This document shows positions 1 through 43,164 of a stretch of DNA of 43,164 nt, piece by piece. The DNA lies in the IMG/VR virus record IMGVR_UViG_3300045144_000099, positions 1 through 43,164 of that record. One strand, written 5' to 3'. Source of the DNA: a virus. Numbering within the stretch: position 1 is the first letter of the stretch; each line of letters opens with the position of its first letter. The translations under genes and the position numbers were made by a program. Below the pieces are notes generated by a model that was not told the DNA's origin, did not search any database, and worked only from the letters and a program-made list of their open reading frames with translations.

Positions 1-1110
1 CGCGGCCACGCGGTCACACCAGACCCGGACGCCGGCGATCTGCGCGGCGCCCTTCTTCGCGCGGACGTAGGCTCCGATTGCCTTCTCGTCCACGCACAGG
101 AACTCGCGCGGCACTTTCGCCGCATCCATGACCTCGAAGCGCCAGACCTCGCGGTACGAAACGCCCGCAAGCCGCGTGGTCTCGGCCGGCTTGACGCGGG
201 CGATGTCCCGCTCGGCCTGCTCGCGCCGGATGGCCTCGGCGGCCTCGCGTTCGGCCTCGCGCGTCTTCGCGTCGGCCTCGGCCTGGGCCGCCTTCTCGGC
301 GGCGACATCCGCATCCATGCGGGCGAAGTCCGCGCCCACGGAGCCGGGTGCTTCCGCAGCCGCCTTCCTGGCTTCTTCGGCCAGACGGTCGGCGTCGGCC
401 TTCTCGCGGGCGAGCCGGAGTTTCTCGGCGAGCCGCTCTTCGGCGAGGCGCTTGGCCTCCGCTTCGCGGCGCAGTCTTTCCTCTTCGGCGAGGCGCTTGC
501 GCTCAGCCTCGGCCACCGCCTCGGCGATCCGTTTCTGCTCGGCATCCCAATCCGCGAGCGCCCGTTCCACGATCCGCCGTGCCACCTCCAGGGCCTCGGC
601 GCGAGGGCGGAACTCTTCACGAGTCCGTGCCTCGGCCTCGCGCATGGGGCCGGTGATCGCCTTCAGCCGCTCATCCCATGCTCGCTGCTGCGTGCGGATC
701 TCCTTGAGGAGCACGCCGCCAGCCGCATACTCGACGCGCGTGGCGACGCGGAACTCCCGGCATCGGACCGCGAGCGCGTCGCAGTCCTGTGCCACGCGGA
801 CCTGCTCCGCGCGCACCTCGTCCGGGACCACGACGCGGAGCCCGCGCCGCTCAGCCTCAGCCTCGCGGATGCGCCTCACGCCGTCCGGGTCCAGGTCGGC
901 CAGGGTCTCCACGCAGACCGAGCCAGTCACGAGCATCCGGCCGTCCGCGTGCTGCCAGTGATACAGATATCGGATCGGGCGGTGTCCGCACGCGCACGCG
1001 ACCGCCTGCGGCGAATCGGGGTCCTGCTCCCCGATCTCGCCGGTGAAATGCCAGCCCTCGGCCGAGCCGCCGAGAGCGGCGAGCAAGCGCGACGTGACGT
1101 GTTCGCTCAC
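1..1110 (-). CDS. Phage coiled-coil protein with N-terminal zinc-binding segment (partial)
   Basis: This is an open leftward frame of at least 370 codons that runs off the left edge, so the C terminus is missing. The GTG start at 1108-1110 overlaps the stop of the upstream gene (GTGA), which fixes the start. The N-terminal 70 residues contain a CxCGH motif near residues 39-43 and another Cys near 66, which could bind zinc. Residues about 180-320 are an Ala/Glu/Arg-rich coiled coil. The visible C-terminal part (VSYREVWRFEV, then PREFLCVDEKAI) resembles a domain common in phage early-region proteins of unknown function. It is the third gene of the leftward repressor operon. The long rightward frame over it is antisense shadow. 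Confidence 0.75.
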   Translation of the reverse strand, partial: MSEHVTSRLLAALGGSAEGWHFTGEIGEQDPDSPQAVACACGHRPIRYLYHWQHADGRMLVTGSVCVETLADLDPDGVRRIREAEAERRGLRVVVPDEVRAEQVRVAQDCDALAVRCREFRVATRVEYAAGGVLLKEIRTQQRAWDERLKAITGPMREAEARTREEFRPRAEALEVARRIVERALADWDAEQKRIAEAVAEAERKRLAEEERLRREAEAKRLAEERLAEKLRLAREKADADRLAEEARKAAAEAPGSVGADFARMDADVAAEKAAQAEADAKTREAEREAAEAIRREQAERDIARVKPAETTRLAGVSYREVWRFEVMDAAKVPREFLCVDEKAIGAYVRAKKGAAQIAGVRVWCDRVAA

Positions 1111-1322
1111 GGCTGGCCTCCCGCGTTCGGGTCGGGAGCGGGCGCCAACGTCGGCGGCTTCCGCTTGCCGCGCGCGCCGGGCCGCTCGACAGGCTGCTGT
1201 TCGGCGATCAATTCATCGGCCAGTTTGAGGCCGTAGCGGCGCACGTCTGGGCTCTCGTCCGCGCACATGTCCCGGATGGTGATGAGGCGCATGCGCAGCC
1301 GCGCCCTCTCCGCATTCTCCAT
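1107..1322 (-). CDS. Small hypothetical protein (71 aa)
   Basis: Starts at the ATG at 1320-1322, preceded by an AGGAG ribosome binding site in GAGGAGTGTGTCATG, and overlaps the next gene by GTGA. The N-terminal half is helical and charged (MENAERARLRMRLITIRDM), and the C terminus is Pro-rich and basic. It lies between the repressor gene and the coiled-coil gene in the same leftward operon. I do not recognise the family. Confidence 0.7.
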   Translation of the reverse strand: MENAERARLRMRLITIRDMCADESPDVRRYGLKLADELIAEQQPVERPGARGKRKPPTLAPAPDPNAGGQP

Positions 1323-1399
1323 GACACACTCCTCTTGTGCGTGGTATGATGGCCACGCATGAGAGACCCCGCCCCGTCGCGGCCCACCCGCGCGGGGCA

Positions 1400-1624
1400 C
1401 TACTCCCCGATCAGTTCCCCGACACGCACCCCGAGCGCATCCGCCAACGCGCACAGCTTGTCCGCGCGCGGCGTCCGTTCCCCGGCCTCGTAGGCCAGGA
1501 CTTCGGAACGGCCGAGCCTGCCGCCGCGAGCACGAACGGCCTTGATCAGGCCAGCCGGTTCCATTCCCGCCCGCTGCATCGCCGCTCGCAAGCGAGAACC
1601 GAAAACGGTCCCCTCCCACCGCAT
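1400..1624 (-). CDS. Cro/CI (XRE) family helix-turn-helix repressor
   Basis: A 74-residue single-domain DNA-binding protein. Residues 8-70 fit the five-helix HTH_3/XRE fold: FGSRLRAAMQRAGM, then a recognition-helix region around RLGRSEVLAYEAGERTP, then the usual last helix (KLCALADALGVRVGELIG). Length matches Cro-type repressors and leaves no room for a LexA-like cleavage or dimerisation domain. The ATG at 1622-1624 has a strong AGAAGGAGG site. It faces the rightward early genes across a 431-bp control region with divergent promoters, so it is likely the regulator of the genetic switch. It probably binds there, although the operators are not proven. Confidence 0.9.
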   Translation of the reverse strand: MRWEGTVFGSRLRAAMQRAGMEPAGLIKAVRARGGRLGRSEVLAYEAGERTPRADKLCALADALGVRVGELIGE

Positions 1625-1804
1625 GGTGGGCCTCCTTCTTTCCGCGCGCCCACGCGCCTGCTCCCTGTCTCACCACGCCAGCCCAGGGTATCGCTCCGAG
1701 TCGCCGCCGGGTGCTCCGCAGAGCCACGCCAGGCCGCACGCCTCGATGCGCCGCAGGGCCAGTCCGAGCCAGAGAGCGAGGCGCGATCCCGCGCCGTCGT
1801 GTCC

Positions 1805-1833
1805 AGTGTAGGCCCAGTCACCCGGCGTGTCAA
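1805..1833 (-). promoter_or_regulatory. Sigma70-type promoter for the repressor operon
   Basis: On the minus strand there is a perfect -35 box TTGACA (1828-1833), a 17-nt spacer and a -10 box TACACT (1805-1810). Transcription would start near 1798, leaving a leader of about 170 nt before the repressor ATG at 1624. The word GAAAAATAAT lies one base upstream of the -35 box, where an UP element or operator would act. Confidence 0.65.
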
Positions 1834-1834
1834 G

Positions 1835-1844
1835 ATTATTTTTC
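1835..1844 (-). repeat. GAAAAATAAT element upstream of leftward -35 box
   Basis: This is the minus-strand copy of a 10-bp word that also occurs on the plus strand at 1976-1985. Each copy sits immediately upstream of the -35 box of its own promoter, 1 nt away here and 2 nt away in the other case. It could be an UP element for RNA polymerase or part of a regulator binding site. Confidence 0.5.
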
Positions 1845-1975
1845 TGCCGCTCTTGGCATGCCCCGTGCAAGGCCCGTCCCTGTGGCGCGCCGTGGGGGAT
1901 GACGGATCAACGGCAAAGTGCGAAATAATGCGAACTATGACAGGACCGAATCTGTAAGTACGCAGAATCACACAC

Positions 1976-1985
1976 GAAAAATAAT
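1976..1985 (+). repeat. GAAAAATAAT element upstream of rightward -35 box
   Basis: This is the plus-strand copy of the word described at 1835-1844, ending two bases before the rightward -35 box. A shorter relative (GAAATAAT) lies at 1922-1929. In a GC-rich sequence such repetition within 150 bp is unlikely by chance. Confidence 0.5.
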
Positions 1986-1987
1986 GC

Positions 1988-2015
1988 TTGCGCGTGGCCG
2001 TGGAGGGCATATAAT
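1988..2015 (+). promoter_or_regulatory. Sigma70-type promoter for rightward early genes
   Basis: -35 box TTGCGC (1988-1993), 16-nt spacer and a perfect -10 box TATAAT (2010-2015). The predicted start near 2022 gives a leader of about 35 nt before the ATG at 2056. The leader includes an AAGGAGAAGG ribosome binding site. Confidence 0.6.
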
Positions 2016-2055
2016 GGGAAGTAGAAGGCGGGCGGAGACCCGCAAGGAGAAGGCA

Positions 2056-2367
2056 ATGGGGAGCTACGAGCAGAGTGCGGAGAGCGAGGCCCGGCGGCAG
2101 GCCGGATGCCTCCGGCACGACAGTGTGCCGGTGGTGGTGGATGCGGCGCATGTCGGGGCGCCAACGGAGCAGGGGGAGCCCTATCACTGGGAGACCCCGG
2201 GTGGTGCGCGATGCCGGTTCCCCGGCGCGTACCGTCGCGCCTGCGGCAATCCGGTATACGTCCACTCTCGGCGGCGCGTCATCGTGTCGCCCGAGTGGTG
2301 GGCGGCGCACGTGGCAGTTCCCGCCGCCGGGGCGGCACGGGCGCTGGCCGAGGCGATCCGGGTGTAG
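2056..2367 (+). CDS. Early hypothetical protein (103 aa)
   Basis: First gene of the rightward unit. I chose the ATG at 2056 because AAGGAGAAGGCA precedes it, although the frame stays open upstream to 1918. It starts just downstream of the TATAAT promoter. The protein is mixed-charge with three Cys (in ARCRF, RACGN and AGCLR) and a Trp-rich patch (VSPEWWAAHV), and ends in an Ala-rich helix. I do not recognise the family. By position it could be a Cro-like or early accessory function, but it has no visible helix-turn-helix. Confidence 0.6.
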   Translation: MGSYEQSAESEARRQAGCLRHDSVPVVVDAAHVGAPTEQGEPYHWETPGGARCRFPGAYRRACGNPVYVHSRRRVIVSPEWWAAHVAVPAAGAARALAEAIRV

Positions 2368-2416
2368 TTTTCCCGTCGCTCTCTGACGGAGCGGCGGGCC
2401 GCCCCCGAGGAGCCGC

Positions 2417-2438
2417 CTCCCGGTGCAAGGGCCGGGAG
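2417..2438 (+). promoter_or_regulatory. Hairpin between early genes
   Basis: A perfect 7-bp inverted repeat CTCCCGG/CCGGGAG with an 8-nt loop, lying 50 bp past the stop of the first rightward gene and about 40 bp before the next start. There is no T-tract after it, so it is more likely an attenuator or an mRNA-stability or processing element than a full terminator. Confidence 0.4.
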
Positions 2439-2476
2439 CGCACCCAACGCGGGCCTGACCCGCATGGAGGTACGAC

Positions 2477-2518
2477 ATGTTGCAGAATCCGACGATCTTG
2501 GACGAGGTGAGGGCATGA
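2477..2518 (+). CDS. 13-codon coupled leader peptide (candidate)
   Basis: A 13-residue frame (MLQNPTILDEVRA) with an excellent ribosome binding site, GGAGGTACGACATG. Its stop overlaps the next start as ATGA. The same 14-nt context recurs exactly before the gene at 2735, which suggests that ribosomes load here and are passed to the following gene by translational coupling. The peptide itself is too short to assign. Confidence 0.4.
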   Translation: MLQNPTILDEVRA

Positions 2519-2715
2519 AGCGCGACCAGGCATGGATCTTCTGTCCTGCGTGCGGGGCGTTCTGGCCCCCGCCTGCGACGGGCGAACTTCCGTCGTGCGA
2601 AGACTGCGCGGTGGAAGTGGAGCGGGTGCGGCAAGGCGACATCTTCGCGGGCGCGTGGGCGTTCGCGGAGGGACTCGGGGCGTTCTTTCCCGAGGACAGT
2701 TCGAGGGCGGCGTAG
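2515..2715 (+). CDS. Small zinc-ribbon protein (66 aa)
   Basis: The ATG overlaps the preceding mini-frame stop (ATGA). Residues 10-13 (CPAC) and 28-31 (CEDC) form two CxxC knuckles typical of a zinc ribbon. The C-terminal half is hydrophobic and aromatic (IFAGAWAFAEGLGAFF). Phage early regions often encode such small zinc proteins that bind host factors or nucleic acid, but the partner here is unknown. Confidence 0.65.
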   Translation: MKRDQAWIFCPACGAFWPPPATGELPSCEDCAVEVERVRQGDIFAGAWAFAEGLGAFFPEDSSRAA

Positions 2716-2734
2716 AGCCGCAAGGAGGTACGAC

Positions 2735-3115
2735 ATGACGATTCAGCAGGCGAAGGCGGCCCGCGAGGCCGCCGAGAAGGCGGTGCAGGCTCTGCCCGAG
2801 CACGCCGCGTACCTGGCGGCGGACGAGGCGGCGAGAGTGGCGGACGCGCTCGCGCAGACAGCGTGGCTCAGACGTGGGGAGAGCGTGGCCCTCGACGCCG
2901 AGTATGAGCGGCTCGCGGTGCTCGCCGATCACCAGCGCCGCGTGGCCGAGGCCGCCTGGGCGCGCCTGTGGGCCACGCCCGAGCAGCAGGAGGCCAGCCG
3001 CGCACTGACGCGGCTCAACGCGCTGCGGGTGCTGGAGCGCGAGGAGGAGGCGGACGCGCTGGCCCAGGCCGAGCGCCACGCCGCGGCAGTCCAGGCCGCC
3101 TGCGAGAGGCAGTGA
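2735..3115 (+). CDS. Alpha-helical early protein (126 aa)
   Basis: Strong GGAGGTACGAC-ATG start. Nearly the whole protein is Ala/Glu/Arg/Leu-rich helix with heptad-like spacing and no Pro after residue 20, so it probably forms a coiled coil. The stop overlaps the next ATG (TGATG), as expected in an operon. No family recognised. Confidence 0.7.
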   Translation: MTIQQAKAAREAAEKAVQALPEHAAYLAADEAARVADALAQTAWLRRGESVALDAEYERLAVLADHQRRVAEAAWARLWATPEQQEASRALTRLNALRVLEREEEADALAQAERHAAAVQAACERQ

Positions 3116-3321
3116 TGCGCACCCGACTCCTGGAGGCCCAGGCGGCTCTCGCAGCCGCCGCCCGCGCCGTCGATCTGGCCGAACAGGCGGTCAGGGAGGC
3201 ACTGCGCGACGTGGAGCCGGACGCGCGGATCGAGGACTGCCCTGTGTGCTTGTGCCCGCCGATGCGGCCAGCGAAAGCCTGCCCGTGCGCATGTCACGGG
3301 CCTGAGAGGGATCATGGCTGA
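3115..3321 (+). CDS. Small helical protein with Cys-rich tail (68 aa)
   Basis: Starts by TGATG overlap with the preceding gene. Residues 1-40 are a helix (LLEAQAALAAAARAVDLAEQ). The C-terminal third carries six Cys in pairs (CPVCLC, then CPCAC), consistent with zinc binding. Unknown function, in the rightward early operon. Confidence 0.6.
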   Translation: MRTRLLEAQAALAAAARAVDLAEQAVREALRDVEPDARIEDCPVCLCPPMRPAKACPCACHGPERDHG

Positions 3322-3466
3322 GGCACGGGGGATCGACTGGGAGCAGCAGCCGCTCGGCGAGATGTCTGACAGCGCACTGGCCCGTCGTCTCGGCGTGGAC
3401 CCTACTGTCTCATGGACACGTGCCTCGAGCATGCGCGACTCACACAGCGGCTCATTGGCGGTTTGA
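3314..3466 (+). CDS. Small hypothetical protein (50 aa)
   Basis: The ATG at 3314 overlaps the end of the preceding gene by 8 bp. The segment IDWEQQPLGEMSDSALARRL followed by GVDPTV resembles the short 'SDAELARRLGV' DNA-binding-like motif seen at the ends of many phage and plasmid proteins. It could be a stand-alone fragment of such a protein. The remaining C-terminal sequence is Ser-rich. Confidence 0.5.
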   Translation: MAEARGIDWEQQPLGEMSDSALARRLGVDPTVSWTRASSMRDSHSGSLAV

Positions 3467-3494
3467 CCTAGAGAAGAGCCCGGAGGACTTGACG

Positions 3495-3563
3495 ATGGCC
3501 GACAAGGCGGCCCTGGGCGAGCCTACGGACCGGACGAGGAAGGCACTGCCGCCGAAGAAGTAG
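3495..3563 (+). CDS. 22-residue candidate peptide
   Basis: MADKAALGEPTDRTRKALPPKK preceded by CCGGAGGACTTGACG, a good ribosome binding site. It is the last candidate gene of the rightward unit and its end overlaps the tail of the converging leftward gene at 3523. Very short, so support is only the start signal and spacing. Confidence 0.3.
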   Translation: MADKAALGEPTDRTRKALPPKK

Positions 3564-3732
3564 CGGCCTTCCCCCGCCTGACCACCCGCAGTTTCCCTCC
3601 CGAGACATGCACGATGACGGGCTTTCCCCTCCGTTCATAGTCCCAGGTCACGACCGCGCCGCGACGACGAGCAAGCTCCAGGCCAGCCACGCAGACACGG
3701 GCGAGCAGGTCGGTCACGGCGGCGATGGTCAC
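3523..3732 (-). CDS. Hypothetical protein at the end of the late operon
   Basis: A leftward frame ending at 3523. I used the GTG at 3730-3732, preceded by CGGAG, giving 69 residues with a basic, beta-rich C terminus (VIVHVSGGKLRVVRRGK). The frame stays open upstream to an ATG at 4041, and that extension has coding-like base use and a CLCCG zinc knuckle. The true start may therefore be further upstream, overlapping the preceding gene. Function unknown. It is the last leftward gene before the converging early genes. Confidence 0.5.
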   Translation of the reverse strand: MTIAAVTDLLARVCVAGLELARRRGAVVTWDYERRGKPVIVHVSGGKLRVVRRGKAATSSAAVPSSSGP

Positions 3733-3916
3733 GGCATCTCCGGGTTCGCCCGGGGCGCGGCGTCTCGTTCCTGCGGGTGCGAGAGCGCTCTTGGCGTCAC
3801 GCCGCGCGCCCGGACTTCCCTGCTCTCCTTCCGGCCACGCCTCGCCGCAGCAGAGGCAATGGAGGGCCGCTGCACGGGCCGCGCCCGGAGAGCCGGGCAG
3901 GCCTATTCTCTCGCAA

Positions 3917-4282
3917 TCAGGGCTGGCCGTCAACCGACAAGAGAGGCTTGCCGTCGCAGAGCACGATGATCCCGAGCCGTCCCTCCGGTAGTGTGTGGTA
4001 TTCCAGGCCGAGCCGTCCCGAGGCGCAGAAGGCCCCGGCAAGCTCCATCCCGTCGCAGTCCACTCGCGCGCGCTCTACGACCTCGCCGGCCTCGATGCCC
4101 GGCTCCAGCGTGAGCGTTACGGTCCCTGCGCACGACTGCCAACGGAGATCCAGATCCGCCCCGACCCGTGCCCCGCACGTCGCGCCGGCTGCGAGCAGGA
4201 GCATGAGCCCAGCGTAGAGCACTCGCGCGCGGAACGTCGAGCACAGGGCACGCCAGGGGCCTTGCCGTCGCAGTCCGCTCAT
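3917..4282 (-). CDS. Putative exported or membrane-anchored lysis-region protein
   Basis: 121 residues, beginning at an ATG that overlaps the holin stop (ATGA). Residues 20-36 form a hydrophobic segment (VLYAGLMLLLAAGATCG) after a basic N terminus, consistent with a signal peptide or signal anchor. The Cys does not fit a good lipobox. The mature part is beta-rich with paired Cys (RVDCDGMEL, GAFCAS, VLCDGK), suggesting a periplasmic location. Position directly after two holin-like genes suggests a lysis accessory role, possibly spanin-like, but there is no sequence proof. Confidence 0.6.
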   Translation of the reverse strand: MSGLRRQGPWRALCSTFRARVLYAGLMLLLAAGATCGARVGADLDLRWQSCAGTVTLTLEPGIEAGEVVERARVDCDGMELAGAFCASGRLGLEYHTLPEGRLGIIVLCDGKPLLSVDGQP

Positions 4283-4584
4283 CGCCCCCTCGCCGTCGTG
4301 CGGATGACCGCGTGCAGAAGCGTCGCCACGGCGCCGCCGAGCGCACCCGTCGCAGCCGAGTCGCCTGGCCCGAGCGTAGCCTCGGGAGGCATCATGCCTA
4401 CGATAGCAGATACCGCCCGGACGATCTCGACCGGGGCGAAGGAGAGCGCGACCGCAACGGCGACCGCGATGAGCGGCCACCAGCGATTGAGCCGCGCGTC
4501 CGTCGAGTCCGGCAGTGCCTTCCGCACCGCGAGGATGAGGCCCCAAGTCAACGCACCGATCAACGCCGCACTACCCGCCATCAT
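4279..4584 (-). CDS. Putative holin
   Basis: 101 residues, starting at the first of two ATG codons and overlapping the upstream stop by ATGA. Three hydrophobic segments are visible: about 4-19 (GSAALIGALTWGLILAV), 32-51 (WWPLIAVAVAVALSFAP) and 78-92 (TGALGGAVATLLHAV). Small size, several membrane spans and location next to an XhlA-like protein fit a phage holin that permeabilises the inner membrane. An endolysin is not adjacent. The best candidate lytic enzyme lies at 40017-40361. Confidence 0.7.
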   Translation of the reverse strand: MMAGSAALIGALTWGLILAVRKALPDSTDARLNRWWPLIAVAVAVALSFAPVEIVRAVSAIVGMMPPEATLGPGDSAATGALGGAVATLLHAVIRTTARGR

Positions 4585-4841
4585 GGCACGCCTCCTTTTG
4601 TGAGCATCCAGACAAGCAATCCGGCTACGACCGCGGACACGAGGCCGCCCACAAGGGAGCCTATTGCACTGCCGGACCGGACCGCCCATTTGAGATCCGT
4701 GGTGACACTTGCCATGGTCGCCTCCATGCTGGTCAGCCGCTCCTCGTGTCGCTCGATGCGCCGGCCATGGTCCTCACACGGCAACGCGTCGAGCCGGGCA
4801 AGAGCCTGGGCCACTTCTCGGATTGTCTCGGTGTCGGCCAT
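4581..4841 (-). CDS. XhlA/haemolysin-like membrane protein
   Basis: 86 residues. The first 55 form a charged helix with coiled-coil character (RRIERHEERLTSMEATMASV), and residues 60-82 form a single C-terminal membrane span (AIGSLVGGLVSAVVAGLLVW). This layout is that of the XhlA-type partner of holins. It follows the last tail-fibre gene and overlaps the holin gene by 4 bp, so the two are probably translated together. Confidence 0.7.
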   Translation of the reverse strand: MADTETIREVAQALARLDALPCEDHGRRIERHEERLTSMEATMASVTTDLKWAVRSGSAIGSLVGGLVSAVVAGLLVWMLTKGGVP

Positions 4842-4850
4842 GCGGTCGCC

Positions 4851-5876
4851 TCACGGCAAGAAGACTACGTGCACGCTGATCTGGTTGTCCAGATCCCATT
4901 CGTAGATGCTCACGGCGCTCCCGAGGAAGTCCACGCCCCAGTTCTGGACCAAGGTGGTCCATTGCGTAAAGGCATTGCCGGCCGTCGGCGTGCCTGCGAC
5001 GAACATTTCTCCCGTGAGCCAGCGCGTGGGGTTCACCGTGTTCCCACAGGTCGCAACCACGGCAGCACGGGAGATCGGTAGCTCGCGCGGAATCCAGATC
5101 CCCGTGCTTCCCTGGCCCACGCCGATTCGCTGGAAGGGCGCCATGACCTTGATCGAGTCGTCGGACACGAACTCCGTGACGTTGTGAAACGGATTCGCGC
5201 CACCGCCCGCCGCCGCGTTGGCGTAGGCCACGTACTCGATGAGCCCGCCCAGACGAGAGCGCAGGAACGTCCTCGCGTCGTAGATGGCCGAGCCGCCCGT
5301 TCCGAAGATGCCCGCGAAGCCAGCGGGCAGGTAGCAGACGGCCACGGCAATCTGGCCGGCCTCGGGATCGGGACACACTGGCACCGGGGCTGCCGTGCCC
5401 TTGATGATCGACACCTTGGCCTTGTAGTCCAGCCTCTGCGGGAGACTCTGCGGCGAGATCACTCCGCTGCTGTCTCGCACCATCCGGGTCGTGTAGTCAG
5501 CAAGCGCGTTGTCGGCCTCGACAACCACGAGATCGTAGCGGTCGTTGCCGGGCGGATTCGCGTCGCACGTCACCGTTTCGGTCGCGTCGAGCACGACAGG
5601 AATGATCTGGGGCTCGGGCGGGCCGTCGTATGTCAGGCCCCACCCTTGCGCGATGTTGACCTGGAGCGCGCCGCCGCCGGCAGAGGGCAAGAAGCCGTGT
5701 TGGGAGACGACGCCAGAGCGGTTGTAGAGGGCACTCGCCGGCCTCCTGTGCGCGTCGTCGAGCGCGGTCAGGAGACTCCGCCACGCCTGATCGTGCACGT
5801 CCATCTGGCGGTCGGGCGTCACGATCTCGCCAGAAGAGAAGTAGAGCTTGTCGAACGGGTTCCACTCGGGAATCAT
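4851..5876 (-). CDS. Tail fibre / receptor-binding protein, copy 2
   Basis: 341 residues with a GGAGGCGACG-ATG start. It is clearly a paralogue of the preceding gene, which has the same length. Residues 1-225 align throughout (NPFDKLYFSSGEIVTPDRQM; ALADYTTRMVRDSSGVISPQ; CYLPAGFAGIFGTGGSA), while the C-terminal 110 residues are unrelated. A conserved N-terminal attachment part with a variable tip is the usual pattern of phage receptor-binding proteins. It lies between the baseplate genes and lysis genes, a common place for host-range proteins. The role is inferred from position and pattern. Confidence 0.75.
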   Translation of the reverse strand: MIPEWNPFDKLYFSSGEIVTPDRQMDVHDQAWRSLLTALDDAHRRPASALYNRSGVVSQHGFLPSAGGGALQVNIAQGWGLTYDGPPEPQIIPVVLDATETVTCDANPPGNDRYDLVVVEADNALADYTTRMVRDSSGVISPQSLPQRLDYKAKVSIIKGTAAPVPVCPDPEAGQIAVAVCYLPAGFAGIFGTGGSAIYDARTFLRSRLGGLIEYVAYANAAAGGGANPFHNVTEFVSDDSIKVMAPFQRIGVGQGSTGIWIPRELPISRAAVVATCGNTVNPTRWLTGEMFVAGTPTAGNAFTQWTTLVQNWGVDFLGSAVSIYEWDLDNQISVHVVFLP

Positions 5877-5885
5877 CGTCGCCTC

Positions 5886-6911
5886 CTATGCCAGCACCGA
5901 GACGCGCAGATTGCCCTCGTCGCCGGGGGCGAGATCCACAGGGGCGCCGCCGGCGTTCAGCAGGTACGTGAAGATGTCGATCTGGTACGTCGTCGCTGCG
6001 CCGCCCCACCACGGAGCAATGGCCGATACGCCGGCCGTGCAGCCGTATGGCGTCGCAACGCCGGTCGGAGAACCCATCGAGATCATCGGCGAGACGCCGT
6101 ACTCGTTGAGCTCGCGCGGCACAGCAATGCTGATCGAATCATGGCCCACGGCCGCACTGTCGCAGAGGGTCGTGATCAGCTTGATCGTCGGATCGAGCCG
6201 CACGATGGTCTGGAGTGCGTAGGGGTTGCCGCCGCCCGGCCCGGGCCCGACGTAGCGCGCGATCACGTCCCGCGAGCCGCCGAGACGCGAGGCCAGGAAC
6301 GTCCGCACGTCGCGGACAGCCGAGCCACCTGTGCCGAAGACTCCCGCGAAGCCGGCGGGCAGGTAGCACGCGGCCAGCGCGATCTGGCCTGTGCCCGGCG
6401 TGGGGCAGGCAGGGGCCGGCGCGGCGATGCCTTTCAGCACCGACACCTTGGCCTTGTAGTCTTCTCGCTGCGGCAAGGTCTGCGGCGCGATGACGCCGCC
6501 CGAATCCCTGACCATCCGCGTCGTGTAGTCAGCAAGGGCATAGTCGGATTCCACCACGATCAGGTCGTACCTGGGATTCGGGATGCCGGCGTTCGTCTCG
6601 CAGGTCACGGTTGTGACCGCGTCGAGCACGACAGGATAGATCGTTGTGTGCGGGGGTGCGTCCTGGGAGAATCCCCATCCCACGCCGACGTTGACCTGGA
6701 GGGCGCCAGCCCCGGCGGCGGGCGCGAAGCCGTCCGGGCACACGATGCCGCAGCGGTTGCCAAGCAGGCTGCTCTTGCGCTGTAGTATGTCGTCGAGCGC
6801 CATGACCAGGCTGCGCCACGCCTGATTGTGCAGCTCCATGATCCGGTCAGGCGGGGCGATCTCGCCATTGCTGAACATGAGCCTGTCGAACGCATTCCAT
6901 GATGTGAGCAT
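5886..6911 (-). CDS. Tail fibre / receptor-binding protein, copy 1
   Basis: 341 residues, ATG preceded by AGAGGAA. Its N-terminal two-thirds matches the downstream paralogue nearly without gaps (NAFDRLMFSNGEIAPPDRIM; ALADYTTRMVRDSGGVIAPQ; CYLPAGFAGVFGTGGSA). The last 110 residues differ completely and are Gly/Thr/Ile-rich. The conserved part probably binds the baseplate and the divergent part the host surface. The two copies probably arose by tandem duplication followed by exchange or divergence of the tip. Confidence 0.75.
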   Translation of the reverse strand: MLTSWNAFDRLMFSNGEIAPPDRIMELHNQAWRSLVMALDDILQRKSSLLGNRCGIVCPDGFAPAAGAGALQVNVGVGWGFSQDAPPHTTIYPVVLDAVTTVTCETNAGIPNPRYDLIVVESDYALADYTTRMVRDSGGVIAPQTLPQREDYKAKVSVLKGIAAPAPACPTPGTGQIALAACYLPAGFAGVFGTGGSAVRDVRTFLASRLGGSRDVIARYVGPGPGGGNPYALQTIVRLDPTIKLITTLCDSAAVGHDSISIAVPRELNEYGVSPMISMGSPTGVATPYGCTAGVSAIAPWWGGAATTYQIDIFTYLLNAGGAPVDLAPGDEGNLRVSVLA

Positions 6912-6912
6912 G

Positions 6913-7929
6913 CTAGTATTCCTCTATGTGCCAGAGCACTCCCGCGGGTTTGGCCGCGTTGACTCGCGCGGCGAGCTGGGCAATGAGCGGCGGCAGCCCG
7001 CACATGCCATAGTCGTACAGGTAGATCATGGCCAGGATGCCCAACTCTGTGGCTCCGAGCCACAGGGGCAGGTAGCAGCCGTCGAGCGGGCCGCCGCCGA
7101 GATAGGCGTAGCCGCAGAAGAACCAATCGTCGCCGTATGTGCCGACTTGCGGATTCGGGACGCGGACCAGGAACTCGGCCTGGCCTGTGGGGTGTAGCCG
7201 CTCGCCGCGTCCGGGATCGGCCGGGTCCAGGGCGCCGCCAAGATACCAGTAGTCAAGGAATGGAGCGAGTTGCCATGCCTCGTGTAGTGTGGCCTCCAGG
7301 ATCACCTGCCGGGCCACGCGCAGGACGGCTGCGGGCGAGACCTGATCGGGCAAGCCACGCAGGCGGTTGCGCAAAGCAGCCGCGCTCTCCCCACTCATGG
7401 CCGGCAGGCCCTTGGACAGAGCATGCTCCTCGAGGAGCGGCGTCGAGCCCCCTGTGAACTCGGCCTCCGCATGGATCGTGAGCGTCGTGTCCCAGAGCGG
7501 CGCGGGCGACGGGACGCGGACCATGAACGGCGTCCCCACGAGCGCGTCGCTCTGGTAGCTCTGCTGGAGCGCGGTGACGGCAACCAGTTGATCGGACGTG
7601 TCCCCTGCGGTCCAGTACACTGTTTCGTCGAGCGCAAAGGCATCGCCGAACACCGTCTCGATCACGGAGCCCGCGTGCAGGCCGCCCGCGGCCGAGCCAG
7701 TCCGAGCCATGCGCACCGAACCAGTCGCGTAGGCCCCGAGTGGAGCCGTGCCGGCGGTGAGCCCGCGGTAGAGCCGCTCCACGGCGAGCGAGGCGCGGGC
7801 CAGAACCATCGCCTCCTCGTAGAGGATCTCGCCGCCATCGCCGTCGATCCGCGAGTCCCACCACTCTTGCGGCACGGTCTTGCGCGCGAGAGCAAGGAGA
7901 TCCGCTTGGCTCTTGGCAGAGACGATCAC
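6913..7929 (-). CDS. Baseplate/tail protein following gpJ (tail protein I position)
   Basis: 338 residues, GTG start overlapping the baseplate J stop (GTGA). It occupies the slot of Mu gp48-like or P2 gpI-like proteins that link baseplate J to the fibres. A central segment (TPLLEEHALSKGLPAMSGES, then RNRLRGLPDQVSPAAVLRVA) resembles the helical repeat seen in J-family proteins. The C terminus is Gly/Tyr-rich (GGPLDGCYLPLWLGATELGI). I cannot name the family with certainty. Confidence 0.65.
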   Translation of the reverse strand: MIVSAKSQADLLALARKTVPQEWWDSRIDGDGGEILYEEAMVLARASLAVERLYRGLTAGTAPLGAYATGSVRMARTGSAAGGLHAGSVIETVFGDAFALDETVYWTAGDTSDQLVAVTALQQSYQSDALVGTPFMVRVPSPAPLWDTTLTIHAEAEFTGGSTPLLEEHALSKGLPAMSGESAAALRNRLRGLPDQVSPAAVLRVARQVILEATLHEAWQLAPFLDYWYLGGALDPADPGRGERLHPTGQAEFLVRVPNPQVGTYGDDWFFCGYAYLGGGPLDGCYLPLWLGATELGILAMIYLYDYGMCGLPPLIAQLAARVNAAKPAGVLWHIEEY

Positions 7930-9023
7930 TGGTTCACCTTCACGCGGTCGGCGCTTGTTCGGATTACCTCCGTGGCCGTGGGCACGACATCGGCAGCGGG
8001 AGCGGCGACCTGTACGCTGTTCTTCGCCACGGCGAAGTCGCTGCGCACCGCTTCATAGATGGCGTTCAGCATGAGCTTCTCGCCGATCCTGAGCGAGTTC
8101 ACAAAGGCAACGACGGCCGCGCGAACACGGTTGACCGCCGAGACGGAATCTTGTCCGGCCATGACGGCGAACTCCACGTCCACGTCAAGCCACTGAATGG
8201 TCGCGGCGACCGGAGAGACGTAGACGCCGCACGGGCGCCATTCGTCGAGCACGGCCAGCACGGCGTCAGCAAGGGCCTGGTTCGCGTTGCCTTCGGAATC
8301 AGCTACCGCGAGCTGCACGGCCAAGCCCACGGTGTTGCCCGCCAAGTCCGTGAGGGCCGTCTCCGTTGCCTCAGCCATGCCCACGCCGTCTACGTCCAGC
8401 GCGCCGAACTCCACGGCCGCCAGCGTGCCACGGCGTGCCGAGAGCCAGTATCGGCGTGCCCGGGCCCGGAACGCATCATCATCCTCGCGAGCGGAACCAC
8501 CGGCCGCGACGGCCGCGTTTGTGACGGTAAATGTGCTGTCGAACAGGGCGACCGGCAGAATATTGATGGCCCCGGCCACTACATTGCCCTGCTCACCAGC
8601 CATGGAGCAGATCGCCTCCACGTCCGCGGTCAGCAGGTACGAGGGGAAGATCAGATCGTCGAGCGTCCAGAACTCGATTCCGGCCGCAGTCTGCGCCTTG
8701 GTTCCGGCGGCAACGGTTCCGCTGGCCGAGCCCGTGCGCGAGAATGTCAGCACGACGCGAGCGCATGCTGCGTCGTTGCGCAGCAATCCGAACCAGTCCC
8801 AGACGATGCGATCCAGCGCCTCGCCTCGGGCTGTCGAGAGAAGACGATCTTGCAGTGCAATGCCGACCTGTCGCGCGACCTCTTCGGCCATGGTCGCGGG
8901 CACGGCCACAATGGCGTTCGCATCCGTGCCGCGCTTGTCCACGACGGCCGCCTGGAGTTTGCTCTGGCGGGCCAGGATCTCGTCTCGGCCGATCTTGAAG
9001 AAGTCCGCGAAGCGCGGCAGCAT
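7926..9023 (-). CDS. Baseplate J-like wedge protein
   Basis: 365 residues with an AGGAGGCGCCC-ATG start. It shows the typical layout of the baseplate J/gp47 family. An N-terminal helical region (VARQVGIALQDRLLSTARGE) leads to a beta-rich part with GTVAAGTKAQTAAGIEFWTL. The conserved AREDDDAFRARARRYWLSAR motif follows near residues 180-200. The C-terminal part is a gp6-like fold (NRVRAAVVAFVNSLRIGEKL). It builds the wedge of the contractile-tail baseplate with the neighbouring gp25-like and spike genes. Confidence 0.9.
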   Translation of the reverse strand: MLPRFADFFKIGRDEILARQSKLQAAVVDKRGTDANAIVAVPATMAEEVARQVGIALQDRLLSTARGEALDRIVWDWFGLLRNDAACARVVLTFSRTGSASGTVAAGTKAQTAAGIEFWTLDDLIFPSYLLTADVEAICSMAGEQGNVVAGAINILPVALFDSTFTVTNAAVAAGGSAREDDDAFRARARRYWLSARRGTLAAVEFGALDVDGVGMAEATETALTDLAGNTVGLAVQLAVADSEGNANQALADAVLAVLDEWRPCGVYVSPVAATIQWLDVDVEFAVMAGQDSVSAVNRVRAAVVAFVNSLRIGEKLMLNAIYEAVRSDFAVAKNSVQVAAPAADVVPTATEVIRTSADRVKVNQ

Positions 9024-9032
9024 GGGCGCCTC

Positions 9033-9842
9033 CTACCCGTTGCCCGTGACGCCGAATGCGTCCGTGATCGTCCCGAGCTTGGTTTGCACGACGGCGCCGA
9101 ACACGACCTCGCCGCCGCCGCGATCCTCGACCGTCACCAGGGCGTCACGCACGAGCGGCAAGGCCAGGATCTCGGCCTTGCATGCGCTGGCCGCGGCCTG
9201 GAGTCGTGCAGGGCCGCCAAGCGACTTGTTCTTGACGCCCGCGCCGAACCCCGGCTCATGCGCCCATTCGCCGGCCGCCGTCGTGAGGGCGCGGAAGATC
9301 AGCTTCCGCAGCGTCTCCACGCTCGGGCTGAGAGCATAGTCGCCATGCTCCATGATCGACAGGTGCCCCGTCACCAGGTCGCAAGCTAGATCCTCCAAGC
9401 CCGCCACGGTCTCCACGGCCGCCTGCATGGGCATGAGCTTGGGCGCTGCGCCGTAGTAACTCGCGCTGCTCGTCTGCACATAGGCTCCGCCCCCGAGCGC
9501 GGCGATGAACTCCGATGCCGTCACGGTCGCGGCTTCGTACTGCCGGACCTCTGCCGCCGCAAAGCACAGCCTCACCGTCGTGGTGTCCACCACCTCGATC
9601 CCGAGCAGATCCGGAATCGCCTTGCCGTCGGAACGCACAACGGCCCAGTTAGCCGGATTCAGCGCGTCGTCGTCGTAGAGCTCGCCGTCCATCTCGACGG
9701 GAAGATCAAAACGCGCAATGAGCCCATGCTCGCTGTCGTGGTAAGCCCGCATGAGCTTCGGCCGCACCCACACGTCATAGTGCAGGATCGCGAAGCTGCA
9801 CGTCGTCGCGGGGCCTGTAGGAGCGAGCCAGAAAGCGGCCAC
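9033..9842 (-). CDS. gp25-like baseplate wedge protein with N-terminal extension
   Basis: 269 residues, GTG start with GAGG. Residues about 165-265 match the gp25/gpW-like lysozyme-related wedge domain (ALSPSVETLRKLIFRALTTA; EWAHEPGFGAG; ALVTVEDRGGGEVVFGAVVQ). The first 150 residues are an extra beta-rich module (VWVRPKLMRAYHDSEHGLIA; NPANWAVVRSDGKAIPDLLG) that looks like an Ig/fibronectin-like domain. Family members are usually about 110-140 residues, so this is a fusion. It lies immediately upstream of baseplate J, as in other contractile tails. Confidence 0.75.
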   Translation of the reverse strand: MAAFWLAPTGPATTCSFAILHYDVWVRPKLMRAYHDSEHGLIARFDLPVEMDGELYDDDALNPANWAVVRSDGKAIPDLLGIEVVDTTTVRLCFAAAEVRQYEAATVTASEFIAALGGGAYVQTSSASYYGAAPKLMPMQAAVETVAGLEDLACDLVTGHLSIMEHGDYALSPSVETLRKLIFRALTTAAGEWAHEPGFGAGVKNKSLGGPARLQAAASACKAEILALPLVRDALVTVEDRGGGEVVFGAVVQTKLGTITDAFGVTGNG

Positions 9843-9850
9843 GGACTACC

Positions 9851-10756
9851 TCACCACGGGAACATGAGCCCGTTGTACACGATCCTGTTGCCCGCCGTGT
9901 TCGCGGTCCCGTCCGCGACCGCGGCATCAGTGCGGTATACCTCGCAAAGCCAGCCCACGACCTTGTTGATGCTCCGGTCCTGAATCAAGATCGGATAGCC
10001 CGCCGGCTCGCTTGCCGCCTTGGTCAGCATGTAGCCGTCCATGCTCAGGCCGTTGTCCATCACGGCGTTGTTGAACCCGAGCCAGGCGGCGTTGGGCACG
10101 CGGCCCTGCGGCACGGCCCCCCTGCCCCAGTGGCCCGCCACGTCATCCCACTTGGGGTAGCCGCAGAAGAAGACGGCCGGCTTGGTCACGAGCGACGGCT
10201 CGAAGTCATACATGGCCCCGGCATAGAAGCTCGTGTCCCATGAGCCACTGATGCTCTCGTCGCCGAGCAGCAGGAACGCACTGTTGTCCACGACGCCGTT
10301 GAGCGCATGCTCGACGACGGCCAGGTGGAAGACGGTTGCGGCGTTGTTGCCCGAGCCAGCGCCACGCGCGTACAGGAGCCCCGTGAAGAGCGCCGCGCCG
10401 AATGTCTTGGTCCCGGTGTCCCATCCGCCATCGGGCGCAAGGCCAGCGACAAGGCCGGTGTACGGTCCCGCGTAGCCGCCGATGGCCAGGGCCGCGTTCG
10501 TCGCGCCGAACATGATCTGATGCTTGACCCCGCCCCAGGCATAGGCGCTCTCGACAACGAGGAAGGCGCCAGAAGTCGGCCCTGTCTCCGAGGTCCAGTT
10601 GCCGGCCGCGCCCGGATACGCCTCCACAACGCTGTAGTGTCCGGGGAAGTTCGACGGGAGCCAGTTCGTGAAGAAGTAGTAAATGTGCCAGAGGATGCGC
10701 GTCGCGTTCGTCCCGGCCGTCACGAGATTGCGCCGTACCTTCCACGATGCCGCCAT
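9851..10756 (-). CDS. Hypothetical tail structural protein
   Basis: 301 residues, GGAGGCAGAC-ATG start. Rich in Gly, Ala, Trp and Tyr with many short beta-prone stretches (HYSVVEAYPGAAGNWTSETG; VKHQIMFGATNAALAIGGYA), typical of virion surface proteins. It sits between the spike and the wedge genes, so it is probably a tail or baseplate component. I do not recognise the family. Confidence 0.65.
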   Translation of the reverse strand: MAASWKVRRNLVTAGTNATRILWHIYYFFTNWLPSNFPGHYSVVEAYPGAAGNWTSETGPTSGAFLVVESAYAWGGVKHQIMFGATNAALAIGGYAGPYTGLVAGLAPDGGWDTGTKTFGAALFTGLLYARGAGSGNNAATVFHLAVVEHALNGVVDNSAFLLLGDESISGSWDTSFYAGAMYDFEPSLVTKPAVFFCGYPKWDDVAGHWGRGAVPQGRVPNAAWLGFNNAVMDNGLSMDGYMLTKAASEPAGYPILIQDRSINKVVGWLCEVYRTDAAVADGTANTAGNRIVYNGLMFPW

Positions 10757-10765
10757 GTCTGCCTC

Positions 10766-10855
10766 CTACTCCCGCGTGACCGAGCACGCCGGGACCTTGA
10801 TGCCGCAGCCGTCCTCGTAGACGAACGGCCATACATACGTCAGCCAGAAACTCAT
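10766..10855 (-). CDS. 29-residue small protein in the tail module
   Basis: The frame MSFWLTYVWPFVYEDGCGIK plus nine residues begins with ATG five bases after a perfect AGGAGG. It ends ten bases before the next start, which has its own GGAGG. It fills the only gap between neighbouring genes. The aromatic N terminus might insert in a membrane. Short, but its start signal is among the best in the window. Confidence 0.5.
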   Translation of the reverse strand: MSFWLTYVWPFVYEDGCGIKVPACSVTRE

Positions 10856-10864
10856 CGAGCCCTC

Positions 10865-11179
10865 CTACGGCAGCGGACCAGCCGCGTGCCAGTTGAGCGT
10901 CCCGCTCGATCCGGCCACACCCTCCAGGTGTAGCACGATGCTCTTGTGATCCGCCGCAGGCGTGACGCTACGGATCAGCGGCTGCGAGCCTACGGCGGTC
11001 ACGAAGGCCACGGTCAGGTCATACGTGTCATCGAGGAACGCGAGCGGGAATGTGATCGTCACGTCGAACACAGCCGGCGCGCCCACGAGCGGCCCCCAGG
11101 CAACGGGCGCCGTGTAGCCGCCGCCGTGAAACCAGGCGTGGCCGCCGTATCGCACTTCCATCGTCGTGAACGTGGGCAC
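10865..11179 (-). CDS. Hypothetical tail/baseplate protein (104 aa)
   Basis: GTG start preceded by ATAGGAGGGACAC. All-beta-looking small protein (VFDVTITFPLAFLDDTYDLT; KSIVLHLEGVAGSSGTLNWH) that may be an Ig-like or jelly-roll surface domain. It sits between the spike gene and the 301-residue tail protein. Role in the virion is inferred from position only. Confidence 0.65.
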   Translation of the reverse strand: MPTFTTMEVRYGGHAWFHGGGYTAPVAWGPLVGAPAVFDVTITFPLAFLDDTYDLTVAFVTAVGSQPLIRSVTPAADHKSIVLHLEGVAGSSGTLNWHAAGPLP

Positions 11180-11188
11180 GTGTCCCTC

Positions 11189-11773
11189 CTATGCCGGGGC
11201 CGAGTAGGCGCGCGCGCTCTTGCCCCGCTCGCCCATGAGCCTCCCGATGCAGTCCGCCAGGTCAAGCGCCAGCGACGGCGACGGCAGCGCCGTGCCGCCG
11301 TCCACGGGATGCGAGTGATTGATCAAGGCCACATAGGCCAGGTGAATCACGGTCATGAGCGGGTAGAACAAGGCCAACTCAAGGGCGCCGCCAGCGACCT
11401 CGACTCGGCCCGCGTCGAGATGGATCGCCATGCCAGACGGCGCCATGAACCATGCGTCGTCGCCACTCACGGGCAACGCGTGGGCCTGATTGTGCAGCCC
11501 GGCGATGGCGTAGCCACCCGCGTTCGGGTCGCCGCTCGGGAACACGCACAGCACCTCCGCGTCCTTGGGGGCGGGCAGGTACAATGCGGCGCCAGAGCCC
11601 ATGGCGAATCCAACCTGCTTGACACGACAGCGCCAGCCCTCGGGCTTTGCGCGCACGTCGAGCCAGCGGCCCTGGGCATTGGTCACAACGGCCTCGACGA
11701 TTCCCGTGATGGCCCAGATCCGCGGGTCAATGCCGGGGCGGGAGAAGAAGTCGGCCGCGCGCTGTGCGTTCAT
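11189..11773 (-). CDS. Baseplate spike / gpV-gp45-like protein
   Basis: 194 residues, with the ATG overlapping the hub gene stop (ATGA). Residues 15-90 form an OB-fold-like module (ITGIVEAVVTNAQGRWLDVR; AEVLCVFPSGDPNAGGYAIA) as in Mu gp45 and P2 gpV spike proteins. The pattern 'VLCVFPSGDPNAGGYAI' is close to the conserved 'v.VlfPdGdp..g.vlg' of the family. The C terminus has a His/Pro motif (NHSHPVDGGTALPSP) typical of the spike shaft in Mu-like phages. It should trimerise and pierce the outer membrane. Confidence 0.85.
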   Translation of the reverse strand: MNAQRAADFFSRPGIDPRIWAITGIVEAVVTNAQGRWLDVRAKPEGWRCRVKQVGFAMGSGAALYLPAPKDAEVLCVFPSGDPNAGGYAIAGLHNQAHALPVSGDDAWFMAPSGMAIHLDAGRVEVAGGALELALFYPLMTVIHLAYVALINHSHPVDGGTALPSPSLALDLADCIGRLMGERGKSARAYSAPA

Positions 11774-13464
11774 GCGAGCCCTCCCGCGAGGTCTATGTCC
11801 AAGGTCCCCGCCTTGAGTTCCTTCTCGATCCGCGCGACCTGATAGTTGATTGCCGTGCCGTGGCAAGAGTAGCCGTCATCGGCAGACCATCCGTGCTCGA
11901 TCGTCTGGACGTACCATTGCCGCACTGCGTTGTCATCTTGGCCGCTGATCTCGGCGGCCACGTCTGCGGCGGTCTTCTTGTCGTGGCCGAGCTTCACGAG
12001 CCAGGCCGTAAGCTGCTTCTCGCCATACGCAGCGATGCGCGGACTCGTGCCGATGGCTCCTTGGCCCGTCTCCTGGCCCGTGCCTTCCTCCGCGTCATAG
12101 ATCTCCACGGGCGAGCCAGGCTTCAACTCCAGCAGATCCGGATCGTAGTTGTCTCCGCCATAGGAAGCGAGGCTACTGGTCGTCCACTCCGTATTCATGT
12201 CGGCACGACCCGTTTCCTCGAAGACCTGTCTGGCGATCTCCTTCAGGTCGGCCTCACTTGTGAATCCGGTCACGACCTGCTGGCGGACTTCCTCGCTGGC
12301 CCATAGGCCCTTGGCGTCCACCTTGGTCGCGCGGGCCTTCTCCGGCCAGCGGGCCTTGATGATCTTGTTGCCGTCCGCGCAGACGACTTCGATGGTCGGC
12401 GCCTTGACGCGGCCCAGGGTCTTGCGTTCATCGAGACTCGCTAGGTTGCTGCCGTAGACCAGGGCTGGATTCTCCAGAGCTTCGTCCGTGATCGGGTGCC
12501 TGCGCTCCCGCGCGGAGAACGGAACGATCTCCATAACGGCACCCGTTCGCGCGTCGGCGACCTTGCGCGCGGCGCTCGCGGAGAAGATGGAGGTGGGGCG
12601 CGCGAGGACAAACCGCCCGAGCGGTCGCGGGCCGCCGCTCGGGTCCTCGCCCTGCCACACATCGGCATAGCAGACAAGGCCCAGGCCGACGCTCAGATCG
12701 GTCATGAGATCCCAATACTTCTCGTTGGCGATCTTCGGCGCGCGGAAGGGCTTTGCGCCACCTCCGGCCGTCTGTGCCTTCCCATTGGCAAGGAAGATCT
12801 CGCCCGGCTTGAATCCGTCCAGGTGGAGCGGCAGGCCCTTGGTCGGCGGCAGGCCGTCCAGGAGCGAGAGAAAGATCTGCTCCACTGGCAGGCTCCAGTC
12901 GGTGTCGCGGTATACGTCCGGGTGGACCTCGTTGTCGATCAGGTCGCTCGTGAAGTCCCGGAACGCCGCGGACAGCACCTCGCCGCCCGATGAGCGAGAC
13001 AGCCCGATCTCATGCGTAGAACCGACGAACCGCAGCATGGCCGGCGAGATCATGTCCACCGCGCCGATGCCAGCCGGACCCCATGCGGATTTCAGCACAG
13101 TAGGGCTGATGCCCTTGCGCACTGCCTCCTGCCACGTCGCCGGGCCGATGGTCCCCATGTATGCCGCCACGGAGAGCGAGCGGATGAACTTTGGCTTGAT
13201 GGGCAACTCCTGGGCGCGGAAGCTCAGATTGCACTCGTCCGCCTGACGGTAGGAGTTGCGGCGTATGGACATCGTGCTCGGCACTATGGGTATGCGGATC
13301 GAGAGCCCGTCGTCGGCGACGGCTTCGTTTGGATCTCCTGGCAGATTGTATTTCGCGATCTTCCCGCCTTTGAGCGTTGCGATGGCCTGCGCGGATAGCG
13401 GCCGCTTGAACTCATCGAGGCGAACGTACAGCATCGCGAGCGCGACCGGGTAGTACACGCCCAT
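11770..13464 (-). CDS. Tail hub protein (gp27/gpD-type position)
   Basis: 564 residues, TGATG coupled to the upstream LysM protein. It is the large protein between the LysM protein and the spike, the place of the trimeric baseplate hub. The N-terminal half is beta-rich with repeated VGSTHEIGLSRSSGG-like elements. The C-terminal third is mixed helical (SGQDDNAVRQWYVQTIEHGW). No signature strong enough to name the family was seen, so the hub role rests on gene order and size. Confidence 0.7.
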   Translation of the reverse strand: MGVYYPVALAMLYVRLDEFKRPLSAQAIATLKGGKIAKYNLPGDPNEAVADDGLSIRIPIVPSTMSIRRNSYRQADECNLSFRAQELPIKPKFIRSLSVAAYMGTIGPATWQEAVRKGISPTVLKSAWGPAGIGAVDMISPAMLRFVGSTHEIGLSRSSGGEVLSAAFRDFTSDLIDNEVHPDVYRDTDWSLPVEQIFLSLLDGLPPTKGLPLHLDGFKPGEIFLANGKAQTAGGGAKPFRAPKIANEKYWDLMTDLSVGLGLVCYADVWQGEDPSGGPRPLGRFVLARPTSIFSASAARKVADARTGAVMEIVPFSARERRHPITDEALENPALVYGSNLASLDERKTLGRVKAPTIEVVCADGNKIIKARWPEKARATKVDAKGLWASEEVRQQVVTGFTSEADLKEIARQVFEETGRADMNTEWTTSSLASYGGDNYDPDLLELKPGSPVEIYDAEEGTGQETGQGAIGTSPRIAAYGEKQLTAWLVKLGHDKKTAADVAAEISGQDDNAVRQWYVQTIEHGWSADDGYSCHGTAINYQVARIEKELKAGTLDIDLAGGLA

Positions 13465-14726
13465 CAGGCCACCGCCGGGATCACGAGGAACATGCCCACG
13501 CTCAAGTCGTCACCCGCCAGGTCGTTGCACTCGGCCACGTCCTGCCAGTGGTCCTGCGTGCCGTAGTAGAGGATCGAGACCTTGCGCAGCGTGTCGCCAT
13601 CCTTGACCATGTAGACATCGAGATAGTCGGAGACGATGTACTGTGCTGCCGCGTCGGAGACCTGTTGCGCCGTAGCCAGGAGCTTGTGCTGGCCCTGGGT
13701 CAAGCTCTTCTGCTGCACGGCGAGCTTGGCCTGTGTGGCCGCGCTGCTCTGCTCTCCGGCTGGCTTGCCCTGCGTCGAGGTCCAGGGCAGGAAGTCGATG
13801 CTGTCGCCCGTTGCGGCCCACTCATCGGCGACGGCCGCGTACTGTGCTCGGAGGGCAAGCGCAGACGCCTGTATGTCCCAAACATCCTGCTTCACCTGCT
13901 GCGCGGTCAGCAGGATCGACTTGGCCGTCTGCGCGGGCAGGGCGGCAATGATCGCAACCTCATCGAGCAGATCGTCCACCTGCTGCACCATGGCCGCAAG
14001 CTTGGCAACGGGCTGTGTGATGTAGTCCTTGTACGCTCCCTTGGTCTCATCGAGTACTTCCTTGGCCGCATCGAGCATGTCCTGGAGTGAGTCAAGCAGG
14101 CTCTTCGCCTTGGGCTTCGGTGCCGGGAACTTCTCCTGGGGCTTCAACTCCGAGTCCGCGATCCACTCGAAGTGGATCTCCCACTCGATGCGCTGCGGCC
14201 TGTGCTCGGGGAATCGCACGGCCTCGATGAGCCCGCGCTGCACTGTCTCGAAGTTCTCGCGGCCCCACTTGACCACGACTTCCTGGCCTGAGCGGCACAT
14301 ATCCAGGAGGATCTTGCGGCCGTGCTCGGGCGTGAGTATGTGCTGTGTCTTGCTGCCCGGCTCCTCGTAATCGAACCCGCCTCCGCCACTCGGCCCGTCC
14401 GGATTCATGTATCGCGCGAGCAAGATTCCCTTGACGGTCAGATCTGTGTGGTGCGGACCGAAGACCTGGGCCACGGCCTCGGTGCTGCCGGGGTAGTATT
14501 CGATCTTCATGCGCTGCCGCGCGGTCAGGTCCACGGGCCGGAACGGCAAACAGCGGGCGGTCAGGCGCACGAGCCGTCGCCGGCCAGTCGTTTCCTGGAT
14601 CGAGAACGCGGTGGGCGCCGACAGGACGTTGTCCGCCGCCATGGCCCTGGCAATGTCGTCAATGCTCTTGGATTTCCCAAAGATCGGCAGTTCGCTCGGG
14701 AGCCCTATGGCGGAGAGCATCCCCAT
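13464..14726 (-). CDS. Tail protein with C-terminal LysM domain
   Basis: 420 residues. Residues 370-418 are a LysM module (MVKDGDTLRKVSILYYGTQD; CNDLAGDDLSVGMFLVIP) that binds peptidoglycan. The middle is a long helical stretch (200-350) and the N-terminal part is a beta-rich structural domain. The protein follows the tape measure and precedes the hub, the position of Mu gp43/T4 gp53-like LysM baseplate proteins. It helps anchor the baseplate centre. Confidence 0.8.
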   Translation of the reverse strand: MGMLSAIGLPSELPIFGKSKSIDDIARAMAADNVLSAPTAFSIQETTGRRRLVRLTARCLPFRPVDLTARQRMKIEYYPGSTEAVAQVFGPHHTDLTVKGILLARYMNPDGPSGGGGFDYEEPGSKTQHILTPEHGRKILLDMCRSGQEVVVKWGRENFETVQRGLIEAVRFPEHRPQRIEWEIHFEWIADSELKPQEKFPAPKPKAKSLLDSLQDMLDAAKEVLDETKGAYKDYITQPVAKLAAMVQQVDDLLDEVAIIAALPAQTAKSILLTAQQVKQDVWDIQASALALRAQYAAVADEWAATGDSIDFLPWTSTQGKPAGEQSSAATQAKLAVQQKSLTQGQHKLLATAQQVSDAAAQYIVSDYLDVYMVKDGDTLRKVSILYYGTQDHWQDVAECNDLAGDDLSVGMFLVIPAVA

Positions 14727-14727
14727 G

Positions 14728-16464
14728 TCACAGCCCCGCCACGGGCGCGAGCCGGGACTGCCCGAGGGAGAACGCCCTGCGTCCGAGCGCGTTCACGATG
14801 GACGCACAGATCCGATCCGGGTCCTGGTGTCGTGCGTCCACCTTGACCTCGATCTTCGAGCCGCGAAAGTCGTTGACGTGCGGCTTGGGCTTGGCGTCGT
14901 CGCCCGCTTGCTTCTTGAGCGCGTCCAGCATGAGCTTGTAGGCCTGAAACGCCGGCATGTTCTCCGTCAGGACCGCGTGGAAGGCCCTGGCCCACTCTTC
15001 GGTATACTGGCGCACGAGCGCGTTGTTGCTGCGCAAGCCCTCCCCGAGCGTGTCGGGTATTTCTTCGGCCGTGATTCCCATCGCACGCATCGTGCCCATT
15101 GCATCGATCCAGCCCTGGCGCAGTTCCTCGACGGCCTCTTGCGCTCCCGCCGGGATCTGGAGTCCGGCCACTCCCGCTGCGCCCATGCCGAGCGCTCCGC
15201 TGGCCTGGAGCGCGGCCGTCGCCTGCTGCGTCTGCAAGAGCTTGAGCGTGCCCTCCAGCCCGCCGTAGGGCCCCACGGCGGCCATTTCGTCGAGCTTCGC
15301 GGCGGCTCTCGTAGCCGCGTCCGCCGTGGCGACGAGCGCGCCCGCAGCCGCGCCCCCCGCGCCCGCGACCATGCCCATGTCGCCACCGAGCATGTCCGCC
15401 GCGTCGCCCATCTGCTGCATGGAGCGCGCTGTCTCATCCGCCGAGCGCCGCATCGCGGTGATGCCCGCGAGTGCTCCGCCGTGCTCCGCCCCGCCCATCG
15501 CGTGCGATATCGCCTTGGGCAAGACGCCGAACGCCTTGCCGATCCAATCGAGCGGAGCCGTCACCTTCCCGAGTATCTCGACGGCGAAGCCGAGGGCCTT
15601 CACGAACATCTGCACTGGAGGCAACGAGAAGGTCGCTCTGACAAGATTCGTGAGCGCCTTGAACACCGGCAGCATCGGCGCGAGCACGGTCTTCACGAGG
15701 TCCATGAGCGTCGCCTTTGCCGCCGCGAACGTATTCTCCCATGTGTCGCCCATCGCGTCGGCAGCAGCCCTATTCTGCTCCATGACGGACAGGAGCATTC
15801 CGAGCGCCTGGGCCGGATCGCCCTTGGCAACGGCCGCGATCTGGCGCGCCACGTCCACGCCGAGGTTCTGAACGAATACCGCACGCAGGTTGGCCATGCC
15901 CGCGAGCAAGCGCATGACGCCACTGGTGGTATCCTCCACGCCGACGCCCCACGCTTTGGACAGCGGCACGAGAAGCTCGGTCAGCTTGAACACGTCCTCG
16001 ACGCCGCCGCCCGCTCTCATGATGGGCAGGACAAGGCCGCTGAATCCGGCCTTGAGATCGGAGACACTCCCGCGCCCCTCCTTTGCCATCTCGACGAGCC
16101 TGTGACCCGCTTCGCCCGCGGCCTCCATGGACGTAGCAAAGTCGCCCAGTCCAGTGATCGTCCCGGCCTTCTGAAGCTGGCTGAACAGAGCCGCGACGCG
16201 GAAGCGGCTCTGCTCCGCGTGGCTCCCGATGTCTATGATCTGCTCTGCCACGTGCGCGATCTGCTGAACGCCGAACGCGGCGAATCCGATATGCGTCAGG
16301 GCACCGAGCGCGCTGTTCAGTTTGCCGAGCCCGACCTTCACGCCGTCGAACGCAGTGCTCGTCTTCTGTGCATGGGCCGTGAGCCGATCCATGGCCTGAT
16401 TCGCGGGTGTGTCGAACACCTGCCATACGGCACTTACGCCAACATCCGAGCCTTCTTCAGCCAT
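14728..16464 (-). CDS. Tape measure protein
   Basis: 578 residues, ATG at 16462-16464 overlapping the frameshifted chaperone stop (a TTG one codon upstream is less likely). Mostly helical with hydrophobic Ala/Gly/Val-rich membrane-like stretches (residues 40-70, 270-330 and 390-415) and helical segments rich in Gln and Met. It directly follows the G/GT chaperone pair, as tape measures do. At about 0.15 nm per residue it would set a tail of roughly 85 nm, which is short for a myovirus. No lytic domain was seen in it. Confidence 0.85.
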   Translation of the reverse strand: MAEEGSDVGVSAVWQVFDTPANQAMDRLTAHAQKTSTAFDGVKVGLGKLNSALGALTHIGFAAFGVQQIAHVAEQIIDIGSHAEQSRFRVAALFSQLQKAGTITGLGDFATSMEAAGEAGHRLVEMAKEGRGSVSDLKAGFSGLVLPIMRAGGGVEDVFKLTELLVPLSKAWGVGVEDTTSGVMRLLAGMANLRAVFVQNLGVDVARQIAAVAKGDPAQALGMLLSVMEQNRAAADAMGDTWENTFAAAKATLMDLVKTVLAPMLPVFKALTNLVRATFSLPPVQMFVKALGFAVEILGKVTAPLDWIGKAFGVLPKAISHAMGGAEHGGALAGITAMRRSADETARSMQQMGDAADMLGGDMGMVAGAGGAAAGALVATADAATRAAAKLDEMAAVGPYGGLEGTLKLLQTQQATAALQASGALGMGAAGVAGLQIPAGAQEAVEELRQGWIDAMGTMRAMGITAEEIPDTLGEGLRSNNALVRQYTEEWARAFHAVLTENMPAFQAYKLMLDALKKQAGDDAKPKPHVNDFRGSKIEVKVDARHQDPDRICASIVNALGRRAFSLGQSRLAPVAGL

Positions 16465-16938
16465 CAACGCCCTCCGGCAGCTTGTGCTCGGCCTTGATCA
16501 GCGCGCTCAGGTGGACATGGAAGAGGAGCAGATCAGACAGCGGCATCTCCTGGAGGTCCGGAATCCGCTGATGTCCGTGGCGTGCGCAGAATGTCATGAT
16601 CCCCCACAGCGCACTCACGCCGTCGCCGTCCTCGTCTCCGAGGTGAAAAAAGCGTCTTGGGTCTCCTTCGGGTGATTGTGGATCTTGCCGTAGCACGCGA
16701 TGAGCAACTGCGCGTCCGCGAGCGGAAGGTCGGCCCAGATCTCCTCTACGTTGTTCGCGTCCACGGCGACACCGCCGAGCTTGACCAGGCTGCGCTTTGT
16801 CAACTCGGCCGTGACGCGCATCTTGTCCTCCTGGTACAGGCCCATCGTCTGGATCGCCTCATTCGTCGTCAGCTCGCGCATGACTACGGGCCGCCCGTCC
16901 GGCAGCGTCCAGGTCCTCTGCTGTAGCACTCGCGCCAT
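16457..16938 (-). CDS. Tail assembly chaperone, -1 frameshift product
   Basis: Longer form made when ribosomes slip -1 on TTTTTTC (16645-16651) near the end of the short frame. The continuation reads HLGDEDGDGVSALWGIMTFC and ends with HLSALIKAEHKLPEGVDG at 16457. It overlaps the tape measure start by 8 bp. The slip site fits the X XXY YYZ rule with codons TTT TTC. This is the classical G-GT organisation: the extension recruits tail tube subunits to the tape measure. Confidence 0.75.
16615..16938 (-). CDS. Tail assembly chaperone, short form (gpG-like)
   Basis: 107 residues, ATG at 16936-16938. Acidic and helical (LTTNEAIQTMGLYQEDKMRV; EEIWADLPLADAQLLIACYG), as is common for gpG-like chaperones that coat the tape measure. 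It sits between the tube and tape measure genes and ends 28 nt beyond the slippery heptamer used for the longer form. Confidence 0.8.
   Translation of the reverse strand: MARVLQQRTWTLPDGRPVVMRELTTNEAIQTMGLYQEDKMRVTAELTKRSLVKLGGVAVDANNVEEIWADLPLADAQLLIACYGKIHNHPKETQDAFFTSETRTATA
16645..16651 (-). other. Programmed -1 frameshift site TTTTTTC
   Basis: Slippery heptamer T TTT TTC in the zero frame of the short chaperone. After a -1 shift the reading continues into the overlapping frame ending at 16457. It is the only run of six T's here and lies exactly in the 82-bp overlap of the two frames. Confidence 0.75.
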
Positions 16939-16966
16939 GGTGTCCCCCGATGCTCTCGCACCGCGA

Positions 16967-17401
16967 CTACGAGAGCAGCTTGCGGTTGTCGACCGACCAC
17001 GTGAAGCCCAGTGTCACGTAGTCGCCGCGACCCGAGGCGTTCTTCTCCGGGTCGCTGATCTTCACGTCCGGGTAGAGGAACTTCACCGTGTCCCCGCCCG
17101 GATAGTAGTTGGTCTCCACGATGTTGATCGCGAACGTGGCGATGTCGCCCTTGGCTCGGTCGATCACGTCCTGGATCAGCGTCTCCGCCTCCTTGCGGTC
17201 GCAGTGGAACGAGATGTTCCCGGTTGCGCCGTCGAAGACCTCATCGTGGCGGTTCGTCGTCTCGCCGAGGAACCCCTGCTCCAGGACGCGGAGCTTGGGC
17301 CGCACGGAGTACGAGACGATGTTCGTGTACGCCTGCCAGATCTTGCCGCCCTTGATGAAGCGGATTTCGACCTGCTGGCCTTTCAATCTCGGCAGAGACA
17401 T
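16967..17401 (-). CDS. Tail tube protein
   Basis: 144 residues, start with GGAGGTGATTC-ATG. It lies between the sheath and the tail chaperone genes, the expected place of the tube. Sequence is beta-rich (GQQVEIRFIKGGKIWQAYTN; GNISFHCDRKEAETLIQDVI; DYVTLGFTWSVDNRKLL) and of the usual size for tube subunits of contractile tails. It would form the inner tube that passes through the cell envelope. Confidence 0.8.
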   Translation of the reverse strand: MSLPRLKGQQVEIRFIKGGKIWQAYTNIVSYSVRPKLRVLEQGFLGETTNRHDEVFDGATGNISFHCDRKEAETLIQDVIDRAKGDIATFAINIVETNYYPGGDTVKFLYPDVKISDPEKNASGRGDYVTLGFTWSVDNRKLLS

Positions 17402-17439
17402 GAATCACCTCCGTATTGTGATGGCAGTATAGGCCGCCC

Positions 17440-17625
17440 TCACTTGCACTTGCCTCCCGCCGCCTTCTTCTGCGCCACGACGAACCGGGCCAGCGCGTGC
17501 GGGTTCTCGACCTCTTCGTGTTCGGCGAGCTTCCCCGCCAGTTTCTTCGCCTTCTTGAGCTTGTCCGCGGGCCACTTGGTCTCTTCGTCCGCCGCCCTCT
17601 TCGCCCACTTTGCGATCTCGCCCAT
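17440..17625 (-). CDS. Small basic helical protein in tail module (61 aa)
   Basis: Strong GTAGGAGGTCAACCG-ATG start. Lys-rich helix (KWAKRAADEETKWPADKLKK) with a KxxGGK-type tail ending in Cys. Similar short genes occur between sheath and tube in other phages, and their function is unknown. The sheath stop lies 11 bases upstream. Confidence 0.6.
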   Translation of the reverse strand: MGEIAKWAKRAADEETKWPADKLKKAKKLAGKLAEHEEVENPHALARFVVAQKKAAGGKCK

Positions 17626-17636
17626 CGGTTGACCTC

Positions 17637-19283
17637 CTACGCCGCGACTTCGCTGATCTCGACGCTCTCGCCGATGAGCGTCTGGAGCACGATGAAGTCG
17701 AGGCTGCTGTACGTGCGCACCTTGGTGATGATCGTGAAGATGCCCTGGGCCAACTTGGCCGTAGTGTTGCCACTCTGCTCGTCCACCAGGTAGTCCTGGA
17801 TGCGGGACGCGGCCGGGTTCTCCGGGCTCTTGAGGCCCTCCAGGAACGCGCGAATCTCTGCCCCGATGGCAGAGCGCCGGGCGGGCGTGTTGAGCTGCTT
17901 CTGGAAGGCGCCGAGGCGCCCCGCGATGCTATCCTGGATGTAGTCAGCCATGCGCCGCCGCGCGATATTGACCAGCGACGGATATGTCGCCGGATCAACA
18001 CTCGTGACGCCCGACTGGAACCAGGCGCCCACGGCCGAATCCATCTTCGGCGCGCAGATGCCCTTGCTCCGGAACACCTCGTAATCCGTGACAGTCAGGC
18101 CCGTGACGCCGCTCTCGATGCCGAGCACGTGGCCGAGAAAGTCGTTGGCCTGGCCTGGGTTCTGCTCTGGCGCGAGTTGTGACAGCACGGACGCGAGCGA
18201 GGAGTCCGAGGCCGTGTCAATGAACCCGTCGAAGGTGGACGTGATGTACGCCGCGGGCATCTCGGGGATGTAGGTCCGGATGCCGGGGTAGCAGTAAATG
18301 AGCCGGTCAGAGAGACCGACGTTGCCCACGCCCTCTGTCCCGGCGCCGGCCCCCTCTGCTGTGGCCTTGGCGAGCCCCAGGATCGGAGAGGCGCACGCGA
18401 CCCGACCCTTGCCCTTGGCCGACGCGTCTATCGCGTGCTGCTTGAGGGCCTTGATGATCGTCTCGCCCGCGGTCGTGCCGGGATGGCGCGCAGACAGGAC
18501 AACGCTCACGTCCTTGGCTGGGGACACGTCGTTCAGCAAGGCGTTGAGTGCGGTCGTGTAGTAGCTCGCCATGGCCGCCTCATCAATGGCGACCACTGCC
18601 GAAATACCCTCGCAGTCGAGCGTATAGCCGGGGAAGCAAGCCGTCGCCTCGTAGGCATTCACGGCCGACGCGGCGTCGTTCCACGGCCCCGCGCCCGCGC
18701 CCACGCAGCGGCGGATCTTGATGCCGGTCTTCGTGCATGTGTACGGTCCGGCACCGACCCAGTCCGTGGTGTCGTTGAAGCTTACGTCGTCGAGCAGCGC
18801 GAAGCCGTCCGCGAACGGCACGCTCTCGACGCGCAAGCCCGCCGGGATCTTGCCGGAGAACTTGGGATACCAGCCGGCCCCGAGCGGGTTGGTCGTGATC
18901 GAAATGTCGGCCGTGCCGACGTCCTGTTTGACGTTCACGAGCACGAGGCGGCCGAATTTCTTGTTGCGCACGGCCAGGAAGCCGTTGCCGTCGTAGCCCG
19001 TCTTCGGGCTGGCCGGGGGATAACCCGGCGCAGGACGGACTCCGCCGGGGTTCGAGTACGGAGACCAGCCCCCGAGGTTGTCGAGCATCTCCTGGGCGCT
19101 CGTGACTTCGATGGGCGTGCCCACCAGGGACGTGCCCTTGAGGAACTCGCCGAGCACGGCGACCATGCCCGTGCCCACGCCCTGTATGCTGCCAGGCGGA
19201 GTCAGGTCGATGATGTTGATCGCCTCAATGGCCTTGAGCACGGCGTCACTCGGGATGCTTGTGTATCTCCTTATGATCGGCAT
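17637..19283 (-). CDS. Tail sheath protein
   Basis: 548 residues, GGAGGTAGCG-ATG start. It identifies the tail as contractile. The N-terminal part (GVGTGMVAVLGEFLKGTSLV) is the usual sheath domain I entry. The C-terminal region carries the conserved sheath motif block: NIARRRMADYIQDSIAGRLG, then RRSAIGAEIRAFLEGLKSPE, and the terminal beta strands YSSLDFIVLQTLIGESVEI. The sheath wraps the tube and contracts to drive it through the envelope. Length is typical (450-700). Confidence 0.9.
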   Translation of the reverse strand: MPIIRRYTSIPSDAVLKAIEAINIIDLTPPGSIQGVGTGMVAVLGEFLKGTSLVGTPIEVTSAQEMLDNLGGWSPYSNPGGVRPAPGYPPASPKTGYDGNGFLAVRNKKFGRLVLVNVKQDVGTADISITTNPLGAGWYPKFSGKIPAGLRVESVPFADGFALLDDVSFNDTTDWVGAGPYTCTKTGIKIRRCVGAGAGPWNDAASAVNAYEATACFPGYTLDCEGISAVVAIDEAAMASYYTTALNALLNDVSPAKDVSVVLSARHPGTTAGETIIKALKQHAIDASAKGKGRVACASPILGLAKATAEGAGAGTEGVGNVGLSDRLIYCYPGIRTYIPEMPAAYITSTFDGFIDTASDSSLASVLSQLAPEQNPGQANDFLGHVLGIESGVTGLTVTDYEVFRSKGICAPKMDSAVGAWFQSGVTSVDPATYPSLVNIARRRMADYIQDSIAGRLGAFQKQLNTPARRSAIGAEIRAFLEGLKSPENPAASRIQDYLVDEQSGNTTAKLAQGIFTIITKVRTYSSLDFIVLQTLIGESVEISEVAA

Positions 19284-19292
19284 CGCTACCTC

Positions 19293-19880
19293 CTACATGT
19301 CCTCTTGCCGCACGCGGACTTCGAGCGGGCCTACCGCCTCCAGCCGCAGCATGGGCAACTGCGCCGACACCTGCATCGTGGCGATGCGGTGCCGCTTGAA
19401 CGTCTCGTCTCCTGTATCCTCGTATGCGACAGCGCGCGGCTCCACGACGGCAGGCGCGGCCCCGCCGAAGTAGTCAGGAACGGAAATCGTGCGGCCGTAG
19501 ACGTTGCGCTCCTGCGTGTCTCGGTCCTGGAGGACCTCGCGCACCTGCCGCACGAGCACGCCGCGCATCTCTGGCGTCGTGCACCAGATCGCGACGGACA
19601 GGACGCCGGTGAACTCGCCGTCGCACATGAGTACGTGCTCGCCGTCCCAGGATTCCTCGCATTCCGCGGGCACGGGCTTGCTGCCCGAGTACTCGCCGGA
19701 GACGGGAGCGACGGCAATGGCCGGGAGCACCTGCTCCTGTGGGGGCTCTTGCCATTCGGAGAAGACCGCGTCGACCCTCTGGCCCTCCCATCGAAGCGCG
19801 CCAGAGAACAGGTCGCGCAGGGCCCGTCCGATGGCGGTTGCCTCGTCCACGGTCGGCGCGTAGCGCTCGGCGGTCCTCAC
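19293..19880 (-). CDS. Tail terminator-like protein
   Basis: 195 residues, GTG start overlapping the upstream stop (GTGA). Alpha/beta protein with TVDEATAIGRALRDLFSGAL at the N terminus and a beta-rich centre (FTGVLSVAIWCTTPEMRGVL) followed by a basic helix. This pattern and its position between the HK97 gp10-like gene and the sheath fit a tail terminator or tail completion protein that caps the tail tube. Confidence 0.65.
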   Translation of the reverse strand: MRTAERYAPTVDEATAIGRALRDLFSGALRWEGQRVDAVFSEWQEPPQEQVLPAIAVAPVSGEYSGSKPVPAECEESWDGEHVLMCDGEFTGVLSVAIWCTTPEMRGVLVRQVREVLQDRDTQERNVYGRTISVPDYFGGAAPAVVEPRAVAYEDTGDETFKRHRIATMQVSAQLPMLRLEAVGPLEVRVRQEDM

Positions 19881-20443
19881 GACTGCCTCCCCGCGCGCAA
19901 CTCCGCCGCGACCTCGCGCTTCGTGAGTCGCCCGGTGGCCGCGACGAAAGCGGGCTCGGTCAGAATGTGGCGGCCCTGGATTCCACGAGCGTGGAGCTTC
20001 TGCTGGATCGCAACCGCAATGCGGAAGGCATTGAATTCACGGATCGCTCCGGTCATCCCACGGCCGCCTCCGCCGAGTTGCCGCCTGAATTTGCGCTGCA
20101 CCCATGCGACAAGCGCCGGGAAGGGTCGCGGGTGCTGATAGCCCCGCCGATACGGAGTGGGGATACGGCCAGGCCGGACGCCGTACTCGACGAATGGCGC
20201 ATGCGGCGCGTCGTTGAAGACCCGCGCCACAAGCGGGCCCGATGGGAAGATCTCGACGCGCCAGGACGACTTGAGCCGCCCGGTGTCCACCGCCGGCCAG
20301 GGCTTGGTGCGGCCCGTCCGCATCACACACTTGCCCTGCGTCAGCATAGCCGCCGTCTGCATGCCGCGACGGATGGCCGCGCCCTGTCGCGCGCATTCGC
20401 GCCTGATCCAGGCCGGGAACTGCGCTGGCGTGATCGTGATCAT
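19877..20443 (-). CDS. HK97 gp10-like neck/tail completion protein
   Basis: 188 residues, ATG with ATGA overlap. Conserved family motif around residues 53-90: VDTGRLKSSWRVEI followed by HAPFVEYGVRPGR, the usual 'DTG.L..S........YA.YVE.G' block. It joins head and tail in the neck. The C-terminal 60 residues are an extra basic helical tail. Confidence 0.85.
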   Translation of the reverse strand: MITITPAQFPAWIRRECARQGAAIRRGMQTAAMLTQGKCVMRTGRTKPWPAVDTGRLKSSWRVEIFPSGPLVARVFNDAPHAPFVEYGVRPGRIPTPYRRGYQHPRPFPALVAWVQRKFRRQLGGGGRGMTGAIREFNAFRIAVAIQQKLHARGIQGRHILTEPAFVAATGRLTKREVAAELRAGRQS

Positions 20444-20904
20444 GCCGCGAGCCTCCCGCGCTCAGAGCGAGCCTGGTCTTGCTCGCGCAGCCGCATGCGC
20501 CAGCCGACCTCTCCGGGCATGCGCTCTGGCGGTCCAGCAGGGAAGAAGCGCCGCCTGCATCCATCGTCGTAGCGGACCTCGTACCAGTATTGCATATCGT
20601 CGTTGACGTGCGGGATGAGCGTCGCCTCCGTCTCGCGGGCCAGTGAGATCTCCGACAGCTCGATGTCTCCGTGTTCGTCCGAGCCGACGATATGCAAGGC
20701 ACGCTCCAGGGACTCGATGCCGCTGAGGCGCGGCGTAGGCAGCAGCTCTCGCTCTGCGCGCTCGACTTCCCTTCCCTCGCCGCGACGCGAGCCGGACCAG
20801 CGAGTGCCGATCAGCCAGACGCGATACGGTCGCGTGCCGAAGTCGCGGTGCAGATCTCGGATGTCATCGGCGATGGGCGCGAAGTCGGTCACGAAGTCAA
20901 TCAC
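20440..20904 (-). CDS. Neck / head completion protein (154 aa)
   Basis: GTG start overlapping the preceding stop (GTGA). The N-terminal part (DIRDLHRDFGTRPYRVWLIG) is followed by SGIESLERALHIVGSDEHGD and a beta-rich part with VNDDMQYWYEVRYDDG. It lies exactly between a connector-type gene and the gp10-like gene, so it is probably a head-closure protein. The family is not named with certainty. Confidence 0.65.
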   Translation of the reverse strand: MIDFVTDFAPIADDIRDLHRDFGTRPYRVWLIGTRWSGSRRGEGREVERAERELLPTPRLSGIESLERALHIVGSDEHGDIELSEISLARETEATLIPHVNDDMQYWYEVRYDDGCRRRFFPAGPPERMPGEVGWRMRLREQDQARSERGRLAA

Positions 20905-21320
20905 GCCGCCATCCTCGTCGCGTTCATGTTCCCGCCCTGGCCTCCGCCCTGCCACGACATGGGATTGATCGGCGCGCCGGTATCCTGCGAGAGCCGGCCA
21001 ACCCAGTGCAGGTACTCGCGCCGCCGCGCCTCGCACTCGTCACTGCGCAGCCTGATGTCGCCCACGCCTTCCGCCTTGAGCCGTCGCTGCGCCGAGTACA
21101 GGTCCTCCTCTGTCGCGTCGCAGCGGGCCAGGGCCACGCGGACCAGATCGGCGGCCTCGGCCCTGATCTGGCGCAACGCGCCCTCAACCGGAAACAGGGC
21201 CTGGTAGATCGTCGGCACGCCAAGCCCGATCCCCGCCGCCATCACGTTCTGCGGATAGCCCAGGTGATGCCTGATCCGCGCGAGCTCCTCATCGGTGAAC
21301 GTGGCGAGGGTCAGTGGCAC
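20901..21320 (-). CDS. Head-tail connector candidate (139 aa)
   Basis: GTG start at 21318-21320, overlapping the upstream frame by 10 bp. All-helical: FTDEELARIRHHLGYPQNVM, then LVRVALARCDATEEDLYSAQ, and a Gly/Asn-rich C terminus. Small helical proteins in this position commonly form the connector ring beneath the portal (gp6/gp15 type), but I see no diagnostic motif. Confidence 0.65.
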   Translation of the reverse strand: MPLTLATFTDEELARIRHHLGYPQNVMAAGIGLGVPTIYQALFPVEGALRQIRAEAADLVRVALARCDATEEDLYSAQRRLKAEGVGDIRLRSDECEARRREYLHWVGRLSQDTGAPINPMSWQGGGQGGNMNATRMAA

Positions 21321-21868
21321 GCGCCCTCCTTGCTCGGCACGTAGTAGGCGCCGCCGATCTTGCGAGCGCCCCTCAGCTTGCGCCCGTGCGGCATGGGCAT
21401 GTAGTGCACACCGTCAACGACAAGCCCAGACTCGGCAGGCGCCGCCATATCGGGCGCCTTCTTGTCTACTTCTTCGGTCGCGGGCGCGGGAGTCGAACCC
21501 GCCTGCGCGGGGTATGAGCCCGCGGACACACCGCTTGTCGAGCCCGCAACGGGCCTGCACCGTAGGCCGTAGGTCGAGATCCAGTTGTTGGCCTCGGCAA
21601 GAGACGCGTGGGCCGGCACGAATATCGTCCCCGCGCGCATGACTATGATCCGTCCGCACCAGTGAATCCGGCAGGAGAGCAGAACGGCGTGCTCTTCGTG
21701 CTGGCGCGCGGGATCGATCTCCTGGACCGCGCCCTCGTCAGTCGGTGGCGGCTCCTTGCGTAGCCGCGCACGGAATGAGTCAAAGGCGCGGGCGATCGCT
21801 CCCGTGTCTCGCGCCTTGAATAGCTCCAGATCCATCCGATCCAGGCCAGCAACCGCTGCCGTCGCCAT
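21311..21868 (-). CDS. Hypothetical frame downstream of the capsid gene (start uncertain)
   Basis: From the ATG at 21866-21868 the frame encodes 185 residues. Residues 10-75 (MDLELFKARDTGAIARAFDS) and 79-103 (MRAGTIFVPAHASLAEANNW) look coding. The Ser/Gly/Ala/Pro linker 106-135 exactly overlies a tRNA-like gene on the same strand. The last 45 residues (MAAPAESGLVVDGVHYMPMP) look like a small independent gene starting at 21448. Either the tRNA is real and this is two genes, or one protein carries a fortuitous cloverleaf. I favour a real gene at least for 21311-21448. Confidence 0.45.
   Translation of the reverse strand: MATAAVAGLDRMDLELFKARDTGAIARAFDSFRARLRKEPPPTDEGAVQEIDPARQHEEHAVLLSCRIHWCGRIIVMRAGTIFVPAHASLAEANNWISTYGLRCRPVAGSTSGVSAGSYPAQAGSTPAPATEEVDKKAPDMAAPAESGLVVDGVHYMPMPHGRKLRGARKIGGAYYVPSKEGACH
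21478..21548 (-). tRNA. tRNA-Met-like (anticodon CAU)
   Basis: A 71-nt minus-strand cloverleaf. The acceptor is TGCGGGC/GCCCGCG (one T-G pair) with discriminator A. The D arm is GACA/TGTC with a GG-containing loop. The anticodon arm is GCGGG-CTCATAC-CCCGC, with U33, anticodon CAT (21514-21516) and A37. It has a 4-nt variable loop and a canonical T arm GCGGG-TTCGACT-CCCGC. CCA is not encoded. Position 9 and the variable loop are slightly off consensus. CAU could also be an Ile (lysidine) tRNA. It lies inside an open frame on the same strand. Confidence 0.7.
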
Positions 21869-22253
21869 GCGCCCCCATGCCCATGCCAGTCTCGGCCGGG
21901 CGCGGGCGGACGCGGCGCACGGGATACTCGCTGGAGTACGGCCAGCGGACCCCCGCCCGTGTCCTCGCCGCCCGCGACGCGCCAATCTGCGCGCCCTCGC
22001 ACGGTTGCTCCGCGCCCGCGCATGCGCCCCATTGTGCAGAATCCCGCTCGGGGGAACGGGCCTGCACCACAGATCGCACACGCGAACACCTCGCCGCCGT
22101 CGTCCCTCGCGGGACCGCGACGTGCCCCGATGCCGCCGGCTCGCGCCGGGTGCATCGTGTCGCCGCCTCCCAGGTCCGCCCATGGGCCCAGGCGCAGCGC
22201 TCGGGCAGCAGTGGGCGCCGCCACCCGAGAGACCACAGCTCCTCACAGAGCGA
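21869..22253 (-). other. Unresolved stretch downstream of the capsid gene
   Basis: All three leftward frames are partly open here. One (GTG at 22236, stop at 21643) contains a zinc-knuckle-like FACAICGAGPFPRAGFC. Another, ending at 21780, contains RWPYSSEYPVRRVRPRP with coding-like base use. A third runs into the frame starting at 21868. Starts are weak and the frames overlap heavily, so I did not call a gene. A sequencing indel or a frameshifted gene would explain the pattern. Confidence 0.4.
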
Positions 22254-22282
22254 GCGCGGGGCGGCCCTGTGGCCGCCCGCGC
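22254..22282 (-). terminator. Strong hairpin just after the capsid gene
   Basis: GCGCGGGCGGCC pairs with GGCCGCCCCGCGC around a 4-nt loop with one bulged base, starting three bases after the capsid stop codon. There is no T-tract. It probably acts as an attenuator or as an mRNA 3'-end stabiliser that raises capsid expression over downstream genes. Confidence 0.55.
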
Positions 22283-22284
22283 AG

Positions 22285-23688
22285 CTATGCGTGCTCGATG
22301 ACCACGACGCGCTTGTACGCGCTCGAGGTCGTCGCCGGCAGCGTCGGCTCCGGCTGACCCGGCGTCAGGTAGTCCGTCCCGACCACATGCTCGCCGTGGA
22401 ACGCCCAGGCGGTCGTCACCACGCGCTGCATGACGTCCATGGGCCGCCGTATGATCTGCTGGATGCGGTCGGTCATCACGATCAGGCCGTCGTTGGTCAC
22501 GTTCCACTCGCCGACCTTGCCGGAGAATCCGACCTCGGTGGACACGATGGCATCCTTCCAGTACTCGATGCCCATCTCGCGGCCAGCGATCACGGTGCGG
22601 TTCACGCGGAAGCCACCCGCGTTCGTCAGCTCGCCGGCCCAGAAATCCTCGCCCGTGCCGTACACGCCAGTCCCCTGCCAGACGTTGGCCACCTGCGGGA
22701 CTTCGTTGTTGCGGTAGAACTTGCAGCCCTCGACCGTCGCGACGACGAACTTCGCGTAGGGCTCGTTCTCGTCCACGTCGATCCCGCGGCCGCGATGCAG
22801 GAGCAAGAACTCCGTATCGGCGAAGATCTCGGCCTCGGCCTGCGGAGACAGGTGCAGGTGGTAGTATCCGTCGTCGAACGGCGCGACGTTGCGCGAACGC
22901 AGAACAGCCACAGCCTCGCGGATCGTCGCCAGGGTGAGCAAGTCGGCCGCGCCGAGCACGTCGACGCTGAATCCGCCGCCGCCCGAACGCACGATGTACG
23001 ATGCCGACTCGGCGAGAACCGGGTCGCGCGCCGCCGTCGCGAGCGCCACGGAGAGCGTGATCGTGCCCGGCCCGTACTCGTCTCCGGGTATTGCCGGCGT
23101 GGCCGCGATCACCTGGCGAGCGTTCCACACGCCGCCCGTCCAGAAGTAGACGTTCAGCGGGTTGGCCGCGCTCACGGGCTGGAAGCGCCGCGTGTTCGCG
23201 TCGAAGGCCCGGCAGAAGCCGTTCAGGAAGGGCACGACCTTGTTCACGCCCGCGCCAACGCTCGTGGTCACGGTCTGGCCGTATCCGGCCGCGTTGTAGA
23301 GCGCGGTCCTGGCGAGCCGGTTGACCGCCTGGCCGCCAGACATACCCACGGCCTGCGCGTCGGACATCAGCAGGTCGGCGAGCGTCAGGCCGGCCACGAC
23401 GATGTCGGTGCCGATCTGGTCGCCATACTCCTGGATGCGAACCGGCCACTGCTCGAAGCCGTAGGTGCTCGGCAGCGGGTCGGTCTTCGGCGCAAGGCGC
23501 AGCATCTTCGGCGGGATGAGCCCGCGACGCGTCCGCACGCCCTCCTGCGATCTGTCGGTCCACTGCTCCGGCGTGAACTCCTGGCGGAACAGGAGCTCCG
23601 GGAACAGCGCGTCGAGGAACTGCTTGGCGAGTAGGTTCTCCTGGATGATGGCCCGCACCTGCGGGTTCTGGACGAAGTAGTCAGACAT
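22285..23688 (-). CDS. Major capsid protein
   Basis: 467 residues, following the scaffold gene at a 20-bp distance. It begins MSDYFVQNPQVRAIIQENLL, and residues 75-145 (EQWPVRIQEYGDQIGTDIVV; SGGQAVNRLARTALYNAAGY) resemble the N4 gp56-like branch of HK97-fold capsids. The rest alternates helices and strands with HLHLSPQAEAEIFADTEFLL, matching the usual 'i..p.....l..d' capsid pattern. A strong hairpin follows the gene. The assignment rests on order (portal, Mu F-like, scaffold, capsid, neck), size and these segments. Confidence 0.8.
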   Translation of the reverse strand: MSDYFVQNPQVRAIIQENLLAKQFLDALFPELLFRQEFTPEQWTDRSQEGVRTRRGLIPPKMLRLAPKTDPLPSTYGFEQWPVRIQEYGDQIGTDIVVAGLTLADLLMSDAQAVGMSGGQAVNRLARTALYNAAGYGQTVTTSVGAGVNKVVPFLNGFCRAFDANTRRFQPVSAANPLNVYFWTGGVWNARQVIAATPAIPGDEYGPGTITLSVALATAARDPVLAESASYIVRSGGGGFSVDVLGAADLLTLATIREAVAVLRSRNVAPFDDGYYHLHLSPQAEAEIFADTEFLLLHRGRGIDVDENEPYAKFVVATVEGCKFYRNNEVPQVANVWQGTGVYGTGEDFWAGELTNAGGFRVNRTVIAGREMGIEYWKDAIVSTEVGFSGKVGEWNVTNDGLIVMTDRIQQIIRRPMDVMQRVVTTAWAFHGEHVVGTDYLTPGQPEPTLPATTSSAYKRVVVIEHA

Positions 23689-23708
23689 CGAGATGCCCTT
23701 TCACGCCG

Positions 23709-24416
23709 CTACGCCGACGCAGGCGGCGGTGGTGGTGCCGGTGCCTGTGCCGGAACGTGCGGCATCGCACGGATCTGCCTCATGCGCTCTGCGATCTGAT
23801 CCTTGGTCGCCTTGAGCGCGTTGAACGGCTGCGGCCCCCCACTCGGAGGCGCGGCCGGGCCTCCACCTGGCGGCGCGGTCGAGACCGGAGCCGGAGGCGT
23901 GGCCGGAGCCGGGGCGCCCGTGAACACGTAGGGCGCCTCGGTCTTGAGCGTCGCGAGGAAAGCAGCTTCGTCGAATTTCTCCAGAGCCGCGTCGTCGAGC
24001 GTCTTTACGTGCGCGACGAAGCGCGACATGGCGTAGGGCAGGTCGGCGGGCTTCACGCCGCCCTCGACGAACAGCCGCTCCGCGCGGGCGCGCTGCTGTG
24101 CACTCTCGTGGTCCGCCGTGAGCCTGTCCGTCGCAGTCTTGTGCTCGGCCGTGAGCCTGTCCGTGACTTCCTTCACGGCCTTGTCCACGGCGGCCTTGAT
24201 CTGCGTGGCCACGTCCGCTGCTGGTTCCGGCGGCTCCGGCTCGCGAGTCCCCGCCTTGCGCGCCTGCTTGAGCCAGCCCTTCATATCGCCGAAGTCCTTG
24301 AACCCTGCGTCCTCGGCCATGTCGTTGAGCATGTCCGTGGCCATGGTCTTCGCGGCCTTCCGCGCGAGCCTTTCGATCTGTCCCTCTGGTATCTGCTGCG
24401 GTGTGTCTTCTGGCAT
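23709..24416 (-). CDS. Scaffold protein
   Basis: 235 residues. Highly charged, helical centre (VDKAVKEVTDRLTAEHKTAT), a Pro/Ala/Gly-rich linker around 165-205 and a short basic helix (TKDQIAERMRQIRAMP) at the C terminus. This is the usual layout of scaffolds that bind the capsid inner surface by a C-terminal helix. It immediately precedes the capsid gene. No protease is seen nearby. Confidence 0.8.
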   Translation of the reverse strand: MPEDTPQQIPEGQIERLARKAAKTMATDMLNDMAEDAGFKDFGDMKGWLKQARKAGTREPEPPEPAADVATQIKAAVDKAVKEVTDRLTAEHKTATDRLTADHESAQQRARAERLFVEGGVKPADLPYAMSRFVAHVKTLDDAALEKFDEAAFLATLKTEAPYVFTGAPAPATPPAPVSTAPPGGGPAAPPSGGPQPFNALKATKDQIAERMRQIRAMPHVPAQAPAPPPPPASA

Positions 24417-24455
24417 CCCCGATGTCTCCTCTTCGCCGCCCCCGCGGCACCCCGA

Positions 24456-24824
24456 TTACTCCCCGGCTACCAGCACGTCGGCGTTGCCCGTCCCCGAAAC
24501 AGTCAGCGCCGTGATCGGATGTTGGATCGACCACAGCAGGAGCCCCGTGTCGCAGGGTATGACCTGCGCGACTCCATCGGCGGTCGTGATCTTGAACGTG
24601 AGTATGCCGCCCTCCACCTTGACGACCAGCAGGCGTACCTTGGTCATGCCCACGGGCATGATGTCGGTGTTTACGGCGCCGATCAGGGCGAGCGGGATGT
24701 CTCGCGCGATGGGGAATAGAACCTGCTCCGCGTCCCAGGCGAACGAAAGGCTCGTCACGGGAAAGGTTGCGCCCGCGAGCGGCGTGGTCTTGATCGCGAG
24801 ATCCAGATCGAGCAGGTGGGACAT
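24456..24824 (-). CDS. Hypothetical head (decoration-like) protein
   Basis: 122 residues, ATG with GGAGG five bases upstream. Beta-rich sequence (FPVTSLSFAWDAEQVLFPIA; MTKVRLLVVKVEGGILTFKI; ITALTVSGTGNADVLVAGE) suggests a small capsid-surface or decoration protein. It lies between the Com-like gene and the scaffold. The ribosome binding site is half buried in a perfect inverted repeat (24827-24833 with 24850-24856), so translation may be controlled. It does not resemble Mom. Confidence 0.65.
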   Translation of the reverse strand: MSHLLDLDLAIKTTPLAGATFPVTSLSFAWDAEQVLFPIARDIPLALIGAVNTDIMPVGMTKVRLLVVKVEGGILTFKITTADGVAQVIPCDTGLLLWSIQHPITALTVSGTGNADVLVAGE

Positions 24825-24826
24825 GC

Positions 24827-24856
24827 GAGCCTCCGGTCATCGACACCCAGAGGCTC
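24827..24856 (-). promoter_or_regulatory. Ribosome-binding-site hairpin upstream of the 122-aa gene
   Basis: In the mRNA, GAGCCTC (24856-24850) and GAGGCTC (24833-24827) form a perfect 7-bp stem with a 16-nt loop. Four bases of the GGAGG site lie in the 3' arm and the ATG begins two bases later, so the closed stem should block initiation. The preceding gene encodes a Com-like protein. In phage Mu, Com relieves such a block on mom. Confidence 0.5.
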
Positions 24857-24884
24857 AGCACGTCGGCCTTCAGACGCGCGGCGT

Positions 24885-25121
24885 CTACCCAGTATCGTCC
24901 GCGCGCACGGCGTAGTTGTCAAGCGGCATCTCGTCGGGCGCTGGCAAAACGTCGAAACGATTGATGTTCTTGCACCGATTGTTCGTGCACTTGATCTCGA
25001 CGTGGGCACACCGGACCGCGCGGCCGTGGGCCACGATCGTGCCCATCACGGCGAACGCGAGCACCGCGCCGCAGCGGACACAACGCAGTTCGTATCGTGC
25101 GTCGCTTCGTGCGTCGCTCAC
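24885..25121 (-). CDS. Com-like zinc-finger translational regulator
   Basis: 78 residues, GTG start overlapping the Mu F-like gene stop (GTGA). It shows the Com pattern: ELRCVRCGAVLAF at 11-23, then VEIKCTNNRCKNINRFDV at 41-58, with Cys at 14, 17, 45 and 50. Mu Com has 'IRCxxCNKLLFK...IEIRCPRC'. The second knuckle here has four residues between Cys instead of two, and the linker is longer by about ten residues. In Mu, Com activates translation of mom by opening an mRNA stem. Here the next gene also has a stem over its ribosome binding site. No mom gene is seen in the window. Confidence 0.8.
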   Translation of the reverse strand: MSDARSDARYELRCVRCGAVLAFAVMGTIVAHGRAVRCAHVEIKCTNNRCKNINRFDVLPAPDEMPLDNYAVRADDTG

Positions 25122-26005
25122 GCCGCGATCCTTCCGGTCTTGTCCGCGCGCACCAAGATGAGCGTGGCTCTATCGTGCGGGCGGTTCGGTGGGTGCGCGT
25201 ATTGCCGGCCAGTCTTGGGATCGGTGAATGGCTGCCCAGGCCGCCGGAGTTGACCATGCAGGCGCAGCGAGTCATCGCCTACGCGGTCGTCGAGCGGGCG
25301 AGCCGGGCCGCGCCACGGCTTGCTCTTCGGCCCTCCCCACGTCGGTCCCTGTGCGTGCTCGTGCCACATGAGCCAGAGGTCCGGGCGGGTCTCCGCGACG
25401 GCATCGAGGCTCGCGCGAGTCCCGGCATTGTAGGCGTGCGAGATCTCCGTGCGCACGATCCGCTCCGCCTTCCATGCCGCGTCAGGCCAGACCTTGGCGC
25501 GCTGCAATCGCTCAACGGCGGCCTGTGTGCTCTCTCCAGTCAGCAGTGAGGTGGCAAGTTCCCGCTCGATATCGCCCACGGTCTGGAGTCCGTAGATCGC
25601 CGCACCGCGTCGTGCGCGGTCGGCCTCCACCGCGCGAAGTATGGTCTGCCGATCCACGATCTTCTGAGCCTCTGGCACGGGCAGCGCCACGTCCTCCGCG
25701 CCCCGGAACTCCTGCGCCATGGCCTTGACCTTGGCCGAAGCGTCCTTGGCCGAACGATCCAGCGCGTCCTCCTTGGCCTTGCCGAGCACTCCGCCCAGAT
25801 CGCGAGAAAGGCGCGCCATGGACGCCTCGACCTGGGCGAGCATCGTCCAGTGGGCATCGAGCGTATACCGGCCAGCCGTGCGCGGCATGCGACCGAGGAT
25901 TTCGTCGCGGGCCCGGGTCAGGGCCTCCAGCATGTCCCGCTTGGCCGACATGCTCATTGCGTCGAGACGCGCCTGCTGGATCTTCAGCACGTCCGCAAGC
26001 GCCAC
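25118..26005 (-). CDS. Mu F-like / SPP1 gp7-type head morphogenesis protein
   Basis: 295 residues, GTG start just after the portal stop. The family core is at residues 175-205: WKAERIVRTEISHAYNAGTR followed by ASLDAV. The N-terminal half is a long helical domain and the C-terminal part has a WHEHAQGPTWGGP segment and NRPHDRATLILVR, in place of the usual 'R..H..L.G' block. It acts with the portal in capsid assembly and DNA ejection. Confidence 0.85.
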   Translation of the reverse strand: MALADVLKIQQARLDAMSMSAKRDMLEALTRARDEILGRMPRTAGRYTLDAHWTMLAQVEASMARLSRDLGGVLGKAKEDALDRSAKDASAKVKAMAQEFRGAEDVALPVPEAQKIVDRQTILRAVEADRARRGAAIYGLQTVGDIERELATSLLTGESTQAAVERLQRAKVWPDAAWKAERIVRTEISHAYNAGTRASLDAVAETRPDLWLMWHEHAQGPTWGGPKSKPWRGPARPLDDRVGDDSLRLHGQLRRPGQPFTDPKTGRQYAHPPNRPHDRATLILVRADKTGRIAA

Positions 26006-26006
26006 G

Positions 26007-27956
26007 TCACGCCCCGCTGGTCTTCAGCAGATCTTCCACGCCCGCGGGATTCTCGCGGGCCTTGGCCTCTGCCGCGTCGGCCAGGGCATGCGCGGCTTGA
26101 TACTCCATGCCAGCGGCCATGAGCGAGCGCTCGGTCAACTCGTGCACAAGGGTGAATGGAATCGTGTCCTCTCCCTGGCCGTCGTCTATCCAGACCTCGC
26201 CCTCCGGGATCATGTCTGGGTAGACGAGATCGTGGCCGCCCTGGCTGAAGCGAATCTTGGCGTCCTGTGCCTCGGCATTGCGCACGGCCTCGCCGTCCAC
26301 AAGCCAGACCTTGACCTCGCCAAACTCGCCCAGGAGCCTTTTGCGCGGCGCTTCGGGCTCCTGCGGCTCGCCGCCCTCGTAGCCGGGCGCAGCCCGCGTC
26401 CCAAGTCCGGCAGAGGCCGCGAATCGATCCGCCTCATCCGCAGCCTGCTGCCTGATTGCCGCGATCTCTGCGTCCACGTCCGGGATACCGAGCACCGTTG
26501 CGCACTGCCGTATGGCCGTCTCTCGTGACTCCAGACCAGCCGCGATGGCCGCGCCGTGCATGGTGATGACGGCCTGCTTCTGTTCCGGGCCCATTTGTAC
26601 ATGCGGAGGCCACTCCACCGTCACATCATCGTCGGCCGGCGGGGTGAGCCCGACCATTGGGCCGGCCAGCGCCTCGAAGCCCACCTTGCGGCAGAGCCGG
26701 ATGAACATCTCCGCGAGCCGCTCCATGGCATCGCCATACTGCGCCCGCAGCTCGTCGGCCCGGTCCAGCATCGCGGACTGAAGCCGCTCCACTTCCGTCG
26801 CCGTGCGCCCGCCCGACGGCTCGATGGTCAGGACGCAGTGCGTGTTCTCCAGCACCGCGTCGCGCAGCTCGATGGCCCGCTTCGCCGCCGCCTCGCCGCC
26901 CGAACCGGCCAATTCGAGGAGCGAGGCATCATCGCCCGGATCAAGCGTGATCGCAGTCGAGGAGCCGGTGCGCACCGTGGCAGTCGGACGCTTGGACTTG
27001 ACCACGAGCGTCGGGTCCGCGTTGTAGTGCGTCCCACGGAAAGCCTGACTCAGGAGCGCGTCAATGGCGTCGAGATTGTCCCACTGCTGATCGCAGTCTG
27101 GCTTGCCGTCAAGCGGGTCGCCAAGGACGACGGAGTTGCGGACCCAGACGTAGGGTACGAACCCCAGGCCATGCGCCACGGGCTCCCCGAGCAGTGTCCA
27201 TGCCGCTCCCTTCTGCTCGACGGGAGCCACCATCGCAACGTCCTCGTCGCGCGTGATGATGCGGCGATACCACTCCAGGCCCTCCTTCCACACTGGCCCG
27301 TCTCGCTGCTGCTCGTATCGCCCGAATGGCCTCTTGTAGAGGACCTCCAGGCTGTCCAGTTCCTCGCTCTCGGGATCTCCGTCCGTCCACTGCGGCGTGC
27401 ACCACTTCGCATTCAACACGTCGAGCAGCGGTCGCCCCTTGCGAAGCTTCACGCCGGGCACGACAGAGCCCTGGCTGCCGCCGTAGTCGCGCGCGCTAGA
27501 CCAGCCGCGCCACCATTGCATCGCCTTGAGGCAGGCGTCGAGCCATCCCTGTCCGTTCGCGTCTGTCGCGCGGATCGCCGGCGTCCGGGTCTCCCCAAAG
27601 AGCAAGCCGGTGAAGCGCTCCACGATGGCATGGCAGAGCTGCGAGCGAACAAAGGGGCGCCGGTTGTACCAGGGAGTCAAGTCGAGAGGCGTGGAGACGG
27701 CCCCGCCAGACAGGACGAATGGCATCCGGACGTCCCGGTCGTAGTATAGCTGGCCGTCCCAGTTGACCGTCTTCTGATCGTGCTGCGTGCCGCGGAAATA
27801 CGCCTCGGCGCGGTCCAGGTCGCGGAAGCGAGGCGAATCGCCGAAACGACGGTTGCGGTCGAAGAACGCGGCCACGCTGTCGGTCGAGGCGCGGCCGAGG
27901 AAAGAGGCGACGCGCATGATTGCCGCGTCGGCGACTGAACTGCCCCGGATCAGCAC
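26007..27956 (-). CDS. Portal protein with C-terminal zincin-like extension
   Basis: 649 residues, GTG start with CGGAGG six bases upstream. Residues 60-520 are portal-like: YNRRPFVRSQLCHAIVERFT, HGLGFVPYVWVRNSVVLGDP, WDNLDAIDALLSQAFRGTHY and the helical clip/wing part ending with EQKQAVITMHGAAIAAGL. The last 100 residues are an added domain: KVWLVDGEAVRN, then GEVWIDDGQGEDTIPFTLVH and HELTERSLMAAGMEYQAAH. The HELxE followed by AH looks like a metallopeptidase-type helix. Portals usually end before this, so it is a fusion. Confidence 0.85.
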   Translation of the reverse strand: MLIRGSSVADAAIMRVASFLGRASTDSVAAFFDRNRRFGDSPRFRDLDRAEAYFRGTQHDQKTVNWDGQLYYDRDVRMPFVLSGGAVSTPLDLTPWYNRRPFVRSQLCHAIVERFTGLLFGETRTPAIRATDANGQGWLDACLKAMQWWRGWSSARDYGGSQGSVVPGVKLRKGRPLLDVLNAKWCTPQWTDGDPESEELDSLEVLYKRPFGRYEQQRDGPVWKEGLEWYRRIITRDEDVAMVAPVEQKGAAWTLLGEPVAHGLGFVPYVWVRNSVVLGDPLDGKPDCDQQWDNLDAIDALLSQAFRGTHYNADPTLVVKSKRPTATVRTGSSTAITLDPGDDASLLELAGSGGEAAAKRAIELRDAVLENTHCVLTIEPSGGRTATEVERLQSAMLDRADELRAQYGDAMERLAEMFIRLCRKVGFEALAGPMVGLTPPADDDVTVEWPPHVQMGPEQKQAVITMHGAAIAAGLESRETAIRQCATVLGIPDVDAEIAAIRQQAADEADRFAASAGLGTRAAPGYEGGEPQEPEAPRKRLLGEFGEVKVWLVDGEAVRNAEAQDAKIRFSQGGHDLVYPDMIPEGEVWIDDGQGEDTIPFTLVHELTERSLMAAGMEYQAAHALADAAEAKARENPAGVEDLLKTSGA

Positions 27957-27976
27957 TGGGCCTCCGAGTCAGCCCG

Positions 27977-28393
27977 CTACGGCTCCACGTTCGGCGCCTG
28001 GGTCTCGAGGCGTCCGCCATGCGGCCACGTCGAGTCGATGTGGTCGGCCTGCGACGGCAGCGGGTTGTACTGCACCGCGACCGCCACGACGGCATCCGCC
28101 GCGTTGAACGTCAACGTGTGCGCGTCGGGATTGCACGCGACCTCGCCCGCCGCAGGGGCCACGCCCGCCGGGATGACCGTGAACGGCCCGGTTGCGCCGC
28201 CAGCGGTCACGTACACGATGGGCGTGCTCGCTGGCCTCCGCGACAGCGTGACCACGTTCGCCACGGCCAGGAGCACCTCTGTCTGCTGCTTGATCATGCC
28301 GCGCAGCATGGTGCCGGTGCGCAGCTTGCGCAGGCAGTCCGCCGCTTCGTTGGGGTCGGAGAAGTTCAGGGCGTATTCGGTCGTGAAGGCCAT
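27977..28393 (-). CDS. Hypothetical head-region protein (138 aa)
   Basis: First gene downstream of the glycosylation cassette and 20 bp upstream of the portal. Begins with MAFTTEYALNFSDPNEAADC and continues with a helix LRTGTMLRGMIKQQTEVLLA and beta-rich Ala/Val repeats (AHTLTFNAADAVVAVAVQYN). A promoter candidate with TTGACA lies 53-81 bp before its ATG. Could be a surface or fibre-type head protein. Family unknown. Confidence 0.65.
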   Translation of the reverse strand: MAFTTEYALNFSDPNEAADCLRKLRTGTMLRGMIKQQTEVLLAVANVVTLSRRPASTPIVYVTAGGATGPFTVIPAGVAPAAGEVACNPDAHTLTFNAADAVVAVAVQYNPLPSQADHIDSTWPHGGRLETQAPNVEP

Positions 28394-28445
28394 CTTCTAT
28401 CTCCCGACGCGCTCCGGCCCCCGATCCCGCGAGCGCTTCGGCACA

Positions 28446-28474
28446 AGGATGCGCGCGGCGCCACCCGTTGTCAA
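28446..28474 (-). promoter_or_regulatory. Candidate promoter for the head genes
   Basis: Perfect -35 TTGACA (28469-28474), 17-nt spacer, weaker -10 CATCCT (28446-28451). It overlaps the stop codon of the last gene of the sugar cassette and precedes the 138-aa gene by about 55 bp, so it could restart transcription into the portal and capsid genes. Confidence 0.4.
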
Positions 28475-29517
28475 GGACGCGAGTACCCAAGATGGGGGAG
28501 CACAACCCCTGGCCTTTCCAGAACGCGGCGTTGCCGGGGACGCTGGAACGCGAGCATCTTGCGGCCGTCGTGCGTGCCCCACTCAAGCGCCGCACGGCCC
28601 GGCAGGCAAGAGCACAGGAACGGCCCGGCGTCCGCGAGCTTGACCTGGCCGCCGTCACACCACGCATCGGCGGGCGCGGGTACGTCCAGCACAATCACGT
28701 CAGCCTGTTCGTCGAGCCGCCCGAGCACGTCGCGGATGTCGGCGGCCCGAGTACGCAGCCAGTGATGCAGGAGCGAGAGCACCAGCACGGCATTCCATCG
28801 CCCGGACACATTGGCCCGCAGCCACTCTGCCGCATCAGCACAGTGCCAGCGGAAGCCAGCAGAGAGGCCGAAGGCCACGGCAAGCCGCGCCGCGATGCGC
28901 AGCACATGGAGATCCTGGTCAACACAGTCGACGGCGGAGAAGCCCAGACGCACAAGTTCTCTGCTGAACCGGCCCGTGCACGCGCCGAGATCCAGGGCCG
29001 ATCCGCAAGACACGCCGAGCCTCTCCAGCCCGTCCCGCATCGCTCGCACCCGCAGAGAGGAGCGGCGCTGCTGCCAGGCGCCGAACCAGGGGTGCTCGAC
29101 TTCCTCGTAGAGGGATGCGCCCCCGTAGATCGCCCAGAGGTCCCGCTCCATGGCGGCCCACATGGGCGAAACCTCGCGGATGTCCACCTGGAGCCATTCA
29201 CAGCCCTCCGCAATGGCGCGGCTTGCCCTGTGGTGGCCATCCAGGAGCTCGAATCGGCCGTCGCCGGTGATGCGACAGGGGAGCGCATCCAGGGAGAACG
29301 GACCGTTCATGAGCCCGGAGCGGTAGGCGACTACCTGGGACACGGCCGCGGGATCGCATCCCCATCTATTGGGCAGGCCCTTCGCGTACCAACTGCCCTG
29401 CGTGGGCCGACCCGCGAGCACGGCGTCCACAAAGGTCCGGTGCGGAGTCAAGGCAACGGGCGCACCCGTGTTGAACTCGTAGACCATTGATGCCTGGACG
29501 CACAGGATCGTGCCCAT
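28471..29517 (-). CDS. SAM-dependent methyltransferase with N-terminal ParB-like DGHHR segment
   Basis: 348 residues. Residues 85-115 (RFELLDGHHRASRAIAEGCE) match the ParB/sulfiredoxin-like 'DGHHR' motif. Residues 165-300 are a class I methyltransferase: SALDLGACTGRFSRELVRLG is motif I, followed by VDCVDQDLHVLRIAARLAVA, and NAVLVLSLLHHWLRT is motif IV-V. It is the last gene of the sugar/methyl cassette, starting four bases after the preceding gene. Substrate unknown; a sugar or a virion protein is more likely than DNA because no DPPY or PC motif is present. Confidence 0.75.
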   Translation of the reverse strand: MGTILCVQASMVYEFNTGAPVALTPHRTFVDAVLAGRPTQGSWYAKGLPNRWGCDPAAVSQVVAYRSGLMNGPFSLDALPCRITGDGRFELLDGHHRASRAIAEGCEWLQVDIREVSPMWAAMERDLWAIYGGASLYEEVEHPWFGAWQQRRSSLRVRAMRDGLERLGVSCGSALDLGACTGRFSRELVRLGFSAVDCVDQDLHVLRIAARLAVAFGLSAGFRWHCADAAEWLRANVSGRWNAVLVLSLLHHWLRTRAADIRDVLGRLDEQADVIVLDVPAPADAWCDGGQVKLADAGPFLCSCLPGRAALEWGTHDGRKMLAFQRPRQRRVLERPGVVLPHLGYSRP

Positions 29518-29521
29518 GGTC

Positions 29522-30163
29522 CTACTTCCACACGACGATCACGGGCTGCATCGCGTCGGCATTATGCCGCGTCACCGCTCGGGCATGGAGCACGGCAAGG
29601 GCGAAGTGCTGCCATTCCGTGCCCGAGGTTGGAACCCACGGCCACGGAACTGACCAATCGCCCACCTCGGCCTTCTGCGAGAGCAAGGAGACATAGTAAC
29701 TATGATAGAAATTGCAGTGATCAAAAACGATGACGCCGCCTGGCCGCAGTCGCGCGAAGAGGCCCGTCAGGACGCGGAAGCCCTGGACGTTCGACAGGTG
29801 ATAGAAGACGGCCATGGAGTAGATGATGTCGAACGTCATGTCGGCGGGCAAGTCCTGGGGCCAGTCCACGCGCAGACACCGCGCAGTCGGGACGTTTGCG
29901 GCACAGCGAGCGAGGATGTCCGCCGAGGCGTCGGCGCAGACGAGCGACTTGCAACGAGGCGCCACGGCCTTGGCGATACGGCCGTCGCCGCAGCCGTAGT
30001 CGAGCAGGTCCTTGCCGTGCGGCGGGCCGGCGAGGCCGCAGACCATATCCGCCGAAGCCACGCCCGAGAGCCAATACTGTTCGTCCGTGGCGTTCGCCCC
30101 GCCGTCAATGGCCTTGCGTCCGTGCTCCGCGTGGAGCCGATTCCATGTCGCGCCGAAGTCCAT
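29522..30163 (-). CDS. Class I SAM-dependent methyltransferase
   Basis: 213 residues, ATG coupled as TGATG to the upstream gene. Motif I KDLLDYGCGDGRIAKAVAPR lies near residues 48-68, followed by SLVCADASADILARCAANV, FDIIYSMAVFYHLSNVQGFR and LRPGGVIVFDHCNFYHSYYV. The pattern is that of small-molecule or sugar methyltransferases. With the neighbouring glycosyltransferases it may methylate a transferred sugar. Confidence 0.85.
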   Translation of the reverse strand: MDFGATWNRLHAEHGRKAIDGGANATDEQYWLSGVASADMVCGLAGPPHGKDLLDYGCGDGRIAKAVAPRCKSLVCADASADILARCAANVPTARCLRVDWPQDLPADMTFDIIYSMAVFYHLSNVQGFRVLTGLFARLRPGGVIVFDHCNFYHSYYVSLLSQKAEVGDWSVPWPWVPTSGTEWQHFALAVLHARAVTRHNADAMQPVIVVWK

Positions 30164-30831
30164 CAGGCACCTCTCTTCAGGGCCGCGACGGCCTTGCCAA
30201 CGAAGCGTCGCGCCCAGTCCTGATCGTAGTGCGCCCAGGAGCACGTCGGCGAGAGCGGCGGTGCGTCCCAGGGAACAGCGAACACCGGCCATCCGAGCGG
30301 CGCAAGCGTATGCACCATCTCGGCTTGGTGCTCCATGAGCCTGGCCCGATACTCGCTCTCGCCGTGCACGCGGTATCGCCCCGAATGGTAGAGCACGATG
30401 CCGCCACGACCTCCGCTTACTTGCAGTGCGTGGTGGACCGCGAGCCAGTCCGCGCGGACATCCTCGACGGAACGCTGCGGCAGGCCCGGATATCGAGCGC
30501 GGAAGCCCTTCCAGTCCGGCGTCTCCCATGGCGCGCCCTCCGGCCGGATGGGGACGCCGTCCACGTCGTAGTAGTGATACATCGCGTCCGCAAACGGAGA
30601 CCAAAGGACGGCGCCTATGTGCTCCGATTCCGCGGGCAGATCGCCGAAGTACGAGAAACCGAACGAGCGCAGCGCATCACAGGCGGCCGCGTATCGCTCT
30701 GCGCAGTCCCGGTCGCCTGATACGAGCGCGCGCACCACGTCAGAGCGGAGATATTGCGTCGCCACACACGGATGCGTCGCGGCCCACGGCAGGCCCACAC
30801 AGCCAACGGAGAGGAGCGGGCGGTCCGTCAC
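30163..30831 (-). CDS. Hypothetical protein of the sugar cassette (222 aa)
   Basis: ATG overlaps the glycosyltransferase stop (ATGA) and its own stop is coupled to the methyltransferase (TGATG). The protein has no transmembrane segment and many aromatic residues (WSPFADAMYHYYDVDGVPIR; GRGGIVLYHSGRYRVHGESE; VFAVPWDAPP). The regular strand-helix alternation suggests an alpha/beta enzyme. I cannot assign it. Context suggests a nucleotide-sugar or glycan-related function. Confidence 0.75.
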   Translation of the reverse strand: MTDRPLLSVGCVGLPWAATHPCVATQYLRSDVVRALVSGDRDCAERYAAACDALRSFGFSYFGDLPAESEHIGAVLWSPFADAMYHYYDVDGVPIRPEGAPWETPDWKGFRARYPGLPQRSVEDVRADWLAVHHALQVSGGRGGIVLYHSGRYRVHGESEYRARLMEHQAEMVHTLAPLGWPVFAVPWDAPPLSPTCSWAHYDQDWARRFVGKAVAALKRGA

Positions 30832-31757
30832 TCCAGCCCCCTCATGATCGTACCGATCAGCCCGCCTACATGGACGGCTGACCAGCCGCGCGCGAGTTCG
30901 CGGGCCACTTCTGCTCGCTTGTCCAGGGCCTCGCGCGGTTCCTCCGCAAGAGCCCGGAGCCTACAGGCCAGGTCATCCGCCTGGCGCGTCTCGGCAATGT
31001 AGGCGCCGTCCTCTCCGCCATGGCCCATGAAGGGCCGCGCTGGTGATGCCCCGCATGACAGGATCGGGCAGCCCAGGGCCGCCGCGTCCACGACCGCCGC
31101 GGAAAAGCCCTCGTGCAATGAGAGCGACGCGAACACGTCCAGCGAGTCGTACCACGCTGGCATGTCCTCGGGCCGCAGGAGTATGTCAAGACCCGCGACT
31201 TCGAGCGTGACGGCCACGCCCATATCGCGCGCCGTCGTGATGGCCTCGCGCATCACGCCCACGCCCTTGTGATCCAGCGCGTTATGAGACCAGCCGTTGC
31301 TGATCATGCCGACGCGCAGGCCCTCATGGGGCGTCACGACCCGCTCCCGCTTCGGGTGCACAGGGTCGGACGGGAACGGATGGAACACGGCATCGGGCCG
31401 CACGACCAGAAATCGAATCGACTGCGTGAGCAACCCGTCCGCCAGGGCCAGGGCAAAGGCGAATGGCTCGCGGTTGTGCCAGGAGTAGTCATCCACTACG
31501 TCCGCGAGATACTTGCAGCCGGGCCGCGCGAGCCCGCGCTGATGCAGCTCGGCCAGAAACCACCAGGACGTGCAGTAGACCACGTCCGCGTGCGGCATGC
31601 CCGCATAGTTGGGCTGGTGGCCTTCTCGCAGCGCCGCAAGCGATGGGATCAAGTAGTGCGTGCTCGCCTCGATGCCGCGCCCCAGGTGCGGAATCACCCG
31701 GCGCGCGAACGAATCCAGCGCCCATCCTGGCACGTCAACGACGAAGACAGCCTTCAT
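30828..31757 (-). CDS. Glycosyltransferase, GT4-like (GT-B fold)
   Basis: 309 residues. The C-terminal nucleotide-sugar domain is clear: LRVGMISNGWSHNALDHKGV, VTLEVAGLDILLRPEDMPAW, then YDSLDVFASLSLHEGFSAAV with the E-x7-E-type helix FSAAVVDAAALGCPILSC. The N-terminal domain is shorter than in typical GT4 enzymes (about 370 residues). Overlaps both neighbours by 4 bp. It would transfer a sugar, possibly to a virion protein or to modified phage DNA. Confidence 0.85.
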   Translation of the reverse strand: MKAVFVVDVPGWALDSFARRVIPHLGRGIEASTHYLIPSLAALREGHQPNYAGMPHADVVYCTSWWFLAELHQRGLARPGCKYLADVVDDYSWHNREPFAFALALADGLLTQSIRFLVVRPDAVFHPFPSDPVHPKRERVVTPHEGLRVGMISNGWSHNALDHKGVGVMREAITTARDMGVAVTLEVAGLDILLRPEDMPAWYDSLDVFASLSLHEGFSAAVVDAAALGCPILSCGASPARPFMGHGGEDGAYIAETRQADDLACRLRALAEEPREALDKRAEVARELARGWSAVHVGGLIGTIMRGLE

Positions 31758-32872
31758 GTTCCTCCTGTCAACGCCTCGATCATGCGCGGCAGATCCTCTC
31801 GTTGCCAGCGGTCAACGTCCGCGAGGTCGCGGACGCGACGCACGGCCGCCTGGCGACAGCGCTCGCGGATCGCCGGTGCTCGCGTCGCGATTGAGTTGAG
31901 CGCGCCAGCCGCCACGGTCGCCAGATCGCCAAGGTCTGGCAGGACGAAACTTCCCGTCTCTGGCGTCGCCACATTCCGCACGTCGCCCACGTGCGTCGAA
32001 ACCACAGGCACGCCGGCGGCGAGAGACTCCCAGACCATGCAAGGCGAGCCCTCCGCGAACGAGAGCAGCAAGGTCGCGTCGCAGGCCGAATAGAACGGGC
32101 GCATGTCCGCGGTCGGCGGAAGCTCATGTACGCGATCCGCGATGCCCAGATTGCGGGCGAGGGTGCGCATCGAGTCTCGACAGTCGGACCAGTAGCGGAC
32201 GAACTCGGGCGCCTGGCGCTCGTCTACGAGCCCGGCCAGGGCCAGGTGAGCGTCGAGCCCGAGACGCCGCAAGATCTCGACCGCCGCTACGAGCGTGACC
32301 ACGCGCTTGCCCCAACAGGCCCGACCTGCATACCCTACGATGAAGCCGCGAGCGGGCAGGCCCAGGGCAACGCGCGCCGCCGCCTGACTGAGGGCCGCGA
32401 ACTCCGCCGCGTCGAAGCGGTTGCGGACGCAGACGACGCACTGGCTCGGCACGCCTGCGGCGATGGCCTCGGAGACCTCGTGCTCGGCGATGACCACGAC
32501 GCGATCCCAGAGAGGCAGCAGATCTGGAGTGAGGAACCGCCGCGACCAGGTGCCGAGCGAGTGCAGGACGCAGGACATGTGCCGCACGAGCGGCCGAGCG
32601 CGCGGCAGAAGCGGGATAAGCGGCTCCGCGATGTCGCAGACAAACGCATCTTCAGGCTCCAGGTGGCACGCAAGCCACGCGGTCGTCAGTCCGCGCGCGT
32701 CAATGACCCGCACGGACGGCCGCAGCATGCGCTCGAAGATGCCGCCCGGATGGCAGACCAGGACCGCGATCCGCACGCCCGCATCGGCCAGCGCGTTGAT
32801 CCACCCCATGGCCGCGCGGTCAGCACCGCCGAGCCCAAGTGAGAGACAGGCAAACCAGAGGCGGCCGGTCAT
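31754..32872 (-). CDS. Glycosyltransferase, GT4 family
   Basis: 372 residues, ATG overlapping the upstream stop (ATGA). N-terminal acceptor domain starts FACLSLGLGGADRAAMGWIN (the Gly-rich first loop). The C-terminal donor domain has FIVGYAGRACWGKRVVTLVA, LDAHLALAGLVDERQAPEFV and SACDATLLLSFAEGSPCMVW followed by ESLAAGVPVVSTHVGDV, the classical GT4 donor-binding block. Second gene of the cassette between terminase and portal. Sugar and acceptor unknown. Confidence 0.9.
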   Translation of the reverse strand: MTGRLWFACLSLGLGGADRAAMGWINALADAGVRIAVLVCHPGGIFERMLRPSVRVIDARGLTTAWLACHLEPEDAFVCDIAEPLIPLLPRARPLVRHMSCVLHSLGTWSRRFLTPDLLPLWDRVVVIAEHEVSEAIAAGVPSQCVVCVRNRFDAAEFAALSQAAARVALGLPARGFIVGYAGRACWGKRVVTLVAAVEILRRLGLDAHLALAGLVDERQAPEFVRYWSDCRDSMRTLARNLGIADRVHELPPTADMRPFYSACDATLLLSFAEGSPCMVWESLAAGVPVVSTHVGDVRNVATPETGSFVLPDLGDLATVAAGALNSIATRAPAIRERCRQAAVRRVRDLADVDRWQREDLPRMIEALTGGT

Positions 32873-33072
32873 ACTTCGTTCTTGCCCCTTGGTCTCGGCC
32901 GCTCCGTTGCTCCCCACCTTGCCCTTGCTGCCTTGTGCGCTCGCTCGCTCCGCTGCTTCGGCGTGGCCTTGCGCGCGGCGGCCAAGCCGCCCATGCGGGC
33001 GAGGTCAGTGACAGTAAGGGGCGGACCGCCTTGAATCTCTAATGGCAAGACATGATGGGTGCGGCCCGCCAT
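32869..33072 (-). CDS. Small basic protein (67 aa)
   Basis: ATG at 33070-33072 without a good ribosome binding site; the internal ATG at residue 27 is an alternative start. The C-terminal part MGGLAAARKATPKQRSERAH followed by KAARARWG belongs to a widespread short motif ('GG.A.....TPEERSE.ARKAARARW') of unknown role that often stands next to phage packaging genes. It is coupled by ATGA to the glycosyltransferase. Confidence 0.6.
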   Translation of the reverse strand: MAGRTHHVLPLEIQGGPPLTVTDLARMGGLAAARKATPKQRSERAHKAARARWGATERPRPRGKNEV

Positions 33073-33079
33073 GCCGAGG

Positions 33080-33109
33080 AGGCTACATGCTTGCCGGAAC
33101 GCTTGTCAA
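33080..33109 (-). promoter_or_regulatory. Weak candidate promoter for the sugar cassette
   Basis: Perfect -35 TTGACA (33104-33109), 18-nt spacer and a poor -10 TAGCCT (33080-33085). It lies directly after the terminase stop and just before the first cassette gene. Support is the -35 box and the position. Confidence 0.3.
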
Positions 33110-33116
33110 GCGCTCT

Positions 33117-34658
33117 TCACCACCGCCCCATGAGCTGGCTTGCACCGATGGGGATCACGGCCCCGAAGTTCTCGTCGGCGTGAGCCCGCGCGATGAGAAG
33201 GGCGGCAAGGCGGTCGCCCATATGCTTGTCCGGCGCATAGTAGAGGATGTCCTGGATGAGCTTCGCGACCTCTCCGCTCGCGGGTTGCCCGTTGATGCTT
33301 GGGATCTCCCAGAGGCCCTGTTCAAGCTCGACGGCGAACTTCTCGAACTCGAACTGCAACGACGCCTGGCCCGAGCCAGTCGTGTGCGGCCGGACCAGAG
33401 CTGTCGTGAGCCAGCGCGCGGTCTGCAAAAGCAAATCCTGCGTCGCGTTGTTCTCGACCCAGAAGATCGGGCTGTAGCGGGCGTTGTGGTCCGCGATCCG
33501 CTGCACCATTTCCGGCGCGGTCCACTTGCCTCCCTCGACGCAGAGCAGACGCCGGGTACGATTGCGCCGTACCAGGAGCGACACCATCGCCGCGTCGTCC
33601 GCCGCGGCGCGACGCGACGCGGCCAGGTCCATGCCCACGAGGATGAGCCCGTCGCCGTCGCCCTCGCGCTTGAGGTCCACCGCGGACAGCGCAACCCCGC
33701 CGCGACCGTCCGAAGTCCGCGTCCCCTTGTGCAGCGCAGCATCGATCCACGCGCGCTTGACCCGCGATGTTGCTTCGTCGTGCGGCTCGTTCAGGAGTTG
33801 CCGCGCGAACTCCCAACTGCCGATCTCCTGCCGCTTGGCCTCCAGGCGGGCGAGCGGCCACTGCTCGGGCCAGAGCGGCGTGCCGTCCGCGACGATGGCT
33901 CTGTCCACAATGGCGGGCCAGCCCTCGCGCATGAACGTGTGCGGCACGTCGTCGGGATGCCAGGACGTGCCGATCAGAACGGCGCGTGCGTCGGCCGTGA
34001 GTCGCCCCAGGAGCGTGGCCTTGATCCAGCCCACGGCGTCCGCGCGTCCGGCCGGTGTGCGCGTGTTCTCGTAGTCACACACGTCGTCCATCACGAGCCA
34101 GTCGAGCCGGGTCCCGAGCACGGAGCCGTGGACGCCGAACGCCTGGATGCTGTAGTCCTTGATGCCCACGGCGCGGCCGGCCAGATTGATTGCACTGCCT
34201 GTCCACGGCTCGCCGGGCCGGAGAGACGGGAACACGCGCCGGAGCTTCTCGTTGCGCGCCACGTGGTCCCGGATTGCTCCGAGCACCTTGGCCGCCTGGG
34301 AGTACGTGTTGCAGCACAGGCCGGCCCGCAGGTTCGGGTTTCGGCCGAGTTCCCAGAGCGTCCGGGCAATGGCGAGCTGCTCCGTCTTCGCGTGCTCGAT
34401 GGGCGCCAGGATCACTGACCGCGGATGCGCGGAGACGAGCGCTTGCCAGCGCCGATGACAGTCCGCGTTGCGCCACGGTCGCTTCTTCTGATCGGCGAAG
34501 CAGAACTGCGTGAGTGCGTCCAGGTCGTCGCGGGACTCCTCGGTTGCCTCGTCCTCGCACGCAGCCAGCACGGCCTCGTGCTCCGCGAGGAAGTCGGACT
34601 CGCCACACCACTGCGTCTTCTCTTGCGGGGAGCCCCTGAGACGATGCCGGCGGGCCAT
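33117..34658 (-). CDS. terL: Terminase large subunit
   Basis: 513 residues. Packaging motor with N-terminal ATPase and C-terminal nuclease. The Walker A region is deviant (APIEHAKTEQLAIARTLWEL, near residue 85), Walker B is RLDWLVMDDVCDYENTRTPA (near 185) and the coupling motif is RAVLIGTSWHPDDVP. The nuclease part starts with ILVGMDLAASRRAAADDAAM (first metal-binding Asp), followed by PIFWVENNATQDLLLQTARW and a terminal YYAPDKHMGDRLAALLIA with another acidic residue. Length and motif order match the family. It cuts and pumps DNA into the prohead with the small subunit. Confidence 0.93.
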   Translation of the reverse strand: MARRHRLRGSPQEKTQWCGESDFLAEHEAVLAACEDEATEESRDDLDALTQFCFADQKKRPWRNADCHRRWQALVSAHPRSVILAPIEHAKTEQLAIARTLWELGRNPNLRAGLCCNTYSQAAKVLGAIRDHVARNEKLRRVFPSLRPGEPWTGSAINLAGRAVGIKDYSIQAFGVHGSVLGTRLDWLVMDDVCDYENTRTPAGRADAVGWIKATLLGRLTADARAVLIGTSWHPDDVPHTFMREGWPAIVDRAIVADGTPLWPEQWPLARLEAKRQEIGSWEFARQLLNEPHDEATSRVKRAWIDAALHKGTRTSDGRGGVALSAVDLKREGDGDGLILVGMDLAASRRAAADDAAMVSLLVRRNRTRRLLCVEGGKWTAPEMVQRIADHNARYSPIFWVENNATQDLLLQTARWLTTALVRPHTTGSGQASLQFEFEKFAVELEQGLWEIPSINGQPASGEVAKLIQDILYYAPDKHMGDRLAALLIARAHADENFGAVIPIGASQLMGRW

Positions 34659-34692
34659 GGATCAGGCCCCTATGGGCAGAGAGCGGAGTGGC

Positions 34693-34821
34693 TCAGGTCC
34701 CGGAACTGCGCGCGCCCGCCGCCGCCCTCGCGCCTCCGCCCTTGCCGCCCTTGCCGCCCTTGCCGCCCTTGCCGCCCTTGCCGCCCTTGCCGCCCTTGCC
34801 GCTTGCTGTCTTCTTGGCCAT
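34693..34821 (-). CDS. (Lys-Gly-Gly)7 mini-protein
   Basis: 42 residues, ATG preceded by GGCAGGAGTAGTGCG, a clear ribosome binding site. It begins MAKKTAS, then seven KGG repeats, then an Ala/Arg/Ser tail (GARAAAGARSSGT). It is very basic and flexible. It lies between an unknown gene (4 bases upstream) and the terminase large subunit gene (34 bases downstream), in the same direction. The seven exact 9-bp copies mean copy number can change by slippage. It may bind DNA or RNA, but this is inference. Confidence 0.6.
   Translation of the reverse strand: MAKKTASGKGGKGGKGGKGGKGGKGGKGGGARAAAGARSSGT
34736..34798. repeat. Seven tandem copies of a 9-bp unit (CCGCCCTTG)
   Basis: Seven perfect head-to-tail copies of CCGCCCTTG on the plus strand (Lys-Gly-Gly codons on the minus strand), followed by a degenerate partial copy. 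The unit is a multiple of three, so gain or loss of copies keeps the frame. Confidence 0.95.
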
Positions 34822-34825
34822 CGCA

Positions 34826-35299
34826 CTACTCCTGCCGCCTCAATGGCAGCGCAAGATCATTCGACGCCGCATCGGGCTTGCTTGTCAAGAATCGAATGCT
34901 CGCCTCCGGAAGGGCAATCCCTTCCTGTCTCGCCACGGTCAGGCCGTCGAGGTACTTGTCCCCACACCAGCCTTTCGCGCACAAGAACGCCTCTTTCTGC
35001 TCGCGCGACTGAAAGCACAAGCAGCACCAATACTCGGAATCCGTTGCCGCCACGAATCGCCGGATGTCCTGCGCTCGGCGTTCGGCGAATGCCCGCTGCA
35101 CGGCATTCAGCTCCGCCTTGCAATCGGCCTCCGTGTTGTTGGTCCGGACCACTCCCGCGAGAGGATCTGGTCGCGCGGGCGCCAGAACCACCGCTCCATC
35201 GTCGGAGCCAAAGTCGGTCTGTGCCAATGCCGCGAGCGCCGCATCGTTGCCGAGACGACGCAATGCCTCGATGTCAGGGTCAGCGTCGGGAGCACTCAT
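34826..35299 (-). CDS. Conserved phage protein of unknown function (157 aa)
   Basis: ATG at 35297-35299 overlapping the upstream gene by 20 bp. The core block DSEYWCCLCFQSREQKEAFL followed by GDKYLDGLTVARQEGI matches a small conserved family found beside terminase genes in many phages. The N-terminal 60 residues are acidic. No enzyme motif is visible; the two Cys in WCCLCF are not a usual zinc site. Confidence 0.75.
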   Translation of the reverse strand: MSAPDADPDIEALRRLGNDAALAALAQTDFGSDDGAVVLAPARPDPLAGVVRTNNTEADCKAELNAVQRAFAERRAQDIRRFVAATDSEYWCCLCFQSREQKEAFLCAKGWCGDKYLDGLTVARQEGIALPEASIRFLTSKPDAASNDLALPLRRQE

Positions 35300-35987
35300 A
35301 GCGAAACACCTCCAGGTCTGCCATCGGGAACCACTCCAGGATGCGAGCATAATCTCGTGGATACCACTGCTTGATGCCGTAGAGGAAACGAAAGTCGAGC
35401 CCGTCGAAGCTCCGGCCGAAGATGCGGTACTCGGCCGGAAGCCTCGTTCCGCAGCGGTGAATCAGGTCCACTACCGCCGCCTTGTTCATGTCCCACACCG
35501 GGAAGTACGTGTGCTTCTTTCGCCGAATCGGGCCGTACTTCGTGAACGCCATGCGGCGCTGTATATTGTCGCAGGCCCGAGTCCCGACCGCGTTCCACGG
35601 GGAGACAGACAGGCCCACGTCTTCCGCCACGTCGTCCCGCACGTCGTCATCCGAGAACCGCGCCAAGCGGCACGCCGCGATGATCGGGCCGCGCTCCGGC
35701 GGCTGAAACACTCGGTTGCGGAGCATCCGATACAGGGATGGGTGCGGAACGCGGATAATGTGACAACGAAAGAACTGCTCATAGTAGTGCAGTCCCTCTT
35801 CGACGAACTCCAGGTCGGGCACCAGGTACTTGTAGAACGGGATCACCTCGTCGAAGACGGGGCGAAGCACCAACCACGCCGCGAGCGAGTCCTTGCCGCA
35901 GGAGAAGGCCAGCAGGGTCCGCGGTGTTTCCGTTCGCACCTGTCGCGCGACTTCTAGGCCAGTCGGCCATTGCGGCGCGAGGTTCAT
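35280..35987 (-). CDS. PAPS-reductase-like PP-loop ATPase
   Basis: 235 residues, ATGA-coupled to the small terminase. The PP-loop motif near residue 28 is LLAFSCGKDSLAAWLVLRPV, close to the canonical SGGKDS. The following pattern, with YYEQFFRCHIIRVPHPSLYR and VDLIHRCGTRLPAEYRIFGR, fits the CysH/DndC/phage PAPS-reductase-like family. Members adenylate or transfer sulfur, for example in sulfate assimilation, phosphorothioate DNA or tRNA thiolation. The usual CysH C-terminal Cys motif (ECGxH) is absent. Its site between terminase subunits suggests a role in DNA modification or host takeover rather than sulfur assimilation. Confidence 0.8.
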   Translation of the reverse strand: MNLAPQWPTGLEVARQVRTETPRTLLAFSCGKDSLAAWLVLRPVFDEVIPFYKYLVPDLEFVEEGLHYYEQFFRCHIIRVPHPSLYRMLRNRVFQPPERGPIIAACRLARFSDDDVRDDVAEDVGLSVSPWNAVGTRACDNIQRRMAFTKYGPIRRKKHTYFPVWDMNKAAVVDLIHRCGTRLPAEYRIFGRSFDGLDFRFLYGIKQWYPRDYARILEWFPMADLEVFRYECSRR

Positions 35988-36559
35988 GCTGTCTTCTCCG
36001 TCGCCTCGGGCGCGCCCCCCACGATGAGCCGCAGCCGCTCCTTGGCCCGCTCCCGCACGTGGGGAGGCAAGGAGTCGAGCCGCTCCTGGAGCGCAAGCCA
36101 GCGCCGTTCGCGTGCCTCCGGAGTGTCCGCCTGCAAGGCCACTCGCTGGTCTGGCTCGCCGTGGAGGAACGCATACAGCCGCATGAGCTTGTCGATCATG
36201 GGCACGAGGTCAGACGGCTCAATATCCCTCGGGTCAAGCGGCTCCACCTTCCAGACGCCGCCCTCCTTCACGCCCGAGACGCGCTGTATAATCTTGCTGA
36301 CCAGTGCATCGATCAGCAGCAGAGCGCGGTCCTTGGCCTTGAGTAGCCGGTCTTCCGTCGCGCGCTGGCCTGCTGCGGTGAATCGCCGCAGTCGCACTAT
36401 GAGCGGCTCGATGCCGCGAGAAGGGTCGCCATGGAGAATGTACTTGCGGACCGTGTTCTCGTTGACCTTGCATGCTCGGCGGACATGTTCCATGGTGGGG
36501 TGTTCGCAGTAGGCCGCGAACATTTCCTCTATCCGGGCGGGTGTCAGCTTCTCAGCCAT
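35984..36559 (-). CDS. terS: Terminase small subunit
   Basis: 191 residues, ATG at 36557-36559. N-terminal helix-turn-helix (IEEMFAAYCEHPTMEHVRRA followed by CKVNENTVRKYILHGDPSRG) as in small subunits that recognise the packaging site. The middle is helical (KDRALLLIDALVSKIIQRVS) for oligomerisation and the C terminus is basic. The large subunit follows after three intervening genes on the same strand. Recognition is by domain layout and position. Confidence 0.75.
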   Translation of the reverse strand: MAEKLTPARIEEMFAAYCEHPTMEHVRRACKVNENTVRKYILHGDPSRGIEPLIVRLRRFTAAGQRATEDRLLKAKDRALLLIDALVSKIIQRVSGVKEGGVWKVEPLDPRDIEPSDLVPMIDKLMRLYAFLHGEPDQRVALQADTPEARERRWLALQERLDSLPPHVRERAKERLRLIVGGAPEATEKTA

Positions 36560-37121
36560 GGGCGCCTATCCGCGGCTCGCACGACGTGGGATCAAGGCGC
36601 GGGTCGAGAGAGAGCGTCTCGGCAAGGACTCCCCTCCAGGGGGCGACGGCGTGCGCGTTGGTGTCGCGCCGTGTCGTCGCTGAGGGCGGGGCAGAGGACG
36701 CCCTACTCCGCCCGCCCCCGGAGGCGAGCTCCTGCCGAAACCCATGTTCTCCTGTAGCCTGCTCTCTTACGGGGCTGTGGTGTGGAACGCGGCCGTTCCG
36801 CCCTCGTGGCAGGTCAGTCGAGCGCATGTCGCCCGTGAACGCAAGGCGGTGAGTCGTGTCCGGCGTCCTGTTTCGGACCTCCCCCCGCAAGCAGACGCGA
36901 CGGCCTCGGGCGCACCATCGCCCGAGTTGCCGCAGCACCGTCGCACCGCACCGCCGCCACTTGTCATTCACGAACCGCCCGGCCACTTGTGCCCGTTCTT
37001 GGGGCCGTGCTGACAGCGCGTTGGCGCGACCGGGTACGCGCCGAACACAGGATACGAGCGCACGGGATCGGCTGTCAAGCGACCGGCGGATGGAGCGCAA
37101 CTCGGCGGCGTGGTCAGTCAT
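36552..37121 (-). CDS. Doubtful frame in the terminase leader region
   Basis: A 189-codon frame whose ATG overlaps the upstream methyltransferase stop (ATGA) and whose end overlaps the small terminase start by 8 bp, as real operon members do. The first 25 residues (MTDHAAELRSIRRSLDSRSR) look coding. The rest is Arg/Ser/Gly-rich with poor codon bias, and a good promoter lies inside it. It may instead be a short gene plus an untranslated leader with a GGGCGGG/CCCGCCC hairpin (36684-36717). Confidence 0.35.
   Translation of the reverse strand: MTDHAAELRSIRRSLDSRSRALVSCVRRVPGRANALSARPQERAQVAGRFVNDKWRRCGATVLRQLGRWCARGRRVCLRGEVRNRTPDTTHRLAFTGDMRSTDLPRGRNGRVPHHSPVREQATGEHGFRQELASGGGRSRASSAPPSATTRRDTNAHAVAPWRGVLAETLSLDPRLDPTSCEPRIGAHG
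37049..37078 (-). promoter_or_regulatory. Candidate promoter for the packaging and late genes
   Basis: Perfect -35 TTGACA (37073-37078), 18-nt spacer, -10 TATCCT (37049-37054). It lies about 490 bp before the small terminase ATG. A start near 37041 would give a long leader. It could drive terminase and virion genes separately from the DNA-modification genes upstream. Confidence 0.5.
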
Positions 37122-38350
37122 GCGGCCGGCTCCAGATCATCGAACGCCGCCCCGTCCTCGCGCGTCGCCTTCCTGCCTGTGAGCCGCTGCCAGCGACGGA
37201 TGATCACGTCGCAGTAGTGCGGGTCAAGTTCGACAAGGCGCGCAATGCGACCCAGTTGCTCCGCCGCGATGAGGGTCGTTCCCGAGCCCGCGAACACGTC
37301 AAGAATCGTCTGGCCGCGCGTCGAAAGCCTCTTGATCATCCATCCCCACAGAGCTACCGGCTTTGGGCATGGGTGGTCTATGTCGGCGGCATTGGCGGGC
37401 ACATTGAGATTCAGCGCATCGGGCCAAGATCCTCGCCCGGCGCGCGACCTCGGATCTTTACCATAGGCCAGGAATGGGGTCCAGCAGTTGAAACCCCATG
37501 GTGACGGAAACGGACCTGCACCATAGAACCAACAAAGCACCCAATCGGGACACGGATATAACCATTGCTCTCTTATCCCACACGAGAAAACAACGGCATG
37601 TGCCGCCTCGCGTGCGAGCGGCAGCCACCTTGCCGCGAGCGCACGTGCGGCCTCCTCTGAATCGTCAAATGATCTATATCCCAGGCCCACGCCGTACGGC
37701 GGATCCGTCAGGCAAACATCAGCGGTTTCCCCACTCATGGATTTTGCAACAGCGGCCGGATCGGTGCAGTCCGCGCACAAAAGCCGGTGCCGCCCGAGCA
37801 TCCACAGGTCGCCCGGTCGCGAAACCGTGGCCTCCTGCGCAGCCGGAGCCTCGTCCTCGGCCGTCGGGCCATCCGGCTCCGACGCCTCGGACGTTGTCGC
37901 CGCCTGCGCCAGTTCGTCCATGAGCACGTCGAGCCGCAGCGGCCCGAGGTCTACTTCCTGTGACGCAAGCTCCTCAAGTTGCCTGAGCGCGTCTTCCGTA
38001 AACTCGCCGCCGATGCTCGGGTTGTTCGCTGCGATGTTCGCCTGCCGCTCCGTCTGTTCATCCCAGTCCACCACGCGCACGGAGAAGCGCTCACCCGTGG
38101 CAGGGTGTTCTATCCAGCGCCGCTCGCCGTCCACGATCCATTCGGTCGCCCCGGCCGCGCGTAGTTGCGCAATGCGCTGGTGTCCCGTGACCAGGTGCCC
38201 GGTGCGCCTGTTCCATGTGATGCCCGCGATGTCACCAAAGCGGCGCAGGCTCTCCCCGAGTCCGGCCGCGGCTTCGGCGGTGATCCGCCGCGGGTTGCGC
38301 GGGTCGGGAGCGAGGTCGGCGATGTCCCGCGAAGTCTGTTCCCTTCTCAC
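37118..38350 (-). CDS. ParB-domain / DNA methyltransferase fusion (beta-class, DPPY)
   Basis: 410 residues from the GTG at 38348-38350, which overlaps the upstream stop (GTGA). Residues 8-110 form a ParB/sulfiredoxin-like nuclease domain (IADLAPDPRNPRRITAEAAA; TGHLVTGHQRIAQLRAAGAT). Residues 170-400 form an N6-adenine or N4-cytosine methyltransferase: DVCLTDPPYGVGLGYRSFDD near 216, and DVFAGSGTTLIAAEQLGRIA near 350, in the beta order (DPPY before FxGxG). ParB-MTase fusions are frequent in phages and plasmids. It probably protects or marks phage DNA, since no cognate endonuclease is adjacent. Confidence 0.92.
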   Translation of the reverse strand: MRREQTSRDIADLAPDPRNPRRITAEAAAGLGESLRRFGDIAGITWNRRTGHLVTGHQRIAQLRAAGATEWIVDGERRWIEHPATGERFSVRVVDWDEQTERQANIAANNPSIGGEFTEDALRQLEELASQEVDLGPLRLDVLMDELAQAATTSEASEPDGPTAEDEAPAAQEATVSRPGDLWMLGRHRLLCADCTDPAAVAKSMSGETADVCLTDPPYGVGLGYRSFDDSEEAARALAARWLPLAREAAHAVVFSCGIREQWLYPCPDWVLCWFYGAGPFPSPWGFNCWTPFLAYGKDPRSRAGRGSWPDALNLNVPANAADIDHPCPKPVALWGWMIKRLSTRGQTILDVFAGSGTTLIAAEQLGRIARLVELDPHYCDVIIRRWQRLTGRKATREDGAAFDDLEPAA

Positions 38351-38598
38351 TTCTCGCTCCCTGGCTTTGATCTGCGAACCGACAAGCAACTGGCCACAAG
38401 CGCGTTGGCCCTCGCTACGGCCAGGGCCTTGGCGGCCTCGGCCAGCTTGCCGGACAACTCCGCAATCATGTCAGTGTCTTTGTCCTCGATGAAGACTGCG
38501 CGCATGATGGCCCCAGCCATCCGGCGCACCCTCTCCCCGGCCTCGTATACTGGATCTCGCGGCGTTGTCGCTTTTGCCGCCGCTGCCCCGCGAGCCAT
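38347..38598 (-). CDS. Small helical hypothetical protein (83 aa)
   Basis: ATG with GGGGGGAGA upstream, GTGA overlap with the next gene. Two helical segments: EAGERVRRMAGAIMRAVFIE and SGKLAEAAKALAVARANALV, with a basic C terminus. Unknown function; part of the modification operon. Confidence 0.65.
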   Translation of the reverse strand: MARGAAAAKATTPRDPVYEAGERVRRMAGAIMRAVFIEDKDTDMIAELSGKLAEAAKALAVARANALVASCLSVRRSKPGSEK

Positions 38599-38665
38599 TC
38601 TCCCCCCGATGCGCCTCCCCCGTGGCGCGTGTTCATTCTACCGCCGTGGCGCCCCGGCGTCCACC

Positions 38666-38842
38666 TCAGCCCCTTTCCGCCAGGATCTCCTCTACCGTCG
38701 CCTCGTCGTTCAAGATGGCGAGTATGTCGTGCGGGAACAGCTCCGCGCCGCACCTGCATGCCCAGAGCGACAGGTAGTTCGCGTTGCGGTCGTCCTCCGA
38801 GTCCACGTAGACCTCGTGCCAGAAGTGCCGATGCTCGCTCAT
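38666..38842 (-). CDS. Small hypothetical protein with CxC motif (58 aa)
   Basis: ATG overlaps the upstream stop (ATGA). The sequence is acidic and contains LSLWACRCGAELFPHDILAI, so a CxCG half zinc-knuckle may be present. It lies in the chain of coupled small genes before the ParB-methyltransferase. Unknown function. Confidence 0.6.
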   Translation of the reverse strand: MSEHRHFWHEVYVDSEDDRNANYLSLWACRCGAELFPHDILAILNDEATVEEILAERG

Positions 38843-39429
38843 TGCGCGTCGCGCTCCGCGAAGACCTCTTCTATCGTCGCACAGCGCGGGCCGCGCTTCG
38901 CCTTCCGCTTCGACGGCTCAATGCCCTTCCGCCGCGCCGCTTCCATGAGCATGTCCGCTTCCTGTCGAGCACGCCGTTGCCGCCAGCCCCAATAGCGGGC
39001 GGCAGCCCGCATGACGCGCGCGAGCCCGGCCAGCACCTCGCCCTCTTCATAGAACTCCTGGAGGGCCTTCTCGTTGTCCTCCTGGCACCACCGCAGGAGA
39101 TCGATTCGCTCTCCCGGCTGCCCGCCGTAACGCCGCTCGTACCACGCGCCCGGCGTGAGCAGCAGCGCCAGCGGCTTGCGCGGCGCATCGGGCGGACTCC
39201 ACGGATGCGGGCGCTTGCCGAGGGCGATGACGACGCAGTCGCAGTAGCCGCCGAATCGGGGCTTCACTCGTGCGACCTCTACGAGATCGGCCCGGCTTCC
39301 GTGCTTTCGCGGACGGATGTTCGTATCCGCCTTGGCGGCGCACAGATCTTCAAAATGCTCGCTGCGCCAGGCCGACAGCTTGATCCGGCCTGGCCCGCTC
39401 AGCGTGAGCGGCTTCTGCTTGTCCTTCAT
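38839..39429 (-). CDS. Hypothetical protein of the recombination/modification region (196 aa)
   Basis: ATG overlaps the RusA-like stop (ATGA). The N-terminal half is mixed (LTLSGPGRIKLSAWRSEHFE; CDCVVIALGKRPHPWSPPDA), and the C-terminal half is a long basic helix (ARYWGWRQRRARQEADMLME) followed by a Lys-rich tail that could bind nucleic acid. I do not recognise the family. The context of RusA-like and methyltransferase genes suggests DNA processing. Confidence 0.7.
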   Translation of the reverse strand: MKDKQKPLTLSGPGRIKLSAWRSEHFEDLCAAKADTNIRPRKHGSRADLVEVARVKPRFGGYCDCVVIALGKRPHPWSPPDAPRKPLALLLTPGAWYERRYGGQPGERIDLLRWCQEDNEKALQEFYEEGEVLAGLARVMRAAARYWGWRQRRARQEADMLMEAARRKGIEPSKRKAKRGPRCATIEEVFAERDAQ

Positions 39430-39875
39430 GCCGGCCCTCCGCACCCGCGCAGCCACGCGGGCCCCATCGGTCCAAGCGCCTCTATTGCCGCCACGTACTC
39501 GCGCCACTCCGAGACCGAATAGACCTGGACCTCGACAGGCGGCCCCGCGTCCGTCGCCCGGTGCACGTGGTGGTCTACCACGTCCTCATCGCCTGTGACC
39601 CGCCCCTCTCCGCGCCTGCCGCCGGGCTCGACGCGGCCGAAGAGAATGCCCTGGCAGGCGTCTTCGAGCACCTTGACGGCGTTGCTCGCGTCCGCGCCAC
39701 CTCTCACGATCCAAAGGACGCAGACCTTGCCCTGGAGGCACGGCCCCTCGCGGAAGAGACGCCACTCTGTCGCGAGCGCCTGCTTGACCGCGCCCATGCC
39801 CCGGACCGGGCGCGTCTGCCGATTCACCGTTCGCGCAAGCGGGGCGAGCGGTGTCTCAATGCGGGAGCGAGTCAT
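39426..39875 (-). CDS. RusA-like Holliday junction resolvase
   Basis: 149 residues. Sequence fits the RusA family: the N-terminal beta strands with R/K-rich VNRQTRPVRGMGAVKQALAT, then VCVLWIVRGGADASNAVKVL-EDACQGILF, matching the 'D.DN..K...DAL.G..f' block, then DEDVVDHHVHRATD in place of 'DD.Q...'. Several Asp residues are positioned to bind metal. RusA proteins cut branched DNA before packaging. ATG at 39873-39875 overlaps the preceding small gene (ATGA). Confidence 0.8.
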   Translation of the reverse strand: MTRSRIETPLAPLARTVNRQTRPVRGMGAVKQALATEWRLFREGPCLQGKVCVLWIVRGGADASNAVKVLEDACQGILFGRVEPGGRRGEGRVTGDEDVVDHHVHRATDAGPPVEVQVYSVSEWREYVAAIEALGPMGPAWLRGCGGPA

Positions 39876-40024
39876 TGTCGCCGCCTCTGCTTCCGTCTGG
39901 CTTTCCGCGCTGCCCGGGCCGCTGCCTTGCGCCGCCTTGTCTTGTGCCTGGTGTCTTCTCTCACCATACAGGTGCGGCGACTGTCGCACTTCAGCGGACT
40001 CGGCTGCCGGCTCCTCCTACTCAT
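39872..40024 (-). CDS. 50-residue highly basic protein
   Basis: The frame begins MSRRSRQPSPLKCDSRRTCM and ends with a poly-basic helix (RRRKAAARAARKARRKQRRR). Its ATG overlaps the end of the lytic-transglycosylase frame by 8 bp, and its stop overlaps the RusA-like start (ATGA), so it fills the operon gap exactly. Arg/Lys content is about 40 percent. It probably binds nucleic acid. It would act as a coupled neighbour of RusA. Family unknown. Confidence 0.55.
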   Translation of the reverse strand: MSRRSRQPSPLKCDSRRTCMVREDTRHKTRRRKAAARAARKARRKQRRRQ

Positions 40025-40361
40025 GGTCGCCTCCCCGCTGTCTGCACTCCCTCACTTTGCCCCATCCTCTCCCGCTGTACCCCACTTCCCAGCACTCGCC
40101 CGCCATCCCGTGCCACTCCGCCGCCGCCTCGACAGCGGCACGCGCGCTCGTTCGCGGATCGCGTTGCTGCTCGCACGAGTAGCGGGACCAGCGCGGGATC
40201 ACGCCGCCGATACCGCAGGCTCCAGAGCGCGGGTTGACCGCCTCCGGATCGAACCCGCTCTCCACGTGCAGGCATCGGTGCCAGAGCCGCGCGCAGACGG
40301 GGGCCGGGAGGGCGGAGAAACATTCCGTCACGAGCCACAATGCTGCCAGCAGGCTACTCAT
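40017..40361 (-). CDS. Lytic transglycosylase-like muramidase (SLT-type)
   Basis: 114 residues, ATGA-coupled to the C5 methyltransferase. The catalytic block ESGFDPEAVNPRSGACGIGG followed by VIPRW matches SLT-type lytic transglycosylases ('ESgf.P.Av...gA.GlgQ..P') with the Glu as catalytic acid; the usual Gln after the second Gly is replaced. The N terminus (SSLLAALWLVTECFSALP) is hydrophobic and may be a signal or SAR segment. There are several Cys (in CFSALPAPVCARLWHRC and C-terminal), suggesting periplasmic disulfides. It lies 36 kb from the holins, so it could be either the endolysin or a virion-entry enzyme. Confidence 0.75.
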   Translation of the reverse strand: MSSLLAALWLVTECFSALPAPVCARLWHRCLHVESGFDPEAVNPRSGACGIGGVIPRWSRYSCEQQRDPRTSARAAVEAAAEWHGMAGECWEVGYSGRGWGKVRECRQRGGDHE

Positions 40362-41266
40362 GCCGTCAGCCCTTCCCGTTCCGCAATGCTCTGGACCCAC
40401 CGTCCGACAACTTCCGCGACCTGCGGCACGACCGCGTTGCCAAGACAACGGAGGCGAGCACGGCGGGCACGAGCGTCCAGCCATCCGGGAACCCCATCAG
40501 GGCCTCCACGAACGAAGGAGAAAGCACGCGGCCGGGTGGGCGCACAGTTGGGATGCCGCTGGAGATAGTCGCGCCATCCGTCTGCGTCGTCGGGCCCGGG
40601 AGGCCAGTCATGGCATACGCTGGTCGCTTGCCGCCGTTCCCTGCGTATCGTGCCTGCGCCATGTCCTCTGGCGTCTCCATCCCTGCGGTCGGCGACGGCC
40701 ATGTCCTCGCCTGCCTGTCCAGCCCCGCCTCCCCCTTCCGCTCGCCACCCCGGCTGCGAAACGAATCCGCGCCCGGCGTCTGCCAGCCATCCGACGACGA
40801 AGATCCGGTGCCGTCTGTGCGGTGCTCCAACGTCGCACGCTCCGATACGACACCACTCCGCATCGTACCCGAGGTCGGCCAGCGAACGGAGCACGTCTCC
40901 GAAGGCGGTGCCCCGGTTTGCCCGGAGCAGGCCGGGTACGTTCTCCACGACGACAAGGCGCGGTCGTAGCACGCACAGAACCCGCTCAAACTCCGGCCAC
41001 AGCCACCGATGATCGGCTTGCGCTCGGGCCTTGCCCGCACACGAGACGGGCGGGCAGGGGAAGCCGCCGCAGATGAGGTCGGGTCGGACAGCAGAAGCGT
41101 CAACTGCTCTGACATCGGGATACCTCGTCATGCCGGGCCAATGCCGCTCCAGGACTTCGCGGCAGTACGGGTCACATTCGCACTGCCAGATCGTCGGCCC
41201 GAGGCCAGCGCGCTCAAGGCCAAGCTCCAGGCCGCCGATCCCACTGAACAGTGAGCCGATGGTCAC
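40358..41266 (-). CDS. DNA (cytosine-5-)-methyltransferase
   Basis: 302 residues from the GTG at 41264-41266, overlapping the upstream stop. All main C5 motifs are visible: motif I GSLFSGIGGLELGLERAG near residues 4-21, motif IV CGGFPCPPVSCAGKARAQAD with catalytic Cys at 71, motif VI VVVENV near 108, the QxRxR-like HRRHRIFVVG near 148, and motif X LGNAVVPQ near 280. The target-recognition region between is Gly/Arg-rich and variable. The long ATG form starting at 41422 is out of frame with the gene chain. No restriction partner is coupled, so it is probably an orphan phage methylase. Confidence 0.93.
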   Translation of the reverse strand: MTIGSLFSGIGGLELGLERAGLGPTIWQCECDPYCREVLERHWPGMTRYPDVRAVDASAVRPDLICGGFPCPPVSCAGKARAQADHRWLWPEFERVLCVLRPRLVVVENVPGLLRANRGTAFGDVLRSLADLGYDAEWCRIGACDVGAPHRRHRIFVVGWLADAGRGFVSQPGWRAEGGGGAGQAGEDMAVADRRDGDARGHGAGTIRRERRQATSVCHDWPPGPDDADGWRDYLQRHPNCAPTRPRAFSFVRGGPDGVPGWLDARARRARLRCLGNAVVPQVAEVVGRWVQSIAEREGLTA

Positions 41267-41454
41267 GGCTCCTCCTCCCGCTCTCGCCGCAGCGCCGCTA
41301 GGGCGTCGGCCAGGGCGCGGGCAGCGCACTCGCCCTCCTCGACCTCGTGCGCCCACACCTGGACGCCCAGGACGGCCGTGGTGCGCGTCCCGTGCATCCG
41401 CGTGCAGTAGAGTTCCTCCCAAGCTTCCTCGACCCGCTTCTCGGCCTCAGTCAT
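41263..41454 (-). CDS. Small acidic hypothetical protein (63 aa)
   Basis: ATG at 41452-41454 overlaps the nuclease stop (ATGA), and its stop overlaps the methyltransferase start (GTGA). The sequence (MTEAEKRVEEAWEELYCTRM; CAARALADALAALRREREEE) is helical and acidic. Unknown function, but conserved coupling on both sides supports a real gene. Confidence 0.65.
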   Translation of the reverse strand: MTEAEKRVEEAWEELYCTRMHGTRTTAVLGVQVWAHEVEEGECAARALADALAALRREREEEP

Positions 41455-42125
41455 GTTCCCTCCGGCTTCTCGCGGTCTGTCATCGCCCACCCAAGCACGC
41501 CAACCTCTTGCTCGAAGTAGAGCCGCCTTCCGTCGCGCACAACGCGCACACCCTTGATGTCGCCACGGAGCGCCTGCGCAACAAGGCACGCCCGCGCCGA
41601 AGCATCGCTCGCGTAGTGATGCTTGATACCGTCCACGAGATCCTTGACCAGCACCCTGCCCTGTGCGACCCGCTCTCGCACTACCATGCACGTCTCGCGC
41701 CACGGAGACCAGTACGAAGACGTTGCGTTGCCGGCTTCGGAGAAGGTCTTGCACGCCTCGGGGATCGTGTCGAACCAGTGAAGGCGCGGCCTATGGAATG
41801 GCGCGGGCTGCGAAATACGCACCGTCGTCCACACAGTCAAGACGCCGATGCCGTAGTCTCGGCATACCCGCTCGCCGAAGCCGCCACGGCCCGCAGAAGG
41901 GACAGCGACAGAGACCATGTGCGCCGCGCCGATCCAGTGTTCTGCTTGCTCGATCACGGCCAGACTCAATGAGCGCTTCGCCTCGATAACCCATCGGAGA
42001 CGGCCCTTGCATGCTACGATGTCGGCACGAGAGCCGCGCGTCTCTACCTCCTGGTACACGTCCCAGCCTTCGGCCTGAAGCCAGGCCACGACGGTGCGGC
42101 AGAGAGCGGTTTCAGAGCCGTTCAT
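41451..42125 (-). CDS. PD-(D/E)XK nuclease family protein
   Basis: 224 residues; I chose the ATG at 42123-42125 with 14-bp overlap to the zinc protein. The active-site pattern is GSRADIVACKGRLRWVIEAK, the D-x(n)-E-x-K signature with Asp in RADIV and EAK about 13 residues later, near residues 35-50. The rest is alpha/beta (FGERVCRDYGIGVLTVWTTV). Phage proteins of this type act as endonucleases or recombination-related nucleases. The C-terminal part is unusual, with RVVRDGRRLYFEQEVGVL. Neighbouring methyltransferase raises the question of a restriction pair, but the overlap chain does not prove it. Confidence 0.8.
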   Translation of the reverse strand: MNGSETALCRTVVAWLQAEGWDVYQEVETRGSRADIVACKGRLRWVIEAKRSLSLAVIEQAEHWIGAAHMVSVAVPSAGRGGFGERVCRDYGIGVLTVWTTVRISQPAPFHRPRLHWFDTIPEACKTFSEAGNATSSYWSPWRETCMVVRERVAQGRVLVKDLVDGIKHHYASDASARACLVAQALRGDIKGVRVVRDGRRLYFEQEVGVLGWAMTDREKPEGT

Positions 42126-42303
42126 GGGCCTCCCTGCGTTTCTGCTCAGCCCGCAGTGCGCGGGCGTGGCAGGCCGAACACACTGTCCGATCCGTGCACC
42201 AGACGCACGTCGTCGTCTCGATGCGGACGCCATTGGTGCAGACGATGAACTTTCGGTTCAGCCGGCTCTCTCGGACCAGCCGCCTACGTTGGCGCGTGGT
42301 CAT
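42112..42303 (-). CDS. Small zinc-ribbon protein (63 aa)
   Basis: ATG overlaps the preceding mini-gene (ATGA). Basic N terminus (TTRQRRRLVRESRLNRK) followed by CTNGV and the ribbon CVWCTDRTVCSACHARALRA with CxxC and CxxC spaced by five residues. Basic C terminus. The design suggests a nucleic-acid-binding accessory of the operon. Confidence 0.7.
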   Translation of the reverse strand: MTTRQRRRLVRESRLNRKFIVCTNGVRIETTTCVWCTDRTVCSACHARALRAEQKRREAHERL

Positions 42304-42368
42304 GCGGTCCCCTCGCCGTAGCGCTTCGTCTGCACGCGCATCCCTGGCCGTATCTCGGCGTCGGTCAT
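42300..42368 (-). CDS. 22-residue coupled mini-gene (Tudor-like fragment)
   Basis: A 22-codon frame, MTDAEIRPGMRVQTKRYGEG plus TA, overlapping both neighbours by ATGA. The segment 'RPGMRVQTKRYGEGT' resembles the start of the Tudor-like 'pGDrV.H..fGeGtV' motif of UvrD-type C-terminal domains, but it stops before the domain is complete. Either a leftover fragment or a tiny coupled peptide. Confidence 0.45.
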   Translation of the reverse strand: MTDAEIRPGMRVQTKRYGEGTA

Positions 42369-42757
42369 GAGGCCGCGCCGATCTTGGCCCGCAGGTTGGC
42401 CTCGACCTCCCGCCACAGGGCCTTGCGGGCCGCCTCGTCCATGTACCCGTGGAGGCGCTCCTGCACTGCGCAAACGATGCCCACTGCCTGGGCAAGCGCG
42501 ACCTCGCGCAGCGACTCCTGCAAGGCCGGTACGACGGACCGCGCCACCTCCTCGGCGAGCGGCTCGACTTGCGCCTGCACCGAGGCGAGGGCCTGCTCTG
42601 TGACGCGCACAAGCAACCCTGCGTCCTCGATTGCCCTGGCCGTCGCCGCACGGACCGCATCCTTGACCGCGTAGGACCCGGCTGCCTCTTGCATGCCGTC
42701 CACCACGGCTTTGCCCAGCGCCGCCTGCACGTCTCCCGGTTCCAGTTCGATTTTCAT
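42365..42757 (-). CDS. Hypothetical helical phage protein (130 aa)
   Basis: ATG at 42755-42757 with an AGAGGTAGAGT region upstream. Sequence starts MKIELEPGDVQAALGKAVVD and is nearly all Ala/Glu/Val helix, ending KALWREVEANLRAKIG. No domain recognised. It is coupled to the next mini-gene by ATGA, and follows the partial DUF5131 gene after 22 bp. Confidence 0.65.
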   Translation of the reverse strand: MKIELEPGDVQAALGKAVVDGMQEAAGSYAVKDAVRAATARAIEDAGLLVRVTEQALASVQAQVEPLAEEVARSVVPALQESLREVALAQAVGIVCAVQERLHGYMDEAARKALWREVEANLRAKIGAAS

Positions 42758-42779
42758 ACTCTACCTCTCTTCCAGCCCG

Positions 42780-43164
42780 TCACGCGGGCGTTTCCTCCGG
42801 TCTCTGCTGTACGAAATCGGGGTCCGCCTCGGGCAGTCCACCCTTCACAAAACAGGGCACCTTCGCCTCTCTGCACTGGCGCACGATGCTCTTGATCCAA
42901 ACGGGGTCACAAGGCCGAGCGCCAGCGTGGTTCTCCTTGCCCACAACCAGCCAGTCGAGCGACGGGCACTGCTCGGACACGCGCAAAGTACCCCCGTCGT
43001 CGTGAGCCACGCGGTGCGTCAGATTCGGCGCGAGCACGATGGGGCCAAGCAAGGGTTCGGCGATGGCCCACACGCGCCAGCCCTGCGCCTTGAGAGTGAA
43101 CAGGTGCGGCAGCCTTTCGTCGGCGTCGGCTTGGTCGCAGACGGAGACGCCGTGGAGGATGTTC
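42780..43164 (-). CDS. DUF5131 (phage Gp37/Gp68-like) protein, partial
   Basis: C-terminal 127 residues of a protein whose start is beyond the right edge. The visible frame begins NILHGVSVCDQADADERLPH and continues WAIAEPLLGPI, DWLVVGKENHAGARPCDPVW and IKSIVRQCREAKVPCFVKGG, matching DUF5131/Gp37-Gp68-like proteins. Full-length members are about 230-280 residues and carry an N-terminal CxxC region not visible here. The exact role is unknown; the family is considered radical-SAM-like. The stop TGA at 42780 is followed by the next gene after 22 bp. Confidence 0.85.
   Translation of the reverse strand, partial: NILHGVSVCDQADADERLPHLFTLKAQGWRVWAIAEPLLGPIVLAPNLTHRVAHDDGGTLRVSEQCPSLDWLVVGKENHAGARPCDPVWIKSIVRQCREAKVPCFVKGGLPEADPDFVQQRPEETPA

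Follow-up and report, generated by a model that had tools for sequence, protein, structure and literature searches.

Two identical A/T-rich words, GAAAAATAAT, lie in mirrored orientation directly upstream of the -35 hexamers of two promoter-like sites, and they probably serve as proximal UP-element subsites for a divergent pair of phage promoters of the sigma-70 type. A known kind of promoter element, occurring twice, accounts well for the pair, which is a new example of a known design. The window, meaning the whole stretch of DNA analysed, is a 43,164-base virus record of the IMG/VR type with 67% GC, and it encodes a terminase, a major head protein, a portal-like protein and two DNA methyltransferases. 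The two probable strong promoters place the likely control region of this unclassified GC-rich phage.

Putative Promoters and Flanking Genes

The left promoter, on the minus strand, reads GAAAAATAAT-C-TTGACA-17-TACACT, while the right promoter, on the plus strand, reads GAAAAATAAT-GC-TTGCGC-16-TATAAT (Table 1). These promoter-like sites, both within 1800-2020, point away from each other. The initial annotation had described the same words, hexamers and spacings, and direct inspection of the letters confirms the paired-word observation in each of these respects. The right promoter escapes a simple hexamer scan because of its weak -35. In both promoters exactly 24 nt separate the end of the word from the -10 hexamer, since the difference between a 1-nt and a 2-nt gap is offset by spacers of 17 and 16 nt. 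With the -10 hexamer numbered -12 to -7, AAAAATAAT spans -45 to -37 on both sides.

Table 1. Features of the putative control region and the adjoining genes.
Feature	Position	Strand	Remarks
Left word GAAAAATAAT, proposed proximal UP subsite	1835..1844	-	about -46 to -37
Left -35 hexamer TTGACA	1828..1833	-	
Left -10 hexamer TACACT	1805..1810	-	site ranks 1 of 86,236
Right word GAAAAATAAT, proposed proximal UP subsite	1976..1985	+	about -46 to -37
Right -35 hexamer TTGCGC	1988..1993	+	3/6 consensus letters
Right -10 hexamer TATAAT	2010..2015	+	site ranks 10 of 86,236
HTH protein gene, 74 aa	1400..1624	-	presumed first gene after left promoter
Leader of left transcript, expected, 174 nt	1625..1798	-	start site inferred
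103-aa ORF	2056..2367	+	presumed first gene after right promoter; good ribosome-binding sequence by eye

The 74-aa helix-turn-helix (HTH) protein, whose gene starts about 174 nt downstream of the expected start of the left transcript, matches the Pfam families HTH_31 and HTH_3 and has weak PHROG matches to transcriptional repressors. A repressor gene had been placed beside the promoters in the initial annotation; the HTH protein is a candidate lysogeny repressor at most. On the same strand, the HTH gene is followed by a 71-aa ORF and an exonuclease-like ORF. The predicted folding of the expected left leader is not unusual (z -0.40), no Rfam match was found, and the 103-aa ORF on the right has no family match. 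Within the first 6 kb, AT content peaks around 1901-2000, a 100-bp stretch with 48% GC. Between the promoters, at 1919-1934 (+), the hexamer TGCGAA also occurs twice, the starts being 10 bp from each other.

Proposed Proximal UP-Element Subsites

Both words supply an A/T-rich tract at about -45 to -37, and in each the A-tract (about -45 to -41) is oriented with its promoter and lies directly upstream of the -35 hexamer, as in the proximal UP subsite of sigma-70 promoters. Scored against the proximal UP consensus AAAAAARNR, the words match 6 of the 8 defined positions, a score that 151 of 86,312 positions reach. They differ from a complete bacterial sigma-70 UP element in that the distal A/T tract, sought at about -57 to -47, is absent upstream of both words; the words agree with the full consensus at 7 of its 15 defined positions, and alpha binding is putative.

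The position agrees with a review that places the proximal element at -45 to -37 (PMC2613000), and the proximal A-tract has been described as covering -44 to -41 (PMC5664571). For a half UP element, the abstract of the latter paper reports little effect on transcriptional strength, and the paper also cites earlier work for a large proximal effect (PMC5664571).

From the observed sequence, position, composition and recurrence of the words, we infer transcription from both sites, alpha binding and operon membership as follows. The sigma subunit of the host RNA polymerase would contact the -35 and -10 hexamers, while the C-terminal domain of alpha would grip the minor groove of the A5-tract at about -45 to -41 and thereby strengthen the promoter. 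This contact should matter most at the right promoter, whose -10 matches the consensus but whose -35 is poor. Leftward transcription would then serve the operon of the HTH protein, and rightward transcription a run of small ORFs.

Several phage promoters share parts of this design. The middle promoter Pm of phage Mu carries a partial UP element, with a proximal subsite and no distal one, and thus resembles the promoters described here; however, Pm depends on the activator Mor and has its subsite at -57 to -52, whereas here the word abuts the -35 (PMC4390567). In phage PY54, a UP-like AT-rich sequence likewise occurs in a region with divergent repressor promoters, but it is described there at the cro promoter, while the same word is found here at both promoters (PMC4488713). 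In phage T4, the early promoters and PuvsX combine UP elements with sigma-70 hexamers, and PuvsX is described as working in spite of a weak -35 thanks to its UP elements and a perfect -10 (PMC2988021). A poor -35 may be offset similarly at the right promoter. The passages on the T4 promoters mention no paired divergent arrangement (PMC2988021). Among papers listed for UP elements together with phage or divergent terms, none was recognised as describing this paired arrangement.

Recurrence in Viral Contigs

A scan of viral contigs for GAAAAATAATnCTTG, a pattern with the 2-nt gap of the right promoter, returned at least 120 stretches, and the matches listed include 119 sites with enough sequence. 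At 46 of these 119 sites, a -10 hexamer (at least 5/6) stands at offset 25, whereas the 20 control offsets average 1.26%. Within these loci, again among the matches listed, a -10 follows 29 of 82 other 10-mers that have at least 9/10 A/T and an A5 tract, 29 of 560 with at least 9/10 A/T and no A5 tract, and 57 of 5848 upstream 10-mers with fewer than 7 A/T. The exact word has only a slight edge over other A-tract 10-mers: it is the A-tract, more than the particular word, that goes with promoters, and GAAAAATAAT is one good form of it.

The association also depends on orientation. A control scan with the reversed word returned at least 120 stretches; counting one site per cluster among the matches listed, a -10 at offsets 24-26 occurs in 40 of 91 GAAAAATAATnCTTG clusters versus 12 of 99 reversed-word clusters, and a -35 (at least 5/6) in 58 of 91 versus 19 of 99. 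Most of these contigs are AT-rich, and in loci of at least 45% GC just 2 of 13 clusters among the matches listed have a -10. Sites of the form GAAAAATAATnnTTGAC in the loci retrieved have a -10 at spacers of 15-19 in 54 of 72 cases. The left form, with 1 nt before TTGAC, was found 0 times in the loci retrieved, which were mostly selected for other patterns.

Mirrored pairs of the word occur in 32 stretches of viral contigs, all in loci of 22-49% GC. In none of the 32 is each of the two words followed by a -35- and a -10-like hexamer, in a scan whose -35 test excludes the right side of the window itself; in one locus (25% GC), -10-like hexamers stand at offset 24 from either word, with no -35.

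For promoter prediction in viral contigs, these counts suggest that it would help to consider as well whether an A-tract stands directly upstream of the -35. It is also conceivable, though on balance unlikely, that many unrelated phages share GAAAAATAAT-nC-TTGACA-17-TATAAT as an optimised promoter cassette, and that its variants at both arms of this control region would give the opposing promoters matched strength through the same alpha contact.

Alternative Explanations

The initial annotation left the choice between UP elements and a shared regulator site. Position, composition, orientation and recurrence in viral contigs favor UP elements, and the regulator site is left with no specific support.

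The words could be sites of a shared regulator that activates or represses both promoters, for which the adjacent 74-aa HTH protein is the obvious candidate; such an arrangement appears distinctly improbable. The 10-mers are identical, stand at identical distances from both -10 hexamers and adjoin the HTH gene, and the fixed position near -41 is one from which a class II activator could act. Yet nothing ties the HTH protein to the words, the word is not a palindrome, and it recurs before promoters in other viral contigs. Symmetric or repeated operator-like sites in 1790-2056 do not rise above chance: the best palindrome scores 5, as reached by 90 of 100 simulations, and the best 13-mer direct repeat (11/13) is equalled in 17 of 60. 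The initial annotation had reported a shorter copy between the promoters, AAATAATGC at 1923-1931, but this copy is at chance level. At up to one mismatch it has 2 matches, one of them within the right-hand word, where 1.41 are expected, and 40 of 100 shuffles reach 2; by eye, no -10 hexamer stands at the matching distance. The middle copy was thus rejected as a third site.

It is very unlikely that the words merely bend DNA, ease its opening or bind a host nucleoid protein, with no alpha contact. A-tracts do bend DNA, and AT content in the first 6 kb peaks around 1901-2000, but the closely fixed distance to the -10, together with the preference for one orientation in viral contigs, speaks more for alpha contact.

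That the words are AT-rich islands which happen to precede unused promoter-like sequences is very improbable, even though the window holds 27 exact inverted 10-mer pairs within 200 bp, so that such a pair alone is not rare. In simulations of the local region, at least one such pair appears in 56 of 2000. The mirror arrangement is mainly a consequence of the same element serving two divergent promoters; what is unusual about the pair is its placement together with its composition. At up to one mismatch the window holds 2 copies of GAAAAATAAT, against a mean of 0.10 in 100 shuffles, one of which reached 2. The only two all-A/T 9-nt runs of the whole window lie inside the words, one at each promoter. 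By sigma-70 likeness, scored with an approximate matrix, the left and right sites rank 1 and 10 among 86,236 positions, and only these two of the best 200 sites have 9/10 A/T at the word position. A site scoring at least 9.68 with at least 9/10 A/T at that position arose in 0 of 400 Markov-simulated windows, odds that are overstated, as the simulation ignores the AT-richer composition of intergenic DNA relative to genes.

An invertible segment was also considered and rejected: both promoters lie outside the arms, so a flip would swap neither, and PF00239 and PF00589 have no match in this record, which is possibly a fragment.

Relatives of the Window

Searches for relatives found none that cover 1800-2020. 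Two records are 99.98-100% identical to the window over the compared stretches and do not contain the control region. One near-identical record extends 198 nt beyond the right end of the window (43164) with bases that have no match in it; the window is therefore incomplete at this end.

Protein searches gave few matches. Queries with the HTH protein, the right-hand ORF and the exonuclease-like ORF retrieved nothing related from viral contigs; genome contigs hold no relative of the HTH protein, and phage records hold none of the right-hand ORF and only 3 weak matches to the HTH protein. The capsid protein retrieves 3 loci, two of them from the near-identical records. A 548-aa protein, used as a query on the assumption that it is the tail sheath, retrieves 13 loci, of which two are the near-identical records, and none in genome contigs.

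Among the 11 distant relatives, no HTH_3 match exceeds the cut-off and one falls below it, so these genomes provide no test of word conservation. GAAAAATAAT at up to one mismatch is absent from 10 of the 11 and occurs in the remaining one as a single copy with 1 mismatch. Ten distant relatives were scored, two of them not to the last base, and none of their 20 promoter-like sites of at least 9 has 8/10 A/T or more at the word position. In Pseudomonas phage PS-1, a weak HTH relative and the only other phage whose control region was scored, the best sites between the two repressor genes lack such words.

Other Promoter-Like Sites and Features

Two further sites have high sigma-70 likeness among the 86,236 positions. 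Rank 2 is TTGACA-18-TATCCT at 37054-37078 (-). Rank 3, at 1321-1350 (+), is ATGACA-18-TATGAT with a TG before the -10; transcription from this site would run rightward and in antisense to the HTH gene. The window has 11 TTGACA hexamers, near the 8.3 expected, and 10 of them are on the minus strand, which is the structural-gene strand. ARAGORN predicts a tRNA-Met (CAT) at 21476-21548 (-), overlapping a long minus-strand ORF.
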